Assembly: GCA_017461565.1 (NCBI GenBank)
Contig: JAFTXQ010000014.1
Location: 179,594-243,593, forward strand
Length of the DNA: 64,000 nucleotides
Direction of reading: 5' to 3'
DNA from: Oscillospiraceae bacterium
GTDB taxonomy: Bacteria > Bacillota > Clostridia > Oscillospirales > Ruminococcaceae
Under the pieces are notes generated by a model that was not told the origin of the DNA, did not search any database, and worked only from the letters and a program-made list of their open reading frames with translations. Of the stretch, positions 1-64,000 are shown piece by piece. How positions within the stretch are numbered: position 1 is the first letter of the stretch; every line of letters starts with the position of its first letter. The position numbers and the translations under genes are program-made.

Positions 1-513
1 AATCCTGCTGTTTCGCTTGGAGTTCTTTTAAGCGGCGGTATGTCCGTTAAGGATTTCGTCGGATATGTGGTTTCCCAGTGCCTCGGTGCACTTGCAGGCG
101 CAGGCGTGCTGGCTGCTATCTTCGGTCTCGGTAATGTCACCGATATGACAGGCGGCTTCGGCTCCAACGGTCTTGCAGGCGTAAATGGAAGCGCCGTTGC
201 AGGTCTTATCGTTGAGGTAGTCCTTACCTTCATATTTGTTATGACCATCCTCGGCGTAACATCCAAAAAAGCAGGCCACGGCAGCTTCGGCGGTCTTGTT
301 ATCGGTCTGACCCTTACTCTGGTACATATCCTCGGTATTGGTCTGACAGGCACATCCGTAAACCCCGCACGCTCCATCGGTCCCGCTATCGTTGCTGCTA
401 TCAATGGCAACACTGCTCCCATCGCTGATGTATGGGTGTTCATCGTAGGCCCTCTCGCAGGTGCTGCGCTTGCTGCTGTTGTTTACAAGTTCCTTGAGAA
501 GAGCAAGGACTGA
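1..513 (+). CDS. Aquaporin / MIP-family channel, 5' truncated by window edge
   Basis: Membrane channel of the major intrinsic protein family, for water or small neutral solutes. The reading frame is open from base 1 and its first residues are NPAVSLG, the first NPA pore motif. The second motif, SVNPARSIGP, lies near residue 121 of the fragment. The Arg after the second NPA is the selectivity-filter residue. Hydrophobic helices fill the 170 visible residues. The wording around both NPA boxes resembles AqpZ-type water channels more than glycerol facilitators, but the filter residues in the missing N-terminal part cannot be seen. The first roughly 60-70 residues are outside the window. A hairpin terminator follows. 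Confidence 0.9.
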   Translation, partial: NPAVSLGVLLSGGMSVKDFVGYVVSQCLGALAGAGVLAAIFGLGNVTDMTGGFGSNGLAGVNGSAVAGLIVEVVLTFIFVMTILGVTSKKAGHGSFGGLVIGLTLTLVHILGIGLTGTSVNPARSIGPAIVAAINGNTAPIADVWVFIVGPLAGAALAAVVYKFLEKSKD

Positions 514-542
514 TGTGAAAGCTCACAACTGAATAATATCGG

Positions 543-578
543 TATCCGCTTCGGCATAACGCTGAAGCGGATATTTCT
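543..578 (+). terminator. Terminator after the aquaporin gene
   Basis: A 10-bp perfect stem (543-552 with 564-573) and an 11-nt loop, followed by a short T-rich tail. It lies 30 bases after the aquaporin stop. Confidence 0.7.
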
Positions 579-684
579 GTATGTATGGGAATCAACCGTA
601 AATAATAGGTGCAGGTGGCTTGTTTATCGTAATTCTTACACATAAACTTCCTTATATTTTATCGGTTTTTGGAATATATGCTAC

Positions 685-713
685 TTGAAATTTGATTTTC
701 TGTATGCTATAAT
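685..713 (+). promoter_or_regulatory. SigA-type promoter of the phosphohexomutase gene
   Basis: TTGAAA (685-690), a 17-bp spacer and TATAAT (708-713), with an extended -10 TG at 705-706. It lies about 50 bases upstream of the chosen start. Confidence 0.8.
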
Positions 714-761
714 TTAAAAGTATTGATATATTCCGATTTTATTTACAGGAGGATGACCCCT

Positions 762-2480
762 ATGGCAGATATACAGAAGATGTTTGACCTGTGGCTCGCC
801 AACGCAACAGCAGACCCCGACCTCAAGGCGGAGCTTGAAAGCGTAAAGAATGACGAGGACGCAAAGAGCGACCGTTTCTACCGTGACCTTGAGTTCGGTA
901 CGGGCGGACTTCGTGGCGTTATCGGTGCAGGTACCAACAGAATGAATGTTTACACCGTAAAGAAGGCAACACAGGGTCTTGCAGAGTACATTCTTGACGG
1001 CGGTGTTACAAAGAGCGTAGCACTCTCCTACGACAGCCGTATCAAGTCCGACTACTTCGCAAAGAGCGCTGCTGAGGTGCTTGCTGCAAACGGTATCGAG
1101 GTGCATATTTATAAGGAGCTCATGCCCACTCCCATGCTTTCCTGGGCAACAAGAGCGCTTAAGTGCGGCGCAGGCGTTATGGTTACAGCATCCCACAACC
1201 CCGCAAAGTACAACGGCTACAAGGTATACGGCTCCGATGGCTGCCAGGTAACACTGGAGGCTGCTGAGGCTATCCTTGGCAAGATCAATAACATCGACAT
1301 CTTCAGCGGCGTAAAGTCGGTTGATTTCGACAAGGCTGTTGCTGACGGAATGGTAAAGTTCATCGATGACAGCGTTATCGACGAGTATATGGATAAGGTA
1401 AGAGAGCAGGGTCTGCACACAGATCTCGTTGCAGACAGCGGCCTTAAGGTGGTATACACTCCTCTCAACGGTACAGGCAACAAGCCCGTTCGCCGTATCC
1501 TCAGCGAGATCGGCATCAAGGACGTTGTAGTAGTTCCCGAGCAGGAGCTGCCCGATGGCAACTTCACCACCTGCCCCTATCCCAATCCCGAGATACAGGA
1601 GGCACTTCAGGTAGGACTCAACCTCTGCGATAAGGAGAAGCCCGACCTGCTGCTGGCTACCGACCCCGACTGCGACCGTGTCGGCATCGCAGTTCCCGAC
1701 GGCGACCACTACGAGCTGTTCACAGGTAACGAGGTAGGCGCACTGCTGCTTGAGTACATCTGCAAGGAGCGTATCGCACTCGGCACAATGCCCGAGAACC
1801 CCGTTGCAGTAAAGACTATCGTAACAACAGACATCACCAAGGCGATCTGCCAGAAGTACGGCGTAGAGCTGCGTGAGGTGCTTACAGGCTTCAAGTTCAT
1901 CGGCGAGCAGATCGGCTGGCTGGAGGAAAAGGGCGAGGAGCAGCGTTATATCTTCGGCTTTGAGGAGAGCTACGGCTACCTTGCAGGCGGATATGTACGT
2001 GACAAGGATGCAGTAGTTGCTTCCATGCTGATATGCGAGATGGCAGCATTCTACCGCACAAAGGGCATCTCCCTTATCGAGGCACGCAAGAGAATGTACG
2101 ACGAGTACGGCGTATACTTCAACAAGCTTGAGAACTTCACCTGCGAGGGCGCAAGCGGTATGCAGCGCATGAAGGAGATCATGACTGGCCTTCGCGAGAA
2201 CGCTCCCAAGACCATTGGCGGCGTTAAGGTCCTTGCAGTGGCTGACTATGCGGCTTCCGTAAAGAAGTGTGCTGAAACAGGAGCCGAGGAGGCTATCACA
2301 CTTCCCAAGTCCGATGTTATCACATTCTATCTCGAGGACGACGCAAGCGTTATCATCAGACCCTCCGGTACAGAGCCCAAGATCAAGGTGTACTACACCA
2401 CAAAGGGTGCTGACAAGGCTGCGGCAACCGCACTCCAGAGCGCACTTTCCGCTGATTTTACAAAAATACTCGGATTTTAA
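762..2480 (+). CDS. Phospho-sugar mutase (phosphoglucomutase/phosphomannomutase, alpha-D-phosphohexomutase family)
   Basis: Interconverts hexose 1- and 6-phosphates, linking glycolysis with polysaccharide and cell-wall precursor synthesis in the cytoplasm. All family signatures are present: the catalytic phosphoserine loop TASHNP with Ser144, the Mg-binding DPDCDR loop starting at Asp301, the sugar-binding FGFEESYGY segment, and the C-terminal phosphate-binding RPSGTEPKIKV segment. The 572-residue length is normal for the long Firmicutes form (PgcA-like). ATG 762 was chosen because AGGAGG at 747-752 sits 9 bases before it; ATG 753 in the same frame is too close, and the upstream in-frame start has no ribosome site. 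It has its own promoter and appears monocistronic. Glucose versus mannose preference cannot be told from sequence. Confidence 0.93.
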   Translation: MADIQKMFDLWLANATADPDLKAELESVKNDEDAKSDRFYRDLEFGTGGLRGVIGAGTNRMNVYTVKKATQGLAEYILDGGVTKSVALSYDSRIKSDYFAKSAAEVLAANGIEVHIYKELMPTPMLSWATRALKCGAGVMVTASHNPAKYNGYKVYGSDGCQVTLEAAEAILGKINNIDIFSGVKSVDFDKAVADGMVKFIDDSVIDEYMDKVREQGLHTDLVADSGLKVVYTPLNGTGNKPVRRILSEIGIKDVVVVPEQELPDGNFTTCPYPNPEIQEALQVGLNLCDKEKPDLLLATDPDCDRVGIAVPDGDHYELFTGNEVGALLLEYICKERIALGTMPENPVAVKTIVTTDITKAICQKYGVELREVLTGFKFIGEQIGWLEEKGEEQRYIFGFEESYGYLAGGYVRDKDAVVASMLICEMAAFYRTKGISLIEARKRMYDEYGVYFNKLENFTCEGASGMQRMKEIMTGLRENAPKTIGGVKVLAVADYAASVKKCAETGAEEAITLPKSDVITFYLEDDASVIIRPSGTEPKIKVYYTTKGADKAAATALQSALSADFTKILGF

Positions 2481-2500
2481 GAAAAAATTTTAAAAACCTA

Positions 2501-2529
2501 TTGCTTTTTTGAAAAAAGTATGGTATAAT
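2501..2529 (+). promoter_or_regulatory. SigA-type promoter of rpmE
   Basis: TTGCTT (2501-2506), 17 bp, TATAAT (2524-2529). Confidence 0.75.
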
Positions 2530-2575
2530 TACATCTTGTAATGATTAAATAAAATTACGGATTGAGGTGACATAC

Positions 2576-2779
2576 ATGAAGGAAGGAATCCATCCCGCAT
2601 ACGAAGCTGCTGTTATCAGATGTGCTTGCGGTAACGAGATCGAGACACGCTCCACAAAGGGTGATATCAGAGTAGAGATCTGCTCCAAGTGCCACCCCTT
2701 CTTCACTGGAAAGCAGAAGCTGGTTGATACAGGCGGACGTGTTGACAGATTTAAGAAGCGTTACAACATCGGCAAGTAA
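2576..2779 (+). CDS. rpmE: 50S ribosomal protein L31
   Basis: Small zinc-containing protein of the large ribosomal subunit. The protein begins MKEGIHPAY, the usual L31 N-terminus, and has the zinc-ligand pattern CACG followed by [13 protein letters not shown], so it is the cysteine-containing type rather than the zinc-free paralogue. It has 67 residues, a normal length. ATG 2576 is preceded by GAGGTG at 2564-2569; the GTG inside that ribosome site was rejected as a start. Cysteine-type L31 is repressed or replaced under zinc limitation in some Firmicutes, but no Zur-like operator was recognised here. A strong terminator follows, so it is a single-gene unit. Confidence 0.97.
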
Positions 2780-2800
2780 TTTTAAATTGCAGTATATCCA

Positions 2801-2835
2801 AAACTCACGCATAGCATAATGTGCGTGAGTTTTTG
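2801..2835 (+). terminator. Rho-independent terminator of rpmE
   Basis: An 11-bp perfect stem (AAACTCACGCA with its complement at 2822-2832), a 10-nt loop, then a T run. Confidence 0.85.
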
Positions 2836-2850
2836 CGTTTTTGTGCATTT

Positions 2851-2922
2851 GTAGGGGCACGACGTGTCGTGCCCGTAGACAACGGATATCACATTAATGG
2901 GCACGGCACGCCGTGCCCCTAC
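2851..2922. repeat. REPIN-like doublet of palindromic repeats
   Basis: Two inward-facing palindromic units share a GTAGGGGCACG end, so the 72-bp element is flanked by an 11-bp inverted repeat (2851-2861 and 2912-2922). Unit 1 contains GGGCACGAC-GT-GTCGTGCCC; unit 2 contains GGGCACGGC-AC-GCCGTGCCC. A single copy of unit 1 recurs at 3371. The element ends 11 bases before the next start codon. Confidence 0.85.
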
Positions 2923-2933
2923 GGAAGGAAATT

Positions 2934-3260
2934 ATGATCGGAGATATCGTCACCGTAACAGTGGACCGCCCTCTCGGAAGCTATCACCCTGAGCATCCCG
3001 ATATGTATTACCCGGTAAATTACGGCTACATAAAGGGCATAATGGCTCCTGACGGTGAGGAGCAGGATGCGTACATCCTCGGGGTTTGTGAGCCTGTAAA
3101 GGAGTTTACGGGATGCGTCATCGCCGTTATCCGCCGTTTTGACGATGTTGAGGAAAAATGGGTGGTTGCGCCTGAGGGAGTTTTGTTCACGAAAGAGGAG
3201 ATAGCGGAACAGGTGCGGTTTCAGGAGCAGTATTTTCAGTCGGAGATAATAAGTGGTTGA
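2934..3260 (+). CDS. Short inorganic pyrophosphatase-like protein
   Basis: Probably related to family I soluble pyrophosphatases, which hydrolyse PPi to phosphate. YPVNYGYI at residues 23-30 matches the conserved strand of family I enzymes. The usual DxDPxD metal-binding loop is replaced by the looser PDGEEQDAY, which keeps acidic residues but not the canonical spacing. At 108 residues it is far shorter than classical 170-200-residue enzymes, though short homologues occur in Clostridia. ATG 2934 follows GGAAGGAA; the upstream in-frame ATG falls inside the palindromic repeat. Activity is uncertain. If it is active, it would compete with the PPi-type phosphofructokinase encoded at 55.5 kb for PPi. 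Confidence 0.7.
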   Translation: MIGDIVTVTVDRPLGSYHPEHPDMYYPVNYGYIKGIMAPDGEEQDAYILGVCEPVKEFTGCVIAVIRRFDDVEEKWVVAPEGVLFTKEEIAEQVRFQEQYFQSEIISG

Positions 3261-3370
3261 CAGATTGGAATTTGTAGAGATACGCTCCGCAGTGTTTCCT
3301 TTGCGAAAACGTAGTACATTGTCGTAGGATGTCTGCGCAACTGTTAACATGTTGTCGACAAATATATTAC

Positions 3371-3396
3371 GTAGGGGCACGACGTGTCGTGCCCGT
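3371..3396. repeat. Single REP-like palindrome
   Basis: A 26-base perfect repeat of 2851-2876 (GTAGGGGCACGACGTGTCGT, then GCCCGT), between two plus-strand genes. The rest of the gap 3261-3525 holds only the ribosome binding site of the next gene and no open frame that I can support. Confidence 0.85.
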
Positions 3397-3525
3397 TAAT
3401 GCGCAATATCCGTTGATTGTATTGTAAGACCGTCGTTTCGTTTCCTTCGACACGGTATACCTGTTAAAAGACAGAATTGCGTGTCGAGGCACTCGATAAA
3501 TTCCGATTTATCAAGGAGGTAACCC

Positions 3526-4152
3526 ATGGAATACAAGACCATCGCCGCGCCCTGCGAGGCGAAATTTATCGAAAAAAAGAGCGAGTTCATAGGCTACCTC
3601 TGTCCCGTGCAGACCGAGGAGCAGGCGATAGCGTTTATCGAGCAGATACGCTCCATGCACCGCAAGGCGACGCATAACTGCTACGCCTATATCCTGCGTG
3701 ATAACAATGCCGCACGCCACTCTGACGACGGCGAGCCCGGCGGCACTGCGGGAGTCCCCATCTACGAGGTGCTCCGCAAGGAGGGCCTCACCGATGTGTG
3801 CTGCGTGGTCACCCGCTATTTCGGCGGAATAATGCTGGGTGCAGGGGGACTTGTCAGGGCATACACAAAGGGCGCAAAGGACGCTGTTGACGCCGCACAG
3901 ATAAAGTGCATGGCTGCTGCGGAGCAGCTTGTCGTGACGGTGGATTACGGACTATACGGCAGGATGCCGCAGGTGTTCCTTGACTTTGATGCAAGGGTGG
4001 AGAACGAGGAGTTTGCAGACAACGTGAAGATAACCCTCTATGTCCGTGAGGAGCAGGCACAGAAGCTCCGTGATAAATTAGTGGACACCTGCAACGGAAA
4101 TGTTGCTATCGAAATTGTACAAAAACTCAACTATGATTTTGCGCAGAATTAA
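3526..4152 (+). CDS. yigZ: YigZ / IMPACT-family protein (UPF0029)
   Basis: Member of the conserved YigZ/IMPACT family, whose bacterial role is unsettled (links to translation or proteolysis have been proposed). The N-terminal Impact domain (about residues 1-125) shows KKSEFIGYL, the HNCYAY strand, the glycine-rich DDGEPGGTAGVPI, and TRYFGGIMLGAGGLVRAY, all typical. The C-terminal part (about 135-205) fits the ferredoxin-like DUF1949 domain. The 208-residue length is normal. AAGGAGGT at 3512-3519 fixes ATG 3526. Neighbours do not suggest a specific pathway. Confidence 0.93.
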   Translation: MEYKTIAAPCEAKFIEKKSEFIGYLCPVQTEEQAIAFIEQIRSMHRKATHNCYAYILRDNNAARHSDDGEPGGTAGVPIYEVLRKEGLTDVCCVVTRYFGGIMLGAGGLVRAYTKGAKDAVDAAQIKCMAAAEQLVVTVDYGLYGRMPQVFLDFDARVENEEFADNVKITLYVREEQAQKLRDKLVDTCNGNVAIEIVQKLNYDFAQN

Positions 4153-4247
4153 CAAAAATGTTTTTGACGAAAAGGTTTAGTCGGGTCGAAATCTGTATAT
4201 AATTATAGGTGAGTGTTTTTTGTCCCGACAACATTTCAGGAGGATCT

Positions 4248-4649
4248 ATGGATATCTGGGAAAAGCTGTACAGAGAAGCTAAGCGTGTTCAGAACGGACG
4301 TGTCATCTCTCCTTTTATGGAGGCAGGCGGCGTTGCGGCGGCTGTGCTTACAAAGTCAGGCAATATCTATGTCGGAGTGTGTATCGACACCTGCTCCTCT
4401 CTCGGAATGTGCGCCGAGCGCAACGCTATGGCTAACATGATAACAAACGGCGAGCAGGAGATAGACAAAGTGCTTGCGATAATGCCGGATGGCAGAGTAG
4501 GTCCGCCTTGCGGAGCCTGCCGTGAGTTTATGATGCAGCTTGACAAAAACAGCGGCGATATTGAGATCCTCATGGATCTTGAAAGCCGCAGGACCATCAG
4601 ACTGAAAGAGCTGGTTCCCGATTGGTGGGGAACAGAGCGTTTTGAATAG
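4248..4649 (+). CDS. cdd: Cytidine deaminase-like zinc enzyme
   Basis: Cytidine/deoxycytidylate deaminase superfamily; likely deaminates cytidine or a related nucleoside in pyrimidine salvage. CAERNA carries the zinc-ligand Cys and catalytic Glu, and PPCGACRE carries the other two zinc cysteines. With 133 residues it matches the short homotetrameric class. It differs a little from textbook Cdd, and a blasticidin-S-deaminase-like specificity cannot be excluded. ATG 4248 has AGGAGG just upstream. A TATAAT at 4198-4203 is a possible -10 box, but no good -35 is seen. The dNTPase gene begins 25 bases after this one, so a nucleotide-salvage pairing is plausible. Confidence 0.88.
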   Translation: MDIWEKLYREAKRVQNGRVISPFMEAGGVAAAVLTKSGNIYVGVCIDTCSSLGMCAERNAMANMITNGEQEIDKVLAIMPDGRVGPPCGACREFMMQLDKNSGDIEILMDLESRRTIRLKELVPDWWGTERFE

Positions 4650-4674
4650 ATCACGATAACAGGAGGGATGTGCG

Positions 4675-5697
4675 ATGCTTCCACGTGAGCGCATTATGGA
4701 AAACGAAAGGCTTACTCTCAGCGAGTATGCCTGTAAGTCCTCGGCCAGCCGTGGAAGAGCTGTTTTCGAAAAGCCGTGTGATTTCCGCACGGATTTCCAG
4801 CGAGACCGTGACAGGATAATCCACTGCAACGCATTCCGTCGCCTGAAGCATAAGACTCAGGTGTTCCTTATCCCCCATTCCGACCATTACAGAACAAGGC
4901 TCACCCACACGCTGGAGGTAAATCAGATCTCCCGCACCGTTGCCTGTGCGCTGGGACTGAACGAGGATCTCACCGAGGCTATCGCACTGGGTCACGATCT
5001 GGGACATACCCCTTTCGGACATGACGGAGAGAGGGCGCTTGCTGCGCTCCTGCCGAACGGATTTTCCCACAATATGCAGGGAAAGCGTGTAGTGGAGCTT
5101 ATCGAAAAGGACGGCAAGGGACTTAACCTCACTGCCGAGGTTATAGACGGCATCGTGGGACACACCACCTCGGGAAATGCGCCCGAGCCTTACACAAGAG
5201 AGGGCATGGTGGTGCGCTACTGCGACAAGATAGCCTACATCAACCACGATATAGAGGACGCCATCCGTGGCGGAGTCATAAAGGACAGCGACCTGCCAGG
5301 GTTTCCTGTGCGCATACTGGGCGATACAAAATCCGCCCGCATCTCCTCGCTTGTGAGGTCGCTTGTGGAGCACGGTGCGGAGCATATCGGCATGGATGCC
5401 GAGGTCAAAAAGGCCCATGACGAGCTGAGGCAGTTCATGTTTGAAAAGGTGTACAGAGCCGCTCCCACTATCTCGGAGATGGGCAAGGCACATCACATCG
5501 TGGAGTTCCTGTTCAACTATTTCAGCGAAAATAAGGATAAGATGCCGCCGCTTTATCTCCGCCTTTCGGAGAAGTACGGCCTTGAGACCGCCGTCGGCGA
5601 TTTCATCAGCGGCATGACGGATGATTACGCCGTCAGCCTGTTCAAGGAGATATGCCTGCCCAAGGGCTGGCTGGGCGGAGCTGCAAGGCTCGGATAG
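4675..5697 (+). CDS. Deoxyguanosinetriphosphate triphosphohydrolase-like protein (HD-domain dNTPase)
   Basis: HD-superfamily phosphohydrolase that removes triphosphate from dNTPs, helping set dNTP pools. Metal-ligand motifs are visible: RRLKHKTQVF, RLTHTLEV with His78, and the HD pair His107-Asp108 in GHDLGHTPFGHDGE. Length 340 residues is typical of the shorter bacterial dGTPase-like group (type 2), not E. coli Dgt itself. AGGAGG at 4661-4666 selects ATG 4675. It sits 25 bases behind the cytidine deaminase gene and 9 bases ahead of a small zinc-ribbon gene, then dnaG and sigma genes, so it may be co-transcribed with the replication/transcription cluster. Confidence 0.9.
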   Translation: MLPRERIMENERLTLSEYACKSSASRGRAVFEKPCDFRTDFQRDRDRIIHCNAFRRLKHKTQVFLIPHSDHYRTRLTHTLEVNQISRTVACALGLNEDLTEAIALGHDLGHTPFGHDGERALAALLPNGFSHNMQGKRVVELIEKDGKGLNLTAEVIDGIVGHTTSGNAPEPYTREGMVVRYCDKIAYINHDIEDAIRGGVIKDSDLPGFPVRILGDTKSARISSLVRSLVEHGAEHIGMDAEVKKAHDELRQFMFEKVYRAAPTISEMGKAHHIVEFLFNYFSENKDKMPPLYLRLSEKYGLETAVGDFISGMTDDYAVSLFKEICLPKGWLGGAARLG

Positions 5698-5706
5698 GAG
5701 TGGTAT

Positions 5707-5955
5707 ATGGATTGTCCTTTCTGTGGATGTGAAATGCATACAGGTGAGGTGCGTGGCGAGATGATGATTTCTGTCGAAAAAGATACAGGTATCTTCTGGT
5801 GCCGTTCCGACAGGACTAAGCTGCAGAAGATTTTCGACGCAGATAAGCGGCTGCTCACCGACAACAAGAACATACTGGGGTACAGGATACCTGCGCACTA
5901 CTGTTCAAAATGCAAGAAGGTGATCCTCGACGCTGAGGTGGAGGATCTCGTCTGA
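5707..5955 (+). CDS. Small zinc-ribbon protein (PF20097/DUF6487-like)
   Basis: An 82-residue protein of unknown function. It opens MDCPFCGCEM and ends with YCSKCKKVI, giving two CxxC knuckles about 63 residues apart that should bind one zinc. The middle is a beta-rich segment without transmembrane helices. Similar small proteins are common in Clostridia. The ribosome site overlaps the end of the upstream dNTPase gene (9-base gap), and dnaG follows 23 bases later, so it is probably in the same transcript. No substrate or partner can be read from the sequence. Confidence 0.8.
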   Translation: MDCPFCGCEMHTGEVRGEMMISVEKDTGIFWCRSDRTKLQKIFDADKRLLTDNKNILGYRIPAHYCSKCKKVILDAEVEDLV

Positions 5956-5978
5956 TATAATACAAGGAGGGATATCGC

Positions 5979-7730
5979 ATGGCTTTGCCCGACGGGTTCC
6001 TGCGTGAACTTCGCGATAATAATGACATAGTGTCGGTGATGCAGAGCTATGTGGAGCTTAAGCGTGCAGGCAGCACCTATTCCTGCCGCTGCCCGTTTCA
6101 CTCGGAGAGAACTCCGTCCTTTCACGTTTATCCCGACACACAGAGCTATTACTGCTTCGGCTGCGGCGCAGGCGGCGATGTTGTCACATTCATAAAGAGC
6201 ATAGAAAACCTCGATTATATGGAGGCGGTGCGCTTCCTTGCGCAGCGTGCAGGCATGGCGATGCCCGAGGACAAGGATGACGGCTCGGCGAGATTTCGTC
6301 AGCGTCTGTACGAGATAAACCGTACAGCGGGACGATATTTTCACGAGATGCTGTTCTCACCGGAGGGCAAAGAGGGCTACGAATACATCACACGCAGAGG
6401 GCTTTCGCAGCACACGATAAAGCGCTTCGGAATAGGCTATGCCCCCGATGATTACCACAAGCTGCATTACTATATGAAAAGCAAGGGCTTCACTGAGGAC
6501 GAGCTTCTTTCGGCTGCGCTGCTTGCAAGAAACAACAACCGTGTCTATGATAAATTCCGTCACCGTGTAATGTTTCCCATCTTTGACACAAGGGGGAATG
6601 TGATAGCCTTCGGCGGACGTGCGCTTTCGGCGGACGCCCCCGCAAAGTACCTCAACAGTGACGAGACCTTCGTGTTCCAGAAAAGGGAAACGCTGTTTGC
6701 GCTGAACTACGCCAAGAACTCAAAGGCGGATTACTTCATCCTCTGTGAGGGCTACATGGATGTCATCGCCATGCATCAGGCAGGTTTCGACAGTGCCGTG
6801 GCGACTCTCGGTACCGCGATAACTCCCACGCAGGCACGTCTTATCGGCCGCATGGGAAAAAGCGAGGTCATCCTTTCCTATGACTCGGACGGGCCGGGAC
6901 AAAAGGCGGCGTCACGGGGCATAAATCTGCTCACCGAGGCTGGCGTAAAGGCGAGGGTGCTTAAAATGACAGGCGCAAAGGACCCCGACGAGTTTATACA
7001 AAAATTCGGAGCGGAGGCGTTTGCGCATCTTATCGAAAACTCGGGCGGTGCGATCGATTATGAGCTATCTAAGCTCCAGAACGGTCTGGACCTTGTAAAT
7101 AAGACTGAGGATCGTTCCGCTTATCTGAAAAAAGCGGTGGTGTTCCTTGCACAGATATCCAATCCGCTGGACAGGGATGTTTACATCTCACGCACGGCGG
7201 AAACGGCGGGAATTCCCGCTGACACGGTACGCTTTGCCGTAAACGGCGAAATAAGTCGTCAGAAAAAGCGTGATAAGCGAGACCAGTACAGAAATCTGGT
7301 GTCACCAAGAAATAACGACAAGATCAATCCACAGTCGGCAAAGCTTCCTAGGGAGGAAAAGGCGGAGCGAGGCATAATATGCTTCCTTTACCACAATCCG
7401 GACAAGCTGGAGCATATCCGCAAAAACCTTACGGGCGGATTCGCTACCGATTTCAACCGCCGTGTGTTTGAATTTATTTCGGGAAGGATATCCAATGGCT
7501 TCGGCCTTGAAATGACAGCCTTCAACGAGGAATTTGACGGCGCAGAGATGGGCAGGATAACAGGTATACTGAACGATTTTGCCGCATTTTCACATGATAT
7601 ACAGGCTCTTGCAGACTATATAAAGATACTTAACGATTACAGCGAGAGCAGTAAAAATATGAGTGCAGGCAGTATGTCCGCTGAGGAGCTGCTGGCATTT
7701 GTACAAAAGCAAAAGGAGAAAAACAAATGA
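5979..7730 (+). CDS. dnaG: DNA primase
   Basis: Synthesises RNA primers at the replication fork. The CHC2 zinc finger is clear (Cys38, His41, Cys59, Cys62 in CRCPFH and YYCFGC). The Toprim catalytic region has CEGYMD with Glu257 and the acidic DSDGPG with Asp302 and Asp304. The C-terminal 150 residues fit the helicase-interacting domain but are weakly conserved. 583 residues is a normal length. AAGGAGGG precedes ATG 5979. Its stop overlaps the first sigma gene by 4 bases (ATGA), the usual Firmicutes dnaG-sigA arrangement. Confidence 0.97.
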
Positions 7731-8818
7731 CTGAGAACACAACGAATTCGGCGTCGCTGCGTGAACTGCTGAATCAGGGAAAGCAGAAGGGCAGCCTTAC
7801 CACCAAGGAGATAACAGATGTCCTTGAGGAGCTGAATTTCGACGCAGATCAGATCAACGGTCTGTATGAGGAGCTTGATAACATGAACATCAAGATCGTC
7901 GATGATTACACTGCCGATCTTGATATCGAAAATATTCTGGAGCTTGCGGAGAGCGAGGATTACGACGACAGCTATGACTCCGACGGTATGCTGGCGGATG
8001 ACTCGGTAAAGCTGTACCTTAAGGAGATAGGCCGTATCCCGCTGCTCACCACCGAGGAGGAGATAAAGCTTGCGGAGCGCATGGCTACAGGCGATCCCGC
8101 CGCAAAGAAGCGACTCAGCGAAGCGAACCTCAGACTTGTGGTAAGTATAGCAAAGAAATATGTAAGACGTGGTATGCAGTTCCTGGATCTTATCCAGGAG
8201 GGAAACCTCGGACTTATCAAGGCAGTAGACAAGTTTGATTATACCAAGGGCTTCAAGTTCTCTACCTATGCCACATGGTGGATAAGACAGTCGATAACCC
8301 GTGCGATAGCAGATCAGGCACGTACCATCCGTATCCCTGTCCACATGGTTGAGACCATCACAAAGGTAAAGAAGATGCAGAGCCAGCTTCTCCACGAAAA
8401 CGGTTGCGAGCCCAGCGAGGACGAGATCGCCGAGCAGCTTGGTATGACCACCGACAAGGTTCGTGAGATAATCCGCATAGCGCAGGACCCCGTGTCTCTT
8501 GAGACACCCATCGGCGAGGAGGAGGACAGCCACCTTGGCGACTTCATCCCCGATGAGGACGCTCCCGCTCCCGCAGACGAGGCGTGCAACAGCGTGCTTC
8601 GACAGATGCTGGGCGAGGTGCTGGATACCCTCACCGAAAGAGAAAAGCGTGTCATCATACTTCGCTTCGGTCTTATCGATGGCAGGCAGCGCACCCTTGA
8701 GGAGGTAGGACAGGAGTTCCAGGTAACAAGAGAGCGTATCCGTCAGATAGAGACCAAGGCGCTGAGAAAGCTGCGCCACCCCACACGAAGCAGAAAGCTC
8801 AAGGATTTCCTTGAATAA
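7727..8818 (+). CDS. rpoD: RNA polymerase primary sigma factor, copy 1
   Basis: Sigma-70 group 1 factor directing housekeeping transcription. Region 1.1-like N-terminus (residues 1-60), region 1.2 ([17 protein letters not shown]), regions 2.1-2.4 ending in [20 protein letters not shown], region 3, and region 4.2 with [18 protein letters not shown] are all present. The C-terminus, [13 protein letters not shown], is the standard primary-sigma ending. 363 residues. Translation is coupled to dnaG by an ATGA overlap. A second full-length paralogue follows after 73 bases. Confidence 0.96.
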
Positions 8819-8891
8819 CAGATATACGTCACAGCAGTTTTTCCACAGGATCTATTACATAAGCCGAACTTTAAAGTGAAAGGATCAGATT

Positions 8892-9968
8892 ATGGCAAAC
8901 AATGCAAAATCAGTGCTTGCGGAGCTTCTTGAACACGGCAAGCAGACAGGCAAGCTGACAACCAAGGAAATTACCGACGCACTGGAGGAGCTTGATTTTG
9001 ACGTTGAACAGATAAACAAGCTCTATGACGAATTTGAAAGCAACAACATCGAGATCGTGGATGATTACAATATCGACACCGATCTCAGCAACGCCCTTGA
9101 TTTCACCGAGGATGACAGTGACTATTCCGCTGACGGCATCTCGGTGGACGATCCGGTCAAGATACATCTCAAGGAAATAGGCCGTATCCCTCTGCTCAGC
9201 ACAGAGGAGGAGATACAGCTCGCCGAGAAGATATCCTCGGGAGACGAAGCGGCAAGGGACAGGCTGATAGAAGCTAACCTCCGTCTTGTTGTAAGCATCG
9301 CAAAGCATTATGTCGGCAGAGGTATGCCGTTCCTCGATCTCATCCAGGAGGGCTATATAGGACTTATCAAGGCTGTTGAAAAATTCGATCACACCAAGGG
9401 CTATAAGTTCTCCACCTACGCTACATGGTGGATAAGACAGTCCATCACCCGTGCTATTGCCGATCAGGCAAGGACCATCCGTATCCCTGTGCACATGGTA
9501 GAAACTATCACCAAGGTGAAGAAAGCACAGAACCTGCTGCTTCACAAGAACGGGCACGAGCCTACCATAGAGGAAGTCGCAAAGGAGCTTAATATGCAGC
9601 CCGAGCGTGTCCGTGAGATAGTACGTATCGCACAGGACCCCGTATCCCTTGAGGCTCCCGTCGGCGAGGAGGAGGACAGCTACCTCGGCGATTTCATCCC
9701 GGATGAGGACGCTCCCGCACCTATCGACAGCGCAATGCAGGCTGTGTTTAAGGATGAGCTTAACAAAGCACTCGATACCCTCCCTGAAAGAGAGCGTGAC
9801 GTGCTCAAGTTCCGTTACGGTATCGGCAGCGATCGCTCACACACCCTTGAAGAGGTAGGAAGGGAATTCAAGGTAACACGTGAACGTATCCGTCAGATAG
9901 AGGCAAAGGCGCTGAGAAAGCTCCGTCAGGCATCCAGAAGCAAAAACCTCAGGGTATTTCTTGATTGA
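8892..9968 (+). CDS. RNA polymerase primary sigma factor, copy 2 (tandem paralogue)
   Basis: A full-length second SigA-like factor (358 residues) directly behind the first. It keeps region 1.1 ([20 protein letters not shown]), region 1.2, and an identical region 2.4 recognition segment ([18 protein letters not shown]), so it should read the same -10 element. It differs in region 4: [17 protein letters not shown] and a C-terminal [13 protein letters not shown] where copy 1 has the canonical ending. Region 4 contacts the -35 box and activators, so a change in regulation is more likely than in core specificity (inference). ATG 8892 follows AAAGGATC. No promoter is obvious in the 73-base gap. No truncation is seen. 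Confidence 0.93.
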
Positions 9969-10064
9969 TACGGCAGTAAAACGACAGCATGATATATGCC
10001 TTGTCGAAACATCCAAAGCTTGACAGTATGATTTATTGATTTTAACGAAATTGACAAAATCATG

Positions 10065-10093
10065 TTGACTGTAACCACAATATGTTATATAAT
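10065..10093 (+). promoter_or_regulatory. SigA-type promoter before the small membrane protein
   Basis: TTGACT (10065-10070), 17 bp, TATAAT (10088-10093). Confidence 0.8.
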
Positions 10094-10169
10094 ATTATAT
10101 GAACATTGACTAAATAAGCTATGTAATCGTTTGAATTGCACAGCGTGTTCGGGAAAGGACTTTTTCATT

Positions 10170-10610
10170 ATGGCAGATTCAAAACTGATAAATGAACACA
10201 GAGCGTGGCTCAAGGACGCTGAAAAGGGCAAGACCCGTGCGTGCATACTCGCTATCGCATTGTTTGTATTTTATACCGCAGTTGCTATCGTAAACGCAAA
10301 CCTTGAAGAGGTTGCTTTCACAGGCTTCATCGTATTCGTTGTTATCCTTATGGCTCTTATTTCAAGCCTTGTTCTGTTCAACGGCTACAATGCAGGCAAG
10401 TTCCTTGTGTTTGTTACCGAGGTCATAGTGATACTGGCAACGTTCTTCCCTCTTATGAACAACGAAGTTGATTCTGTTATGATGGCTCTTGTATGCGTGC
10501 TGGAATTCATCCCCCCGCTGGTTGGTATCGTGTTCTGCTACGCAAACTTCTATCTGCGCCGCTACTTCAGCTTCATGATCCTTTACAGAGCAAAGAAGAT
10601 CTACCTTTAA
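10170..10610 (+). CDS. Small four-helix membrane protein of unknown function
   Basis: 146 residues. After a charged cytoplasmic N-terminus (SKLINEHRAWLKDAEKGKTR) come four hydrophobic segments at roughly residues 25-45, 50-70, 76-96 and 102-125, ending in a basic tail (YRAKKIYL). No catalytic or binding motif is visible and I do not recognise the family. ATG 10170 follows GAAAGGAC; the in-frame ATG 39 bases upstream has no ribosome site. It has its own promoter and a strong terminator, so it is monocistronic. Confidence 0.75.
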   Translation: MADSKLINEHRAWLKDAEKGKTRACILAIALFVFYTAVAIVNANLEEVAFTGFIVFVVILMALISSLVLFNGYNAGKFLVFVTEVIVILATFFPLMNNEVDSVMMALVCVLEFIPPLVGIVFCYANFYLRRYFSFMILYRAKKIYL

Positions 10611-10627
10611 TTCTTTTGTACATAACA

Positions 10628-10655
10628 AACGGCAGGAGCGATTCCTGCCGTTTTT
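10628..10655 (+). terminator. Terminator of the small membrane protein gene
   Basis: 10-bp perfect stem (AACGGCAGGA / TCCTGCCGTT), 5-nt loop, T tail. Confidence 0.9.
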
Positions 10656-10674
10656 GTTGTAACCGTTTTAAACA

Positions 10675-10721
10675 GCACCGCCGCATATCGGTCAGACCGT
10701 ATATGCGGCGGTGCATCTTTT
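10675..10721. terminator. Second hairpin between convergent genes
   Basis: A 14-bp perfect stem (GCACCGCCGCATAT with its complement at 10701-10714), 12-nt loop, and a T run on the plus strand. It backs up the terminator 20 bases upstream and separates it from the minus-strand lipoprotein gene. Confidence 0.8.
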
Positions 10722-10737
10722 TTGGAGGGGCTATTTT

Positions 10738-11883
10738 TTAAACAAATCTTACGCTGAATTGTTCGTCCGCCTTGTCGGTTGGTATCTCTACCACGATGTG
10801 ATATTCCGCCATGTCGCAGGTGCCACACTCGGGGACGATGCGCTTTATGATTATCTCATTATCAGAAGAGACACCGAGGTACTCGTGGCCTATTGAGCCG
10901 CTGCTTTCCTCGATCATCGCAAGTACAAGAGCATTATCTTTGAAGAAATCAGATCGGTAATCCCACAGGTCAGCGTTGCCGAGCTGATACTGCTCCTCGT
11001 TCTCGTTGAAGTACAGCTTAAGCTCCTCAAGGGAGGATATGGTCACAGCAGTAGGGAATATCCTGCCCTCGACATAGCCGTCGGTACGATATATATTGCA
11101 GGGGTAGTTTGTAAGCTCGGATGTATCGTAGGCGATACTGCTCTCTATCGGTGCGAGCTGACCGATATACGGCTCGGACACCGCATGATCGGGAGGGTAG
11201 TCGGTGCTGTTGCCTGCGTCGGGGGCGTATGAGGGCGTTGAGCCGCTTTCGTTTTCACTGTCACCATTGAAAACAGGTTGCTTTGCTGTCATGAAAACAT
11301 AGGTGCAGCTTCCCTGAGGGAACACAACATTCACAGAGTAGACGCTGCCTATCGGAGACTCGGGGAGTGTGAGTACGCCATCAGCGGTGAAGTCCACGGG
11401 CTGGGTGCTGTTGTCCTCGCCCCAGCATAAGACGTTCTTTATCTCTGCGCCGTTCGTGAGCAGTATCTTAGGTAATTTAATAAGCTGCGCAGGGTCGAAA
11501 GCAGCACTTACATAGCCTTCTGCCGCCAGCTCCAAGGGCATAAGGCTGTCGGTAATGGTAGTGTCGGCAGTGCCGTCACCGTTGTCAACGGTCCATTCGT
11601 AAGTGCTTTTCGTCATCACAGCTACCGAGGCAGTCATTTCCGTTATCGTTTCAATGCGCAGGTCGGGCGGTGAGGTAAGCTCCTGCGGCTCGGTCTGGAT
11701 ACTGCTCTCCCATGCTATTTCGGTGTTATATGCTATGGCGTCAGAGGAGTTTGCATCGGCGGGACGGCTGTCTGGCTGTGCGGCTGCGCCCTGCTCGTTA
11801 TTTGCACTGCCTGTTACGGCAGAGGAGGCACACCCCGTTGCGAGGACGGATATAATCGCTGCAAAAAGCATCAGTTTTTTCAT
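10738..11883 (-). CDS. Secreted lipoprotein with a PrcB-like C-terminal region
   Basis: 381 residues, of unknown function. The N-terminus MKKLMLFAAIISVLATGC is a lipoprotein signal with Cys18 as the anchored residue. A long Ser/Ala/Asp-rich, low-complexity stretch follows. The last 110 residues (SSLEELKLYFNEN to EQFSVRFV) form a compact beta-rich unit resembling PrcB C-terminal domains; this is a resemblance, not a firm match. ATG 11883 is chosen for the signal peptide and the AAAGGATG ribosome site. It probably sits on the outer face of the membrane. It is divergent from the next lipoprotein gene. Confidence 0.75.
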   Translation of the reverse strand: MKKLMLFAAIISVLATGCASSAVTGSANNEQGAAAQPDSRPADANSSDAIAYNTEIAWESSIQTEPQELTSPPDLRIETITEMTASVAVMTKSTYEWTVDNGDGTADTTITDSLMPLELAAEGYVSAAFDPAQLIKLPKILLTNGAEIKNVLCWGEDNSTQPVDFTADGVLTLPESPIGSVYSVNVVFPQGSCTYVFMTAKQPVFNGDSENESGSTPSYAPDAGNSTDYPPDHAVSEPYIGQLAPIESSIAYDTSELTNYPCNIYRTDGYVEGRIFPTAVTISSLEELKLYFNENEEQYQLGNADLWDYRSDFFKDNALVLAMIEESSGSIGHEYLGVSSDNEIIIKRIVPECGTCDMAEYHIVVEIPTDKADEQFSVRFV

Positions 11884-12060
11884 GGTATCATCCTTTCTTG
11901 TTTCGGTGTAGCATTGGCATAAAAATTGCCTCATTCAACCATAACACTGTGCTAAAGCGTAAAAGGTTGCAAATAGATCGGAAAAAAGATAGGATATCTT
12001 TTTGCGTTTATGAAAATCTGATTAAATTTGCAAAAAACTCTTTCATTATTTCAATATTTG

Positions 12061-12069
12061 TGCTATAAT
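12061..12069 (+). promoter_or_regulatory. Extended -10 promoter (TGCTATAAT)
   Basis: TATAAT at 12064-12069 with TG one base upstream. The -35 region (12041-12046, TTTCAT) is weak. It lies 43 bases ahead of the GTG start of the lipoprotein gene. Confidence 0.6.
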
Positions 12070-12111
12070 AGTATTAATTATAACTATATCTTGTTGAAAC
12101 AGAGGTATAAT

Positions 12112-13449
12112 GTGAAGATAAAAGCTTTTTTAGCGGCGTTTACAGCACTGCTGATGACGGGCTGCTCCACGGGCGTTTCGGTGGAAAATCTCCTGACGCC
12201 CCCAAAGCTCAACGCTCAGCAGGACGAAATATATCAGGCGCTTATCAAAAGCACAGGCTCTGCGATAAACCTGAAGTACCCTAAAAGCGGCGACTACCGC
12301 TCGGCGTTCGTTATCAGGAACATCGACAGCGAGCCCGGCGAGGAGGCGCTCGTCTTCTACGAGCCTGACTCGGTGCAGTCGGGCGAGGCGGCGCTCCGCC
12401 TTAAGGTGCTTGACCAGTATGACGGAAAGTGGCAGGCAGTGTACGATCTTGCGTGCTTCGGCAGCGAGGTGGAGAGCGTCAGCTTTACTGGCATAGGCAC
12501 GGGAAACCGCACGGATATAATCATCCGTTATACGATGCTTAACCAGACGGAAAAGGCGTTCAGCCTTATAAATTATTCCGATGGTATCCCGAACGAGCTT
12601 TACGCTGCATCCTATTCCTGCCTGGAGGTCATCGATCTCAACGGAGATGGTGTTACGGAGCTTGTCACGGTGTCCGCCGACAAGGCTACGGGAAATTACA
12701 ACGCAGCTATGTTCAGCCGTACCGACAACGGACTTGAGAAGCTAAGTGAAACTCCGCTCATTGGTACACATTCCGAGATAGTAAATGTCACAAAGGGAAT
12801 GCTTGCGGAGGATGTGCCCGCACTGTTCATAGATTTCCTTCGGGGGCAGGGGCAGTACGGAACGGACGTCATCTACTGCCACGGCGACGAGATATTCAGC
12901 CCCGACAGCATCGGACCCAGCGCAGAAAGCAGTATCATCTCACGTTTTACAAATGACTATACGGCAGAGATCTACTGCTACGATATCGACGGAGACGGCT
13001 TTGCCGAGATCCCCAGTATGACGCCGCTACCCGGTTACGAGCTTCTGACACGCTCGGAGCAGCTTTGTGCAGTGCGTTGGTACACTGTAAAATACAAGAA
13101 TTTCTCTATGGAGCATTATGGCTATTACAGCAGTAAATACGGCTTTGCGCTGCTGTTCCCGCACAGATGGTACGGCGTTGTTACGGCTGTTCCAAATCTT
13201 CAGGAGAACGAGATAATATTCATAAGCTACAACCCTATGAAGGGACTCACGGTGGATCAGTCCACAGAACTTATGCGTATCCGCATAGTTGACAAGAACG
13301 ATGAAACAGCTGCCGAAAAGGTAGAGGGCATGACGGTGCTCATTGAGAATGAGGAGAGCATCTACTGCTACTTGGAGACAGACGGCTACAAGACGGGCAA
13401 GCTTGCACTCACCGAGAGCGAGCTTAAGAACAGCTTTATACTGTTCTGA
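12112..13449 (+). CDS. Lipoprotein with VCBS/FG-GAP-like calcium-binding segments
   Basis: 445 residues, of unknown function. The GTG start at 12112 gives VKIKAFLAAFTALLMTGC, a lipoprotein signal, and AGAGGT precedes it. Two DxDxDG-type loops, DLNGDGVTELV and DIDGDGFAEI, resemble the calcium-binding blades of FG-GAP/VCBS repeat propellers, so the mature part may be a small beta-propeller on the cell surface. It lies 26 bases ahead of a two-component system, and the same transcript probably carries all three. A sensory or signal-modulating role for that pair is only inferred from position. Confidence 0.75.
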   Translation: MKIKAFLAAFTALLMTGCSTGVSVENLLTPPKLNAQQDEIYQALIKSTGSAINLKYPKSGDYRSAFVIRNIDSEPGEEALVFYEPDSVQSGEAALRLKVLDQYDGKWQAVYDLACFGSEVESVSFTGIGTGNRTDIIIRYTMLNQTEKAFSLINYSDGIPNELYAASYSCLEVIDLNGDGVTELVTVSADKATGNYNAAMFSRTDNGLEKLSETPLIGTHSEIVNVTKGMLAEDVPALFIDFLRGQGQYGTDVIYCHGDEIFSPDSIGPSAESSIISRFTNDYTAEIYCYDIDGDGFAEIPSMTPLPGYELLTRSEQLCAVRWYTVKYKNFSMEHYGYYSSKYGFALLFPHRWYGVVTAVPNLQENEIIFISYNPMKGLTVDQSTELMRIRIVDKNDETAAEKVEGMTVLIENEESIYCYLETDGYKTGKLALTESELKNSFILF

Positions 13450-13475
13450 TCTTAACTAAAATGAGAGGTACAGAT

Positions 13476-14171
13476 ATGAAACGTATACTTGTTTGCGAGG
13501 ATGAAGAAGCGATCCGTGATTTTGTTGTGATAAACCTCAGCCGTGCAGGCTACGATGTCGTAGACGTTGCCAGCGGCGAGGAAGCCGTTCAGGTCTACAA
13601 TCAGCAGGAGGGTCGCTTTGATGTGGCGTTGCTGGATATCATGATGCCGGGAATGGATGGCTTTTCGCTGTGCCGCTGGATAAGGGAGCAGAGCAGCGAG
13701 ATAGGCATAATCATGCTGTCTGCAAAGAGTCAGGAGATGGACAAGGTAAACTGCCTTATGATAGGCGCAGACGACTATGTGACAAAGCCGTTTTCACCCT
13801 CGGAGCTTGTGGCGAGGGTGGACGCCATCTATCGCCGTGTCAATATCAATTCCGCACGCCGTGAGGAGCCGAAGACTGTTGTTTCGGGTCCGTTCGTGCT
13901 GGACTGCCAGAGCAGGACGGTAAAGAAGAACGGCGAGGATATCGAGCTTACGCAGGTGGAATATCACATCATGGAATACCTGCTGAAAAACAGTAACACC
14001 GCTCTTGACAGAAAGACCATATTGCGCCATATATGGGGCGATGCGTATTACGGCGACGACAAGGTGGTGGATGTGAACATCCGCCGTCTGAGAATGAAGA
14101 TAGAGGACGACCCGTCAAACCCCGGCTACATACAGACTATATGGGGCTTCGGATATAAGTGGAACGTATAA
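13476..14171 (+). CDS. Response regulator, OmpR/PhoB family
   Basis: DNA-binding regulator of a two-component system. Receiver domain (1-118): acidic pocket Glu8-Asp9, phosphoacceptor Asp54 in LLDIMMPG, and Lys in VTKPF. The winged-helix output domain (about 135-231) has LTQVEYHIMEYLL, VVDVNIRRLRMKIE and a C-terminal GFGYKW. 231 residues, normal. ATG 13476 is preferred because the in-frame ATG at 13461 overlaps the GAGAGGT ribosome site. The kinase gene starts 3 bases after its stop, so they are a cognate pair. Target genes cannot be deduced. Confidence 0.95.
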   Translation: MKRILVCEDEEAIRDFVVINLSRAGYDVVDVASGEEAVQVYNQQEGRFDVALLDIMMPGMDGFSLCRWIREQSSEIGIIMLSAKSQEMDKVNCLMIGADDYVTKPFSPSELVARVDAIYRRVNINSARREEPKTVVSGPFVLDCQSRTVKKNGEDIELTQVEYHIMEYLLKNSNTALDRKTILRHIWGDAYYGDDKVVDVNIRRLRMKIEDDPSNPGYIQTIWGFGYKWNV

Positions 14172-14173
14172 CT

Positions 14174-15643
14174 ATGGCAGAAAGTAATGTGATCGCACGC
14201 CAGCCTGCTGCCAGGACAGTGACAAAGCGCAGCTCTATTGCGTGGCGCTGGATGATAAACACGCTCAGCGTTGTAAGCGTGCTGCTTATCGTGGCAAATG
14301 TCTGCATCTATTATTTTACACGGCAGTATTATTACGGCTCCGCAGAGAACTATGTGGTGTCCGAGGCTAATGCAACTGCCACCATCCTTGCAAGGCTTTA
14401 CGAGGACCTTGCCGTGAATTATTCCACCGAGATACGTGAGGTAATCGAGAACTTTGAGAAGAAGGATCAGATGGAGATGATGTCCGTAAATAAAAACGGA
14501 GAGGTAACGCTCTCCTCCAGCGGATTTTCTCCCGACAGCAGCTACTTTATGCCCGATTACGAGGCGGCACTCAAGGCAGAGGACGGCGTGGGCGTGTTCA
14601 TAGGTATAGACAGCGGCGAGAAGATACTTGCCGTGACGGTGAAGATAGCCCAGCCCAGCAGCAGCTACGATGCGCTGAGATTTGTGACATCCCTCACAAG
14701 GATAGAGGGGCAGCTTTCTGCAATAATGGTCACAGCAATTGCGATAAGCGTCATGATAATACTTATAGTGGTGTTTACGGGACTTTATTTCGTAAACTCT
14801 ATCTGTGTGCCGCTGGTGGAGATAAGCGGTACGGCAAGAAAGCTTGCAAAGGGCGACTTCTCTGAGCGTATAGCGATAAAGAACAACGACGAGATAGGCG
14901 AGCTCTCCCGTGTATTCAACGACATGGCGGATGAGCTTGAAAACTCCGAGGCGATAAAGAACGACTTTATTTCCTCCGTTTCCCATGAGCTGAGGACTCC
15001 CCTTACCGCTATAAAGGGCTGGAGCGAGACCCTTGCGCTCGGCTATGACGAGGTCACTTTTGCCAAGGGCATGAAGGTGATAACCCGTGAAACGGAGCGT
15101 CTTGAGGGAATGGTGGAGGAGCTTCTGGACTTCTCACGCATACAGAATGGAAAGTTCACCTTGCAGATGGCAAACATCGACGTTATAGCAGAGCTTGATG
15201 ATGCGTTGCTGATATACCGTGACAAGGCGCTAAAGGAGAACAAAACGCTTATCTACAACGAGCCCGAGTTCCTGTGCGTGGTATACGGTGACAAGAACAG
15301 GCTAAGGCAGGTCTTCATAAACGTTATCGACAATGCAATAAAATATACAGACGAGGGTGGCACGATAGAGATAACCGCACAGCGCACAGACGAGGTGCTG
15401 CACATCACGGTGTCGGATACAGGCTGCGGTATTGCAGAGGCTGATCTGCCAAAGGTAAAAGCGAAATTCTACAAGGCAAACAGTACCCGACGTGGTTCGG
15501 GAATCGGTCTTGCCGTTGCGGACGAGATAATATTCATGCACGGCGGCTCCTTAGATATACAGAGTGAGCTTGATGTGGGAACAACAGTGACTATCACACT
15601 GCCGCTGATACAGAAGCGGGAAAGGAACGATAATGAGCAATAA
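14174..15643 (+). CDS. Sensor histidine kinase with HAMP domain
   Basis: Membrane kinase partner of the upstream regulator. Transmembrane helix at about residues 25-46, an extracytoplasmic sensor domain of about 130 residues, a second helix at about 185-210, then HAMP. The dimerisation box has the phosphoacceptor His271 in SHELRTPLTAIKGW. The ATPase domain has the N box DNAIKYTDEGG and the G boxes DTGCGIAE and RGSGIGLAV. 489 residues. A GTG start 15 bases earlier is possible but has no better ribosome site. The overall plan is PhoR/YycG-like; there is no PAS domain. Its end overlaps the DUF1385 gene by 11 bases. Confidence 0.94.
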   Translation: MAESNVIARQPAARTVTKRSSIAWRWMINTLSVVSVLLIVANVCIYYFTRQYYYGSAENYVVSEANATATILARLYEDLAVNYSTEIREVIENFEKKDQMEMMSVNKNGEVTLSSSGFSPDSSYFMPDYEAALKAEDGVGVFIGIDSGEKILAVTVKIAQPSSSYDALRFVTSLTRIEGQLSAIMVTAIAISVMIILIVVFTGLYFVNSICVPLVEISGTARKLAKGDFSERIAIKNNDEIGELSRVFNDMADELENSEAIKNDFISSVSHELRTPLTAIKGWSETLALGYDEVTFAKGMKVITRETERLEGMVEELLDFSRIQNGKFTLQMANIDVIAELDDALLIYRDKALKENKTLIYNEPEFLCVVYGDKNRLRQVFINVIDNAIKYTDEGGTIEITAQRTDEVLHITVSDTGCGIAEADLPKVKAKFYKANSTRRGSGIGLAVADEIIFMHGGSLDIQSELDVGTTVTITLPLIQKRERNDNEQ

Positions 15644-16706
15644 TAAGGAAAACTGCTGTAAAAAGACCAAGATAGGCGGACAGGCGCTTATCGAGGGAAT
15701 AATGATGAAGGGCGTTTCAAAGTCCGCCATGGCTGTACGTCTCAAGGACGGCGGCATATATGTTGAGGACTGGGAGAACAAGCCTGTAAAGTGGTACAAC
15801 AAAGCGCCGCTGATACGTGGCGGAATAAACTTCGTGTCCTCTATGTCGGACGGCTACAAGTATATGATGAAGTCCGCCGAAAAGAGCGGTATGCTTGACG
15901 AGGACGGCGAGGAAGAGCCTACAAAATTTGAGAAATGGCTGGATGAAAAGCTTGGTGATAAGCTCACAGGCGTTATCATGGCTGTTGCCATGGTGCTTGG
16001 CGTGGCACTTGCGGTGCTGCTGTTTGCGTTCATCCCCACTGCGCTTTTCGACTGGATAGAAACGCTGCTGCCGTTCACTCCCACCGAGGTAGGGGCTTCC
16101 GCACTGGCTGCGCTGGTCCCCGCTGCTTTCGAGGGAACATTCACATTGGGCAGCAGGATGGATATCTCCATGTGGCAGGCTACCTTTGAGGGCGTTATGA
16201 GATTGATAATATTCGTTGCGTATATGGCTGTGGTGGCAAAGATGAACGACATCCGCCGCACCTACGAGTACCACGGTGCAGAACACAAGACCATCGCCTG
16301 CTACGAGGCAGGTGAGGAGCTCACCGTTGAAAACGGAAAGAAGCACACAAGATTTCATCCCCGCTGCGGCACAAGCTTCATCATCCTGTCGCTGCTGGTA
16401 AGCATACTTGTATATACGATAGTCCCGATAAACCCTGCAGAGTGGTTCGGTATAGAGAACACCATGCTTGCGTCCCTTGCACGTGTTGCGATAAAGCTGC
16501 TGCTTCTTCCGCTGGTAGTGGGAATAGCTTACGAGCTTATCCGTATCGCAGGACGTCACAACAACATCGTGACAAGGATATTCTCCGCCCCGGGTCTGTG
16601 GATGCAGCGGCTCACCACCTGCGAGCCTGACGCTTCGCAGATAGAGATCGCAATTGCGGCGATGACTCCCGTACTCCCCAAGGAGGGTGAGAACGACGAA
16701 TGGTAA
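15633..16706 (+). CDS. DUF1385 family membrane protein (YqhQ-like)
   Basis: 357 residues. It has the family-defining GGQALIEGIMMKG near the N-terminus, GAEHKTIACYE in the second half and HPRCGTSF, which suggest a metal-binding site facing the membrane. Several hydrophobic helices lie in the middle (about 110-150 and 185-210) and C-terminal part (about 240-300). Biochemical function is unknown. It overlaps the kinase gene upstream (11 bases) and prmC downstream (7 bases). A yqhQ-prmC neighbourhood is common in Firmicutes. Confidence 0.92.
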   Translation: MSNNKENCCKKTKIGGQALIEGIMMKGVSKSAMAVRLKDGGIYVEDWENKPVKWYNKAPLIRGGINFVSSMSDGYKYMMKSAEKSGMLDEDGEEEPTKFEKWLDEKLGDKLTGVIMAVAMVLGVALAVLLFAFIPTALFDWIETLLPFTPTEVGASALAALVPAAFEGTFTLGSRMDISMWQATFEGVMRLIIFVAYMAVVAKMNDIRRTYEYHGAEHKTIACYEAGEELTVENGKKHTRFHPRCGTSFIILSLLVSILVYTIVPINPAEWFGIENTMLASLARVAIKLLLLPLVVGIAYELIRIAGRHNNIVTRIFSAPGLWMQRLTTCEPDASQIEIAIAAMTPVLPKEGENDEW

Positions 16707-17566
16707 GGCTTAAAGAGCTGTATGACAACATAGAGGCAAAGCTTTGCGACGGCAAGAGCGGCAACGACATCTTCGAGGCAAGATTTGAAGCTCAGTGTAT
16801 AATAAGACACGCCACGGGAAAGGGTTACAGATCCACTATTCTCCGTGACCCGGATGCCGAAACTACGGACGAGCAGGCGGCTGATGCACAGGAAATGACC
16901 CTGCGCAGATTAAAGGGCGAGCCGTTACAGTACATCCTCGGCGAATGGGAATTTTACGGCATGAACTTCTGCGTCGGAGAGGGCGTGCTTATCCCACGGC
17001 AGGACACCGAAACGCTTGTGGAGCTTGTTACGGACGAATACCTTAAAGACGGACTGGTCTGTGCCGACCTTTGCTCGGGCAGCGGCTGTATAGGAATATC
17101 GCTCAGCCGCCTGTACAGGACGAGGATGCACTGCTACGAAAAGTCCGGAAAGGCTATGGAATACCTTACCCGCAACATAGAAATGAACCGCCTGAAGGTC
17201 AACGGACTTGTCAGTGCGGTGCTTGCGGACGTGCTTGATAAAGCTGTTATCGAAGCGGCTCCGATGTACGATATCATCGTATCCAATCCGCCTTATCTCA
17301 CCGCAGAGGATATGAAGAACCTCCAGACCGAGGTGACCTACGAGCCTGAGATGGCGCTGTACGGCGGCGAGGACGGACTTTATTTCTACCGTGAGATATT
17401 GAAAGCGTGGAGCAAAAAGCTGAAAAAAGGCGGCCTGTTCGCCGTTGAGATAGGCATGGGTCAGGAAAAGGACGTTATGCAGATCTTCGAGGAAAACGGA
17501 ATAGAGGCGCAGACAAAAAAGGACTACTGTCATATAGACCGTGTGGTATACGGTATTAAGAAGTAA
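16700..17566 (+). CDS. prmC: Peptide chain release factor N5-glutamine methyltransferase
   Basis: Methylates the Gln of the GGQ motif in release factors RF1 and RF2. The C-terminal SAM-dependent domain has the cofactor loop DLCSGSGCIGIS and the catalytic NPPY motif in IIVSNPPYL. The N-terminal helical domain (1-85) binds the release factor, and PLQYILGEWEF with LIPRQDTE is typical. 288 residues, normal. AAGGAGGG precedes ATG 16700, which lies inside the DUF1385 gene. No prfA is adjacent in this window. Confidence 0.94.
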   Translation: MVRLKELYDNIEAKLCDGKSGNDIFEARFEAQCIIRHATGKGYRSTILRDPDAETTDEQAADAQEMTLRRLKGEPLQYILGEWEFYGMNFCVGEGVLIPRQDTETLVELVTDEYLKDGLVCADLCSGSGCIGISLSRLYRTRMHCYEKSGKAMEYLTRNIEMNRLKVNGLVSAVLADVLDKAVIEAAPMYDIIVSNPPYLTAEDMKNLQTEVTYEPEMALYGGEDGLYFYREILKAWSKKLKKGGLFAVEIGMGQEKDVMQIFEENGIEAQTKKDYCHIDRVVYGIKK

Positions 17567-17599
17567 ACAATTTCATTTAAATACAGGAGGATACTTAAA

Positions 17600-18766
17600 A
17601 TGGCTATGGATAAGAAAAAGGGATCTGTCGCTCCCGTTGTGAAGCTTGTTGATCCCGAGGAGAAGAAAAAGGCACTCAAGACTGCCATGGCGCAGATAGA
17701 AAAGACCTACGGCGCAGGTGCGATCATGTTCATGGGTGAAAACCGCCACATGGATATCGAGTGCATCTCAACGGGCTCGCTTATGCTTGATCTTGCGCTG
17801 GGCATCGGCGGACTTCCCAAGGGACGTATCATAGAGATCTACGGTACAGAGTCCTCGGGTAAGACCACCATCTCGCTCCAGGCTGTCGCAGAGGCGCAGA
17901 AGGCAGGCGGCACAGCGGCATTCATCGATGTTGAGCACGCTCTCGATCCTGTTTACGCAAAGAAGCTGGGCGTTGATATCGACAACCTGCTGGTATCCCA
18001 GCCCGACACAGGCGAGCAGGCACTGGAGATAATCGAAACACTGGTGCGCTCGGGTGCTATCGACATCATCGTACTGGACTCCGTTGCGGCTATGACGACA
18101 AGAGCCGAGATAGACGGCGACATGGGCGACGCTCACGTTGGCGTGCAGGCAAGACTTATGTCCCAGGCACTGAGAAAGCTTACATCTGTCATCAACAAGT
18201 CCAACTGTGTTGCCATCTTCATCAACCAGATAAGAGAGAAGATCGGCGTTATGTACGGCAACCCCGAGACCACTCCCGGCGGCCGTGCGCTCAAGTTCTA
18301 CTCTTCCGTGCGTATCGAGGTGCGCAGAGGCGAGCCTATCAAGGACGGCGCTGACATCATCGGCAACCGTACCAAGTGCAAGGTGGTAAAGAACAAGGTG
18401 GCGCCTCCCTTCAAGACCGCAGAGTTCGATATCCTGTACGGCGAGGGCGTGTCCAAGATGGGCGAGATAGTTGATACCGCCGTTGAGTTCGATGTCATCA
18501 AGAAGAGCGGTTCGTGGTTCAGCTATGACGACATGAAGATAGGTCAGGGCCGTGACAAGGTAAAGCAGTATCTGCTTGAGAACCCCTCCGTCTGCGACGA
18601 GGTAGAGAAGAAGATCCGTGAGATATTTGCAAAGAATACTGATCTCAGCTTCGGCGGCGAGGATGCCGAAGACGCTCCCATCGAAGAGAAGAAGCCTGCA
18701 GCGGCAAAGGCGGCGGCTTCGGAGGATGACGATTATGCAGAGTTCTCTCCCGAGGACCTTGAATAA
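17600..18766 (+). CDS. recA: Recombinase RecA
   Basis: ATP-dependent strand-exchange protein for homologous recombination and SOS activation. Walker [10 protein letters not shown] begins at Gly82 (Lys88); the sequence also has IDVEHALDP, the Walker B-like [10 protein letters not shown], loop L2 ([19 protein letters not shown]) and an acidic C-terminal tail ([13 protein letters not shown]). 388 residues, slightly long because of an Ala/Lys-rich linker before the tail. AGGAGG at 17585-17590 supports ATG 17600. No LexA/SOS box was recognised in the 33-base gap. It overlaps recX by one base. Confidence 0.98.
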
Positions 18767-19407
18767 TGGAGATAACCGAACTTTCGGTCTATAAAGGCGA
18801 TACATACAAGCTTGAGCTTGAGGACGGACAGACCTTTTTCATCAACAGCACGGTCGTCAATGATTTCATGCTGAGAAAAGGGGAGGAGCTTTCGGGCGAC
18901 AGGCTTGCACAGCTTCAGCAAGCGGATACACGGCGCAAGGCGAAAAAGCGTGCGCTGTATCTCCTCGGTACAAAGCAGTATTGCTATAACGAGCTTTACA
19001 AAAAGCTGAAGCAGACCTACAACGAGGATGCGGCACGCAGTGCGGCTGATTCGATGCGGGACTACGGCTATGTAAACGACGAGGAATACGCCCCGAAGCT
19101 TGCCGACTACCTTATCCATACAAAGCGTTACGGACTGCGCAAGGCAAAGTACGAGATGCTTCACCGTGGACTTTCTGCGGAGCTTGTGGAAAACACTCTC
19201 GCTGAGTTCTCGGATGAAGAGATCTATGAGGAGATAACCGAGCTTCTGGAGCGCAAGTATTACAATAAGATAGCGGACTATGACGACCGCCGCCGCACCA
19301 TAGCGGCGCTGGCACGCAGGGGCTATGATTATAACTCCGTGAAGCATTGTATAGAGCGGCTTCTGGAAGACTATGAGGATTACGAAGAAAACGAGGATTT
19401 TGATTAA
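18766..19407 (+). CDS. recX: Regulatory protein RecX
   Basis: Small all-helical modulator that binds RecA filaments. Family features are the repeated three-helix units with YLLGTKQYCYNELYKKLKQ, the segment from DYGYVNDEEYA, and YGLRKAKYEMLHRGLS. 213 residues, typical of the longer Firmicutes form. The ATG overlaps the recA stop (TAATG), which indicates coupled translation, and rimO begins directly after its stop. Confidence 0.93.
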   Translation: MEITELSVYKGDTYKLELEDGQTFFINSTVVNDFMLRKGEELSGDRLAQLQQADTRRKAKKRALYLLGTKQYCYNELYKKLKQTYNEDAARSAADSMRDYGYVNDEEYAPKLADYLIHTKRYGLRKAKYEMLHRGLSAELVENTLAEFSDEEIYEEITELLERKYYNKIADYDDRRRTIAALARRGYDYNSVKHCIERLLEDYEDYEENEDFD

Positions 19408-20757
19408 ATGGGCGATAAGATAACAAAGGTTGCGATAGTGTCTCTCGGCTGTGCGAAAAATCAGGTGGACGCAGAGCAGATGATGGCGAAGATCGCAGAT
19501 AAGGGCTTTGCCTTCGTGCAGGAGCCCGGCATGGCTGAAATAGTGCTGGTAAACACCTGCGGCTTTATCCAGAGCGCAAAGGAAGAAGCGATAAACTGGA
19601 TAATGGAGCTTATAGATCTCAAAAACGAGGGAACGATAAAGCATATCGTGGTAACTGGCTGCCTTTCCGAGCGTTATCGTGAGCAGTTCGTGGAGGAGTT
19701 CCCCGAGGTGGACGCCGTTGTAGGCATCTCCGACTACGGCAGGATCGGCGAGATAATGGAGCAGGTAAGGGACGGCGAGCAGGTCTATGTGTTCGGTGAA
19801 AAGGAGTCCCACAGCATGGAGGGCAAGAGGATAATCTCAACGCTTCCGCATTACGCTTATCTCAGGGTGGCTGACGGCTGCGACAACTACTGCACCTACT
19901 GCGCTATCCCGCAGATACGCGGACGGTTCAGGAGCCGTACCATTGAAAACTGTGTTGAGGAAGCAAAGCTTCTGGCGACTGACGGCGTAAAGGAGCTTAT
20001 CGTGATCGCACAGGATACCACCCGCTACGGCCTTGACCTGTACGGAAAGCTTGCGCTTCCCGATCTTCTGGACAAGCTGTGCGAGATAGAGGGACTCAAA
20101 TGGATACGCCTGCTTTACTGCTATCCCGAGCGCATCACGGACGAGCTTATCGACTGCATCAGACGTCAGGACAAGATAGTAAAGTATCTCGATATCCCCA
20201 TGCAGCACTGCGACGGTGCTATCCTTAAAAAGATGAACCGCAGGGGCGATGAGGCTTCGCTGCGTGAGCTGGTTGCAAAGCTGCGCCGTGAGATACCTGG
20301 CATCACTCTAAGAACAACGTTCATCACAGGCTTCCCCGGCGAGACCGAGGAGCAGTTCAACGCCCTCGGAGAGTTTGCCGAGGATATGAGATTCGAGCGC
20401 ATGGGATGCTTCTCCTATTCCGAGGAGGAGGGAACACCCGCCGCAAACTTCCCCGATATGGTGGAGGAAAATGTGCGTGAGCACCGCAAGGATATCCTCG
20501 AAGAACAGCAGGACACCCGTGTTGCGGAGCTTTATGACGGAATGATCGATACCGAGATGGAGATAGTTGTTGAGGGTTATGACAAGTACCTTGCAGAGGG
20601 CGGTCTGTATTTCGGTAGAAGTGCGATGTTCGCTCCCGAGATCGACGGTATGATCTACTTCTCCGCACCTAAGGAGATGGGACTCAGGATCGGCGATTTC
20701 ATAAACATCAGGATATTTGATGTTATCGACAATAATCTTATCGGAGAAGCAATATGA
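19408..20757 (+). CDS. rimO: Ribosomal protein S12 methylthiotransferase RimO
   Basis: Radical-SAM enzyme that adds a methylthio group to an Asp of ribosomal protein S12. The N-terminal MTTase domain has three cluster cysteines (SLGCAKN, VNTCGF, TGCLSER). The radical-SAM cluster is CDNYCTYC near residue 155. A C-terminal TRAM domain (about 380-449) follows. 449 residues; SLGCAKNQVDAE and YLDIPMQH favour RimO over MiaB. It abuts recX and overlaps pgsA by 4 bases (ATGA). Confidence 0.95.
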   Translation: MGDKITKVAIVSLGCAKNQVDAEQMMAKIADKGFAFVQEPGMAEIVLVNTCGFIQSAKEEAINWIMELIDLKNEGTIKHIVVTGCLSERYREQFVEEFPEVDAVVGISDYGRIGEIMEQVRDGEQVYVFGEKESHSMEGKRIISTLPHYAYLRVADGCDNYCTYCAIPQIRGRFRSRTIENCVEEAKLLATDGVKELIVIAQDTTRYGLDLYGKLALPDLLDKLCEIEGLKWIRLLYCYPERITDELIDCIRRQDKIVKYLDIPMQHCDGAILKKMNRRGDEASLRELVAKLRREIPGITLRTTFITGFPGETEEQFNALGEFAEDMRFERMGCFSYSEEEGTPAANFPDMVEENVREHRKDILEEQQDTRVAELYDGMIDTEMEIVVEGYDKYLAEGGLYFGRSAMFAPEIDGMIYFSAPKEMGLRIGDFINIRIFDVIDNNLIGEAI

Positions 20758-21326
20758 ATCTGGCAAACAAACTTACAGTGATGCGCGTGGTGCTGGTGCC
20801 GTTTTTCGTGGCATTCATGATGATAGACGAGATACCGCTCAACTATCTGTGGGCACTGGTGGTATTCGGAATAGCAAGCATCACCGATCTTTTTGACGGA
20901 AAGATCGCACGCAAATACAACATGATAACAGACTTCGGCAAGTTTCTGGATCCGCTGGCGGACAAGATACTTGTGGCGGCGGCATTGGTGTGCATGACCG
21001 AGCTTAAGTGGACCTACGCATGGGTGACTATCATAATCCTCACAAGGGAGTTCGTTGTGTCCGGCGTGCGCCTTGTGGCGGCAGGCAGCGAGAAAAAAGT
21101 CGTTATCGCAGCAGGCTGGCTCGGCAAGGTAAAGACTGCTGTTACAATGGTAGCAATAGCCGTTATACTGGCTATGCATATACTGGTGCAGCTTTCGTGG
21201 CTGCCCGAGGCGTTCCCCGTGCAGTGCATAAGCGATGTGCTGATGATAGTATCGTCGTTGCTTACGCTGTGGTCGGGCGTTCAGTATCTTTATGATTACA
21301 GGCAGTTCATCGACCCTAAAAAGTGA
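20754..21326 (+). CDS. pgsA: CDP-diacylglycerol-glycerol-3-phosphate 3-phosphatidyltransferase
   Basis: Integral membrane enzyme that makes phosphatidylglycerol phosphate. The CDP-alcohol phosphatidyltransferase signature DGx2ARx8Gx3Dx3D is complete (DGKIAR, then G, D and D in DFGKFLDPLAD). About five hydrophobic helices follow. 190 residues, normal. Its start overlaps the rimO stop. The recA-recX-rimO-pgsA order is a variant of the usual Firmicutes pgsA-cinA-recA neighbourhood, without cinA. Confidence 0.94.
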   Translation: MNLANKLTVMRVVLVPFFVAFMMIDEIPLNYLWALVVFGIASITDLFDGKIARKYNMITDFGKFLDPLADKILVAAALVCMTELKWTYAWVTIIILTREFVVSGVRLVAAGSEKKVVIAAGWLGKVKTAVTMVAIAVILAMHILVQLSWLPEAFPVQCISDVLMIVSSLLTLWSGVQYLYDYRQFIDPKK

Positions 21327-21344
21327 TCTGATCACAACAAAATA

Positions 21345-21365
21345 GCCCGACCTTTTAAGGCGGGC
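21345..21365. terminator. Weak hairpin after pgsA
   Basis: GCCCG-A-CCTT-TT-AAGG-CGGGC, a stem with one bulged base. It is followed by GAAAAAAGG rather than a T run, so it may be a processing or weak termination site. It sits just ahead of the permease ribosome site. Confidence 0.35.
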
Positions 21366-21383
21366 GAAAAAAGGATGGTTGGT

Positions 21384-22748
21384 ATGCTCAACAAAATATT
21401 CAAGCTTAAAGAAAACAACACAAACGTAAAGACCGAGATCACCGCAGGTATCACCACATTCATGACTATGGCGTACATCCTTGCGGTAAACCCCAGCATC
21501 CTGGGCGAGGCGGGAATGGATCCCACAGCGGTTCTGCTTGCGACCTGTATCGCTTCGTTTATCGGCACTGCCTGCATGGCATTCATGGCGAATATGCCCT
21601 TCGTGCTCTCCGCAGGAATGGGACTTAACGCATTCCTCACATATACAGTAGTACAGGGCTTCGGTTATCCCTGGCAGGTAGCACTGCTTGCTGTATTCAT
21701 CGAGGGTATCGTGTTCATCGTGCTTTCGCTGACAAATGTAAGAGAGGCCATATTCAACGCTATACCTTTCACGCTAAAGAATGCGGTTTCTGTCGGTATC
21801 GGTCTGTTCATCGCATTTATCGGACTTCAGAACGCAGGACTTTCCGTTGCGAATTCCTCCACACTGGTGTCTATCGTAAGCTTCACCGATAATTTCTCCA
21901 CTGCGGGAATAAGCGCACTGCTTGCGATCATCGGAACATTCATCACCGCTATACTCTATATCAGAAAGATCAAAGGCTCCATCCTTATCGGAATCCTCGG
22001 CACCTGGATATTGGGTATCATCTGTCAGCTTACAGGCATCTATGTCCCCGATGCCGCAAATGGCTATTATTCACTGTTCCCCAGCTTTGCTATCACCGAT
22101 TTCACAAAGCTTGGCGAGACCTTCGGACAGTGCTTCAACGTGGATTTCAGCAGCGTAGGTATATTCAATTTCATCGTTATCATCTTCTCGTTCCTGTTCG
22201 TTGACCTGTTCGATACTCTGGGAACCCTCATCGGTGTAAGCACCAAGGCTGATATGCTTGACGAGAACGGCAAGCTTCCCAGAATAAGACCTGCACTTCT
22301 CGCAGACGCTATCGCTACAACGGCGGGCGCGGTTCTCGGAACATCCACCACCACCACATTCGTTGAGTCCTCCGCAGGTGTTGCAGAGGGCGGAAGAACA
22401 GGACTTACAGCATTCACATCTGCTATCCTTTTCCTCATTTCCATGCTGTTTGCGCCTATCTTTACCGCTATCCCCTCGTTCGCTACCGCTCCTGCGCTCA
22501 TCATCGTAGGCTTCCTTATGTTCAGCAATATCGCAGAGCTGAAGCTCACCGCAGACAACTACACAAGTGCAATCCCCGCTTACCTCTGCATTATTGCGAT
22601 GCCGCTGTTCTACAGCATTTCCGAGGGTATCTCTCTCGGCGTCATCTCTTATGTGATTCTTAACCTCGTTTGCGGCAAGGCAAAGCAGATCAACCCTGTG
22701 ATGTATGTTCTTGCAGTGCTGTTCATCCTGAAGTACATCTTCCTGTAA
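21384..22748 (+). CDS. NCS2-family purine permease (AzgA/PbuG-like)
   Basis: Membrane transporter importing hypoxanthine, guanine or adenine with protons. Typical segments of the AzgA-like clade are TEITAGITTFMTMAYILAVNP at the start, SAGMGLNAFLTYTVV in helix 3, and the ESSAGVAEGGRTGLTA signature near residue 325. 454 residues with 12 or more hydrophobic segments. ATG 21384 follows AAGGATGG; the in-frame ATG 9 bases upstream is inside that ribosome site. No purine riboswitch aptamer is visible in the short 5' gap. It could feed purine bases to the hpt product encoded at 49.6 kb. Confidence 0.92.
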   Translation: MLNKIFKLKENNTNVKTEITAGITTFMTMAYILAVNPSILGEAGMDPTAVLLATCIASFIGTACMAFMANMPFVLSAGMGLNAFLTYTVVQGFGYPWQVALLAVFIEGIVFIVLSLTNVREAIFNAIPFTLKNAVSVGIGLFIAFIGLQNAGLSVANSSTLVSIVSFTDNFSTAGISALLAIIGTFITAILYIRKIKGSILIGILGTWILGIICQLTGIYVPDAANGYYSLFPSFAITDFTKLGETFGQCFNVDFSSVGIFNFIVIIFSFLFVDLFDTLGTLIGVSTKADMLDENGKLPRIRPALLADAIATTAGAVLGTSTTTTFVESSAGVAEGGRTGLTAFTSAILFLISMLFAPIFTAIPSFATAPALIIVGFLMFSNIAELKLTADNYTSAIPAYLCIIAMPLFYSISEGISLGVISYVILNLVCGKAKQINPVMYVLAVLFILKYIFL

Positions 22749-22773
22749 GCAATAACATTGTTGTATACGCATC

Positions 22774-22802
22774 AAGACCCGTGAAGCATTTTCACGGGTC
22801 TT
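22774..22802 (+). terminator. Terminator hairpin after the permease
   Basis: 12-bp perfect stem (AAGACCCGTGAA / TTCACGGGTCTT) with a 5-nt loop. No T run follows, so efficiency is uncertain. A near-identical stem is used at 39891. Confidence 0.65.
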
Positions 22803-22869
22803 CGGTCTGTCTGAAAAGTATATTTTTGCCTACAAAGTGAGCGTTTTGTGAAAACGTTTTACCGGATAC

Positions 22870-22898
22870 TTGACAATTGATTGATTAAGCTGTAAAAT
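22870..22898 (+). promoter_or_regulatory. SigA-type promoter of the esterase-CotH unit
   Basis: TTGACA (22870-22875), 17 bp, TAAAAT (22893-22898). Confidence 0.85.
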
Positions 22899-22966
22899 AC
22901 TAGTATAGAGTATAGTGGAGAATAGTAGCCTCTTTACTTTTTACAATTTGAAAGGACATAAAGATT

Positions 22967-24541
22967 ATGGCTGATTTTAAAACGGCTCAGATATTCAGTG
23001 ACAATATGGTGCTTCAGTATCTCAAGCCGATAAACGTGTTCGGAACAGGTGTTGACGGCACTGTGGTAACAGTTAGAATAACCGGCGACGAGGCTGCAAG
23101 CGCTTCGGTAGTCGTAAGAGACGGAAGATGGCTTGCAGTGCTGCCGCCTCAGCCTGCACAGGACTGCGTGGAGCTTATCGTAGGTGACGGAAAGGACACA
23201 GTGACCTTTAAGAATGTTGCGGTGGGCGCAGTGTGGCTTGCAGGCGGACAGAGCAACATGGAGTTCGAGCTTCAGAACTGCACCACGGGCAAAGAGAGTC
23301 TTGAAAACGACTGCCCCAATGTGCGCTTCTATTACACTCAGAAAATGAGCATAGCTGATGAAAGCTTTTTTGAGCATGAGAAGCTCTCACAGTGGAATTT
23401 GTTTGAAGACAAAGAATCCGCTAAGGCATGGAGCGCAGTGGGATACTACTTCGCAAAGGAGCTTGCCGAGGAATGGGGCATGACTGTCGGTATCATCGGC
23501 TGTAACTGGGGCGGCACATCGGCGTCGGCCTGGATGGACAGGACCTATGCAACAGGCGAGACCTCGGTGTATTTTGAGGAATATGACGCAGCTGTTGCGG
23601 GCAAAACAATTGAGGAGCTTCTGAAGGATTATCGTGATTATCAGGAATATCACGCAAACTGGGAGAGAAAGAGCGCAGAATACTACACAACGACTCCCGA
23701 CCCCACATGGAGCGGCTGTCTTGAATACTGCGGCGAGAACAAGTACCCCGGTCCTGCATCACCACTCAATCCCATGAGTCCGGGTGTGCTTCACGAGAGC
23801 ATGATAAAGCGTATCGCTCCCTATACAATGACAGGCGTTATATGGTATCAGGGCGAGAGCGACGATCATCGTCCCGAGATGTATTATACACTTCTTAATC
23901 AGATGATAAGAAACTGGCGTGACGACTGGAACGATCCTGAGCTGTTCTTCGTTATCGGTCAGCTTCCCATGCACCGTTGGTCTGCCGATGAGGATATAAA
24001 GCACTGGTGCCTTATCCGTGAGGCTCAGGCAAGGACCGCAAAGACCGACCGCCATGCAGCACTTGCGGTACTTACCGACTGCGGCGAGTTCAGCGAGATA
24101 CATCCAAAAAACAAGGAGCTTCCCGGTCACCGCTTCTGCCTTGCGGCACTTGACGGATATTACGAGTGTGCGCTCCTTGAAGAGGACGAGATCGCGACAA
24201 ACAATCCCGATGCATATCAGGTAAAGTGGAACAGCGACAGTGCCGATATCTTCATCACCACCGCAAACTCACTTGAGATTAAGGGTGAGAGCGGAGAGAT
24301 CCACGGCTTTGAGATAGCGGGCGCCGACGGAGTTTTCGTTCCTGCACAGGCTGAGATAGCCGACAGAGAAGCGTGGAACTGTGAGATAGGCAGCGAGGTC
24401 ATCCATGTATCGGGTGTTAACGAGCCTGTTGCTGTACGATATCTCTGGACGAATTACACTGACGATATCACCCTGTTTGACTGCGAGAACGGCGTACCGC
24501 TGCCGCCCTTCCGCTTCTTTAAGCCGCAGTACAAGGGTTAA
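22967..24541 (+). CDS. Sialate O-acetylesterase-like SGNH hydrolase (SASA domain)
   Basis: Probably removes O-acetyl groups from sugars, either sialic acid or acetylated xylan/manno-oligosaccharides. The SGNH fold is shown by block I GGQSNM with nucleophile Ser96, the WYQGESD motif (293-299) and catalytic His379 in SEIHP. The N-terminal 85 residues form a beta-sandwich common in this family. 524 residues. There is no signal peptide, so it should act in the cytoplasm on imported acetylated oligosaccharides. AAAGGAC precedes ATG 22967. It leads a five-gene unit ending in the CotH gene. Confidence 0.85.
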   Translation: MADFKTAQIFSDNMVLQYLKPINVFGTGVDGTVVTVRITGDEAASASVVVRDGRWLAVLPPQPAQDCVELIVGDGKDTVTFKNVAVGAVWLAGGQSNMEFELQNCTTGKESLENDCPNVRFYYTQKMSIADESFFEHEKLSQWNLFEDKESAKAWSAVGYYFAKELAEEWGMTVGIIGCNWGGTSASAWMDRTYATGETSVYFEEYDAAVAGKTIEELLKDYRDYQEYHANWERKSAEYYTTTPDPTWSGCLEYCGENKYPGPASPLNPMSPGVLHESMIKRIAPYTMTGVIWYQGESDDHRPEMYYTLLNQMIRNWRDDWNDPELFFVIGQLPMHRWSADEDIKHWCLIREAQARTAKTDRHAALAVLTDCGEFSEIHPKNKELPGHRFCLAALDGYYECALLEEDEIATNNPDAYQVKWNSDSADIFITTANSLEIKGESGEIHGFEIAGADGVFVPAQAEIADREAWNCEIGSEVIHVSGVNEPVAVRYLWTNYTDDITLFDCENGVPLPPFRFFKPQYKG

Positions 24542-24550
24542 GGAGACAAA

Positions 24551-24751
24551 ATGGAAAAAGCAAAGATCGACAGAATAAATCAGCTTGCAAGAAAGGCAAA
24601 GTCCGAGGGACTTACCGACGAGGAGAAGGCGGAGCAGCAGAAGCTCCGTGACGAGTACCGTGAGGATTTCAAGGCAAGCCTTATGGGTCAGCTTGACAGA
24701 GTATACATCAAGGAGGCTGACGGATCAACTACAAAGGTCATCAAGCAGTAA
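24551..24751 (+). CDS. DUF896 family protein (UPF0291, YnzC-like)
   Basis: Small helical protein of 66 residues. [17 protein letters not shown] and [18 protein letters not shown] are the conserved two-helix hairpin of the DUF896 family. A C-terminal strand-like tail ([12 protein letters not shown]) follows. In Bacillus a member (YnzC) is SOS-induced with yneA, but its role is unknown and no SOS context is seen here. It begins 9 bases after the esterase stop (ribosome site AAGGAGA). Confidence 0.9.
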
Positions 24752-24772
24752 GATGGCCCGAAAGGAAACCGA

Positions 24773-25540
24773 ATGATTGCATTAGTCACTGGTGCAAGCG
24801 CAGGTATAGGACGTGACATTGCACGTTCCCTCGCAAAGCACGGAATAAACCTTATCATCACTGCGAGAAGAAAGGACAGGCTGGTATCTCTTAAAGAGGA
24901 GCTTACCACGCAGTACGGCGTCAAGGTCAAGATAATCACCGCCGATCTTTCCTCCGCTGAGCAGTGCATTGAGCTGCACAAGCGTGTGCAGAAGCACAAT
25001 ATCGACATTTTTGTAAACAACGCAGGAGTCGGCGTTTTTGGTGAGTTCACCGAGACCTCTCTGAAAAAGGAGCTTGAGCTTCTTGATATCAATATACGTG
25101 CGTTTCACATTTTGTTCAAGCTGTTCGTAAAGGATTTTGTGAAGCGTGGAAATGGATATATCCTGAATACCGCAAGCTCGGCAGGATTTTTCCCGGGACC
25201 GCTGTTCTCTTCCTACTACGCCTCAAAGGCTTATGTGCTGCGTATGTCGCAGGCTGTATATGAGGAGCTGCGCTGCCGCAAGAGCGGAGTGTATATCTCG
25301 GTTCTGTGCCCCGGACCCGTTGAAACGGAGTTCATGGACAAGGCAGGTGTGAGCTTCACGATGCCTCCTCAGAGCAGCGAATTCGTCGCAGAATACGCTG
25401 TGCGTGAGATGTTCGGCGGCAGATTTATGATAGTACCGTCAAAGGTCATCATGTCAGGCAAGACCCTGAGCCGTTTTGCTCCCGATAAGGCGGTTGCGTA
25501 TGCCGTGAGACTTATCCAGTCCCACAGAGAGGAGCTGTAA
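24773..25540 (+). CDS. Short-chain dehydrogenase/reductase
   Basis: Classical SDR oxidoreductase. The Rossmann cofactor loop TGASAGIG, NNAG, the active-site Ser in NTASSAG and the YASKAY catalytic Tyr/Lys pair are all present. ARRKDRL after strand 2 has basic residues, which favours NADPH. 255 residues. The C-terminal helix is hydrophobic and basic, as in the DltE/YqjQ-like subgroup. Substrate is unknown. It sits 21 bases after DUF896 and 1 base before the thioesterase gene, which hints at a lipid or acyl substrate (inference). Confidence 0.88.
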   Translation: MIALVTGASAGIGRDIARSLAKHGINLIITARRKDRLVSLKEELTTQYGVKVKIITADLSSAEQCIELHKRVQKHNIDIFVNNAGVGVFGEFTETSLKKELELLDINIRAFHILFKLFVKDFVKRGNGYILNTASSAGFFPGPLFSSYYASKAYVLRMSQAVYEELRCRKSGVYISVLCPGPVETEFMDKAGVSFTMPPQSSEFVAEYAVREMFGGRFMIVPSKVIMSGKTLSRFAPDKAVAYAVRLIQSHREEL

Positions 25541-25541
25541 G

Positions 25542-25970
25542 ATGGCTTCGTATTCAGAGATCACTGTGCGCTATGCTGAAACGGACTGTATGGGAGTGGT
25601 GCACCACTCGGTATATCCAATATGGTTTGAGGTGGCACGCACTGACTATATCAAAAGCGTAGGATTGAGCTATTGTGAGATGGAAAAGCAGGGTGTAATG
25701 CTTCCTGTTACAGGAATAACCTGCCGGTATCATCTCCCTGCAAAATATGACGATCAGCTCATCGTCACCACAAAGATCACAAGATTTACCCCTGCACGAA
25801 TAGAGTTCGGCTACACTGTCACCAAAAAGGGCGAGGACGCAGTGCTGTGCGAGGGTACAAGCTCCCATGGATTTGTTGACGCTGAAACCTTCCGACCGCT
25901 TAACTTCAGAAAGGCGATGCCTGAATTCTATGCACGCATGGAGGAAGAGTTCCGCAAGGACAGCAACTGA
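25542..25970 (+). CDS. Acyl-CoA thioesterase, YbgC/FadM hotdog family
   Basis: 142-residue single hotdog-fold protein that hydrolyses acyl-CoA or acyl-ACP thioesters. YAETDCMGVVHHSVYPIWFEVAR contains the catalytic Asp in place of the usual YxxTDxxGVVHHxxYxxxxE pattern. It starts one base after the SDR stop, so the two are co-expressed. Chain-length preference cannot be inferred. Confidence 0.9.
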   Translation: MASYSEITVRYAETDCMGVVHHSVYPIWFEVARTDYIKSVGLSYCEMEKQGVMLPVTGITCRYHLPAKYDDQLIVTTKITRFTPARIEFGYTVTKKGEDAVLCEGTSSHGFVDAETFRPLNFRKAMPEFYARMEEEFRKDSN

Positions 25971-25989
25971 CCTGCTTTTGGAGAATATT

Positions 25990-28356
25990 ATGAACAGAAT
26001 CATTCTTTTAGTTATCATCCTTGTTATCGGTATTGCGGCGGCAGTGCTGTATAACATATTCCCGCCCGATCCTTTAAAGGTATCGGCAACGCTCGGTGAG
26101 GACGGCGAGCTTACACTCTCCACCACCACTCCCGGAAACAGCGAGGGCGAGATCACTGTGGCGGACGAGGGCATCGGCTTCTCCCACGCGGCGGATTTCT
26201 ATTCCGAAAATATCGAGGTGGAGCTTACTGCCGCTGAAAATGCGCAGATATACTTCACCACCGACGGAAACGATCCCGAGATCATCCCCGCACACCTTTA
26301 CGATGGCGCGATACTGCTGAACGCAGGTCCCGATGTAAGGGTCACCACCATCAAAGCCATCTCGGTAGTGGACGGCACAGCAAGCAGGATACATACCAGA
26401 AGCTTTGTAATGGGCATGGACGTTGAGGACCGCTTCTCCGAGGATACCTTGGTTTTCGTGCTGAGCACCGATCCCTATAACCTGTACGATTACGAGTACG
26501 GCATCGCTGTTCCCGGTAAGATCTACGACGACTATGTTGCGGAGCATCCCAATCAGGAGATCCCCTACAATGCTCCGGGTAATTACTACATGAGCGGCAG
26601 GGAGTCCGAGCGTGATATGTATGTCGAGGTGTTTGAGAGCGACGGTGACAACGTTATCTCTCAGGCGGCAGGTGCACGAGTTGTAGGCGGCTATTCCAGA
26701 GTAGTGGACCAGAAATCCTTCCGTCTTATAGCAAGAACGGAATACGATCCCGAAAACGGCAAGTTCAAGTACGCTTTCTTTGACGACGCTGTGGACGCAG
26801 AGGGCAATCCCATCCTCGAATACGACAGACTTACACTCCGAAACGGTGCAAACGACCGTGAATTTGCAGGTGTGCGTGACGAGCTTTCCCAGCAGCTTGC
26901 TCAGGACTACGGCTTCCCCTGCATACAGAACACCACTCCCTGTGCAGTGTTCCTCAACGGCGAATACTACGGCTACTCCTGGCTCCACGAGAACTTCAAC
27001 GAGGATTATCTTGCTACCCAGTTCGGCGGAAATAAGGAGCAGTACGGAATAATCGAGAACATCGAGATCCCCGAGCCCGAGGAGGGCGAAGTAATAGAAC
27101 AGCCCCTCAAGGATTACCTTGCGATGACAGAGTATTACGACAAGGACCTCACCAACGATAAGATATTCGAGGAATATTGCGAGCTTGTGGATGTTGAGAA
27201 CCTGATGCAGTACTACTGTATGCAGATATTCATCTCCAACAAGGACTGGCCGGGCAACAACTTCAAGGCATTCCGCTATTATCCCGCCGAGGGCGAGGAG
27301 ATAACGTCGGAATTCATGGACGGCAAGTGGCGCTTCCTGTTCTTTGACGCAGAGTATGCGTGGGCACTGTACGGCGAGGGCTACAAGATGATGACCCTGT
27401 CCGATCTTCTCAGCGGCAGACACATGAGCGGCAAGAGCAAGGCGCTCAATGCGCTTCTTGCACGTGACGATATGCGTCAGCTTTATGCAACTATCATGTG
27501 CGATCTTACCGCCTACGCTTTCAGTCCCGATCATATCAAAGAGGTGCTGGACGAGCTTATCGAGATAAGCGATCCCGAGCAGATGCACGCATTGAAGCTT
27601 GGAATAACCTCAGAGTGGGCGCATGAGGGCACATTTGCTGACAGCAGAGAGCAGATACGCAATTTTGCAGAGAACCGCAAGGGCTATGTTTACAGCGACA
27701 TGGTAAACAAGCTGGGACTTCCGCTCAGCTTCTATGATGTGTCGGCCACCTGCAACGATGGTGCGGATATCTTCCTCAGCACACAGAAAGCGGTAAACAG
27801 AGTGGTCTACGGTACATATTTCGATAATTGCTCCGTTACGCTACGTGCCGAGATATACGATGGGTACAAGTTCGTGAAGTGGGTGATAAACGATGTGGAG
27901 TACACCACTCCCGAGGTCGTTATCACAGCCGATATGGCGGTGGACGGAAACGTTTATGCAAAGCTGCATACCGAAAAGCTTCCGCAGCAGGATCAGCCTG
28001 TAAAGATAAGTGCTGTATGCACCGATGTAAATGCAGGCTGGATAAAGCTTTACAATCCTAATGACGAGGATATCACCATCAGCGGTCTGTATCTTACAGA
28101 TGACGAGACCACTCTTAAGGAGTGGAGCGTCCCTGCCGCAGAGATACCTGCGCACGGCGAGCTTCTTATAGTAATGAAGAACAACAAGACCCCCGAGTCA
28201 CTGATGCAGCTACAGGCAAACTTCAGCATCAAGGCAAGGGAAACGCTGGTGCTTTCCGATGTTGACGGAAATGTACTTCATTCAGTACGCATCCCCTATC
28301 TTGACGAGGGCAGGACCTTTGTGCTTCAGAGCAGCGGCAAGTTCAAGATCAAATAA
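25990..28356 (+). CDS. CotH-kinase family surface protein with chitobiase-like, InlB-like and lamin-tail domains
   Basis: 788 residues. An N-terminal signal-anchor (MNRIILLVIILVIGIAAAVLY) places it outside the cell. Domain order: a chitobiase C-terminal-like module (YFTTDGNDPE, about 75-140); a CotH kinase-like core (about 150-580) with DQKSFRLIAR and WRFLFFDAEYAW; a divergent InlB-type repeat (YKFVKWVINDVEYTTPEV, about 605-655); and a lamin-tail-like domain (GWIKLYNPNDEDITISGLYL, about 670-785). CotH proteins are atypical protein kinases in Bacillus spores; the usual YDxDxGF metal motif is FDAEYAW here, so the second Asp is Glu. There is no dockerin. ATG 25990 is chosen for the anchor; the frame is open further upstream, inside the thioesterase gene. 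It is the last gene of the unit. Confidence 0.85.
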   Translation: MNRIILLVIILVIGIAAAVLYNIFPPDPLKVSATLGEDGELTLSTTTPGNSEGEITVADEGIGFSHAADFYSENIEVELTAAENAQIYFTTDGNDPEIIPAHLYDGAILLNAGPDVRVTTIKAISVVDGTASRIHTRSFVMGMDVEDRFSEDTLVFVLSTDPYNLYDYEYGIAVPGKIYDDYVAEHPNQEIPYNAPGNYYMSGRESERDMYVEVFESDGDNVISQAAGARVVGGYSRVVDQKSFRLIARTEYDPENGKFKYAFFDDAVDAEGNPILEYDRLTLRNGANDREFAGVRDELSQQLAQDYGFPCIQNTTPCAVFLNGEYYGYSWLHENFNEDYLATQFGGNKEQYGIIENIEIPEPEEGEVIEQPLKDYLAMTEYYDKDLTNDKIFEEYCELVDVENLMQYYCMQIFISNKDWPGNNFKAFRYYPAEGEEITSEFMDGKWRFLFFDAEYAWALYGEGYKMMTLSDLLSGRHMSGKSKALNALLARDDMRQLYATIMCDLTAYAFSPDHIKEVLDELIEISDPEQMHALKLGITSEWAHEGTFADSREQIRNFAENRKGYVYSDMVNKLGLPLSFYDVSATCNDGADIFLSTQKAVNRVVYGTYFDNCSVTLRAEIYDGYKFVKWVINDVEYTTPEVVITADMAVDGNVYAKLHTEKLPQQDQPVKISAVCTDVNAGWIKLYNPNDEDITISGLYLTDDETTLKEWSVPAAEIPAHGELLIVMKNNKTPESLMQLQANFSIKARETLVLSDVDGNVLHSVRIPYLDEGRTFVLQSSGKFKIK

Positions 28357-28390
28357 AAAATCGGCGGAGTCAATTGGCTCCGCCGATTTT
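28357..28390. terminator. Bidirectional terminator between the CotH gene and glnA
   Basis: AAAATCGGCGGAG with its complement, one G-T type mismatch near the loop, and A and T runs on the two sides. It can stop transcription from both converging genes. Confidence 0.9.
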
Positions 28391-28405
28391 AGTAGTGGCT
28401 GTTTA

Positions 28406-29836
28406 TTAAAGATCGTAGTAATTAGCGAACTCGGCAGGGTGGGGGATCTTATTGATCGCAGCAGCCTCGGAGCGCTTCTTCTTGATCCAGATCTCGATGA
28501 GTCTTTCGGGGAATACGCCACCCTCCATCAGGTAGTCGTGATCCTCCTCGAGAGCGTCGAGAGCCTCGTCGAGGGTAGTGGGCAGGGACTGGATCTTTGC
28601 CTTTTCCTCATCGGAGAGGTTGTACAGGTTGAAGTCAAAGGGACCCCATCCGCACTTGCTGGGATCGATCTTGTTCTTTACGCCGTCAAGACCCGCCATA
28701 AGGATAGCGGAGTACGCATAGTAGGGGTTGCAGGTAGCGTCGGGGCTGCGCAGCTCAAAGCGGCGCTTGTCGGGAGCCTTTGCGTAAGCGGGGATACGGA
28801 TAACGGCACTGCGGTTTGAGGTGGCATAGCCGATAGTAACGGGAGCCTCAAAGCCGGGAACGAGACGCTTGTAGGAGTTTGTAGAGGGGTTTGTGAAGCC
28901 GCAGAGAGAACGTGCGTGCTTAAGCAGACCGCCGATGAAGTAGAGTGCGGTCTCGGATAGCTCGGAATAGCCGTTGGGATCGTGGAATACAGGCTTGCCG
29001 TCCTTGAACAGCAGCATGTGAACGTGCATACCGTTGCCTGCCTCGCTGTAGATGGGCTTGGGCATGAAGGTTGCTGTTCTGCCCTCCTGTAAAGCGGCGT
29101 TCTTTACCATATACTTGATGTTCATGGTGTTGTCTGCCATCTTTGTCATCTCGCCAAGCTCTACCTCGATCTCTACCTGACCGCTGCCGCCAACCTCGTG
29201 GTGGTGGTACTTGACCTTGATGCCACGCTCCTCAAGCATAAGGCAGATGCGGCTTCTGAGGTCGTATGTGATGTCGTTGGGGAGATCTGCGTGATATCCT
29301 CTGTGACCGGGAGTTATATAACCCTTGTTGTTGGAGTCTGCATAAGCAGAGTTCCAGGAAGCCTGTCTTGTATCAACAGAGAAGCTCATCTCCTCGGGCT
29401 TTACACTGTATGCAACATTATCGAAGATGTGGAACTCAAACTCGGGGCCGATTATCATCTCATCAGCGATACCTGTCGACTTGAGATATTCCACAGCGTG
29501 CTTGGATACGTTTCTGGGATCCTGATTGAAGCGGTAGTTCTCGTCTGCGATAACGTAGACATCGCCTATCATGGAGAGGGTAGTCACCTCTGCAAAGGGG
29601 TCGAGTGATGCGCTGGAAAGATCGGGGATGAAGATCATATCGCTCTTTTCAACGGGTGCAAAGCCGTAGTTGGAGCCGTCAAAGCCGATACCTGATTCCA
29701 TAAGATCGGGAACGAAGCGGCTCTCGGGGATGGCGATGTGCCTCCAGCGGCCGTCAAGATCTACCATCTTGAAGTCCAGCATCTTTACGCCGTTGTCGGT
29801 GCAGAATTTTTTTGCTTCCTCAAAGGTCTTGAACAT
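28406..29836 (-). CDS. glnA: Glutamine synthetase, type I
   Basis: ATP-dependent ammonia assimilation, glutamate to glutamine. Catalytic motifs: FDGSNYG near the N-terminus, GPEFEFHIFD, the ATP/glutamate segment EVGGSGQVEIEV, GNGMHVHMLLF, and NRSAVIRIPAY. 476 residues, longer than the Bacillus-type (alpha) enzymes of about 440. It carries FNLYNLSDEE where beta-type enzymes have the adenylylation motif NLYDLPPEE. ATG 29836 follows TAGGAGTG. Monocistronic with its own promoter. No glnR or adenylyltransferase gene lies nearby. Confidence 0.95.
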   Translation of the reverse strand: MFKTFEEAKKFCTDNGVKMLDFKMVDLDGRWRHIAIPESRFVPDLMESGIGFDGSNYGFAPVEKSDMIFIPDLSSASLDPFAEVTTLSMIGDVYVIADENYRFNQDPRNVSKHAVEYLKSTGIADEMIIGPEFEFHIFDNVAYSVKPEEMSFSVDTRQASWNSAYADSNNKGYITPGHRGYHADLPNDITYDLRSRICLMLEERGIKVKYHHHEVGGSGQVEIEVELGEMTKMADNTMNIKYMVKNAALQEGRTATFMPKPIYSEAGNGMHVHMLLFKDGKPVFHDPNGYSELSETALYFIGGLLKHARSLCGFTNPSTNSYKRLVPGFEAPVTIGYATSNRSAVIRIPAYAKAPDKRRFELRSPDATCNPYYAYSAILMAGLDGVKNKIDPSKCGWGPFDFNLYNLSDEEKAKIQSLPTTLDEALDALEEDHDYLMEGGVFPERLIEIWIKKKRSEAAAINKIPHPAEFANYYDL

Positions 29837-29894
29837 GGTTACACTCCTATTTTTTACATATTAACAAATGCGTTGTTTCGCATCGCTATTTATT

Positions 29895-29923
29895 ATATTA
29901 ACATTTATTACTCACTTTGTCAA
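29895..29923 (-). promoter_or_regulatory. SigA-type promoter of glnA
   Basis: On the minus strand: TTGACA (29918-29923), 17 bp, TAATAT (29895-29900). The leader also holds a small ATGCG/CGCAT hairpin. Confidence 0.7.
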
Positions 29924-30046
29924 GTATTTTTGTGCATTCTGCCAAGCGCATTTTCGATGGAATGCTGCGGTTAGGGCGAGTTGGCGATTTGTCAGTCGGA
30001 AACAACATTATGTTGCTGTAAGTGATAACATCTTTAAGCAAAATAC

Positions 30047-30075
30047 TTGCATTTATAAGTGATTTGTGGTAAAAT
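30047..30075 (+). promoter_or_regulatory. Promoter of the MetRS-like gene
   Basis: TTGCAT (30047-30052), 17 bp, TAAAAT (30070-30075), with extended -10 TG at 30067-30068. No T-box leader is visible; the 5' untranslated part is under 45 bases. Confidence 0.75.
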
Positions 30076-30117
30076 AAACTGTAATATTATCTTAATCTGA
30101 AAGAAGGAATTAAAACA

Positions 30118-32145
30118 ATGTCCAACAAAAATAACACGCCCGACGGAAAGCCAAAGGCGTTTGAGATCCCCCGTCCCGAGTTCCCCAAGCGTGCCGTTGT
30201 AACAGGCGGTATGCCCTATGGCAACAAGGAGCTTCACTTCGGCCACGTCGGCGGTATGCTGGTGTTTGCTGATACCTACGCACGTTTCCTGCGTGACCGT
30301 ATTGGTGAGGAGAACGTGATCTTCGTCAGCGGTACCGACTGCTATGGCTCTCCCATCGCAGAGGGATGGCGTCAGAAGGTCGCAAAGGGCGAGTACGAGG
30401 GCAGCCTTGAGGAGTTCGTGACAGGCAATCATGAGAAGCAGAAAGCAACTCTCAGAGCCTACGGCATCAAGCCCAATCTGTTTGCGGCTTCGGGGCTGGG
30501 ACGCTCCAAGGAGATCCACGCAGAGGTGACAGACCGCTTCCTCACCTCCCTTTATGCAAAGGGACAGCTCAATCAGATATCCACCATGCAGTTCTTTGAC
30601 GAGAAAGCAGGCGTTTTCCTCAATGGCCGTCAGGTAGTGGGCAAGTGCCCCGTTGAGGGCTGCACCTCCGAAAAGGGTTATGCAGACGAGTGCGACCTCG
30701 GACATCAGTATATGCCCGAAAATCTTCTGAACCCCGTCAGCACACTGACAGGTGAAACTCCCACAATGAAGCCCGTTACAAACTGGTACTTCAAGCTCCG
30801 TGATTACGAGAAGCTGCTTCAGGACTGGGTAGCAGAGCTTCAGAAGCGTAAGGACATCCGTCCCGTTGTGTGGAAGACCATCGGCGAGTTCTTGAAGCCC
30901 CCCGTTATCTACGTTAAGCGTGAGTTTGAGGAGAAATATCTTTCCCTCAGGGACTCCATGCCTGCGCACAATTACCTTGAAGAGCCCAAGAAGCCCAGCT
31001 TCACCATCGAGTTCACCACCCTTTCCGATTGTGACGATGCCTGCCGTATCCTCACACAGAACGGCATCCGTTATCGTACAGGCAAGACCCTTGTGCCTTT
31101 CAGACTTACAGGCAACATCGAGTGGGGCGTTCCCGCTCCTAAGATGGAGGATGTTGAGGGCCTGACAGTATGGGTATGGCCCGAGTCCCTGTGGGCACCC
31201 ATCTCCTTTACCCAGACCTACCTTGAGCAGATCGGACATGACCGTGCAGAGTGGAAGGATTTCTGGTGCAGCAAGGAATCTAACGTATATCAGTTCATCG
31301 GACAGGATAACATCTATTTCTACGGTGTTGCAGAGCCTGCTATGTGGATGGCACAGCAGGAGAGTGCAGACAAGACCGCTACTCCCGCAGAGGGCGAGCT
31401 TCAGCTCCCGCTGATCGTGGCAAATCACCACATCCTGTTCCTCGATAAGAAAGCGTCCAGCTCGGGCGCTGTAAAGCCCCCAATGGCTGACGACCTGCTT
31501 AACTTCTATACTCCCGAGCAGCTCCGTATGCACTGGCTGGGTCTCGGTCTGGGACAGCGTTCCGTAAGCTTCATGCCCAAGCCCTTTAACCCCGATGCAA
31601 AGCCCGACGAGGCCGATCCCGTAGTAAAGGATGGCCTGCTGCTCTCCAATGTATACAACCGTATGATCCGTACAGCGTTCTATACCACACAGAAGCTGTT
31701 CGACGGCGTTATGCCCGACCTCGCACCCGAGGAGAAGTTCCTTGAGGAGGCTAAGAAAGCAGTCCTTGAGTACGAGCGTCACATGGCTAAGTTCAACTTC
31801 CACCAGTGCACTTACGTGCTTGACAGCTATATTCGTAACGGAAGCAAGTATATGGCAAGAACTCTCGGCAGCGAGGATGTCCCCAGGGACGAGGCTGCAC
31901 AGGCTCTTGCAAACCTGTTCTACATCATCCGTATCGCAGGTGTGCTGCTTCACCCGATGGCTCCTTTCGGCACAGAGAAGCTGCAGGAGTATCTGCAGGT
32001 GGATGACCGCATCTGGTCCTGGGATACCATCCTTGAGCCGCTGACATTCTTCACAGGTGCACAGCACAAGCTTAAGTTCCTGCCTCCCAGAACCGACTTC
32101 TTCACAAGACATGAGAGCCAGTTCGCAGCAGGCGACGCCGAATAA
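30118..32145 (+). CDS. Methionyl-tRNA synthetase-like class I tRNA ligase with eroded signatures
   Basis: 675 residues, colinear with MetRS. It keeps the HIGH box as HFGH (40-43), a zinc knuckle (Cys177, Cys182, Cys192, perhaps His196 as fourth ligand), and the QFIGQDNIYFYG segment that matches HFIGKDIVYFHS of E. coli MetRS. Two signatures deviate: the GTDEHG-type loop is GTDCYG (72-77), and the KMSKS loop is KKASSSG (444-450), without the second Lys. No C-terminal EMAPII-like tRNA-binding domain is seen. It may be a clade-specific MetRS or a paralogue with another job. AAGGAATT and ATG 30118 fix the start. Single-gene unit. Confidence 0.75.
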   Translation: MSNKNNTPDGKPKAFEIPRPEFPKRAVVTGGMPYGNKELHFGHVGGMLVFADTYARFLRDRIGEENVIFVSGTDCYGSPIAEGWRQKVAKGEYEGSLEEFVTGNHEKQKATLRAYGIKPNLFAASGLGRSKEIHAEVTDRFLTSLYAKGQLNQISTMQFFDEKAGVFLNGRQVVGKCPVEGCTSEKGYADECDLGHQYMPENLLNPVSTLTGETPTMKPVTNWYFKLRDYEKLLQDWVAELQKRKDIRPVVWKTIGEFLKPPVIYVKREFEEKYLSLRDSMPAHNYLEEPKKPSFTIEFTTLSDCDDACRILTQNGIRYRTGKTLVPFRLTGNIEWGVPAPKMEDVEGLTVWVWPESLWAPISFTQTYLEQIGHDRAEWKDFWCSKESNVYQFIGQDNIYFYGVAEPAMWMAQQESADKTATPAEGELQLPLIVANHHILFLDKKASSSGAVKPPMADDLLNFYTPEQLRMHWLGLGLGQRSVSFMPKPFNPDAKPDEADPVVKDGLLLSNVYNRMIRTAFYTTQKLFDGVMPDLAPEEKFLEEAKKAVLEYERHMAKFNFHQCTYVLDSYIRNGSKYMARTLGSEDVPRDEAAQALANLFYIIRIAGVLLHPMAPFGTEKLQEYLQVDDRIWSWDTILEPLTFFTGAQHKLKFLPPRTDFFTRHESQFAAGDAE

Positions 32146-32162
32146 ATACTGCAAATAATAAG

Positions 32163-32195
32163 AGCGCCCTTGAGAAATCCTCAGGGGCGCTGTTG
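32163..32195. terminator. Terminator between the MetRS-like gene and the anti-sigma-like gene
   Basis: 12-bp stem (AGCGCCCTTGAG / CTCAGGGGCGCT, one wobble) and a 5-nt loop, in a 53-base convergent gap. Confidence 0.8.
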
Positions 32196-32198
32196 TAT

Positions 32199-35100
32199 TC
32201 AGATGAGCATAACAAGATGCGTAAGCTTCCAGGTTCCGTTATCACGCTTTATCGTGATGACCCTTGATGCGGGCTGATAGCCCTGATCGGGATACACCAT
32301 GCTGTTTATCCCTATCGAGAAGCATATCATGTCGCCGTTCTGGCTGAGTATCTCTATCGTGTCACCGCCGGCATAGCTTTCTATCGGGAAGCCCACACTT
32401 GTGGGAGCGACATACAGCCTGCCGTCCTTGTCGCTGAAGCGGTCGGAGGCTACAAGCTTCTCCTTGCCAACACAGGCGTACAGCCTGTCTACCTCCGCTT
32501 GCACCTGCGCCACAGTGGTGAAGCCGTTGACATTGAACTCGGACTCCGTAACGTCCAGCTTGCCATCGTGCAGCATCTCAGACGAAACATTGTCGTAGTT
32601 GCAGCTTAAATAGAACAGCTTTTCAAGTGCAAGCGCATCTGAAAGATTATCCTCCACCCAGTCGCTCAGCTGCTGATTGGTCATGTACTGCTCCTGCCTG
32701 CCGTTGAATGCACGGGAGCGCAGGTAGTGTTCGTTGCCGTCTCTCCACAGCAGGAAGCAGGGATTATCGTTGATGGCACTGAACGGCATCGAGCTTCCGC
32801 CCATCAGCCCGTACATCTTACCGAACCATGCAAAGTGCCCGTCCGGCTCAACTATCCAAGCCTCCTCAAAGGCACGCTCCTCGGCGGTGACGTTCCACTT
32901 GCTGTTTTCGGGGATATCAGCTATGGGATACAGCTTCGCACCGTCAACACGGGAATAATGCACGCTGAATGTGCGCTCGGTATCATAGCCGCTTCCGTAG
33001 CCACTGAGGTCCTCCATATACATCTGCACCATCAGCGATCCTATAATATCCAGCTCGGCAGAGGTGCCGCTGACAGAATACACCCTCGGGTTCTCCATAA
33101 GCGTTGTGTAGCCCTCGATATCATCCACGTATTCTGACATTTTAAGGTCCTTTATAAGCGCTTCGTATTCCGCCTTTGAGATATCGCCGTAGTCAACGCC
33201 GATGGCTACGTCGTTGTAGTCCCAGCCTTTGCGCCAGAACTCCGTTGTAAAGGGCACTGCGATGTCCGTGTAGCTTATTGTACCGTTTGAGTACAGATAC
33301 ACGCCCTCGTAGCCGTTGTAGTTCTTTTCTATCCGCGCGTAGACATGGGCGGTCATGGCGTTGCCGCTGTAATCGAACTCGTAGTACCAGAAGTTTCCGT
33401 ACATTCCGCTGTAAGGCTTTAAGACGAAATCATCCCCTACGAACCTCATTCCGCTTGTGATGAAGCTTTCCTGCCTGAGCAGACCGCCCTTGTTCTCGTA
33501 GATGTACAGACGATTGGAGCCGCCTGCGTCCACAAGGAACACATATTCCTGATCGTTGTCCCAGTCGATATCAAGCTGCTGTGCCGTTCTTACGGTCATG
33601 CCCTCGGCTTCAAGCTCCTCGGTTATGCGCTCCCACTCGCCCTTTTCGGGTGCAACATCGGTGTGTCTTGTGACATTGTAGCGTATTATACGTGGATTAT
33701 ATTCATCCTGCTCGCAGGTTATCCTCACCACGTAATCCTCTCTGTCATCCCTCAGGGTGAAGTAATAGAACTGTCCGCCCTCGCCGTCATAACGCTGTAA
33801 GGTATCCCATGTAAGTGATGTGATACCCTCGAATAGCTCGCTTTTTATCTCGGTCTTGTGCTGCCAATAGGCGTCCTCGATACATTCCATCACCTTTATC
33901 CTGCGCTCGCCTCTGAGCGTGTAACAGATAAGCAGCTCCTTTGCTCCGTCGAAATCTATGTCTTCCTCGGCTGTGCCGATAACGATGCCGCCGTCCTTCT
34001 CGATAAAGTCGCACTGGATATCCACGTAGGACTTTCTGCTGCCAAGCCTTTCAACGCCTGCGTCGATAAGCTCTTCACGGTTTTCTGTGCCGTACTCGTT
34101 GCCGAGACGGGGACGTATCTGTGTTATCAGCCACTCGCCGCCGAGCTTTTCAAGTATCATCTCGGAGTGCTGAAAGCTGTATGTGGTATAGTCGCCATTT
34201 TTTGCAAAATCATCGATAGTACACAGCAGATATACTATGCGGTTCTCGCTCTTTTCCAGTATACCGTCTATGACGGTCCACAATTCAGCCATTTCGGGGT
34301 CGTTGTGCTGTACATACACCTTGTCGCCCGAGAGCTTCATCTTTCCGTTAAGCTCGCTCCATAGCGTGGATGCAGACCTGTCGCTGTCTTTCATCCACGG
34401 AGTGGGGGAGGGGCAGGAGGTCGCATAATATGCGCCACCATAATCGTACATATTGGGGGCAAAGGTGCTGTTGTAAAGCTTCTCGATGCCTTCAAAGCCG
34501 CCATACTGCGAGGCTATCGCAGCATAGCTGCTGTCGCCGCTGTATGTGTCATTCTCCTTGCGGGAGGCAAGGCCGTTGTTTATCTGAAACAGCTTTACAG
34601 CGTCCGCAAGCTTTGCATTTCCAAGCTCCATAAGCTCGGTGTCGATGTCGGAGACCTTATACAGCATATTATGCTCCATCTGCGAACCGCTGCTGCCCCC
34701 GAAATCCTTGTAATGCAGGTACATCTTTCCGCCGTAATAGCTTACACCGTAGCCTGTGCTTTCGTTGCTGATGATCTCCATATCCGAGTTGAACACCAGC
34801 TTATCCACACGCTCCACCTGAGGGTCGTATCCGAAGTAATTCAGCTCCACGTAAAGCTTATTGCGTTTTCCGCTGAACTGTTTATTGAGATACATAGTGG
34901 GATATCCGTCCCACAACTCTTGTCCAAACGACGGTATCTCAAGGGTCGCATCGTACAGCTCCTCGATATAGCAGTTTTCAGACGCTCCGACAGCGGCAGG
35001 CTTTATGCGGAAGAGCTTGTCGGTCATTTCGTCTGTGTTTCTGTACATATAGTACAGATATTCGCCATCGCAGACAAAGCCCGAATAAAGCATACCTCCC

Positions 35101-36833
35101 TCATAGGAGCACAGAAGTCTGAAGCCGTTTTCGTCACGGAAATAAAACTCGTGATAACCCGAATCCATTCCCATATATTCGGCGTATGATTTCATCCAGA
35201 ATTCGCCGTGGTCCGCCTTTACATAATACGGAGCATTTGCATAATACCCGAGATTTCCGTTTTCCAGCAGATCCTGAACAGACTCAGGGTCATAATGTGT
35301 ATCGCCTGCAAGAGCGTCCTTTATATACTGCTCATTCCTCTTTTCCATCTCGGGGCTGAGAGATGTGCAGAACTCCAGAAGCTCGGGGTCGTCGCCCTTA
35401 TACAGATCCATTACGGGCCATGCGGTGGGGTCGGGGAGCAATATCTCGGGGGTCACAGAAACATATCGTTTTTCTGCCGCAAAATCCACAAGTGTCATCT
35501 GTTCCTGTCCGTATACCAGATCATATACAAGCAGGTATCGTCCGACAAGGCGTGTCTTGTGGCCGACATTGCCGTCAAGCTTGTACTTGTAGCGCATACC
35601 GCTCTGCACGAAATGGCAGTATACCGTATCAGTGCCGTCGGCGTTCCGGCGGCACCATACAAGACGGTTTCCGTCAGCGTCGATAAGGTCGAAGCGGTCA
35701 GAAGGACAGCCTGTTTCTATCTCATTCGTTATATTATGTTCATCGTCCCTGAAGCATATCACGGCATATCCGTTCCTGTCCTCTGCGTTACAACCGAGGT
35801 CGGCATGGGTGCAGGGGAGTACATCAAGGACAGGCACAAAGGTCTCGGAGCAGGTACCTCCACGTGAAACGTCAAGGCTTACTCTGCACATATTGCCATC
35901 CTTGTCAAACCATGTTATCTCGTCTGTTCCCGTATGAGTAGGGGTCATCGCAGGGATGGATGTTCCGCCCTTGTCCACAGGGAAAAACACCTCGCCGTCT
36001 GAAAGCTTCATTACTGCGAGCTTTCCGACAGGATCGTCGCTGATATCAAGGTGCCAGAAGATATAGTTCTCCGTTATCACGGGATCGACATGGGAGGAGA
36101 ACTGCTTTCCGTCCAGCTCGAAACAGCCGAGATACACGAACTCGTAATCCTCACGGTCGAAACTCACGCCCGTCTGGTTGCTGCGGTAAACGTCATAGCG
36201 TTTTGCGGTGGTGGTCATGAGGTCCTGCATATATATGCCGTAGACATGGTCCGAGCTTTCGTCAAAGCGCAGCGTATGCAGAGCGTTTATTTCGGCTTCG
36301 GACAGGCTCTCACGCTGCCCGTCGGTGAGGTAATCCATCAGCGACAGCTCCGCAGGTATTGTCGGCAGTGCAATATCAGCGAACTGCTTTGCGGTGAAGC
36401 CGCTCTTATTATCATTAAACGAAGCCTTATAGAAATCTGTCATGGAGATGGCGTTATCCTCAGGCGCATCGGGAATGACAGGCTCGGCTGTGTCGGGAGT
36501 GTCGGTACTGTCTGTGCTGTCGGCGGTATCTGTCGTCACATCGGTGGGCTGGCTTCCTACAAGGTCGGGGCGGTTGAAACGGACGATCACAACGGTGCCG
36601 ATCAGAACAAGTACTGCTGCCGCAACTGCGCCAATGCCGGCAAACAGCTTAAGGCGGCGATTTTTAGGTTTCTGCGCACTGCTTGTCTTTATTTCGGTGG
36701 GGATACCACGGTAGTCTGTGCAGTCCTCTGGGCCTAGCTCCTGCGGTGCGTGGGATGCAAAGTACTCCGCAGCTTCGTCAGTGAACTTATCGCTGATATT
36801 CTCGGTCACTTTGTTCCAGAAATCCATGCTCAT
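32199..36833 (-). CDS. Very large single-pass membrane protein, putative ECF anti-sigma/sensor
   Basis: 1544 residues, among the longest in the window. A short cytoplasmic part (1-60, beginning MSMDFWNKVTENISDKF) is followed by one transmembrane helix (about 62-84), a Thr/Asp-rich linker (92-120), and about 1420 extracellular residues. The outer part is beta-rich with propeller-like segments (YLYYMYRNTDEMTDKLFRI; DIDFDGAKELLICYTLRG; DIDWDNDQEYVFLVDAGGS). The ATG overlaps the ECF sigma stop (ATGA), the standard sigma/anti-sigma arrangement, and the topology fits an anti-sigma factor with an outside sensor. No zinc-finger HxxxCxxC motif is present in the cytoplasmic part. The function is inferred from position and topology; I do not recognise the outer domain. 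Confidence 0.75.
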   Translation of the reverse strand: MSMDFWNKVTENISDKFTDEAAEYFASHAPQELGPEDCTDYRGIPTEIKTSSAQKPKNRRLKLFAGIGAVAAAVLVLIGTVVIVRFNRPDLVGSQPTDVTTDTADSTDSTDTPDTAEPVIPDAPEDNAISMTDFYKASFNDNKSGFTAKQFADIALPTIPAELSLMDYLTDGQRESLSEAEINALHTLRFDESSDHVYGIYMQDLMTTTAKRYDVYRSNQTGVSFDREDYEFVYLGCFELDGKQFSSHVDPVITENYIFWHLDISDDPVGKLAVMKLSDGEVFFPVDKGGTSIPAMTPTHTGTDEITWFDKDGNMCRVSLDVSRGGTCSETFVPVLDVLPCTHADLGCNAEDRNGYAVICFRDDEHNITNEIETGCPSDRFDLIDADGNRLVWCRRNADGTDTVYCHFVQSGMRYKYKLDGNVGHKTRLVGRYLLVYDLVYGQEQMTLVDFAAEKRYVSVTPEILLPDPTAWPVMDLYKGDDPELLEFCTSLSPEMEKRNEQYIKDALAGDTHYDPESVQDLLENGNLGYYANAPYYVKADHGEFWMKSYAEYMGMDSGYHEFYFRDENGFRLLCSYEGGMLYSGFVCDGEYLYYMYRNTDEMTDKLFRIKPAAVGASENCYIEELYDATLEIPSFGQELWDGYPTMYLNKQFSGKRNKLYVELNYFGYDPQVERVDKLVFNSDMEIISNESTGYGVSYYGGKMYLHYKDFGGSSGSQMEHNMLYKVSDIDTELMELGNAKLADAVKLFQINNGLASRKENDTYSGDSSYAAIASQYGGFEGIEKLYNSTFAPNMYDYGGAYYATSCPSPTPWMKDSDRSASTLWSELNGKMKLSGDKVYVQHNDPEMAELWTVIDGILEKSENRIVYLLCTIDDFAKNGDYTTYSFQHSEMILEKLGGEWLITQIRPRLGNEYGTENREELIDAGVERLGSRKSYVDIQCDFIEKDGGIVIGTAEEDIDFDGAKELLICYTLRGERRIKVMECIEDAYWQHKTEIKSELFEGITSLTWDTLQRYDGEGGQFYYFTLRDDREDYVVRITCEQDEYNPRIIRYNVTRHTDVAPEKGEWERITEELEAEGMTVRTAQQLDIDWDNDQEYVFLVDAGGSNRLYIYENKGGLLRQESFITSGMRFVGDDFVLKPYSGMYGNFWYYEFDYSGNAMTAHVYARIEKNYNGYEGVYLYSNGTISYTDIAVPFTTEFWRKGWDYNDVAIGVDYGDISKAEYEALIKDLKMSEYVDDIEGYTTLMENPRVYSVSGTSAELDIIGSLMVQMYMEDLSGYGSGYDTERTFSVHYSRVDGAKLYPIADIPENSKWNVTAEERAFEEAWIVEPDGHFAWFGKMYGLMGGSSMPFSAINDNPCFLLWRDGNEHYLRSRAFNGRQEQYMTNQQLSDWVEDNLSDALALEKLFYLSCNYDNVSSEMLHDGKLDVTESEFNVNGFTTVAQVQAEVDRLYACVGKEKLVASDRFSDKDGRLYVAPTSVGFPIESYAGGDTIEILSQNGDMICFSIGINSMVYPDQGYQPASRVITIKRDNGTWKLTHLVMLI

Positions 36834-37375
36834 ACTTCAACACCCCTTTCCGAAAGATACCTGCGCAGTGCCTTACGGCTTCGGAGCAGGCTGCTCTTTA
36901 TGGCAGTTACGCTCATTCCCGTGTTCTCCGAGATGTCCGCAAGGCTGAGGTTATAGAAATACCTTGCCACAAATACTATTCTGTTCTTTTTGCTCTGCTT
37001 TTCCAGGAAGCTGTTGATGTACTCGGATATCTGCCTGCTGTCATAGCGTGACTCAGTTGTACTGCTGTCGGGTAGTACCTCGGCAAGCTCCTCGTACTGC
37101 TCCTCTATGCCTCTTCGTGCAATGATATCGCAGGCATTCAGTGCCGTATTGCGCACTATCCTGCAAAGGTAGCCGCACAGCGACTCGGGGCGCTTCGGCG
37201 GAATAGCGTTCCACAGCTTTACATAGCTTGTGCTGACGCACTCCTCTGCGTCCTCATGGTTTCCGAGTATTCCGTAGGCTATCCTGCCGCACAGACTGCC
37301 GTATTTCCCCTGAGTTTCGGTCAGCGCCTGCTCTGAGCGCTCAAAGAACAGCTCTATTATTTTCACATCTTCCAT
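36830..37375 (-). CDS. ECF-type RNA polymerase sigma factor
   Basis: 181 residues. Region 2 covers about residues 20-85 (YGILGNHEDAEECVSTSYVKLWNAIP, a clear 2.2-2.3 signature) and region 4 about 125-180 (FVARYFYNLSLADISENTGMSVTAIKSSLLRSRKALRRYL). ATG 37375 has GGGAGGTG just upstream. The same frame stays open back to an ATG at 37480 inside a repeated hairpin, but that start has no ribosome site. Translation of the large downstream membrane protein is coupled by a 4-base overlap, so the pair probably forms a signal-responsive regulon. Target genes are unknown. Confidence 0.92.
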   Translation of the reverse strand: MEDVKIIELFFERSEQALTETQGKYGSLCGRIAYGILGNHEDAEECVSTSYVKLWNAIPPKRPESLCGYLCRIVRNTALNACDIIARRGIEEQYEELAEVLPDSSTTESRYDSRQISEYINSFLEKQSKKNRIVFVARYFYNLSLADISENTGMSVTAIKSSLLRSRKALRRYLSERGVEV

Positions 37376-37450
37376 TACTGCACCTCCCGTTGGAGATAGT
37401 TTTATATCAACGCCGCTTGACGGTGTTATCATCTCTTTTAATGTGTATCG

Positions 37451-37489
37451 CTGCATGGGAGAACTTCGTTCTCCCTTCATATATTATAA
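37451..37489. repeat. 39-base hairpin repeat, copy A
   Basis: Identical to 37588-37626. It contains the stem-loop GGGAGAAC-TTC-GTTCTCCC and, read on the minus strand, a TATAAT box and an ATG whose frame runs into the ECF sigma gene. Confidence 0.9.
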
Positions 37490-37510
37490 GAACCGCACGC
37501 CGTTGCCCAA
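37483..37510 (-). promoter_or_regulatory. Candidate promoter of the ECF sigma/anti-sigma operon
   Basis: On the minus strand: TTGGGC (37505-37510), 16 bp, TATAAT (37483-37488). The -10 lies inside the 39-base repeat. The transcript would begin near the GGGAGAAC hairpin, about 100 bases before the start codon. Confidence 0.45.
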
Positions 37511-37592
37511 ATCAGAGATTTGGACGGCTGGGCGAACCTTGAAATATATAAATCCAATTTGCTTCGCAAATTGCTGCAGCCATTCGGCTGCA
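37507..37592. repeat. Three further short-loop hairpins between the two 39-base repeats
   Basis: Perfect stems with tiny loops: CCAAATC-AGA-GATTTGG (37507-37523), CAATTTGC-TTC-GCAAATTG (37555-37573) and TGCAGCC-ATTC-GGCTGCA (37575-37592). With the two 39-base copies this makes five hairpins in about 175 bases. The gap 37376-37718 holds these, the spoIIID terminator and no gene I can support. Confidence 0.8.
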
Positions 37593-37626
37593 TGGGAGAA
37601 CTTCGTTCTCCCTTCATATATTATAA
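37588..37626. repeat. 39-base hairpin repeat, copy B
   Basis: Identical to copy A at 37451-37489, 137 bases away in the same orientation. Confidence 0.9.
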
Positions 37627-37675
37627 CAATTAATCTCCTCTTTTGGTTGCGTTTTGCAAAAAATATTTTTCACAT

Positions 37676-37712
37676 AAAAGTGCCGCCCGAAAAGCACTGC
37701 TCCTCGGGCGGC
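37676..37712 (-). terminator. Terminator of spoIIID
   Basis: GCCGCCCGA stem with its complement (37682-37690 with 37704-37712) and a T-rich stretch on the minus-strand exit side. Confidence 0.8.
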
Positions 37713-37718
37713 CTGATG

Positions 37719-38012
37719 TTAAATATGTCTGCTTTTTTTCACCGATATGGCGGCGTATTTCTCTTTGGTCGCCTGCCCTCCCCGCAGATGCCGCTCCTGC
37801 TTGTTTCGGTCTAGCACCTGCTTGACCTCGTCGTGGAGCTGTCGGTTTACCTGCTCTAGCTTTGAAGTGATATCCTGATGCACCGTGCTTTTGCTAATTC
37901 CGAACTGCTTTGCCGTACTGCGTACTGTGGCGTTGTTTTCTACTATGTAATGTCCGAGTATGACACATCTTTCCTGATTGGAATCCTCAATTAGACCGGA
38001 TCTGGCTTTCAA
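37719..38012 (-). CDS. spoIIID: Sporulation transcriptional regulator SpoIIID
   Basis: Helix-turn-helix protein that, in Bacillus, adjusts mother-cell gene expression during sporulation. GHYIVENNATVRSTAKQFGISKSTVHQDI and the C-terminal NKQERHLRGGQATKEKY closely follow B. subtilis SpoIIID (GKYIVETKKTVRVIAKEFGVSKSTVHKDL; RHLRGGEATKLKY). A TTG start at 38012 is preferred: GGGGGT lies 8 bases upstream and it gives 97 residues, near the family length. A GTG at 38063 would add 17 residues but has no ribosome site. Downstream is its terminator, so it is a single-gene unit. Confidence 0.9.
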   Translation of the reverse strand: MKARSGLIEDSNQERCVILGHYIVENNATVRSTAKQFGISKSTVHQDITSKLEQVNRQLHDEVKQVLDRNKQERHLRGGQATKEKYAAISVKKSRHI

Positions 38013-38221
38013 ACTGTTGCACCCCCATAAAAGCTGCTTTGTGTTGGACGTTTCCTTTTTCACAATTTTATGCGTAAACGCATCGGATTATGAACACAAA
38101 ACTCATACATGAGAACTTATATGTACGTTTATGGGGTATATCAGTTGTTTGATGATATTGGCTTTCAGGATTTTGCAGATCGATCATGTGAGGTGATTGG
38201 TATATAATGTCTGTTTAGTGC
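38013..38221. other. Intergenic stretch between spoIIID and the solute-binding protein gene
   Basis: AT-rich, no supported gene. It includes a second TATAAT at 38203-38208 without a good -35. I saw no clear sigma-E-type box for spoIIID. Confidence 0.5.
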
Positions 38222-38250
38222 TTGACTAACTTAAAATAAGGTGGTATAAT
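38222..38250 (+). promoter_or_regulatory. SigA-type promoter of the solute-binding lipoprotein gene
   Basis: TTGACT (38222-38227), 17 bp, TATAAT (38245-38250). About 65 bases of leader precede the start. Confidence 0.85.
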
Positions 38251-38314
38251 TAAATTAAGTTATTGCAAAGGCGGAGATGCCTTTGATCATACTTATCTTA
38301 TGGGAGGTAAATTG

Positions 38315-39844
38315 ATGAAACATCTTAAAAAAATACTGAGCTGCTGCCTGGTATCAGCTATGCTGCTCGGCATGACAGCCTGTGATGAGCAGGTGGTAGC
38401 TTCGGGTTCAGGCACGTCCGATAGCGGCGCTCAGCTCGCACCTGATGCCACTTCCACGACAAACGGTGCCAATACCACAACAGATCCTGACGCAAACGCT
38501 GCTACCGATGCGGAGATAAAGGATCTTGATACAAGCACTTATACGCCAAGCGGAAATGCAGGCGTTGTCAAGTATCTCGGTTATTATGACATAACCGTTG
38601 ACCAGAAGGGTGAGGAGCAGGTAAATATCTTTGAGTCTGATACCTACGGCGGTACTATCGAGTGGACATCCGCCGCTTTCGGTGAGGCGTATTTTGAGAA
38701 GCTGGCTACGCTTATTGCGGCTGATGATTCTCCCGACCTGCTTACATACGAGCTGGAGGCTTTTCCCTTTGGCGTAAGCAAGAATATGTACGAGCCTCTT
38801 GACGAGCATCTTGATATCGACGACCCCATCTGGGCAGAGATGAGAGATCTTATCGATGCCTTTGAGTACAGGGGCAAGCACTACTATTTCCCTCACAGAA
38901 TAGTTACAAGCTATGCGCTCAACTATAACCGCAAGACCATTGCCGAAGCAGGTCTTGATGATCCCTTTGACCTTTACATGAAGGGCGAGTGGACATGGGA
39001 TACATGGCGCCAGCTGATGCTTGATTTCTGTAATCTTTCCGACGAAAATATCGGCTATTACTGCACTGACAACACTGTAAACGCATTTGTCAACACCACA
39101 GGTGTTGTTGTAGTGGATCTGCTTCCCGACGGCACCATCATCAACAACCTCCAGCACCCTGATGTGACCAGAGCTGTTGAGTTTATGGAGGAGATGGGCA
39201 GAAACGGTCTGCTTTATCCTACCAGCCATCCTCATGGTGACTGGGTATCTCCCCAGGTATTCTCCACTGTAAGCGATAAGATCCTGTTCCTCGGTCTTGA
39301 GCCTGAGTGGACGTATATCGCCTGCACAGAGAACATCCAGAACCCCTCAGGAGTTGAGAACGATATCCACGACACAATATCCGATTTTGGCTTTGTTCCT
39401 TTCCCTCGTGATCCTAAGGCTGATGCATATTATCAGGCTTCCAGCTGCTTCGGCTACATGATACCCAGAGGTGCAAAGAACATCGACGGCGCTATTGATT
39501 TCATCATGTGCAACCGTCTGTATGAGACTGACGAGAATATCAAGCAGCAGATCAGAAACGACCATGTTTCTCCCACAAAGATCACCTATACCGCAGGCAA
39601 GTACGAGGGTATGCAGAAGTGGCAGATGACATGGGATCCCGAGCTGTATGATCTCTGGAGAGAGATGTGCGATCCTGAGAAGTTCGGCTTTGTTATTGAG
39701 GATCTGTTCGGATTTGGTGCAGATATGAAGAAATACATCTGCCAGACCCAGATCGACTGCACCTTTGGCGAGGACTCGTGGACTCAGAAGGTAAACGAGA
39801 TGGCACCGCTTGTTGAAGCGATCATCGCTGAATACGACGAATAA
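38315..39844 (+). CDS. Extracellular solute-binding lipoprotein (ABC family 1, sugar type)
   Basis: 509 residues. The signal MKHLKKILSCCLVSAMLLGMTAC places the lipid-anchored Cys at residue 23, then a Ser/Thr/Asp-rich linker to about residue 75. The mature domain has the solute-binding protein pattern, e.g. the segment with YALNYNRKTIAEAGLDDP and GEWTWDTWRQL, as in sugar-binding subunits. GGGAGGT selects ATG 38315. No permease or ATPase gene is nearby and a terminator follows, so it is an orphan that would borrow a transporter or act as a sensor. The ligand is unknown. Confidence 0.88.
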   Translation: MKHLKKILSCCLVSAMLLGMTACDEQVVASGSGTSDSGAQLAPDATSTTNGANTTTDPDANAATDAEIKDLDTSTYTPSGNAGVVKYLGYYDITVDQKGEEQVNIFESDTYGGTIEWTSAAFGEAYFEKLATLIAADDSPDLLTYELEAFPFGVSKNMYEPLDEHLDIDDPIWAEMRDLIDAFEYRGKHYYFPHRIVTSYALNYNRKTIAEAGLDDPFDLYMKGEWTWDTWRQLMLDFCNLSDENIGYYCTDNTVNAFVNTTGVVVVDLLPDGTIINNLQHPDVTRAVEFMEEMGRNGLLYPTSHPHGDWVSPQVFSTVSDKILFLGLEPEWTYIACTENIQNPSGVENDIHDTISDFGFVPFPRDPKADAYYQASSCFGYMIPRGAKNIDGAIDFIMCNRLYETDENIKQQIRNDHVSPTKITYTAGKYEGMQKWQMTWDPELYDLWREMCDPEKFGFVIEDLFGFGADMKKYICQTQIDCTFGEDSWTQKVNEMAPLVEAIIAEYDE

Positions 39845-39890
39845 AGGGCGTGTTCCTGCCGCATAGAAAACGTGCATCCAAAGCAAACTA

Positions 39891-39919
39891 TGACCCGTGA
39901 GTTTTCACGGGTCATTTTT
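39891..39919 (+). terminator. Terminator of the solute-binding protein gene
   Basis: 10-bp perfect stem (TGACCCGTGA / TCACGGGTCA), 4-nt loop, T run. Confidence 0.9.
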
Positions 39920-40059
39920 GAAAACATATCCGAAGCTATAAAATCAGAAGTGATATATCAGTATCAGACACTGAGATTAAATTTATTTTTCTGAATTACT
40001 TACGTTTTTTTAGAAATATTATATACATACAGCAAAATAATTTTCAAGGAGCAGATATA

Positions 40060-41094
40060 ATGAAATTCGCTTTTTTTGATGCCAAGCCCTACGACAAGCC
40101 GTCCTTCGAGAAGTACGGCGCTCAGTACGGGATAAAGTTCAAATATTTTGAAACAAAGCTCAATGAGGACACGGCAGAGCTTGCCCACGGTTATGACGGT
40201 GTGTGCGTGTTTGTTAACGATACTGTAAATGCCGCTGTGATTGACCACCTGTATGATATGGGCGTAAAGATCGTTGCGCTGCGCTGTGCGGGCTTCAACA
40301 ATGTGGATATGAAGCACGCTTTCGGTAAGCTTCATGTGGTGAGGGTGCCTGCATACTCGCCCTATGCGGTGGCGGAGCATACTATGGCTATGCTGCTGAC
40401 CTCGGTGCGCCGTATCCATAAGGGATACATCCGTACTAAGGATTTCAATTTCAGTCTTGCAGGGCTTACAGGCTTTGATCTGCACGGAAAGACGGTCGGA
40501 GTCATCGGTACAGGCCGTATCGGACGTGTGTTTATCGATATCTGCCGTGGCTTTGGTATGAAGGTCCTCGCTTATGACAAGTTTCCGGCGCAGGGTCTCG
40601 ATAATGGCGATACTATTCGTTACACCTCGCTCGATGAGCTGTTCAGGAGCAGCGACATTATTTCGCTTCACTGCCCGCTAACAGACGAAACCTATCATGT
40701 CATCGATGATACCTCCCTTGAAAAGTGTAAGCAGGGCGTGGTGCTTCTTAATACCTCCCGTGGTGCGTTAGTGGATGCTGAGGCATTGCTGGCAGCCATC
40801 AAATCCCGCAAGGTCGGTGCCGCCTGCCTTGATGTATACGAGGAGGAGTCCGATTTCTTCTTTGAGGACTGCTCGGGTCACATCATGGAGGACGACACGC
40901 TTGCCCGACTTATCTCCATGCCGAATGTGCTGGTGACCTCTCATCAGGCGTTCCTTACAGAGGACGCGCTGGAAAACATAGCCGAAACCACTGTGAAGAA
41001 TATCGTTGCACTGAAAGAGAACGCACAGTGCGCAAACGAGCTGTGCTATCGCTGTGGAAACACCGAGGACTGCAAGGACGGAAAGTGCTTCTGA
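40060..41094 (+). CDS. D-lactate dehydrogenase-like 2-hydroxyacid dehydrogenase with Cys-rich tail
   Basis: NAD-dependent D-2-hydroxyacid dehydrogenase, probably reducing pyruvate to D-lactate. It has the cofactor loop GVIGTGRIGR (about 148-157), LRCAGFNNVD, the Arg motif NTSRGALVD, the Glu of DVYEEES and catalytic His in TSHQAFLTEDAL. This pattern matches LdhA-type enzymes. 344 residues. The last 20 residues hold five cysteines (CANELCYRCGNTEDCKDGKC), unusual for the family. AAGGAGC precedes ATG 40060. No Rex-like site was seen upstream. Confidence 0.88.
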   Translation: MKFAFFDAKPYDKPSFEKYGAQYGIKFKYFETKLNEDTAELAHGYDGVCVFVNDTVNAAVIDHLYDMGVKIVALRCAGFNNVDMKHAFGKLHVVRVPAYSPYAVAEHTMAMLLTSVRRIHKGYIRTKDFNFSLAGLTGFDLHGKTVGVIGTGRIGRVFIDICRGFGMKVLAYDKFPAQGLDNGDTIRYTSLDELFRSSDIISLHCPLTDETYHVIDDTSLEKCKQGVVLLNTSRGALVDAEALLAAIKSRKVGAACLDVYEEESDFFFEDCSGHIMEDDTLARLISMPNVLVTSHQAFLTEDALENIAETTVKNIVALKENAQCANELCYRCGNTEDCKDGKCF

Positions 41095-41111
41095 CGTGAT
41101 ATAGAAACCAG

Positions 41112-41365
41112 AAAGCCGAAAGGATGATAGTTCCTTTCGGCTCTGCCTGTCGAAAAACCAGGTTGATGCCCGCACAGCGGGCATTTTTTGATTACTTTTT
41201 TGGTGTGGCTTTGCCACACCAAAAAACACTTCTATCCGCACAACTGTGCGAGTTGGCGGTATCACCGCCAACGAGTGCGGGCAGTGCGGATGTTTCGGCG
41301 GAAAAGTCTCAACGGGACTTTTTCGACGGTTTCAGCCGGAAGGATGATAGTTCCTTTCGGCTTTT
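41112..41365. repeat. Island of short palindromes after the lactate dehydrogenase gene
   Basis: Hairpins in order: AGCCGAAAGGA with TCCTTTCGGCT (41112-41140); the terminator at 41166; TTGGTGTGGC-TTT-GCCACACCAA (about 41200-41222); CGCACA-AC-TGTGCG (41237-41250); GTTGGCGGT-ATC-ACCGCCAAC (41252-41272); and a second CCGGAAGGATGATAGTTCCT-type hairpin (41337-41361) that repeats the first. The gap 41095-41369 holds no gene. Confidence 0.8.
41166..41189 (+). terminator. Terminator of the lactate dehydrogenase gene
   Basis: ATGCCCGC-ACA-GCGGGCAT perfect stem followed by five or six T. Confidence 0.85.
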
Positions 41366-41369
41366 GTTG

Positions 41370-42158
41370 TTATTCCAGTCCAAGCAGACGTGCTGCATTT
41401 TTGTGCAGTATAAGCTCACGCTCTTCGTCGGTGAGTGGTATAGCGGCAAAACGCTGAAGCTCTTCCTTAGCCGTCCACATCGGGTAGTCCGTACCGAACA
41501 TTACCTTGTCCGCACCGAAAACATGGATAAGCTCTGCGGCTCTCTCGGGAGTCATGTCGTAGAGGGAGCTTGAGAGATCGACATATATCCTGCCGTCGGT
41601 GAACAGCTTTTCAGCCTTGTCCCACTGCGACCAGCCTGCAAAGTGCGCACCGATTATGATAAGCTCGGGGAAAAGCTGAGATATCTTGTAAAGTCTTTCG
41701 GGATCTGAGTATTCATAGCGGAAATCGCCCACATGGAACAGCACGGGAAGTCCGCGCTTCTGCGCAGCCTCATAGATGGGGAACACCTTTTCATCGTCGA
41801 TAAGGAACTTCTGAAAATCGGGATGGAGCTTTATTCCTTTGAGTCCCAGTGAAACTATGCGGTCGGTCTCGCCCTCGATGTCCTCGTAGTCGGGGTGCAG
41901 CGCACCGAAGCCGACCAGCCTGTCGGGGTACTGCTTAACGCTTTCCGCAATAAAGTTGTTGATGCTTTCGACCTGATGCGGCACTGTCGCCACCGACTGT
42001 ACAAGGCAGATATCCACGCCCGCTTCATCGCTCATTTTAAGCAGCGTTGCAAGGGTTCCGTCATTGTCCATCGGGATGTTATAGAAGTCACCTATTCCCA
42101 CGGCTGCCTTTGCGGCGATCTTTTCGGGGAATATGTGTGCGTGTGCGTCGATTATCAT
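41370..42158 (-). CDS. Amidohydrolase-family TIM-barrel protein (PF04909)
   Basis: 262 residues of the amidohydrolase 2 family, metal-dependent hydrolases or decarboxylases. It begins MIIDAHAHIFPEKIA, with the HxH metal-binding pair, and has KLHPDFQ, LFHVGDF, IIGAHFAGW and the C-terminal MFGTDYPMW whose Asp is the last metal ligand. ATG 42158 is preferred because it opens on the HxH strand; AGGA lies 9 bases before it. Substrate is unknown. It is 28 bases behind the DUF218 gene on the same strand and likely co-transcribed. Confidence 0.85.
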   Translation of the reverse strand: MIIDAHAHIFPEKIAAKAAVGIGDFYNIPMDNDGTLATLLKMSDEAGVDICLVQSVATVPHQVESINNFIAESVKQYPDRLVGFGALHPDYEDIEGETDRIVSLGLKGIKLHPDFQKFLIDDEKVFPIYEAAQKRGLPVLFHVGDFRYEYSDPERLYKISQLFPELIIIGAHFAGWSQWDKAEKLFTDGRIYVDLSSSLYDMTPERAAELIHVFGADKVMFGTDYPMWTAKEELQRFAAIPLTDEERELILHKNAARLLGLE

Positions 42159-42186
42159 TTCAGTGTTCCTTTCATTTGTCTGTATA

Positions 42187-42954
42187 TCAGTAGCCGAGCA
42201 GCCATGTTGCGGCAAGACCGCCCCATTCTCTCAGCCAGCAGTTAAGCAGCATATATCTGCTTGTATATGCGGAGTAGTGTCCCGTGCAGTCAAATCCGCT
42301 GCGCTTTGCGTAGAGCGAGGCACGATACTGGTGATATTCGCTTGTGACGACTGCAACGCCTTCTGTGATCCCAAGCTTGTCCATTATGGCTTTTGAGTTT
42401 TGGAAGTTCTCCGCCGTGGATGTAGAGGCGTCCTCTGAAAAAATGCGCTCCTCCGAAATTCCGTTAGCCACCAGGATACGGCGCATAGCCTCAGCCTCGG
42501 TGATGGCCTCGCCGCGACCCTGTCCGCCCGATACCACGCATACTGCATCGGGGAATTCCTGCAGCAGCTCGGCCGCTTTCAGCGTGCGGTAGTGCAGCAT
42601 ACTGCTGGGTGTCTCGCCCCTTACCTGACAGCCGAGCACCAGCACGCATCTGATATCTTCTATCGGTGCATGGATGTGCGCCAGCATATTTATTGTGAAG
42701 AACACTGTCAGAAACACGCCGAAAGCCAATATAGCCGAAGCGGATATGACAGCTATCTTTCCTGCGATGTGCTTCCAAAGCCGTTTTATCAGCGACAACA
42801 GCTTTTTATACAGCAGTGTACATACGATGATACCGCCGAACAGCAGTATTCCTATAATTGAGCCTGCGTTGAATTTTGCGCAATTTGCCCATATCAGCAT
42901 AATTGCAGATACGGTTATTATAAGTATCTGAATGGATATCCTTATAGTTTTCAT
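42187..42954 (-). CDS. DUF218 / YdcF-ElyC-SanA-like membrane protein
   Basis: 255 residues. Three N-terminal hydrophobic helices (about 5-25, 30-50 and 70-95) precede a DUF218 domain: RCVLVLGCQVRGETPS, VVSGGQGRGEAITEAEAM and VVTSEYHQYRA are the characteristic strands. Family members (SanA, ElyC) affect envelope integrity and lipid-carrier handling in Proteobacteria. ATG 42954 has GGGAA upstream; ATG 42966 has no ribosome site. Confidence 0.88.
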   Translation of the reverse strand: MKTIRISIQILIITVSAIMLIWANCAKFNAGSIIGILLFGGIIVCTLLYKKLLSLIKRLWKHIAGKIAVISASAILAFGVFLTVFFTINMLAHIHAPIEDIRCVLVLGCQVRGETPSSMLHYRTLKAAELLQEFPDAVCVVSGGQGRGEAITEAEAMRRILVANGISEERIFSEDASTSTAENFQNSKAIMDKLGITEGVAVVTSEYHQYRASLYAKRSGFDCTGHYSAYTSRYMLLNCWLREWGGLAATWLLGY

Positions 42955-42975
42955 ATATTTTCCCATAAACAGAAC

Positions 42976-42997
42976 GCGTCGGGCGGAAGCCCGACGC
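42976..42997 (-). terminator. Terminator after the oxidoreductase operon
   Basis: GCGTCGGGC with its perfect complement and a 4-nt loop, T-rich on the minus exit. It separates the gamma-subunit gene from the DUF218 gene. Confidence 0.7.
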
Positions 42998-43029
42998 ATT
43001 GGTAAGTATCGACTTATCGATGTATTATA

Positions 43030-43560
43030 TCAGACTTCCATGCCAAGAGAAATAGCCTTAAGGTTCTTGTCAATAAGCTGAGCCTTAGCAGGGGGGATGA
43101 TCTTCTCCAGTGCCTTGCGGATTACCTCGTCGGAGGCGATACCTGTTTCCTTTATCAGCTTGCCGATAAGGATGATATTTGCCATACCCTTGAGGCCCTG
43201 CTCCTCTGCCATCTGTGTGGAGGGAACATAGAAGCACTTGATATCATCACGTGTGCATTTGGTCTCGATAAGTGTGCTGTCAATGATAGCGATACCGCCG
43301 GGCTTTACATCGTTGATAAACTTGTCATAGCTGGGGCCGTTCATTACGATAAGCACATCGGGCTCGGTAACGAGGGGAGAGCCTACAGCGTCGTCGCTGA
43401 TGCATACGGAGCAGTTAGCTGTACCGCCACGCATCTCGGGACCGTAGGAGGGAAGCCAGGAGACCTCCTTGTTGTCCATCAGTCCGAAGTAAGCGAGCAT
43501 CTTTCCTGCGAACAGAATACCCTGTCCGCCGAAGCCTGCGAGGATAGTTTCTGTCATCAT
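43030..43560 (-). CDS. 2-oxoacid:ferredoxin oxidoreductase, gamma subunit
   Basis: 176 residues. GFGGQGILFAGKMLA is the hallmark of the gamma (KorC/VorC/PorG) subunit; EVSWLPSYGPEMRGG, the CoA-side segment, is also conserved. It closes the minus-strand order ferredoxin, alpha, beta, gamma, and overlaps the beta gene by 4 bases. The complex converts a 2-oxoacid plus CoA to acyl-CoA, CO2 and reduced ferredoxin. Confidence 0.93.
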   Translation of the reverse strand: MMTETILAGFGGQGILFAGKMLAYFGLMDNKEVSWLPSYGPEMRGGTANCSVCISDDAVGSPLVTEPDVLIVMNGPSYDKFINDVKPGGIAIIDSTLIETKCTRDDIKCFYVPSTQMAEEQGLKGMANIILIGKLIKETGIASDEVIRKALEKIIPPAKAQLIDKNLKAISLGMEV

Positions 43561-44297
43561 CTTATTGCGCCCTCCTTATATACTCCGAGAGGATAGTAAG
43601 GCATCATGTTCTCCTTCAGCCAGTCGATAGCGTCAACAGGCGACTTGCCCCAGTTTGTGGGACAGGTGGAGAGCACCTCGATAATAGAGAAGCCCTGCTT
43701 GTTCTTCTGGAACTCAAAGCCCTTGCGGATAGCCGCCTTAGCCTTGCGGATATTTGCGGGATCAACAACGGTCACACGCTCTGCGAGAGCAACGCCGCTG
43801 AGGGTGGAGAGCATCTCGCACACTCTGATGGGGAAGCCCTCTACGTTTGTGTTTCTGCCGTAGGGAGTGGTCTGTGTTACCTGACCGGGCAGTGTTGTGG
43901 GAGCCATCTGACCGCCTGTCATACCATAGGTGGTGTTGTTTACGAAGATAACGGTGATGTTCTCGCCACGGGTAGCAGCGTGAACTATCTCTGCGGTACC
44001 GATAGCAGCAAGGTCGCCGTCGCCCTGATATGTAAATACAAAGGTGTCGGGATTTGCTCTCTTAACGCCTGTTGCAACAGCGGGAGCACGGCCGTGAGCC
44101 GCCTCGATCATGTCGCAGGCAAAGTAGTCATAAGCCATAACGGAGCAGCCAACGGGAGCGACGCCAACGGTCTGTCCCTCGATGCCCATTTCGTCAATTA
44201 CCTCGGCAACCAGACGGTGGATTATACCGTGGGTACAGCCGGGGCAGTAATGCAGAGGCGCATCTGTAAGCGCATGGGGTTTCTTGAATTCAGGCAT
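43557..44297 (-). CDS. 2-oxoacid:ferredoxin oxidoreductase, beta subunit (TPP binding)
   Basis: 246 residues. The thiamine diphosphate motif GDGDLAAIG with NNTTYGMTGGQ downstream is complete. HYCPGCTHGI at the N-terminus contributes conserved cysteines. It lies between the alpha and gamma genes with no gap. The C-terminal PYYPLGVYK is usual for the KorB/VorA group. Confidence 0.94.
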   Translation of the reverse strand: MPEFKKPHALTDAPLHYCPGCTHGIIHRLVAEVIDEMGIEGQTVGVAPVGCSVMAYDYFACDMIEAAHGRAPAVATGVKRANPDTFVFTYQGDGDLAAIGTAEIVHAATRGENITVIFVNNTTYGMTGGQMAPTTLPGQVTQTTPYGRNTNVEGFPIRVCEMLSTLSGVALAERVTVVDPANIRKAKAAIRKGFEFQKNKQGFSIIEVLSTCPTNWGKSPVDAIDWLKENMMPYYPLGVYKEGAIR

Positions 44298-45368
44298 TTA
44301 CTCTGCTCCTTTCTGTGTCATTTCAACGATCTTTGCAAGTATCTCGGAGGGCTTGGGTACGATACCGCCTGTTCTGCCGAAGAACTCTACGTTCTTCTTG
44401 CATTCCAGTGCAAGCTTTACATCCTCGATCATCTGACCCATGGACATCTCTACGCAAAGTACGTTTTCAGCGTTTGCGCAGGCTGCCTTAAGCTCCTTCT
44501 CGGGGAAGGGCCACAGGGTGATGGGACGGAAAAGACCTACCTTGATACCCTTTGCTCTTGCAGCGTCAACTGCTGCCTTGGCAATTCTTGCAACAGAGCC
44601 GTAAGCTGTGATGATGAGCTCTGCATCATCTGTCTTGTAGCACTCGGCTTCTGTGTGGTTAGCCTTGATGACATCGTATCTCTTGAAACGCTCTACGATG
44701 CGGTCCTCAAGCTCATCGGGCTTGAGGTAAAGGGAGTTGGAAATGTTGTGCTTTCTCTCGTTGTTGTGGCCTCTTGCAGCCCACTCCTTGTCGGAGCCAT
44801 CACCGAAGCTGATGTCAACATCCTCGAAAGCAACAGGCTCCATCATCTGACCAAGCAGACCGTCTGCGAGGATAAGCGCAGGCATTCTGTACTTGTCGGC
44901 GAGATCGAAAGCCTTTGTAACAGTGTCAGCCATTTCCTGAACACTGGAGGGTGCGTATACGAGGAGCTGGAAGTCGCCGTGACCCAGTGCCTTTGTAGCC
45001 TGCCAGTAGTCAGCCTGTGAGGGCTGGATACCGCCGAGGCCGGGGCCGCCTCTCATTACGTTGATGATAACGCAGGGGAGATCCGCACCTGCTATGTAGG
45101 AAACGCCCTCGCTCTTCAGGGAAACTCCGGGAGAAGAGGAGGAGGTCATGCAGCGGATACCCGAGCTTGCACAGCCGTATACCATGTTGATAGCGGAGAC
45201 CTCGGACTCTGCCTGCAGGAACACGCCGCCGACCTTGGGCATACGCTTGGACATATATGCGGAGATCTCTGTCTGAGGAGTGATGGGGTAGCCGAAGAAG
45301 CACTTGCAGCCTGCTCTGATGGCAGCCTCTGCCAGAGCCTCGTTACCCTTCATGAGTTTTCTTTCCAT
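44298..45368 (-). CDS. 2-oxoacid:ferredoxin oxidoreductase, alpha subunit (KorA/VorB-like)
   Basis: 356 residues. GNEALAEAAIRAGCKCFFGYPITPQTEI is the N-terminal pyrimidine-binding signature; MTSSSSPGVSLKSEGVSYIAG and RGGPGLGGIQPSQADYWQA follow. The length and these segments match the group annotated as VorB (branched-chain 2-oxoacid) or KorA (2-oxoglutarate). Substrate cannot be decided from sequence; the aconitase and isocitrate dehydrogenase genes in the window make 2-oxoglutarate a reasonable guess. Confidence 0.92.
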   Translation of the reverse strand: MERKLMKGNEALAEAAIRAGCKCFFGYPITPQTEISAYMSKRMPKVGGVFLQAESEVSAINMVYGCASSGIRCMTSSSSPGVSLKSEGVSYIAGADLPCVIINVMRGGPGLGGIQPSQADYWQATKALGHGDFQLLVYAPSSVQEMADTVTKAFDLADKYRMPALILADGLLGQMMEPVAFEDVDISFGDGSDKEWAARGHNNERKHNISNSLYLKPDELEDRIVERFKRYDVIKANHTEAECYKTDDAELIITAYGSVARIAKAAVDAARAKGIKVGLFRPITLWPFPEKELKAACANAENVLCVEMSMGQMIEDVKLALECKKNVEFFGRTGGIVPKPSEILAKIVEMTQKGAE

Positions 45369-45583
45369 TACTTGTCACCTCCGCTGATAGTGATTGCGCA
45401 GTCAGGGCACATCATCGCACACAGTGCACAGCCGACGCAGGCGTCGTCATTGATGCAGACAGCGGTGTTGTAGCCTTTTTTGTTTAGCTTTTCATGCTGA
45501 ATCTCGACGATCTTCTTGGGACAGGCTGTTACGCACAGACCGCAGCCCTTGCAGACATCGAATTCTACTTTCATCTTTGCCAT
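45368..45583 (-). CDS. 2-oxoacid:ferredoxin oxidoreductase, delta subunit (2[4Fe-4S] ferredoxin)
   Basis: 71 residues with two CxxCxxCxxxCP motifs: CKGCGLCVTACP and CVGCALCAMMCP. It is the electron-carrying subunit and the first gene of the four-gene operon. ATG 45583 has AAGGAG upstream; the start of the alpha gene overlaps its stop by one base. Confidence 0.94.
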   Translation of the reverse strand: MAKMKVEFDVCKGCGLCVTACPKKIVEIQHEKLNKKGYNTAVCINDDACVGCALCAMMCPDCAITISGGDK

Positions 45584-45622
45584 TGTTCTGCTCCTTCTTT
45601 TATTAATCGGGAATAAGATATC

Positions 45623-46285
45623 TTATTCCTCAATATCGTTTTCTTCCCAGAACGGGCGGACGAACACATCCACTGCCTTTGTTCCGGGGACGCTGATATC
45701 CCTTTTCGCTGCTGTAAACAGCAGGGGAAGTCCAGCCGCATCTGCGGCAGCCTTAGCATATTCCACCGAGCCGAGGACATCCTCCGCAGTGGTGGATACA
45801 CCGAGGTTTGAGCTGTTTACCACAGCCGTAGCTTTAAGCGAGGACACAAGCTCTATATCACGGAGAAGCTCGATAGCTTCCTCAGGGGTGCTTGTGAGGT
45901 ATCGGAAGCTGTTGACCACATAGATCATATCATATCCGAAGTTCTTAAGCACCGTGGAATACTGACCAAGTGCGATGGCACCTGCGTCGTCGCCGCCCAC
46001 GTCGATAACGACCCTGTCATACTGTCTGAGCAGTGCGGCGAGATCGAAGCCGAGGGAGGGGATATCAAGATTTGTGTTTGCATATTGCGGTGCAACAAGG
46101 TAGATACCCTTATCCTTGAACAGCTTATCAAAGTCTGCCGTACGGAAATAGGGGTTTACAATGTCGAGGTCTATGATGCAGACCTTCTCGCCTGCGTCGG
46201 CGAATTCCAGCGCAAGGTTGACCGCTATATTTGTTTTTCCCGAGCCATAGTGACCCGTAATTATCGTTGCAGGATTATTAAGCAT
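45623..46285 (-). CDS. MinD/ParA-like P-loop ATPase
   Basis: 220 residues. Walker A GHYGSGKTNIAVNLAL at the N-terminus, IIDLDIVNPYFRT (deviant Walker A' region), and DRVVIDVGGDDAGA as Walker B. Such ATPases occur next to ferredoxin oxidoreductase operons in Clostridia, but no function is known. It sits 40 bases upstream of the ferredoxin subunit gene on the same strand, so it may be co-transcribed. ATG 46285 follows AAAAGG; a GTG two codons earlier overlaps that site. Confidence 0.82.
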   Translation of the reverse strand: MLNNPATIITGHYGSGKTNIAVNLALEFADAGEKVCIIDLDIVNPYFRTADFDKLFKDKGIYLVAPQYANTNLDIPSLGFDLAALLRQYDRVVIDVGGDDAGAIALGQYSTVLKNFGYDMIYVVNSFRYLTSTPEEAIELLRDIELVSSLKATAVVNSSNLGVSTTAEDVLGSVEYAKAAADAAGLPLLFTAAKRDISVPGTKAVDVFVRPFWEENDIEE

Positions 46286-46294
46286 TTTCACCTT

Positions 46295-46873
46295 TTAAGA
46301 GTACAGTTCTGCCATTGTTATTCCCATGATCGCAAAAATGAACACATACATGATTATTACCAGTCCAATTGCGATTGCCTGCCATATAAGCATAGCACGT
46401 GCGTAATTCTTCTTTGCGATGGGAGTATCGTTGCCGAAGCCCCATACGAACAGCAGTACAAGACCGATTATGCCAAGACCTGACAGGAAAATTGTGAGTA
46501 CCCATTCGCCGACGGTCATTTCCTTTGCTGCGGGAGCAGTGATGTTGTTGTACGGCATCGGCTGAGCAGGGTAGGGAGCCATATTGGGGTTAGGCTGAGC
46601 ATAACCGTTAGGCTGTCCGTAACCCATGTTGGGCTGTGCGTATGTATTGTTCTGGGGCGCTGCATAACCCATCTGGGAGTTTGCTGCCGCTCCGACGGGT
46701 GCTGCATTGGTGTTGCCTGCACCTGTGGGCATTATGTCGTTTTCAATGACATTGGTGTTATCTTCGGGTTTTGTAAGACTTACAGCTGCTACATCCATGG
46801 CCTCGCCGCAGAGGGGGCAGAATGCGCCTGTGCCGCTTACAAGAGAGCCGCACTTGTGACAAAATCTTTCCAT
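46295..46873 (-). CDS. Zinc-ribbon membrane protein with Pro/Asn/Gln-rich linker
   Basis: 192 residues, of unknown function. The N-terminal zinc ribbon has FCHKCGS and FCPLCGEAM. A low-complexity linker (about 50-115) is rich in Pro, Asn, Gln, Tyr and Gly with repeated NxGYGQPNGYAQPN-like units. Two transmembrane helices follow (about 122-145 and 162-187). Its stop lies 9 bases upstream of the MinD-like start. Its own promoter lies at 46957-46985. Confidence 0.82.
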   Translation of the reverse strand: MERFCHKCGSLVSGTGAFCPLCGEAMDVAAVSLTKPEDNTNVIENDIMPTGAGNTNAAPVGAAANSQMGYAAPQNNTYAQPNMGYGQPNGYAQPNPNMAPYPAQPMPYNNITAPAAKEMTVGEWVLTIFLSGLGIIGLVLLFVWGFGNDTPIAKKNYARAMLIWQAIAIGLVIIMYVFIFAIMGITMAELYS

Positions 46874-46956
46874 ATCGTTACCTCTTTAAACAGTAATTGA
46901 TTATCATCTGCGTGTTCCGACAGGAAGCACAGCAGAAATTCTTCCAATACAGATAT

Positions 46957-46985
46957 ATAATATCATATTATGCGCAGTTTGTCAA
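46957..46985 (-). promoter_or_regulatory. SigA-type promoter of the zinc-ribbon protein gene
   Basis: On the minus strand: TTGACA (46980-46985), 17 bp, TATTAT (46957-46962) with an extended TG. Confidence 0.75.
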
Positions 46986-47016
46986 TTATTTTTAGCAAGT
47001 TAAAAGCTTAAAGCTT

Positions 47017-47439
47017 TTATTTTTCCAGCCATTGGCTCATACCAGCTCCCAGAAGCTCATTCGGACGGTCGCGGAAGCCGAATTGCCTGTAGAAAGGCTC
47101 TCTGCCTGTGGCGGACATCAGATACAGTGCAATCTTTTCTCCCTCCTCAAGGGTCGAATGCATATAGTCCATAGTGCGGCGCATGAGCTGTGTGCCGATT
47201 CCACGGTGCTGATATTCGGGAATCACGATGACATCGGTGATGAAGTTTGCATAACCGCCATCAGACAGCACTCTTATCATGCCGATGCAGCGTCCGTTGT
47301 CTCTTACACAGGTGATGTGGAATGCATTGTTAAGTACATTTGATGCTATCCTGTCGGAAAGCACCATAAAATTCACAAGGCGGCGCATCTCTTTATATTC
47401 TTCAAGGGTTGGCGCTTCGTTGATAAATTCAAGTGACAA
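47017..47439 (-). CDS. GNAT-family N-acetyltransferase
   Basis: 140 residues. The acetyl-CoA loop VIPEYQHRGIGTQLMRRTMD (motif A, Q/RxxGxG/A) and the C-terminal YRQFGFRDRP (motif B) are clear. Substrate unknown. A TTG start at 47439 is chosen: TGGAGGT lies 6 bases before it and it precedes SLEFINEAP. An ATG farther upstream overlaps the ftsH terminator and was rejected. Confidence 0.85.
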   Translation of the reverse strand: MSLEFINEAPTLEEYKEMRRLVNFMVLSDRIASNVLNNAFHITCVRDNGRCIGMIRVLSDGGYANFITDVIVIPEYQHRGIGTQLMRRTMDYMHSTLEEGEKIALYLMSATGREPFYRQFGFRDRPNELLGAGMSQWLEK

Positions 47440-47479
47440 TATTATTACCTCCAGACCGAAATATATGTTTGATATCCGC

Positions 47480-47507
47480 AAAAAATCCGCCACGCCATGT
47501 GACGGAT
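47480..47507 (-). terminator. Terminator of ftsH
   Basis: Stem ATCCGTCAC / GTGGCGGAT (one wobble) with a T run on the minus strand. Confidence 0.85.
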
Positions 47508-47518
47508 CTTTATTGCAT

Positions 47519-49507
<1,989 letters not shown>

Positions 49508-49577
49508 TTAGACCGCCTTTCCAAAAGGAAAATTCCTTAAATAATATTGCCGGAAAATTATAGAAATATGTATTTGT

Positions 49578-50123
49578 TTACGAATAAACGGATGGCTTCA
49601 GAATGCCGACATAAGGCAGATTTCTGAATTGCTCGCTGTAATCCAGACCGTAGCCCACAACGAAATGATCCTCGATTGCGATGCCTGTATAGTCGGCAGT
49701 AAAGCCCTTTACAACACGCCTTGAGGGCTTGTCAAGCAGGGTCACTATCCTGAGAGAAGCGGGATTTCTTGTTAAAAGCTCGTTCTTGAGAGAGTACAGT
49801 GTTCTGGCAGTGTCGAGGATATCCTCAACGATAACTACGTGTCTGCCTTCAAAGTTGATCTCAGCGCCCACATCAAGGCTCACGGTTCCTGCGGAGACAG
49901 TGCTGCTGCCATAGCTGGACGCCTTGAGGAAGTTTATCTCCATAGGGCATTTCACCTCTCGCATGAGGTCTGCGAAGAATACGACAGAGCCTTTCAGAAC
50001 ACAGATGAACAACGGATTTTTGTCGGCATACTCCTTGGTGAGGATACGGCCCATTTCAGCGACCTTTGCTTTGATCTCTTCCTCGGTAATGAGGATCTTT
50101 TCTATTTCGTCAGGGAGATACAT
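49578..50123 (-). CDS. hpt: Hypoxanthine phosphoribosyltransferase
   Basis: Salvages hypoxanthine or guanine with PRPP. The PRPP loop is VVIVEDILDTARTL (Ala where Gly is usual); LKGSVVFFADLMREV and VVGYGLDYSEQFRNLPYVG are typical. 181 residues. ATG 50123 has AAAGGAG upstream; the frame is open for 69 bases more, but with no ribosome site. Its promoter is at 50198-50226. Confidence 0.95.
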   Translation of the reverse strand: MYLPDEIEKILITEEEIKAKVAEMGRILTKEYADKNPLFICVLKGSVVFFADLMREVKCPMEINFLKASSYGSSTVSAGTVSLDVGAEINFEGRHVVIVEDILDTARTLYSLKNELLTRNPASLRIVTLLDKPSRRVVKGFTADYTGIAIEDHFVVGYGLDYSEQFRNLPYVGILKPSVYS

Positions 50124-50197
50124 GGTTTGTTTGCTCCTTTTGAATTTGATGTCAGAAATTTTTGTGTGATGTTTTTGTAAAATCATACACAAGATTA

Positions 50198-50226
50198 ATT
50201 ATAACACAGTTCTTATCAAAATGCAA
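50198..50226 (-). promoter_or_regulatory. SigA-type promoter of hpt-ftsH
   Basis: On the minus strand: TTGCAT (50221-50226), 17 bp, TATAAT (50198-50203). Confidence 0.8.
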
Positions 50227-50339
50227 ACAGTTTCGGTGAATATTTAATGAAATTTTTTAAATAAAAGGTGAATAATACTTATGCAAAAACACGATTAGCT
50301 GTTCCGGATGTGTTTTTTGAGCGAAAATAACAAAAAAAG

Positions 50340-50357
50340 TTGTGAATTTCTTGACAT
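50340..50357. promoter_or_regulatory. Candidate Rex operator over the aconitase -35 box
   Basis: TTGTGAA-TTTC-TTGACAT matches the Rex consensus TTGTTAA-N4-TTAACAA at 11 of 14 half-site positions and covers the -35 hexamer. The rex gene lies downstream in the same region. Prediction only. Confidence 0.4.
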
Positions 50358-50379
50358 ATCGTTTTGGATGGTATATAAT
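50351..50379 (+). promoter_or_regulatory. SigA-type promoter of aconitase
   Basis: TTGACA (50351-50356), 17 bp, TATAAT (50374-50379). Confidence 0.9.
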
Positions 50380-50415
50380 AATAGAGTATCATTTTTTATA
50401 AAGGAGCAAAAGACA

Positions 50416-52344
50416 ATGGGACTTACTTTAACCGAAAAGATCATCAAGGCGCACATCGTTGACGGCGAGATGATAAAGGGTCAGGAGATCGGCCTTAAGA
50501 TCGACCAGACCCTCACACAGGACGCAACAGGTACAATGGCATACCTCCAGTTCGAGGCTATGGGCGTTGACCGTGTAAAGACAGAGCGTTCTGTTGCGTA
50601 TATCGATCACAACACACTTCAGAGCGGCTTCGAGAATGCGGATGACCACCGCTTTATCGGTTCCATCGCAAAGAAGCACGGCATCTGGTTCTCCAGACCC
50701 GGTAACGGTATCTGCCACCAGGTACATCTGGAGCGTTTCGGCAAGCCCGGCAAGACACTCATCGGTTCTGACAGCCATACCCCCACAGGCGGCGGTATCG
50801 GTATGCTGGCTATGGGCGCAGGCGGACTTGATGTTGCTGTTGCAATGGGCGGCGGCGCTTACTACATAACAATGCCCAAGGTGGTAAAGATCAACCTCAC
50901 AGGCAAGCTGAACGACTGGGTATCCGCAAAGGACGTTATCCTTGAGGTGCTGCGCATCCTGTCCGTTAAGGGCGGCGTAGGCAAGGTAATGGAGTACTGC
51001 GGCGACGGCGTTGCAAGCCTCTCCGTTCCCGAGCGTGCTACCATCACAAACATGGGTGCAGAGCTTGGCGCAACAACATCCATATTCCCCTCTGACGAAA
51101 CAACTCTCCGCTTCCTCAAGGCACAGGGCAGAGAAGAGGATTACGTTCCCCTTTCCGCTGATCCCGACGCTGTTTATGACGAGGAAGTCAATATCGATCT
51201 CTCTAAGCTCGTTCCCCTTGCTGCTTGTCCTCATTCTCCCGACAATATCAAGACCATCGAGGAGATCGGTGCAGTAAAGGTGGATCAGGTATGTATCGGC
51301 TCCTGCACAAACTCTTCTCTTCAGGATCTGCTCAAGGTAGCTCACATCCTCAAGGGCAAGACAGTTCACCCTGATGTAAGCCTTGCTATCGCACCCGGCA
51401 GCAAGCAGGTGTTCAACATGATGGCAGAGTGCGGCGCACTGTCCGACCTCATTGACGCAGGTGCAAGAATCCTTGAGAGTGCGTGCGGTCCCTGCATCGG
51501 CATGGGTCAGTCCCCCAACTCCAAGGGTATCTCTCTGCGTACTTTCAACCGTAACTTCGAGGGTAGAAGCGGCACAAAGGACGGTCAGATCTATCTGGTT
51601 TCTCCCGAGACCGCTGCTATCTCCGCTGTAACAGGTGTGTTCACAGATCCCAGAACGATCGGCGCTATGCCTCCCTACATCATGCCCGAGAAGTTCCTTA
51701 TCAACGACAACATGGTGACAGCTCCCGCATCCGCAGAGGAAGCTCCTGCTGTTGAGATACTCCGTGGTCCCAACATCAAGCCCTTCCCCGTAAACAGCCC
51801 CCTCGCAGATTCCATCGAGTGCGGCGTTACTCTTAAGGTGGGCGACAACATCACAACAGACCACATCATGCCTGCAGGTGCAAAGATACTTCCCCTGCGT
51901 TCAAATATCCCCGCTATCTCTGAGTACTGCTTCACAGTATGCGACGAGACCTTCCCCAGGAGAGCAAAGGAAGCAGGCAAGTCCATCATTGTCGGTGGCG
52001 TGAACTACGGTCAGGGCTCATCCAGAGAGCACGCAGCGCTTGCACCTCTTTACCTCGGCGTAAAGGCTATTATATGCAAGAGCTTCGCACGTATCCACAG
52101 ACAGAACCTCATCAACAACGGCATCCTGCCTCTCGAGTTCGTGAACGAGGCAGACTACGAGAAGATCGCACAGGGCGACGAGCTTGCTATCGCAAACATC
52201 CGTGAGATAGTTGAGAAGGACGGCAAGATCATCGTAGAGAACAAGACCAAGGGCGAGTCCTACGAAGTTAAGTGCGAGCTTTCCGAGCGTGGCAAGGGCA
52301 TGATACTTGCAGGCGGTCTCTTAAATATGACCAAGAACGGATGA
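50416..52344 (+). CDS. acn: Aconitate hydratase
   Basis: Isomerises citrate to isocitrate using a [4Fe-4S] cluster. The cluster cysteines lie in IGSCTNSS and ACGPCIGMGQ. Other conserved parts are LIGSDSHTPTGGGIGML, TDHIMPAG at the start of the swivelling domain, and NYGQGSSREHAAL. 642 residues, the shorter type seen in many anaerobes and mitochondria-like, not the 890-residue AcnA. AAGGAG at 50401-50406 fixes ATG 50416. A YitT gene and then icd follow on the same strand. Confidence 0.96.
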   Translation: MGLTLTEKIIKAHIVDGEMIKGQEIGLKIDQTLTQDATGTMAYLQFEAMGVDRVKTERSVAYIDHNTLQSGFENADDHRFIGSIAKKHGIWFSRPGNGICHQVHLERFGKPGKTLIGSDSHTPTGGGIGMLAMGAGGLDVAVAMGGGAYYITMPKVVKINLTGKLNDWVSAKDVILEVLRILSVKGGVGKVMEYCGDGVASLSVPERATITNMGAELGATTSIFPSDETTLRFLKAQGREEDYVPLSADPDAVYDEEVNIDLSKLVPLAACPHSPDNIKTIEEIGAVKVDQVCIGSCTNSSLQDLLKVAHILKGKTVHPDVSLAIAPGSKQVFNMMAECGALSDLIDAGARILESACGPCIGMGQSPNSKGISLRTFNRNFEGRSGTKDGQIYLVSPETAAISAVTGVFTDPRTIGAMPPYIMPEKFLINDNMVTAPASAEEAPAVEILRGPNIKPFPVNSPLADSIECGVTLKVGDNITTDHIMPAGAKILPLRSNIPAISEYCFTVCDETFPRRAKEAGKSIIVGGVNYGQGSSREHAALAPLYLGVKAIICKSFARIHRQNLINNGILPLEFVNEADYEKIAQGDELAIANIREIVEKDGKIIVENKTKGESYEVKCELSERGKGMILAGGLLNMTKNG

Positions 52345-52394
52345 TCTAAGGCTTAACTATTCGCCCGTTGTTACACGACCGGTGGTGTCCACGT

Positions 52395-52440
52395 GTAGGT
52401 CATGGTTAAATAGCGAGAACGGTAAGCCGTTCTCCTACAT
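52395..52440. repeat. Hairpin element with GTAGG/CCTAC ends
   Basis: GAGAACGG-TAAG-CCGTTCTC (52415-52434) is enclosed between GTAGG (52395-52399) and CCTAC (52434-52438), which recalls the GTAGG ends of the 2851 element. It lies in the 123-base gap between aconitase and the YitT gene. Confidence 0.65.
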
Positions 52441-52467
52441 AAACAGGCATCCAACGAAAGGTGATAA

Positions 52468-53340
52468 ATGAAGAAATTCAAAGAAAACTTCAGGCTCCGC
52501 AATTTTTTAATGCTTACACTGGCAGGTATCATAAATGCTTTCGGCATCACCTGTTTTCTCAATCCCGTAAAGCTTTACGACAGCGGAATATCGGGAACAT
52601 CCATGCTGCTTGCTCAGATAACTCCTGAGTACCTTACGCTTTCGATATTTCTTATCGTGCTCAATGTTCCGCTGTTCCTGTACGGACTTAAAAAGCAGGG
52701 CGTGACATTCACTGTATCGGCTATATATACAGTTGCGATATACTCGGTTACTGCATGGCTCATCACCGATGTGTTCCCAATTGATGTAAGTATCGCTTCT
52801 CCGCTTGCGGAGACAGATCTTCTCCTGTGTGCACTGTTCGGCGGCATTATCTCGGGTATCGGAAGCGGTACTGCGATACGCTTCGGCGGTGCGATGGACG
52901 GCATCGAGGTAATGGCGGTCATATTTGCCAAAAAGCTCGGTATCACTGTAGGTACGTTCGTGATGATATATAACATCCTGCTGTATATAGTTGCGGGTGT
53001 GCTGATAAACAGCTGGATACTTCCGCTGTATTCCATTATTACGTACGCTGCGGGGCTCAAGGCGGTGGACTTCATCGTCGATGGTCTTGACAGAGCAAAG
53101 TGCGCTATGATCGTTACAGTGCAGCCCGATGAGATATGCAAGGCGCTTTCCGACACCTTCGAGTGCGGTGCGACCCGTGTCGAGGCAAGGGGCGGCTACT
53201 CCGGCTCCGATAAGACTATCGTGTACTTTGTAATAAACCGTTTCCAGGTCACACGTATGAGAAATGTCGTACATGAAGTAGACCCCACAGCGTTTATAAC
53301 CATTAATGAAGTCGCCGATGTATTCAAGGCGAACAACTAA
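52468..53340 (+). CDS. YitT family membrane protein (DUF161/DUF2179)
   Basis: 290 residues. Five or six hydrophobic helices (residues about 12-205) with GIINAFGITCFLNP and SGIGSGTAIRFGGAMDGIEVMA, typical of the YitT family. The C-terminal cytoplasmic DUF2179 domain (about 210-285) has the segment IYNILLYIV before it and CGATRVEARGGYSGSDKTIV. Function is unknown, and neighbours (aconitase, icd) do not explain it. AAAGGTGAT precedes ATG 52468. Confidence 0.92.
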   Translation: MKKFKENFRLRNFLMLTLAGIINAFGITCFLNPVKLYDSGISGTSMLLAQITPEYLTLSIFLIVLNVPLFLYGLKKQGVTFTVSAIYTVAIYSVTAWLITDVFPIDVSIASPLAETDLLLCALFGGIISGIGSGTAIRFGGAMDGIEVMAVIFAKKLGITVGTFVMIYNILLYIVAGVLINSWILPLYSIITYAAGLKAVDFIVDGLDRAKCAMIVTVQPDEICKALSDTFECGATRVEARGGYSGSDKTIVYFVINRFQVTRMRNVVHEVDPTAFITINEVADVFKANN

Positions 53341-53360
53341 ACCGAAAGGAAATATAAAAA

Positions 53361-54575
53361 ATGGCTGAAAAGATCAGAATGACCACCCCTCTCGTTGAGA
53401 TGGATGGCGACGAAATGACCAGAATAATCTGGAAGATGATAAAGGATATCCTTATCGAACCCTATGTTGACCTCAAAACAGAGTATTACGATCTCGGGCT
53501 TGTACACAGAAACGAGACCAACGATCAGGTTACTATCGACTCTGCAAACGCTACAAAGAAGTATGGCGTTGCAGTAAAGTGCGCTACCATCACTCCCAAC
53601 GCACAGCGCATGACAGAGTACGACCTCAAGGAGATGTGGAAGTCCCCCAACGGCACTATCCGTGCTATCCTCGACGGTACTGTATTCCGTGCTCCCATCA
53701 TCTGCAAGGGCATCAACTCCCTTATCCCCACATGGACAAAGCCCATCACCATTGCACGTCACGCTTATGGCGATGTTTACAAGAACAGCGAGATGAAGGT
53801 TGCTGACGGCAGCAAGTGCGAGCTCATCGTTACTGATAAGGATGGCAACGAGACACGTCAGCTCATCCACACCTTCAACGGCAGCGATGGTATCATCCAG
53901 GGCCTGCACAACATCAACGGCTCCATCGCTTCCTTTGCAAGAGCGTGCTTCAACTTCGCTCTCGATACAAAGCAGGATCTGTGGTTCGCTACAAAGGACA
54001 CCATCTCCAAGCAGTACGACCACACCTTCAAGGATATCTTCGCTGATATCTACGAGGCTGAGTACAAGGCTAAGTTCGAGGCGGCAGGCATCGAGTATTT
54101 CTACACCCTCATCGACGACGCAGTTGCAAGAGTGGTACGCTCCGAGGGCGGCTACATCTGGGCGTGCAAGAACTACGACGGCGACGTTATGTCCGACATG
54201 GTTGCAACAGCATTCGGCTCTCTCGGTATGATGACCTCTGTTCTGGTATCTCCCGATGGCGTTTACGAGTACGAGGCTGCTCACGGCACAGTAACACGTC
54301 ACTACTACAAGCACCTCAAGGGCGAGGAGACCTCCACAAACTCCGTTGCCACCATTTTTGCATGGACAGGCGCACTCAAGAAGAGAGGCGAGCTTGACAA
54401 CATCCCCGAGCTGGTAGACTATGCAGAAAAGCTTGAAAAGGCTACCGTACAGACTATCGAAGAGGGTGTTATGACAGGCGACCTTTATGTGCTTTCCACA
54501 CTGGAGAACAAGCGCAAGGTAAATACACAGGATTTCCTTGTTGAGATCAACAACAGACTCCAGGCTATGATCTGA
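53361..54575 (+). CDS. icd: NADP-dependent isocitrate dehydrogenase (eukaryotic-type, type II)
   Basis: Oxidatively decarboxylates isocitrate to 2-oxoglutarate. 404 residues. [22 protein letters not shown] at the N-terminus is the type II pattern shared with mitochondrial enzymes; [16 protein letters not shown] binds substrate, and [13 protein letters not shown] supplies metal ligands. AARGTV-type loop AHGTVTRHY near residue 310 matches NADP-dependent forms. Begins 20 bases after the YitT stop; rex begins 22 bases after its own stop. Confidence 0.96.
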
Positions 54576-54597
54576 TAAAAGAAAGTCGGTTTTAAAA

Positions 54598-55236
54598 ATG
54601 CAGAAGAACAATATCTCTACCTCGGTAATACGCAGACTTCCTCGCTATTACCGTTTCCTGGGCGGTCTGCTCAGACAGGATATACAGAAGATATCCTCCC
54701 GTGAGCTTTCCGAGATGATGAGGCTCACCGCTTCACAGATAAGACAGGATCTTAACTGCTTCGGAGGCTTCGGACAGCAGGGCTACGGCTACAATGTTGC
54801 GGAGCTCCGCCGTGAGATAGGGCATATCCTCGGACTTGATATATCCGAAAAGGTCATACTTATAGGAGCAGGCAACCTTGGCAGAGCGCTCACCATGCAT
54901 ATTGATTTTGAAAAATACGGCTATGAGCTTATCGGTATCTTTGACAGCGATATTGCTATGCAGGATATCGAGATATCAGGAATACGCATCAAGCACACAA
55001 ATCAGCTTGAAAGCTTCTGTCGTGAGAACAAGCCTACTATGGCAGTGTTGTGTATACCTCGCAGCGGTGCAAAGGAGACTGTCGAGATGCTGATGTCCTG
55101 CGGAGTCAATGCGTTCTGGAATTTTTCCCACTATGACATTCTGTTTGATTTCCCTGATGCGAAAGTGGAGAGCGTTCATCTCACCGACAGCCTGATGACT
55201 TTGTCCTATGCGGCAAAGCAAAGGGAAGAAGAATGA
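54598..55236 (+). CDS. rex: Redox-sensing transcriptional repressor Rex
   Basis: NADH/NAD-sensing repressor of fermentation and redox genes. 212 residues. The N-terminal winged helix (1-75) has ISTSVIRRLPRYYRFL and LTASQIRQDLNCFGGFGQQGYGY. The Rossmann domain has LIGAGNLGRAL and GIFDSD. It follows icd by 22 bases and precedes a strong terminator, so it ends the aconitase-YitT-icd-rex cluster and may control it. Confidence 0.96.
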   Translation: MQKNNISTSVIRRLPRYYRFLGGLLRQDIQKISSRELSEMMRLTASQIRQDLNCFGGFGQQGYGYNVAELRREIGHILGLDISEKVILIGAGNLGRALTMHIDFEKYGYELIGIFDSDIAMQDIEISGIRIKHTNQLESFCRENKPTMAVLCIPRSGAKETVEMLMSCGVNAFWNFSHYDILFDFPDAKVESVHLTDSLMTLSYAAKQREEE

Positions 55237-55258
55237 TCCGCTATACATAATAATGATT

Positions 55259-55289
55259 AAAGGGCTGTTCCGATGAGGAACAGCCCTTT
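55259..55289 (+). terminator. Terminator of rex
   Basis: 13-bp perfect stem (AAAGGGCTGTTCC / GGAACAGCCCTTT), 5-nt loop. Confidence 0.85.
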
Positions 55290-55308
55290 GCTTATATTGT
55301 GACGATTA

Positions 55309-55361
55309 TCTTTGCGGTCGGGGCGACCGCAATTTCCTTTGGAAGCCGAAAAGATTGCTTA
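55309..55361. repeat. 53-base repeat, copy 1
   Basis: Differs from copy 2 (55428-55480) at only a few bases. It contains TTGCGGTCG-GGG-CGACCGCAA. Between the copies is another hairpin, TGACCGC-AG-GCGGTCA (55399-55414). The gap 55237-55477 holds this array, the rex terminator and no gene. Confidence 0.9.
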
Positions 55362-55427
55362 ATTATTCAGCTTACTGATTAAGACGGAAATGAACGCATG
55401 ACCGCAGGCGGTCACGCTGCAATCTTT

Positions 55428-55480
55428 TCTTTGCGGTCGGGGCGACCGCAATTTCCTTCGGAAACCGAAAAGATCGCTTA
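55428..55480. repeat. 53-base repeat, copy 2, running into the stop codon of the PPi-type pfk gene
   Basis: Same hairpin as copy 1. Its last three bases are the stop codon of the minus-strand phosphofructokinase gene. Confidence 0.9.
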
Positions 55481-56689
55481 CTGATTTAATCTGAAATGCA
55501 CCGGGATGCCGTTTCTATATTCGATGACAGGCTCGCCCTGAATGAGGGGGAGGAAGTAGTTCAGCGCATCGATCGTAACGTTGTTGCCCTCGGGATTTAT
55601 CCATTCACGGGGGAATTTCTTCTCCTGATTTGCGATCTTTGAAATGTCAGCGGTGACTATCTCGCAGCGGTAGGGGTTGTTGCTGATACGCTTGAAGCAC
55701 ATCATCACGCCGCTTTCGCCACGGTCAAGTGCAGCGGAAACAGCCTCTCTGCCTATGCGCTCCGCCTCTGTGATATCGGTGAGGGAAGCAATATGCGAGC
55801 TGCACCTCTGCATAACGTTAAGCTCGATAGAACGCACCTTGCAGCCGATGTGCGAGGATATGAACTTTTCCAGCTTCTTTCCGATACCGCCGAGCATCGC
55901 ATGGCCGAATGCGTCCACAGCGCCATCGGAGCTTTCGCCGATATCGATCTCGATACCCTCGGAAACTGCAACTATTACAGCCTTATAGCGGAGCTGAGCC
56001 TGCTTTACATCCTCAAGGAATTTTTCAGGGGAGAAGTCACCCTCGGGGAGATATATCATGTGGGGCGCAGGTTCGCCGTTGGCTCTGAGTACACAGGAGG
56101 AGGCAGCCAGCCAGCCTGCGTCACGTCCCATTATCTCTACTATCGTAACGGAGGGGATGGAGTATACACGGCTGTCGCGGATTATCTCCTGAAGCGAGGT
56201 CGCAACGTACTTTGCCGCCGAGCCGAATCCGGGAGTGTGGTCGGTCTCGGTAACATCGTTGTCGATGGTCTTGGGTACACCGACTACCTTGATATCAATA
56301 CCCTGTGCTGTGAAGTAGCGGTCCAGCTTCATTACGGTGTCCATTGAGTCGTTACCGCCGATGTAGAAGAACGCCTTGATGTTGTGCTTATTAAAGGTGT
56401 CCAGTATCCTGATGTAGCTCTCCTCGTCCTGCTCGAAATCCTTGAGCTTGAAGCGGCAGGAGCCGAGTATCGTGGAGGGGGTCTTCATCAGAAGTTCCTT
56501 GTCGTGCTCATCCATAAGGATGTTGCGGAGATTTAAGAGGTGGTCGTTCAGGATACCCTCGATACCGTTTTCAGCGCCGTATATCTCGTCGATATCGGGG
56601 CACGCCTCCGCTCCGTTGAATACTCCTGTGAGGGATGCGTTGATAGCGGCGGTAGGACCGCCCGACTGTGCTACTGCTATGTTGAACAT
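55478..56689 (-). CDS. PPi-type 6-phosphofructokinase
   Basis: Phosphorylates fructose 6-phosphate, probably using pyrophosphate reversibly. 403 residues. The donor-site residues are GGND (111-114) and PKTIDND with Lys140; Asp instead of Gly at the third/fourth position and Lys before TIDND are the pair associated with PPi use. MGRDAGWLAA and QRCSSHIASL are also present. ATG 56689 follows GGAGGT. Its gene follows mnmA by 55 bases and ends inside a repeated hairpin. Confidence 0.92.
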   Translation of the reverse strand: MFNIAVAQSGGPTAAINASLTGVFNGAEACPDIDEIYGAENGIEGILNDHLLNLRNILMDEHDKELLMKTPSTILGSCRFKLKDFEQDEESYIRILDTFNKHNIKAFFYIGGNDSMDTVMKLDRYFTAQGIDIKVVGVPKTIDNDVTETDHTPGFGSAAKYVATSLQEIIRDSRVYSIPSVTIVEIMGRDAGWLAASSCVLRANGEPAPHMIYLPEGDFSPEKFLEDVKQAQLRYKAVIVAVSEGIEIDIGESSDGAVDAFGHAMLGGIGKKLEKFISSHIGCKVRSIELNVMQRCSSHIASLTDITEAERIGREAVSAALDRGESGVMMCFKRISNNPYRCEIVTADISKIANQEKKFPREWINPEGNNVTIDALNYFLPLIQGEPVIEYRNGIPVHFRLNQ

Positions 56690-56744
56690 AGTGTACCTCC
56701 GTTGTCTTTTGTTCTGTATTTTTGCAGATGCCTCTGCGTTATGA

Positions 56745-57812
56745 CTATTCGATGATACCGCCGCCGATGACGATGTCTTCATCGTAGAACACCACGGACT
56801 GACCTGTGGTGACAGCTCTCTGCGGCGCCTCGAACTCGACCGAAACACGACCGCTTTCCAGCGGAGTAATGACGCACGGCTGCTCCGCCTGTGAATAGCG
56901 TGTTTTTGCCTTGCATAGCAGGGGAGCGGTGAGGCCGTCTATCGAAATAAAGTTGATATCGTGCGCTGTCAGGGTACGTGTCATAAGCTTGTCCTGTTCG
57001 CCTAAGATGACGGTGTTCTTTCCGGCGTCCTTTCCGATAACGAACATCGGCTTTCCGAACGAGAGTCCAAGCCCCTTTCGCTGACCTATGGTGTAGTGTA
57101 TGATGCCCTTGTGTGTGCCAAGCTTGTTTCCGTTTTCATCAACGAAATCCCCATTTAAAGGAGTTTCTCCCGAAAACCGCTCGATAAAACCTGCATAATC
57201 TCCGTCTGGTACGAAGCAGATATCCTGACTATCCTGCTTCTTTGCATTGACAAGACCGCTTGAAAGAGCGATCTCACGTACCTCGGACTTGTCAAGGCTT
57301 CCTAACGGGAATACGATGTGGGAAAGCTGCTCCTGCGTGAGATCATACAGCACGTAGGACTGATCCTTCGGGTTTATGCCGCCGTCACAGAGTGCTTTTT
57401 TCAGCAGATACCTGCCACGTGCTTCGTCGTATTCAACTCTTGCATAGTGTCCTGTTGAAAAAAATTCACATCCGAGTCTTTTAGCCTCATCCAGCAGCGC
57501 CCCGAATTTTATATGCTTGTTGCACTGAATACAGGGATTGGGTGTGCCTCCCGAAAAATAGGTCTCCACGAAGTTTGTCATGACCTTTTCACGGAAAGGC
57601 TGCTTCATTTCAAACACATGGTGAGGTATGCCGAATTTCTGCGCAACCGCTCTTGCGTCCTCGATATCCTTCGAGCTGCATTTGCCGCATAGCTCGTCCT
57701 TATCGAAAAGCTCCAGCGTGCCGCCGATGACCTCATATTTTTCACTAAGCAGAACAAGGGCAGCGGAGCTGTCAACTCCGCCGCTCATTGCAAGCATCAG
57801 CTTTTTCTTCAT
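56745..57812 (-). CDS. mnmA: tRNA-specific 2-thiouridylase MnmA
   Basis: Adds sulfur to U34 of Glu, Gln and Lys tRNAs. 355 residues. PP-loop SGGVDSS (10-16), catalytic Cys97 in CIQCNKHIKFG and Cys199 in SQDICFVPDGDY, GQRKGLGL and a C-terminal beta-barrel. Cys41 and Cys45 (CGKC) near the N-terminus are an extra pair not seen in all relatives. It starts 3 bases after pfk on the minus strand and precedes the PPi-type pfk. Confidence 0.95.
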   Translation of the reverse strand: MKKKLMLAMSGGVDSSAALVLLSEKYEVIGGTLELFDKDELCGKCSSKDIEDARAVAQKFGIPHHVFEMKQPFREKVMTNFVETYFSGGTPNPCIQCNKHIKFGALLDEAKRLGCEFFSTGHYARVEYDEARGRYLLKKALCDGGINPKDQSYVLYDLTQEQLSHIVFPLGSLDKSEVREIALSSGLVNAKKQDSQDICFVPDGDYAGFIERFSGETPLNGDFVDENGNKLGTHKGIIHYTIGQRKGLGLSFGKPMFVIGKDAGKNTVILGEQDKLMTRTLTAHDINFISIDGLTAPLLCKAKTRYSQAEQPCVITPLESGRVSVEFEAPQRAVTTGQSVVFYDEDIVIGGGIIE

Positions 57813-57815
57813 ATA

Positions 57816-58901
57816 TTAGTCACCGAACGAGATGCCGATATCTCTTGCGGTCACTACCATCTTGCTGTCTGCGGGGACGAACTTTGTCTTCATCGCAACA
57901 TCGCCGAGGGGGTTTTCTGTGATCTTACCGTCAACCATGGCAACGGTATAACCAAACTTCTCTTTCTTAAGCAGGTGAGCTGCGTGTGCGCCGAACTGCG
58001 TTGCAAGTATACGGTCGTAAGCCGAGGGGCTTCCGCCACGGAGGATATGTCCCGGAACGACAGTTCTTGTTTCAAGACCTGTCATGGTCTGGATATCCTT
58101 TGCAATACGGGAGGTAGCTGTGGTGATACCTGCCTCTGCACGGAGCCTTGCACGCTCCTTTTTCTTGAGCTTTGCCTCCTCCTTGTCGAAGCAGCCCTCT
58201 GCAACAGCAAGGATAGAGAATGCCTTGCCTGCGTCGGCACGCTTCTGGCAAGCCTCTGCGACCTTTTCGATGTCGTAAGGTATCTCGGGCAGCAGGATGA
58301 TATCCGCACCGCCTGCAAGTCCGCTGTAAAGGGTCAGCCAACCGGCCTTGTTGCCCATGATCTCAATTACCATTATACGGCTGTGGGAGTTCGCAGTAGT
58401 GTGGATGCGGTCGATAACATCGGTACCGATATCCACTGCTGTGTGGAAGCCGAAGGTCACATCTGTACCGTAGATGTCATTGTCAATGGTCTTGGGCAGA
58501 CCGATAACGTTAAGGCCCTCCTCAGACAGCATATTGGCGGTCTTGTGGGTACCGTTTCCGCCGAGGGTGAACAGGCAGTCGAGCTTCAGATCCTTGTAGG
58601 TCTGCTTCATCTCCTTTACCTTATCCACCTTGTCGTCCTCGATTATCTGCATCATCTTGAAGGGTGTGCGCTTTGTGCCGAGGATAGTGCCGCCCTGCGT
58701 AAGTATTCCCGAAAAATCGGATGGCTGCATGGTCTTGTAAACGCCGTGGATAAGACCGTGATAACCGTCGTTTATACCGATTATCTCTACCTTGTCCTCG
58801 CCGAATGCCTCGTAGGTAGCCTTTGCAACACCACGGATGGTGGCATTAAGACCGGGGCAGTCGCCTCCGCTTGTAAGGATACCGATTTTAAGCTTGCCCA
58901 T
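57816..58901 (-). CDS. pfkA: 6-phosphofructokinase, ATP-type donor motif
   Basis: 361 residues. ILTSGGDCPGLNA at the N-terminus, donor motif GGNG (114-117) and PKTIDND with Lys137, MGNKAGWLTLYSGLAGGAD and VVPGHILRGGSPSAYDR. Gly at the key donor position predicts ATP, while the Lys is the same as in the PPi enzyme; this mixed pattern is known in some actinobacterial ATP-dependent enzymes. AGGAGG precedes ATG 58901. Within the dnaD-dnaI-pfk-mnmA-pfp minus-strand run. Confidence 0.93.
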   Translation of the reverse strand: MGKLKIGILTSGGDCPGLNATIRGVAKATYEAFGEDKVEIIGINDGYHGLIHGVYKTMQPSDFSGILTQGGTILGTKRTPFKMMQIIEDDKVDKVKEMKQTYKDLKLDCLFTLGGNGTHKTANMLSEEGLNVIGLPKTIDNDIYGTDVTFGFHTAVDIGTDVIDRIHTTANSHSRIMVIEIMGNKAGWLTLYSGLAGGADIILLPEIPYDIEKVAEACQKRADAGKAFSILAVAEGCFDKEEAKLKKKERARLRAEAGITTATSRIAKDIQTMTGLETRTVVPGHILRGGSPSAYDRILATQFGAHAAHLLKKEKFGYTVAMVDGKITENPLGDVAMKTKFVPADSKMVVTARDIGISFGD

Positions 58902-58934
58902 TTTATTTTCCTCCTGTAATAAATTGCGTTTTTG

Positions 58935-59915
58935 TTATCTGGTCAGCTTTCGTCTTACATCACTGCCGACGAACATCAGCAGCTCAAAGCCGAACAGCCT
59001 TGAACATATTCTGTCCTGATATCTTTGTTTTAACTCGTTCGGAGTCAGATTTGAGCTTACGATAGTTGGAAGACCACGGCAAAGACGTGCATTCAAAAGC
59101 TCATACAGCAGCGAGGTGTAAAGCTGCTTGTCCATCTCGGCACCCAGGTCGTCCAGCACCAGAAGATCGCACTGTGTAAGTGCGTCCATGGTGTCTTTTT
59201 CGTTCTTTTCCTTGCTGTAATATTCACGTTCTATAACACGCAGCATTTCGGGTGCAGAGCCGTAAATTGCATTGAAGCCGTTTGCCATTATCTGATTTAC
59301 GATGGCGAGTGAAAGGTGCGTTTTTCCGAGACCCGTGCCACCAGTCATCAGGATGCCGTTGCTATGGGTCGAGAATTCCTTTGCGTAGCTTTTGCAGAAC
59401 TCAAGATTCTTCTGCATTATCACACGTGGACTTGTACCAAGCTTTTCGTCCTTTTCGGCGGAGTAGTATTCCAGACTGAATTTGTCGAAGGTGGACGGCT
59501 CAAGCGGTGAAAACGAATTAAGCTCCTCCGCAGCTATATTGAGCATGATGCGCTGAAAGCACTCGCACCATTTGCCGTTTAATGTGCCCTTGTCCTTGCA
59601 TTTGGGGCAGGTGTATATCGGGTCGAGGTAATCCGCAGGATAGCCTGCGTTTACAAGAAGCTCCTCCATATTCCGCTGTATGTGGAGATTGCCCGTTTCA
59701 AGCTGCGAAAGCTTTTCGGCAGCCTTATCCTTTTCCTGGAGCATTATCATTATCAGCTTTGCCGAGGTGGTTGCGAGAAGCTCGTCAAGCTTTGCGTATT
59801 CGGGGAGTCTTGCGTTTATCTCGGCGCTGCGAGCCTGCTCCTTCATGCGGTTGAAGGCTCTGCGCTCTTCAAGCTTTGCCAGCGCCTTATCAAAATATTG
59901 TTCGTTGAAACTCAT
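58935..59915 (-). CDS. DnaI/DnaC-like helicase loader ATPase
   Basis: Loads the replicative helicase. 326 residues. An N-terminal helical part with a CPKCKDKGTLNGKWCEC zinc motif (about 103-119), Walker A GGTGLGKTHL (about 191-200), Walker B LLVLDDLGAE, sensor NLTPNEL. It follows dnaD by 12 bases on the minus strand, the usual primosome pairing. Confidence 0.93.
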   Translation of the reverse strand: MSFNEQYFDKALAKLEERRAFNRMKEQARSAEINARLPEYAKLDELLATTSAKLIMIMLQEKDKAAEKLSQLETGNLHIQRNMEELLVNAGYPADYLDPIYTCPKCKDKGTLNGKWCECFQRIMLNIAAEELNSFSPLEPSTFDKFSLEYYSAEKDEKLGTSPRVIMQKNLEFCKSYAKEFSTHSNGILMTGGTGLGKTHLSLAIVNQIMANGFNAIYGSAPEMLRVIEREYYSKEKNEKDTMDALTQCDLLVLDDLGAEMDKQLYTSLLYELLNARLCRGLPTIVSSNLTPNELKQRYQDRICSRLFGFELLMFVGSDVRRKLTR

Positions 59916-59927
59916 GATATTTTATCC

Positions 59928-60935
59928 TTAACTGCGGTATTTCTGCAAGATATCCTGCATAACGTCGTCCACATCCAGTGAGGAGGCTGCGCTTTCCGAA
60001 GGCTTTTTGCCGGAGGAGCCTTTTCGTGCCTCACGCTCCTGCTGAACGCCTTCTTTTGTTGTGATTCCTGCCGATCTCCAGTTTTCCAGTATCTTATTAG
60101 TGTATTTGAAGCTCATTCCGCCTGTGTTGTCAAGCGTAAGGTCGTAAGCCAGCATTATCATGTCGGTGCTGAAATCCCACTCCTCGGTCCAGGTCTTTAT
60201 GTAGTTGAGCTGATTGGGCGAGAACTTTGTTTTAAGCTCCATAGCCTCTCTAAGCTTTTCCTCGGTAGAAAAGCGCTTTTCAAGCTTTGCGAGACGGATG
60301 TCTGCCTGCTGTATATCTGTTATTCCGTCGTCAGCCCACGTCTGTGCAACGTTCTGGATGTATCCGATGGAGGTCTTTTCGATCTTAAAGCAGTATTTCA
60401 GCAACATAGCGGCAACCTCTGCGGGTAGCCCATAGTGATCCACAAGCAGAAGCACTGTTCTGCTTTCGGGCTGCCTCAGCAAGCGACCGTACAGCTTCTG
60501 TGCCTCGGAGAACAGATAAGCTATCGCACTGTCGTTTTTGATGCGCTCTGCGATATCGCCTGCGGTGTATATGACAGACCCACTGTCCGAGACTGAGCGT
60601 GCGCTTGTCGCTGTTTTTTTCTCGACAGGTTCCTCCTGCATTTCGGGAAGGATCTCTTGTACGGCATCCTCTGCGGCAGCGCTGAGAGAGCCGTTTTCGG
60701 CACGTATTATGCCACGCTGTACCCAGAATACCGCTGCGTCCTCAAGCTCGCCCTCTCTGCGGAAGCCAAGTGCCTCTTTGAGCTGAGAGTCGGTGAATAT
60801 CTTACCGCCGTGGCGCAGCAGATACAGCAGAAGCTTGAGCGAGCCGCCGTCTGCCAGCTTTATATATTTGTCAACAACGCCTGATGGAACGGCAAAAACG
60901 CTGTTCCACTCGCCTGCGTTAAGAGAATAATTCAT
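59928..60935 (-). CDS. DnaD-domain primosome protein
   Basis: Helps assemble the replication restart or initiation complex. 335 residues. N-terminal winged-helix-like part (1-90), a variable linker, then two DnaD-type domains (about 145-220 and 240-300), the second with SFKYTNKILENWRSAGITT, the YxxxIxxxW signature. Own promoter at 60968-60996. Start follows TAAGGTGATG. Confidence 0.92.
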   Translation of the reverse strand: MNYSLNAGEWNSVFAVPSGVVDKYIKLADGGSLKLLLYLLRHGGKIFTDSQLKEALGFRREGELEDAAVFWVQRGIIRAENGSLSAAAEDAVQEILPEMQEEPVEKKTATSARSVSDSGSVIYTAGDIAERIKNDSAIAYLFSEAQKLYGRLLRQPESRTVLLLVDHYGLPAEVAAMLLKYCFKIEKTSIGYIQNVAQTWADDGITDIQQADIRLAKLEKRFSTEEKLREAMELKTKFSPNQLNYIKTWTEEWDFSTDMIMLAYDLTLDNTGGMSFKYTNKILENWRSAGITTKEGVQQEREARKGSSGKKPSESAASSLDVDDVMQDILQKYRS

Positions 60936-60967
60936 TTCATCACCTTAATTTTGATATTACTGATTAT

Positions 60968-60996
60968 ATAATAACACAATCCTGCTTTTTTTGCAA
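60968..60996 (-). promoter_or_regulatory. SigA-type promoter of the dnaD unit
   Basis: On the minus strand: TTGCAA (60991-60996), 17 bp, TATTAT (60968-60973). Confidence 0.75.
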
Positions 60997-61107
60997 TAAG
61001 AATTAAGAGCGCAGATAAAAAATATTAACCGACCTACTGATATAGGAGCGCAAACAAAATATACAGTTTTAAGGCAAAAATTGAAATATTTGTGTCGGTT
61101 TATGCTA

Positions 61108-61136
61108 TTGACATAACATACCGTTAGTAGTAGAAT
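61108..61136 (+). promoter_or_regulatory. SigA-type promoter of the MATE transporter gene
   Basis: TTGACA (61108-61113), 17 bp, TAGAAT (61131-61136). It rules out the GTG at 61138 as the start codon, because transcription would begin after it. Confidence 0.8.
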
Positions 61137-61167
61137 TGTGAGTGACAAAAAACTTCAGGGGTACATT

Positions 61168-62538
61168 ATGGCTTCATACACAAAAAGCATGACAGACGGC
61201 AGCGAGATAGGCAATATACTGCGTTTTACGGTGCCGTTGCTTATCGGTAATCTTTTTCAGCAGTTCTACAATATTGTGGATTCCGCCATAGTCGGCAGGT
61301 TCCTTGGCAGCGACAAGCTGGCTGCGGTCGGGGCGACAGGCTCTATCACGTATCTTTTCTACACCCTCTGCATAGGACTTGCGACGGGAGCGGGAATACT
61401 TATTGCACAACGCTTTGGTGCAAAGGATACAGACTCTGTAAAGCGACTTATTGCAAATTCCGCCTATGCGCTTGCCGCACTTGGTGTTGTGATAAGCGTG
61501 GTCTCGGTGATATGTGCCGAGCAGCTGCTGCGTTTTCTTGAGACTCCCGAGGCAGTTATCGGCGACGCAGCCTCATATATGAGGATATCCTGTGCAGGTA
61601 CTGTTGCGGTTGCGGCGTATAACTGGATCAATTCTGTGCTGCGCTCGCTTGGTGACGCAAAGACTCCGTTGTACTTTCTTATAGTTGCAAGCGTGCTCAA
61701 TGCGGTGCTTGACTACCTTTTTGTAGTGACCTTTTCGATGGATGTGGAGGGTGCTGCGCTTGCTACGATAATAGCGCAGGGAGTATCCGCCCTGGGAAGC
61801 ATAGTGTTCGCTTTTGCAAAAAATCCTTGCTTCAGGCTGCAAAGGGAGCAGCTGGCACTTGACTGGCACATTTTTGCAAAGTGCCTTACTACTGGAATAC
61901 CGATAGCGCTCCAGAATGCACTTGTGTCAGTTTCTATGATATCTCTTCAGCGCACGGCAAACAGCTTTGATAACACCAACGTTATGGCGGCTTATACTGC
62001 TTCAATGAGAGTGGAGCAGCTTGTGCAGCAGCCTTTTGCTTCGCTTAATGTAGCGGTGTCTACGTTCGCAGGTCAGAACATCGGCGCAGGCAAGACCGAG
62101 CGTGCCGTGAGAGGATACAAAAAGAGCGTTCTGACAGGTTTTGTGTTCTCGGTAGTGATGCTGTGCGTGTTTATGCTGTTCAGCTATAATATCGTCGGTG
62201 TGTTCGTGGATGAGCCTGAGGTGCTTTCTATCGGAGAAAAGGCGCTCAAGCTCACATCACTGTTCTATTTTCCGTTGGGGCTTATCCATATCACACGTGG
62301 TATGCTGAATGGTGCGGGTGATGTAGGTTTTGCTCTTATCAACGGTATAGCTGAGGTGGTGGGAAGGATAGGCTTTGCTGCGATACTTGTGAATGTCCCC
62401 GGCGTTGGCTACTGGGCCGTGTGGGGCACCACCTGCCTTACATGGGTGCTTACAGCCGTCATGAGCCTTCTGCGCTACAAGGGAGGAAGGTGGCGTAGGA
62501 AAATAATGAGCAGTGACGAAGAACTTAAAGCCCGATGA
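61168..62538 (+). CDS. MATE-family efflux transporter
   Basis: 456 residues with 12 hydrophobic helices. RFTVPLLIGNLFQQFYNIVDSAIVGRFLG and the second-half GIPIALQNALVSV are the paired starts of the two six-helix bundles. Likely exports drugs or cationic compounds with Na+ or H+. AGGGG before ATG 61168 sets the start. The terminator overlaps its stop codon. Confidence 0.92.
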   Translation: MASYTKSMTDGSEIGNILRFTVPLLIGNLFQQFYNIVDSAIVGRFLGSDKLAAVGATGSITYLFYTLCIGLATGAGILIAQRFGAKDTDSVKRLIANSAYALAALGVVISVVSVICAEQLLRFLETPEAVIGDAASYMRISCAGTVAVAAYNWINSVLRSLGDAKTPLYFLIVASVLNAVLDYLFVVTFSMDVEGAALATIIAQGVSALGSIVFAFAKNPCFRLQREQLALDWHIFAKCLTTGIPIALQNALVSVSMISLQRTANSFDNTNVMAAYTASMRVEQLVQQPFASLNVAVSTFAGQNIGAGKTERAVRGYKKSVLTGFVFSVVMLCVFMLFSYNIVGVFVDEPEVLSIGEKALKLTSLFYFPLGLIHITRGMLNGAGDVGFALINGIAEVVGRIGFAAILVNVPGVGYWAVWGTTCLTWVLTAVMSLLRYKGGRWRRKIMSSDEELKAR

Positions 62539-62552
62539 CAAATCGGGCTTTT
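62528..62552 (+). terminator. Terminator overlapping the MATE stop codon
   Basis: AAGCCCGAT-GACAA-ATCGGGCTT and a short T tail. Confidence 0.8.
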
Positions 62553-62750
62553 GCGATTGTTTAATCCGTATTTGTAAATTTAAAAAACGGATGTGCGAAA
62601 GCAGGTCAGGTTTCGAACAATAATATATAGTATAGTACAAGTCAGGTGCATATTTCCTGGATTTGGATAAAACGGTGACATGCTGCTTGATATGCCGGTG
62701 TTTTTATATTATATTTTATATTATAATAGTATATGAAACAGAATAAGGTC

Positions 62751-62779
62751 TTGCAAAAAAAACAGAAGTGTGATATTAT
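62751..62779 (+). promoter_or_regulatory. Promoter of hslO
   Basis: TTGCAA (62751-62756), 17 bp, TATTAT (62774-62779) with extended -10 TG at 62771-62772. A TATAAT at 62777 is an alternative -10. The remainder of 62553-62750 is AT-rich with nothing else recognised. Confidence 0.65.
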
Positions 62780-62829
62780 AATATGGTATTCACAAAAAAT
62801 AAATAACAACATATAATGGAGATAAAGCG

Positions 62830-63705
62830 ATGGGAAAGATAGTAAGAACGCTTTCTGAGGACGGAAGCGTATTATGTTCGGTAATAGATTCTACTGATAT
62901 GGTAAAGGAGCTCCAGCGGCTTCACGGTTGTACCCCTGTGGTCACAGCGGCGCTTGGCAGGATGACGACAGCAGGATCTATCATGGGTGCAATGCTGAAA
63001 AGCGACGGTGATACTCTTACGCTCCGTGTAAATGGCGGTGGCCCTTGCGGTACACTGATGGTCGTTGCTGATAACTGGGGCAATGTAAAATGTTGTGCGG
63101 GCGATGATAAGGTACAGCTTCCGCTGAGATCGGACGGTGGTCTGGACGTGGGCGGCTGTGTAGGTCGTGACGGATTTCTCACAGTTGTAAAGGATATGGG
63201 ACTTAAAGAGCCGTATGTAGGACAGATACCCCTTGTTTCTGGAACTATCGCTGAGGATATCACTGCGTACTATTCTATAAGTGAGCAGATTCCGACAGTC
63301 TGCGCACTTGGTATTGTATTCAATGACGACACCACGGTAAAGGCGGCGGGAGGGTATATGGTACAGCTCGTTCCTCCTGTTATGGATAAGGCGGTAGATG
63401 TAATTGAACGCAATCTTAACAACATGGAGTCTATTTCGGTTATGCTCGAAAAGGGAATGAACCCTGAGGAAATAGCGTTGATGGCTCTTGAAGGACTTGG
63501 TGCGGAGGTGTTGGATAGCTGGGAAGCAGTGTATCACTGCGACTGTTCAAGAGAAAGAACAGAGAGAGTTCTTATTAGTATGGGTAGGGAAGAGATAGAA
63601 AAACTTGCTGCAGAAGACAAAAAAACCGAGGTTTGTTGTCACTTCTGCAATAAGAAGTATGAGTTTTCAACATCTGAAATGTTGGATTTGCTCAAAGAAA
63701 AATAA
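62830..63705 (+). CDS. hslO: Hsp33 redox-regulated chaperone
   Basis: 291 residues. The C-terminal zinc/redox switch has CDC (Cys237, Cys239) and CCHFC (Cys269, Cys270, Cys273), matching the CxC...CxxC Hsp33 pattern. The N-terminal chaperone core contains GRMTTAGSIMGAMLKSDGDTL and GYMVQLVPP. Becomes active when oxidised. ATG 62830 has TGGAG upstream. Confidence 0.96.
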   Translation: MGKIVRTLSEDGSVLCSVIDSTDMVKELQRLHGCTPVVTAALGRMTTAGSIMGAMLKSDGDTLTLRVNGGGPCGTLMVVADNWGNVKCCAGDDKVQLPLRSDGGLDVGGCVGRDGFLTVVKDMGLKEPYVGQIPLVSGTIAEDITAYYSISEQIPTVCALGIVFNDDTTVKAAGGYMVQLVPPVMDKAVDVIERNLNNMESISVMLEKGMNPEEIALMALEGLGAEVLDSWEAVYHCDCSRERTERVLISMGREEIEKLAAEDKKTEVCCHFCNKKYEFSTSEMLDLLKEK

Positions 63706-63730
63706 TTTTAAAAAAAGTTTTAAAAAACGC

Positions 63731-63759
63731 TTGACAAAATAGGATGAAACGTGTATAAT
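63731..63759 (+). promoter_or_regulatory. SigA-type promoter of the tRNA cluster
   Basis: TTGACA (63731-63736), 17 bp, TATAAT (63754-63759). Confidence 0.9.
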
Positions 63760-63812
63760 ATAATAGTCGTCAGGAACGAGGGGACAAAACCCAAGGGAAT
63801 GACAACTGAGAT

Positions 63813-63888
63813 GGGAGTTTAGCTCAGCTGGGAGAGCATCTGCCTTACAAGCAGAGGGTCACAGGTTCGAGCCCTGTAACTCCCACCA
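63813..63888 (+). tRNA. tRNA-Val (anticodon TAC)
   Basis: Full cloverleaf: acceptor GGGAGTT/AACTCCC, D arm with AGCTCAGCTGGGAGAGC, anticodon loop CTTACAA with TAC, TPsiC GGTTCGAGCC, encoded CCA. Confidence 0.97.
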
Positions 63889-63892
63889 ATAT

Positions 63893-63969
63893 GGCCCGGT
63901 AGTTCAGTTGGTTAGAACGCCGCCCTGTCACGGCGGAGGTCGTGGGTTCGAGTCCCATCCGGGTCGCCA
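63893..63969 (+). tRNA. tRNA-Asp (anticodon GTC)
   Basis: Acceptor GGCCCGG/CCGGGTC, D arm with AGTTCAGTTGGTTAGAAC, anticodon GTC in loop CTGTCAC, TPsiC GGTTCGAGTCC, encoded CCA. Four bases after tRNA-Val. Confidence 0.97.
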
Positions 63970-63990
63970 ATCGCTTGATAAAGCGGTTGT

Positions 63991-64000
63991 GCCTCTGTAG
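63991..64000 (+). tRNA. Start of a third tRNA, cut by window edge
   Basis: GCCTCTGTAG resembles an acceptor-plus-position-8/9 start (compare GCCTCGGTAG in many tRNA-Phe). Only ten bases are visible, so identity is a guess. Confidence 0.4.

Follow-up and report, generated by a model that had tools for sequence, protein, structure and literature searches.

The hairpin island at 37441-37640 of the window (the whole stretch of 64,000 nucleotides analysed here, from contig JAFTXQ010000014.1 of an Oscillospiraceae bacterium) is not a row of independent palindromes; its five hairpins belong to a dispersed composite repeat, of which the island holds one full unit and the beginning of a second, truncated one. 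We consider it likely that this repeat is a non-autonomous composite mobile element that inserts into -10 boxes in one preferred orientation, duplicates ~7 bp and becomes a predicted mRNA leader. As established by sequence comparison, the host site exists without the element, the element is dispersed and its hairpins covary.

All five perfect short-loop hairpins that a sequence-only reading had described in the island were located by a perfect-palindrome scan:

37457-37475: hairpin, 8-bp stem, loop TTC
37507-37523: hairpin, 7-bp stem, loop AGA; the apical hairpin of the core
37555-37573: hairpin, 8-bp stem, loop TTC; hairpin A
37575-37592: hairpin, 7-bp stem, loop ATTC; hairpin B
37594-37612: hairpin, 8-bp stem, loop TTC; hairpin C

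Against these five, 1000 dinucleotide-preserving shuffles of 37430-37640 gave a mean of 0.036 and a maximum of 1, and an excess over shuffled sequence extends to the whole window, where 27 perfect hairpins (stem of at least 7, loop of 3-4) were counted and 20 shuffles averaged 7.3. Folded as the minus strand, 37430-37640 reaches -81 kcal/mol (z -7.8). GCTGCATGGGAGAACTTCGTTCTCCCTTCATATATTATAA is present twice, 137 bases apart, such that two of the five hairpins are copies of one, and both copies of this duplicated hairpin are contained in a 43-nt direct repeat with 98% identity. Ordinary terminators in a cluster, or palindromes arisen by chance, would likewise place several short-loop hairpins in an intergenic region, but such an origin is close to impossible: the shuffling rules out chance palindromes, plain terminators are ruled out by a terminator scan of the island that returned one weak terminator-like site (tail GATTTATATA, with no T run), a separate terminator-like site at 37682-37712 belongs to the upstream gene, and the architecture is common to copies elsewhere.

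A plain DNA search with the island matched six further places in its own genome and, when the sequences were read by eye, these places and others in relatives shared one architecture. On the window-minus strand, the order of the unit is TATAATATATG, hairpin C, hairpin B, hairpin A, CATATATTTCAA, a conserved core and TATAAT. The core follows the pattern GGTTC-nnn-CAGCCGTCCAAATC-loop-GATTTGG-nn-ACGGCGTG-nnn-GGTTCTT and is a stem with two G-U wobble pairs, a side bulge and an apical hairpin. The parts of the window copy are listed below, where helix numbers refer to an alignment of 24 full units (A1), R1 is the covariance model built from 24 units and R2 is a model of the core:

37480..37625, minus strand: full repeat unit, TATAATATATG-C-B-A-core-GGTTCT-TATAAT; R1 match, 131.3 bits, E 6.6e-31
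37620..37625, minus strand: TATAAT at the 5' end of the unit, read from the sequence as -10 position and part of the site duplication
37594..37612, minus strand: hairpin C, GGGAGAAC-GAA-GTTCTCCC; A1 helix 2, six of nine pairs change on both sides
37575..37592, minus strand: hairpin B, TGCAGCC-GAAT-GGCTGCA; helix 3, a slot that covaries at five of six pairs
37555..37573, minus strand: hairpin A, CAATTTGC-GAA-GCAAATTG; helix 4, a slot that covaries at two of four pairs
37489..37540, minus strand: core, AAGGTTCGCCCAGCCGTCCAAATC-TCT-GATTTGGGCAACGGCGTGCGGTTCT; helices 5-7, core model R2
37483..37488, minus strand: second TATAAT, on the core side of the full unit, where the truncated copy begins; 137 bases from the first TATAAT
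37450..37488, minus strand: truncated second unit, TATAATATATG and a second hairpin C, after which it ends; identified from the 43-nt direct repeat

The R1 score of the window copy is partly a product of construction, since this copy is among the 24 rows that built the model; the dispersed copies were found independently of R1, by the plain DNA search. The role given here to the 5' TATAAT of the window copy is drawn by analogy with three filled sites that were compared with empty sites at the same genes. Some units stand alone and others in tandem, the period being ~126-128 bp in relatives (taken from the places of the matches, with query offsets allowed for) and 137 in the window. The element itself is ~121 bp long without the duplication. 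A reading of the repeated TATAATATATG as belonging to the ends of the element was dropped because the empty sites make ATAATAT a host duplication. Comparison of the ends by eye gave only a partial likeness (TTATAAGAAC / TTATGAGAAC), with no clear terminal inverted repeat seen.

Some copies depart from this plan. A long subtype (L005, L036 and L173; G000:C8, G008:C257 and G008:C181) has an extra module of ~85 nt inside the core, which by eye forms a three-way junction (GTTCGTTC...GAACGAAC around two hairpins), and this subtype sits at leuS in two species. Arrays of at least four core-bearing tandem units are present at L246 (G539), L105 (G109) and L042 (G008), with periods of 76, 136 and 127 bp, respectively. 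The core copy at L007 (G000:C7) is interrupted by other sequence, the translation of which looks to us like an IS30-type transposase. Core copies at L017 (G026), L106 (G189) and L244 (G590) lie in or beside a second, tRNA-like stretch, as supported by two tRNA matches for L106 and by reading of the sequence for L017 and L244.

The predicted structure of the unit is kept while its sequence changes. Among the 24 units, mean pairwise identity is 87% in the core and 60% in the hairpin region. In a 47-pair structure that RNAalifold derived from their alignment and to which the outer stem was added manually, 95.8% of cells are paired as opposed to 87.4% in shuffles, and sliding the partners by 1-3 columns reduces pairing to 36-42%. 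Both sides change with pairing kept at 18 of the 47 pairs, a number reached by none of 500 shuffles, and both the cells changed on both sides (109 vs. 31 in shuffles) and the covariation score (0.282 vs. 0.121) agree with this; one covariation measure counts against, in that the number of further pair types was matched by 37 of 500 shuffles. The tandem units of L043 have identical cores and share only 53% of the letters of their C and B stems. On the window-minus strand, G-U cells outnumber A-C cells by 26 to 5 (two fixed wobble pairs excluded), an excess that, in these sequences, fits selection on RNA of that strand; in a wider-family set of 34 cores the corresponding counts outside the wobble columns are only 7 to 4. 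The ends of the hairpin block are also complementary (columns 4-11 with 81-88, AATATATG with CATATATT), with only one of these eight pairs changing on both sides. This end pairing lies upstream of the predicted +1 and hence could not form in the transcript predicted to start there; any action of this pairing would be in DNA or read-through RNA. A search of the 24 units for shuffled cassettes (four combinations of two hairpin types and two slots) returned one B/A case and one C/A case, on which count exchange of hairpin cassettes is suggested only.

Mobility is indicated by the comparison of filled and empty sites. Dispersed copies, both in the window's own genome and at loci in its genus, stand at unrelated sites. 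The cleanest pair is at hprK, where the flanks of the filled site in genome G045 and the empty site in G016 match at 55/56 and 67/70 alignment columns and overlap by exactly 7 nt, ATAATAT; the empty G016 site reads TTGAAA-17-TATAATAATAT. One of the ten filled/empty comparisons, between the G045 hprK site and that of the less similar G001, gave no overlap. In G015, hprK is filled at the same promoter position and overlaps by 14, 12 and 11 nt with G004, G021 and G012, respectively (the G004 site is empty, and its HprK is 96% identical to that of G015 over a 100-residue query). At leuS, which is filled in the window's own genome (G000), overlaps with five species are 10-13 nt, and the site is empty in G043, G044, G046 and G004, each of which has TTGACA 17 nt before TATAAT. 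Because the letters of element and host resemble each other at leuS and at hprK of G015, the overlaps of 10-14 nt at these sites are to be taken as upper bounds. G008 likewise has a related subtype of the element at leuS, which would be a separate insertion or the same old one. Read from these alignments, the insertion point at leuS and hprK is the -10 box, such that the -35 and one TATAAT are kept upstream and a second TATAAT stands downstream.

The window copy was compared with its own surroundings in the same manner. Its gene context is as follows:

36830..37375, minus strand: putative ECF sigma gene (an ORF with likely start codon at 37375 and ribosome-binding site GGGAGGTG at 37381-37388)
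37645..37650, minus strand: GCAACC box, 18 nt upstream of the TTATA at the element's edge (by eye, suggestive only)

We take this ORF to be an ECF sigma gene from reading of its sequence; homologues, many of them paralogues, occur in 37 of 43 genomes of the genus (E 1e-30 or better). The gene starts 74 nt downstream of the element, which has the second, truncated unit behind it, and the placement upstream of an ECF sigma operon that had been read from the sequence holds, with the element on the sense side between the putative promoter and the start codon. Of four element-free homologues inspected by eye, L128 and L130 have GTAACC-N18-TTATA, L131 has GTAACC with another spacing and L127 does not have it. 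The GCAACC-N18-TTATA of the window and the GTAACC-N18-TTATA of two homologues suggest that the window element probably inserted into the ECF gene's own promoter.

A link to promoters was sought across 59 element places, hand-picked from 133 matches that include duplicates of the same place; 43 are from the window's genus and one named MAG (JAMPCH records) and 16 from other genera, and a few resemble each other or share a gene (leuS twice; L018 and L039). Only the 43 copies of the genus and the named MAG entered the -35 test. A perfect TTGACA stands 17-18 nt before the 5' TATAAT in 10 of the 42 copies with a readable 5' side (two of the ten both at leuS), against a background of 0.0005 at random positions, and one further copy of the 42 has TTGAAA 17-18 nt before the terminal TATAAT. 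At the other end of the element, the mirror test found none of 43 copies with five or more of the six -35 letters. A strong -35 (at least five of six) is lacking at the 5' end of 31 of the 42 copies, and for these insertion at a -10 box is thus a preference or an older footprint. With neighbour genes called by a simple ORF rule, under which some calls are spurious, 32 of 41 copies of the genus and the one MAG point the same way as the nearest ORF downstream of them, and (+,+) contexts outnumber (-,-) contexts by 18 to 4 (two-sided sign test ~0.004). The 16 copies from other genera give 3 and 5 such contexts, so the orientation bias is not seen there. In two distant carriers, G259 and G324, 20 loci were fetched, of which 3 were dropped and 17 had a core found by pattern; a promoter was on the expected side in none of these 17 and on the other side in one. 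Promoter targeting is thereby seen, at the level of sequence, in the window's genus and one named MAG, and is absent in the two distant carriers.

These data bear directly on the possibility that the element is a DNA-only MITE, whose hairpins serve a transposase as single-stranded DNA or cruciforms and whose transcription is incidental. The filled and empty sites support mobility of this kind as well, pairing between the two ends of the hairpin block falls outside the predicted transcript, some copies are nested or in tandem, and the other genera and the two distant carriers lack the orientation bias and the promoter link, respectively. Against a DNA-only element stand the sense orientation towards genes in the window's genus, the one-sided -35 association (10/42 vs. 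0/43) and the one-strand asymmetry of G-U over A-C, and we regard it as an unlikely alternative.

REP/BIME sequences with RAYT are intergenic palindromes, and Y1 single-strand transposition is not expected to give a 7-bp duplication. An origin of the element as REP/BIME-type palindromes moved by a Y1 (RAYT/IS200-like) transposase would fit the occurrence of short intergenic palindromes in many copies, but the Y1_Tnp domain (PF01797) had no match in the window's own genome (93% complete) and is found in 4 of 16 carrier and 5 of 27 noncarrier genomes of the genus, the target duplication is at odds with the Y1 mechanism, and the unit is composite and much larger than a lone REP. Mobilisation by Y1/RAYT was rejected on the absence of PF01797 from the own genome and its lack of association with carriers, which leaves this origin very improbable. 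The search for a partner IS, which was limited to PF01797, found none.

R1 matches occur in 16 of 43 genomes of the window's genus (E 0.01) and in 15 of 197 genomes sampled from the family, representing 11 of 125 genera (E 0.001). R2, which together with its order-wide count was built on 34 hand-chosen cores, matches, at E 1e-4, 31 of the 394 genomes in a sample of the order (in 19 of 168 genera) and 9 of the 398 in a sample of the phylum. Three of these nine are from the same order (own genome included) and six from outside it, namely a strong full-length match in G970, a weaker one in G954 and four weak partial matches. Copy numbers from both models are lower bounds, as few candidates were scored per genome, and those from R1 include opposite-strand shadow matches of the near-palindromic unit. 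Among named genomes, an exact pattern occurs in 19 stretches, all from MAGs labelled Oscillospiraceae, Clostridia or "Roseburia sp.", and the source of two of these assemblies is deer colon. A blastn search of the 211-base island against phage and plasmid collections returned no match (E 1e-5); a viral contig has an exact 19-nt match to one hairpin and, by eye, the rest of the unit is absent around it.

A known Rfam RNA family is ruled out by scans of the window and of 16 loci. At the gathering threshold, the window gave two tRNAs only and no model for the element, and the 16 loci (E up to 0.5) gave four matches, to a T-box, two tRNAs and, weakly, a snoRNA, of which the only one touching the place of the element is a 29.7-bit tRNA in L106, where the copy lies within tRNA-like sequence. 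The covarying structure between promoter and start codon is what a cis-regulatory, riboswitch-like leader RNA, nonmobile and conserved for sensing, would show. Such a leader is nonetheless highly improbable given that no Rfam model exists for the element, that the downstream genes look unrelated (judging by their translations, we take them to be leuS, hprK, a malQ-like gene, the ECF sigma gene and others), that the promoters of the same genes in relatives lack the element and that tandem and truncated copies occur.

The sequence-only reading had further proposed that hairpins of this design are also present at 41.1, 52.4 and 55.3 kb and that the whole forms a class of mobile or selected hairpins distinct from random palindromes and terminators. 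For the island, a mobile or selected character is borne out, since the repeat is dispersed, covaries and has filled and empty sites, although the conserved unit is the whole ~121-bp element, with three variable hairpins and a conserved core, and not the single hairpin. The proposal does not extend to the other islands, as R1 matches only the island and its opposite-strand shadow in the window. The other hairpins concerned, together with a separate set near the start of the window, are as follows:

41112-41144 (minus strand) and 41334-41362 (plus strand): terminator-like hairpins with related stems in opposite orientation
41165-41185: third terminator-like hairpin (terminator scan)
41196: 14-bp stem, TTTTTTGGTGTGGC-TTT-GCCACACCAAAAAA (palindrome scan)
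52415-52434: lone hairpin, GAGAACGG-TAAG-CCGTTCTC, with a stem like the hairpin C types
55312-55332 and 55431-55451: hairpin pair, TTGCGGTCG-GGG-CGACCGCAA, a tandem duplication with a 119-base period
2855-2874, 2899-2918 and 3375-3394: three GGGCACG.../...CGTGCCC palindromes near TAGGGGCACG (palindrome scan)

Membership in the family was rejected for the stretch at 41.1 kb, which has no R1 match and holds terminator-like sites; for the pair at 55.3 kb, a local tandem duplication at one place in the genome; and for the hairpin at 52.4 kb, on the lack of an R1 match as the sole test. The GGGCACG/CGTGCCC palindromes may be another dispersed palindrome family, and in L004 the copy of the element lies between similar GTAGGGACACGG palindromes.

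Among known systems, the closest in architecture is BOX of Streptococcus pneumoniae, a likeness drawn by setting the element beside the available passages of the published description (PMC3049150) and not by sequence. Both are small composite repeats that duplicate the target on insertion. BOX is built of submodules (boxA-boxB(n)-boxC) in varying number and is strongly folded if transcribed, traits that the element may share, with its tandem units in several genomes and a covarying predicted structure. According to the same passages, boxA/boxC stimulate downstream expression in experiments cited there (Croucher et al. 2011, PMC3049150), a BOX is described in the leader of the trp operon, and BOX is over-represented between convergent genes. 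The element differs in that convergent ORFs flank 4 of the 40 copies for which both neighbours are known (a count without a genome-wide baseline), its hosts are gut Oscillospiraceae-type MAGs, the module it repeats is an entire unit containing three covarying hairpins, and its insertion in the window's genus is in sense orientation at -10 boxes. With MITEs, as treated in those passages (PMC3049150), it shares being short, structured and dispersed with a target duplication; it differs in lacking clear terminal inverted repeats or a known partner IS (PF01797 search) and in being AT-rich only to a moderate degree (the G045 copy has 47% GC). A survey of human microbiomes, gut bacteria included, lists 3161 structured RNA candidates (PMC8040213), among which the element could be present; the passages available from that source name no such mobile element. 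Within the literature searched, beyond which lay supplements and most subscription papers, we recognised no published description of it. In architecture and likely behaviour the element is thus BOX- or MITE-like as judged from its sequence, and likely distinct in its insertion into -10 boxes and in its covarying, possibly exchangeable hairpins.

We propose that this mobile element, moved by an enzyme supplied in trans, would target AT-rich -10 boxes (ATAATAT within TATAATAT) and that the -35 and -10 would survive its insertion, such that transcription would continue and the element would become a 5' untranslated leader. The distance from TATAAT to the first base of hairpin C is 5-7 nt in aligned copies (seven in the window), and the -10 hexamer usually occupies -12 to -7, from which +1 is predicted to fall at the first base of hairpin C or close to it. 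The mRNA would then open with stem-loop C, with hairpins B and A next and the core after them, and this 5' stem would be expected to make the transcript less prone to 5'-end-dependent decay and the element harmless. More tentatively, and as a possibility that we would not favour in full, the element may recognise the -10 of active promoters (possibly as melted non-template strand) and insert in sense, the duplication rebuilding the promoter and a leader of exchangeable hairpin cassettes stabilising the mRNA, so that insertions would be tolerated or used.

If the reading as a mobile element at -10 boxes is true, it would describe an element that adds leaders at the start of transcription without breaking promoters, and would raise the questions of what would lead a transposition machine to -10 boxes and how pairing can be retained when stems are replaced. 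Pairs of the same promoter with and without the element, such as hprK in G045 and G016, would then be natural comparisons for the effect of a 5' hairpin leader on expression.
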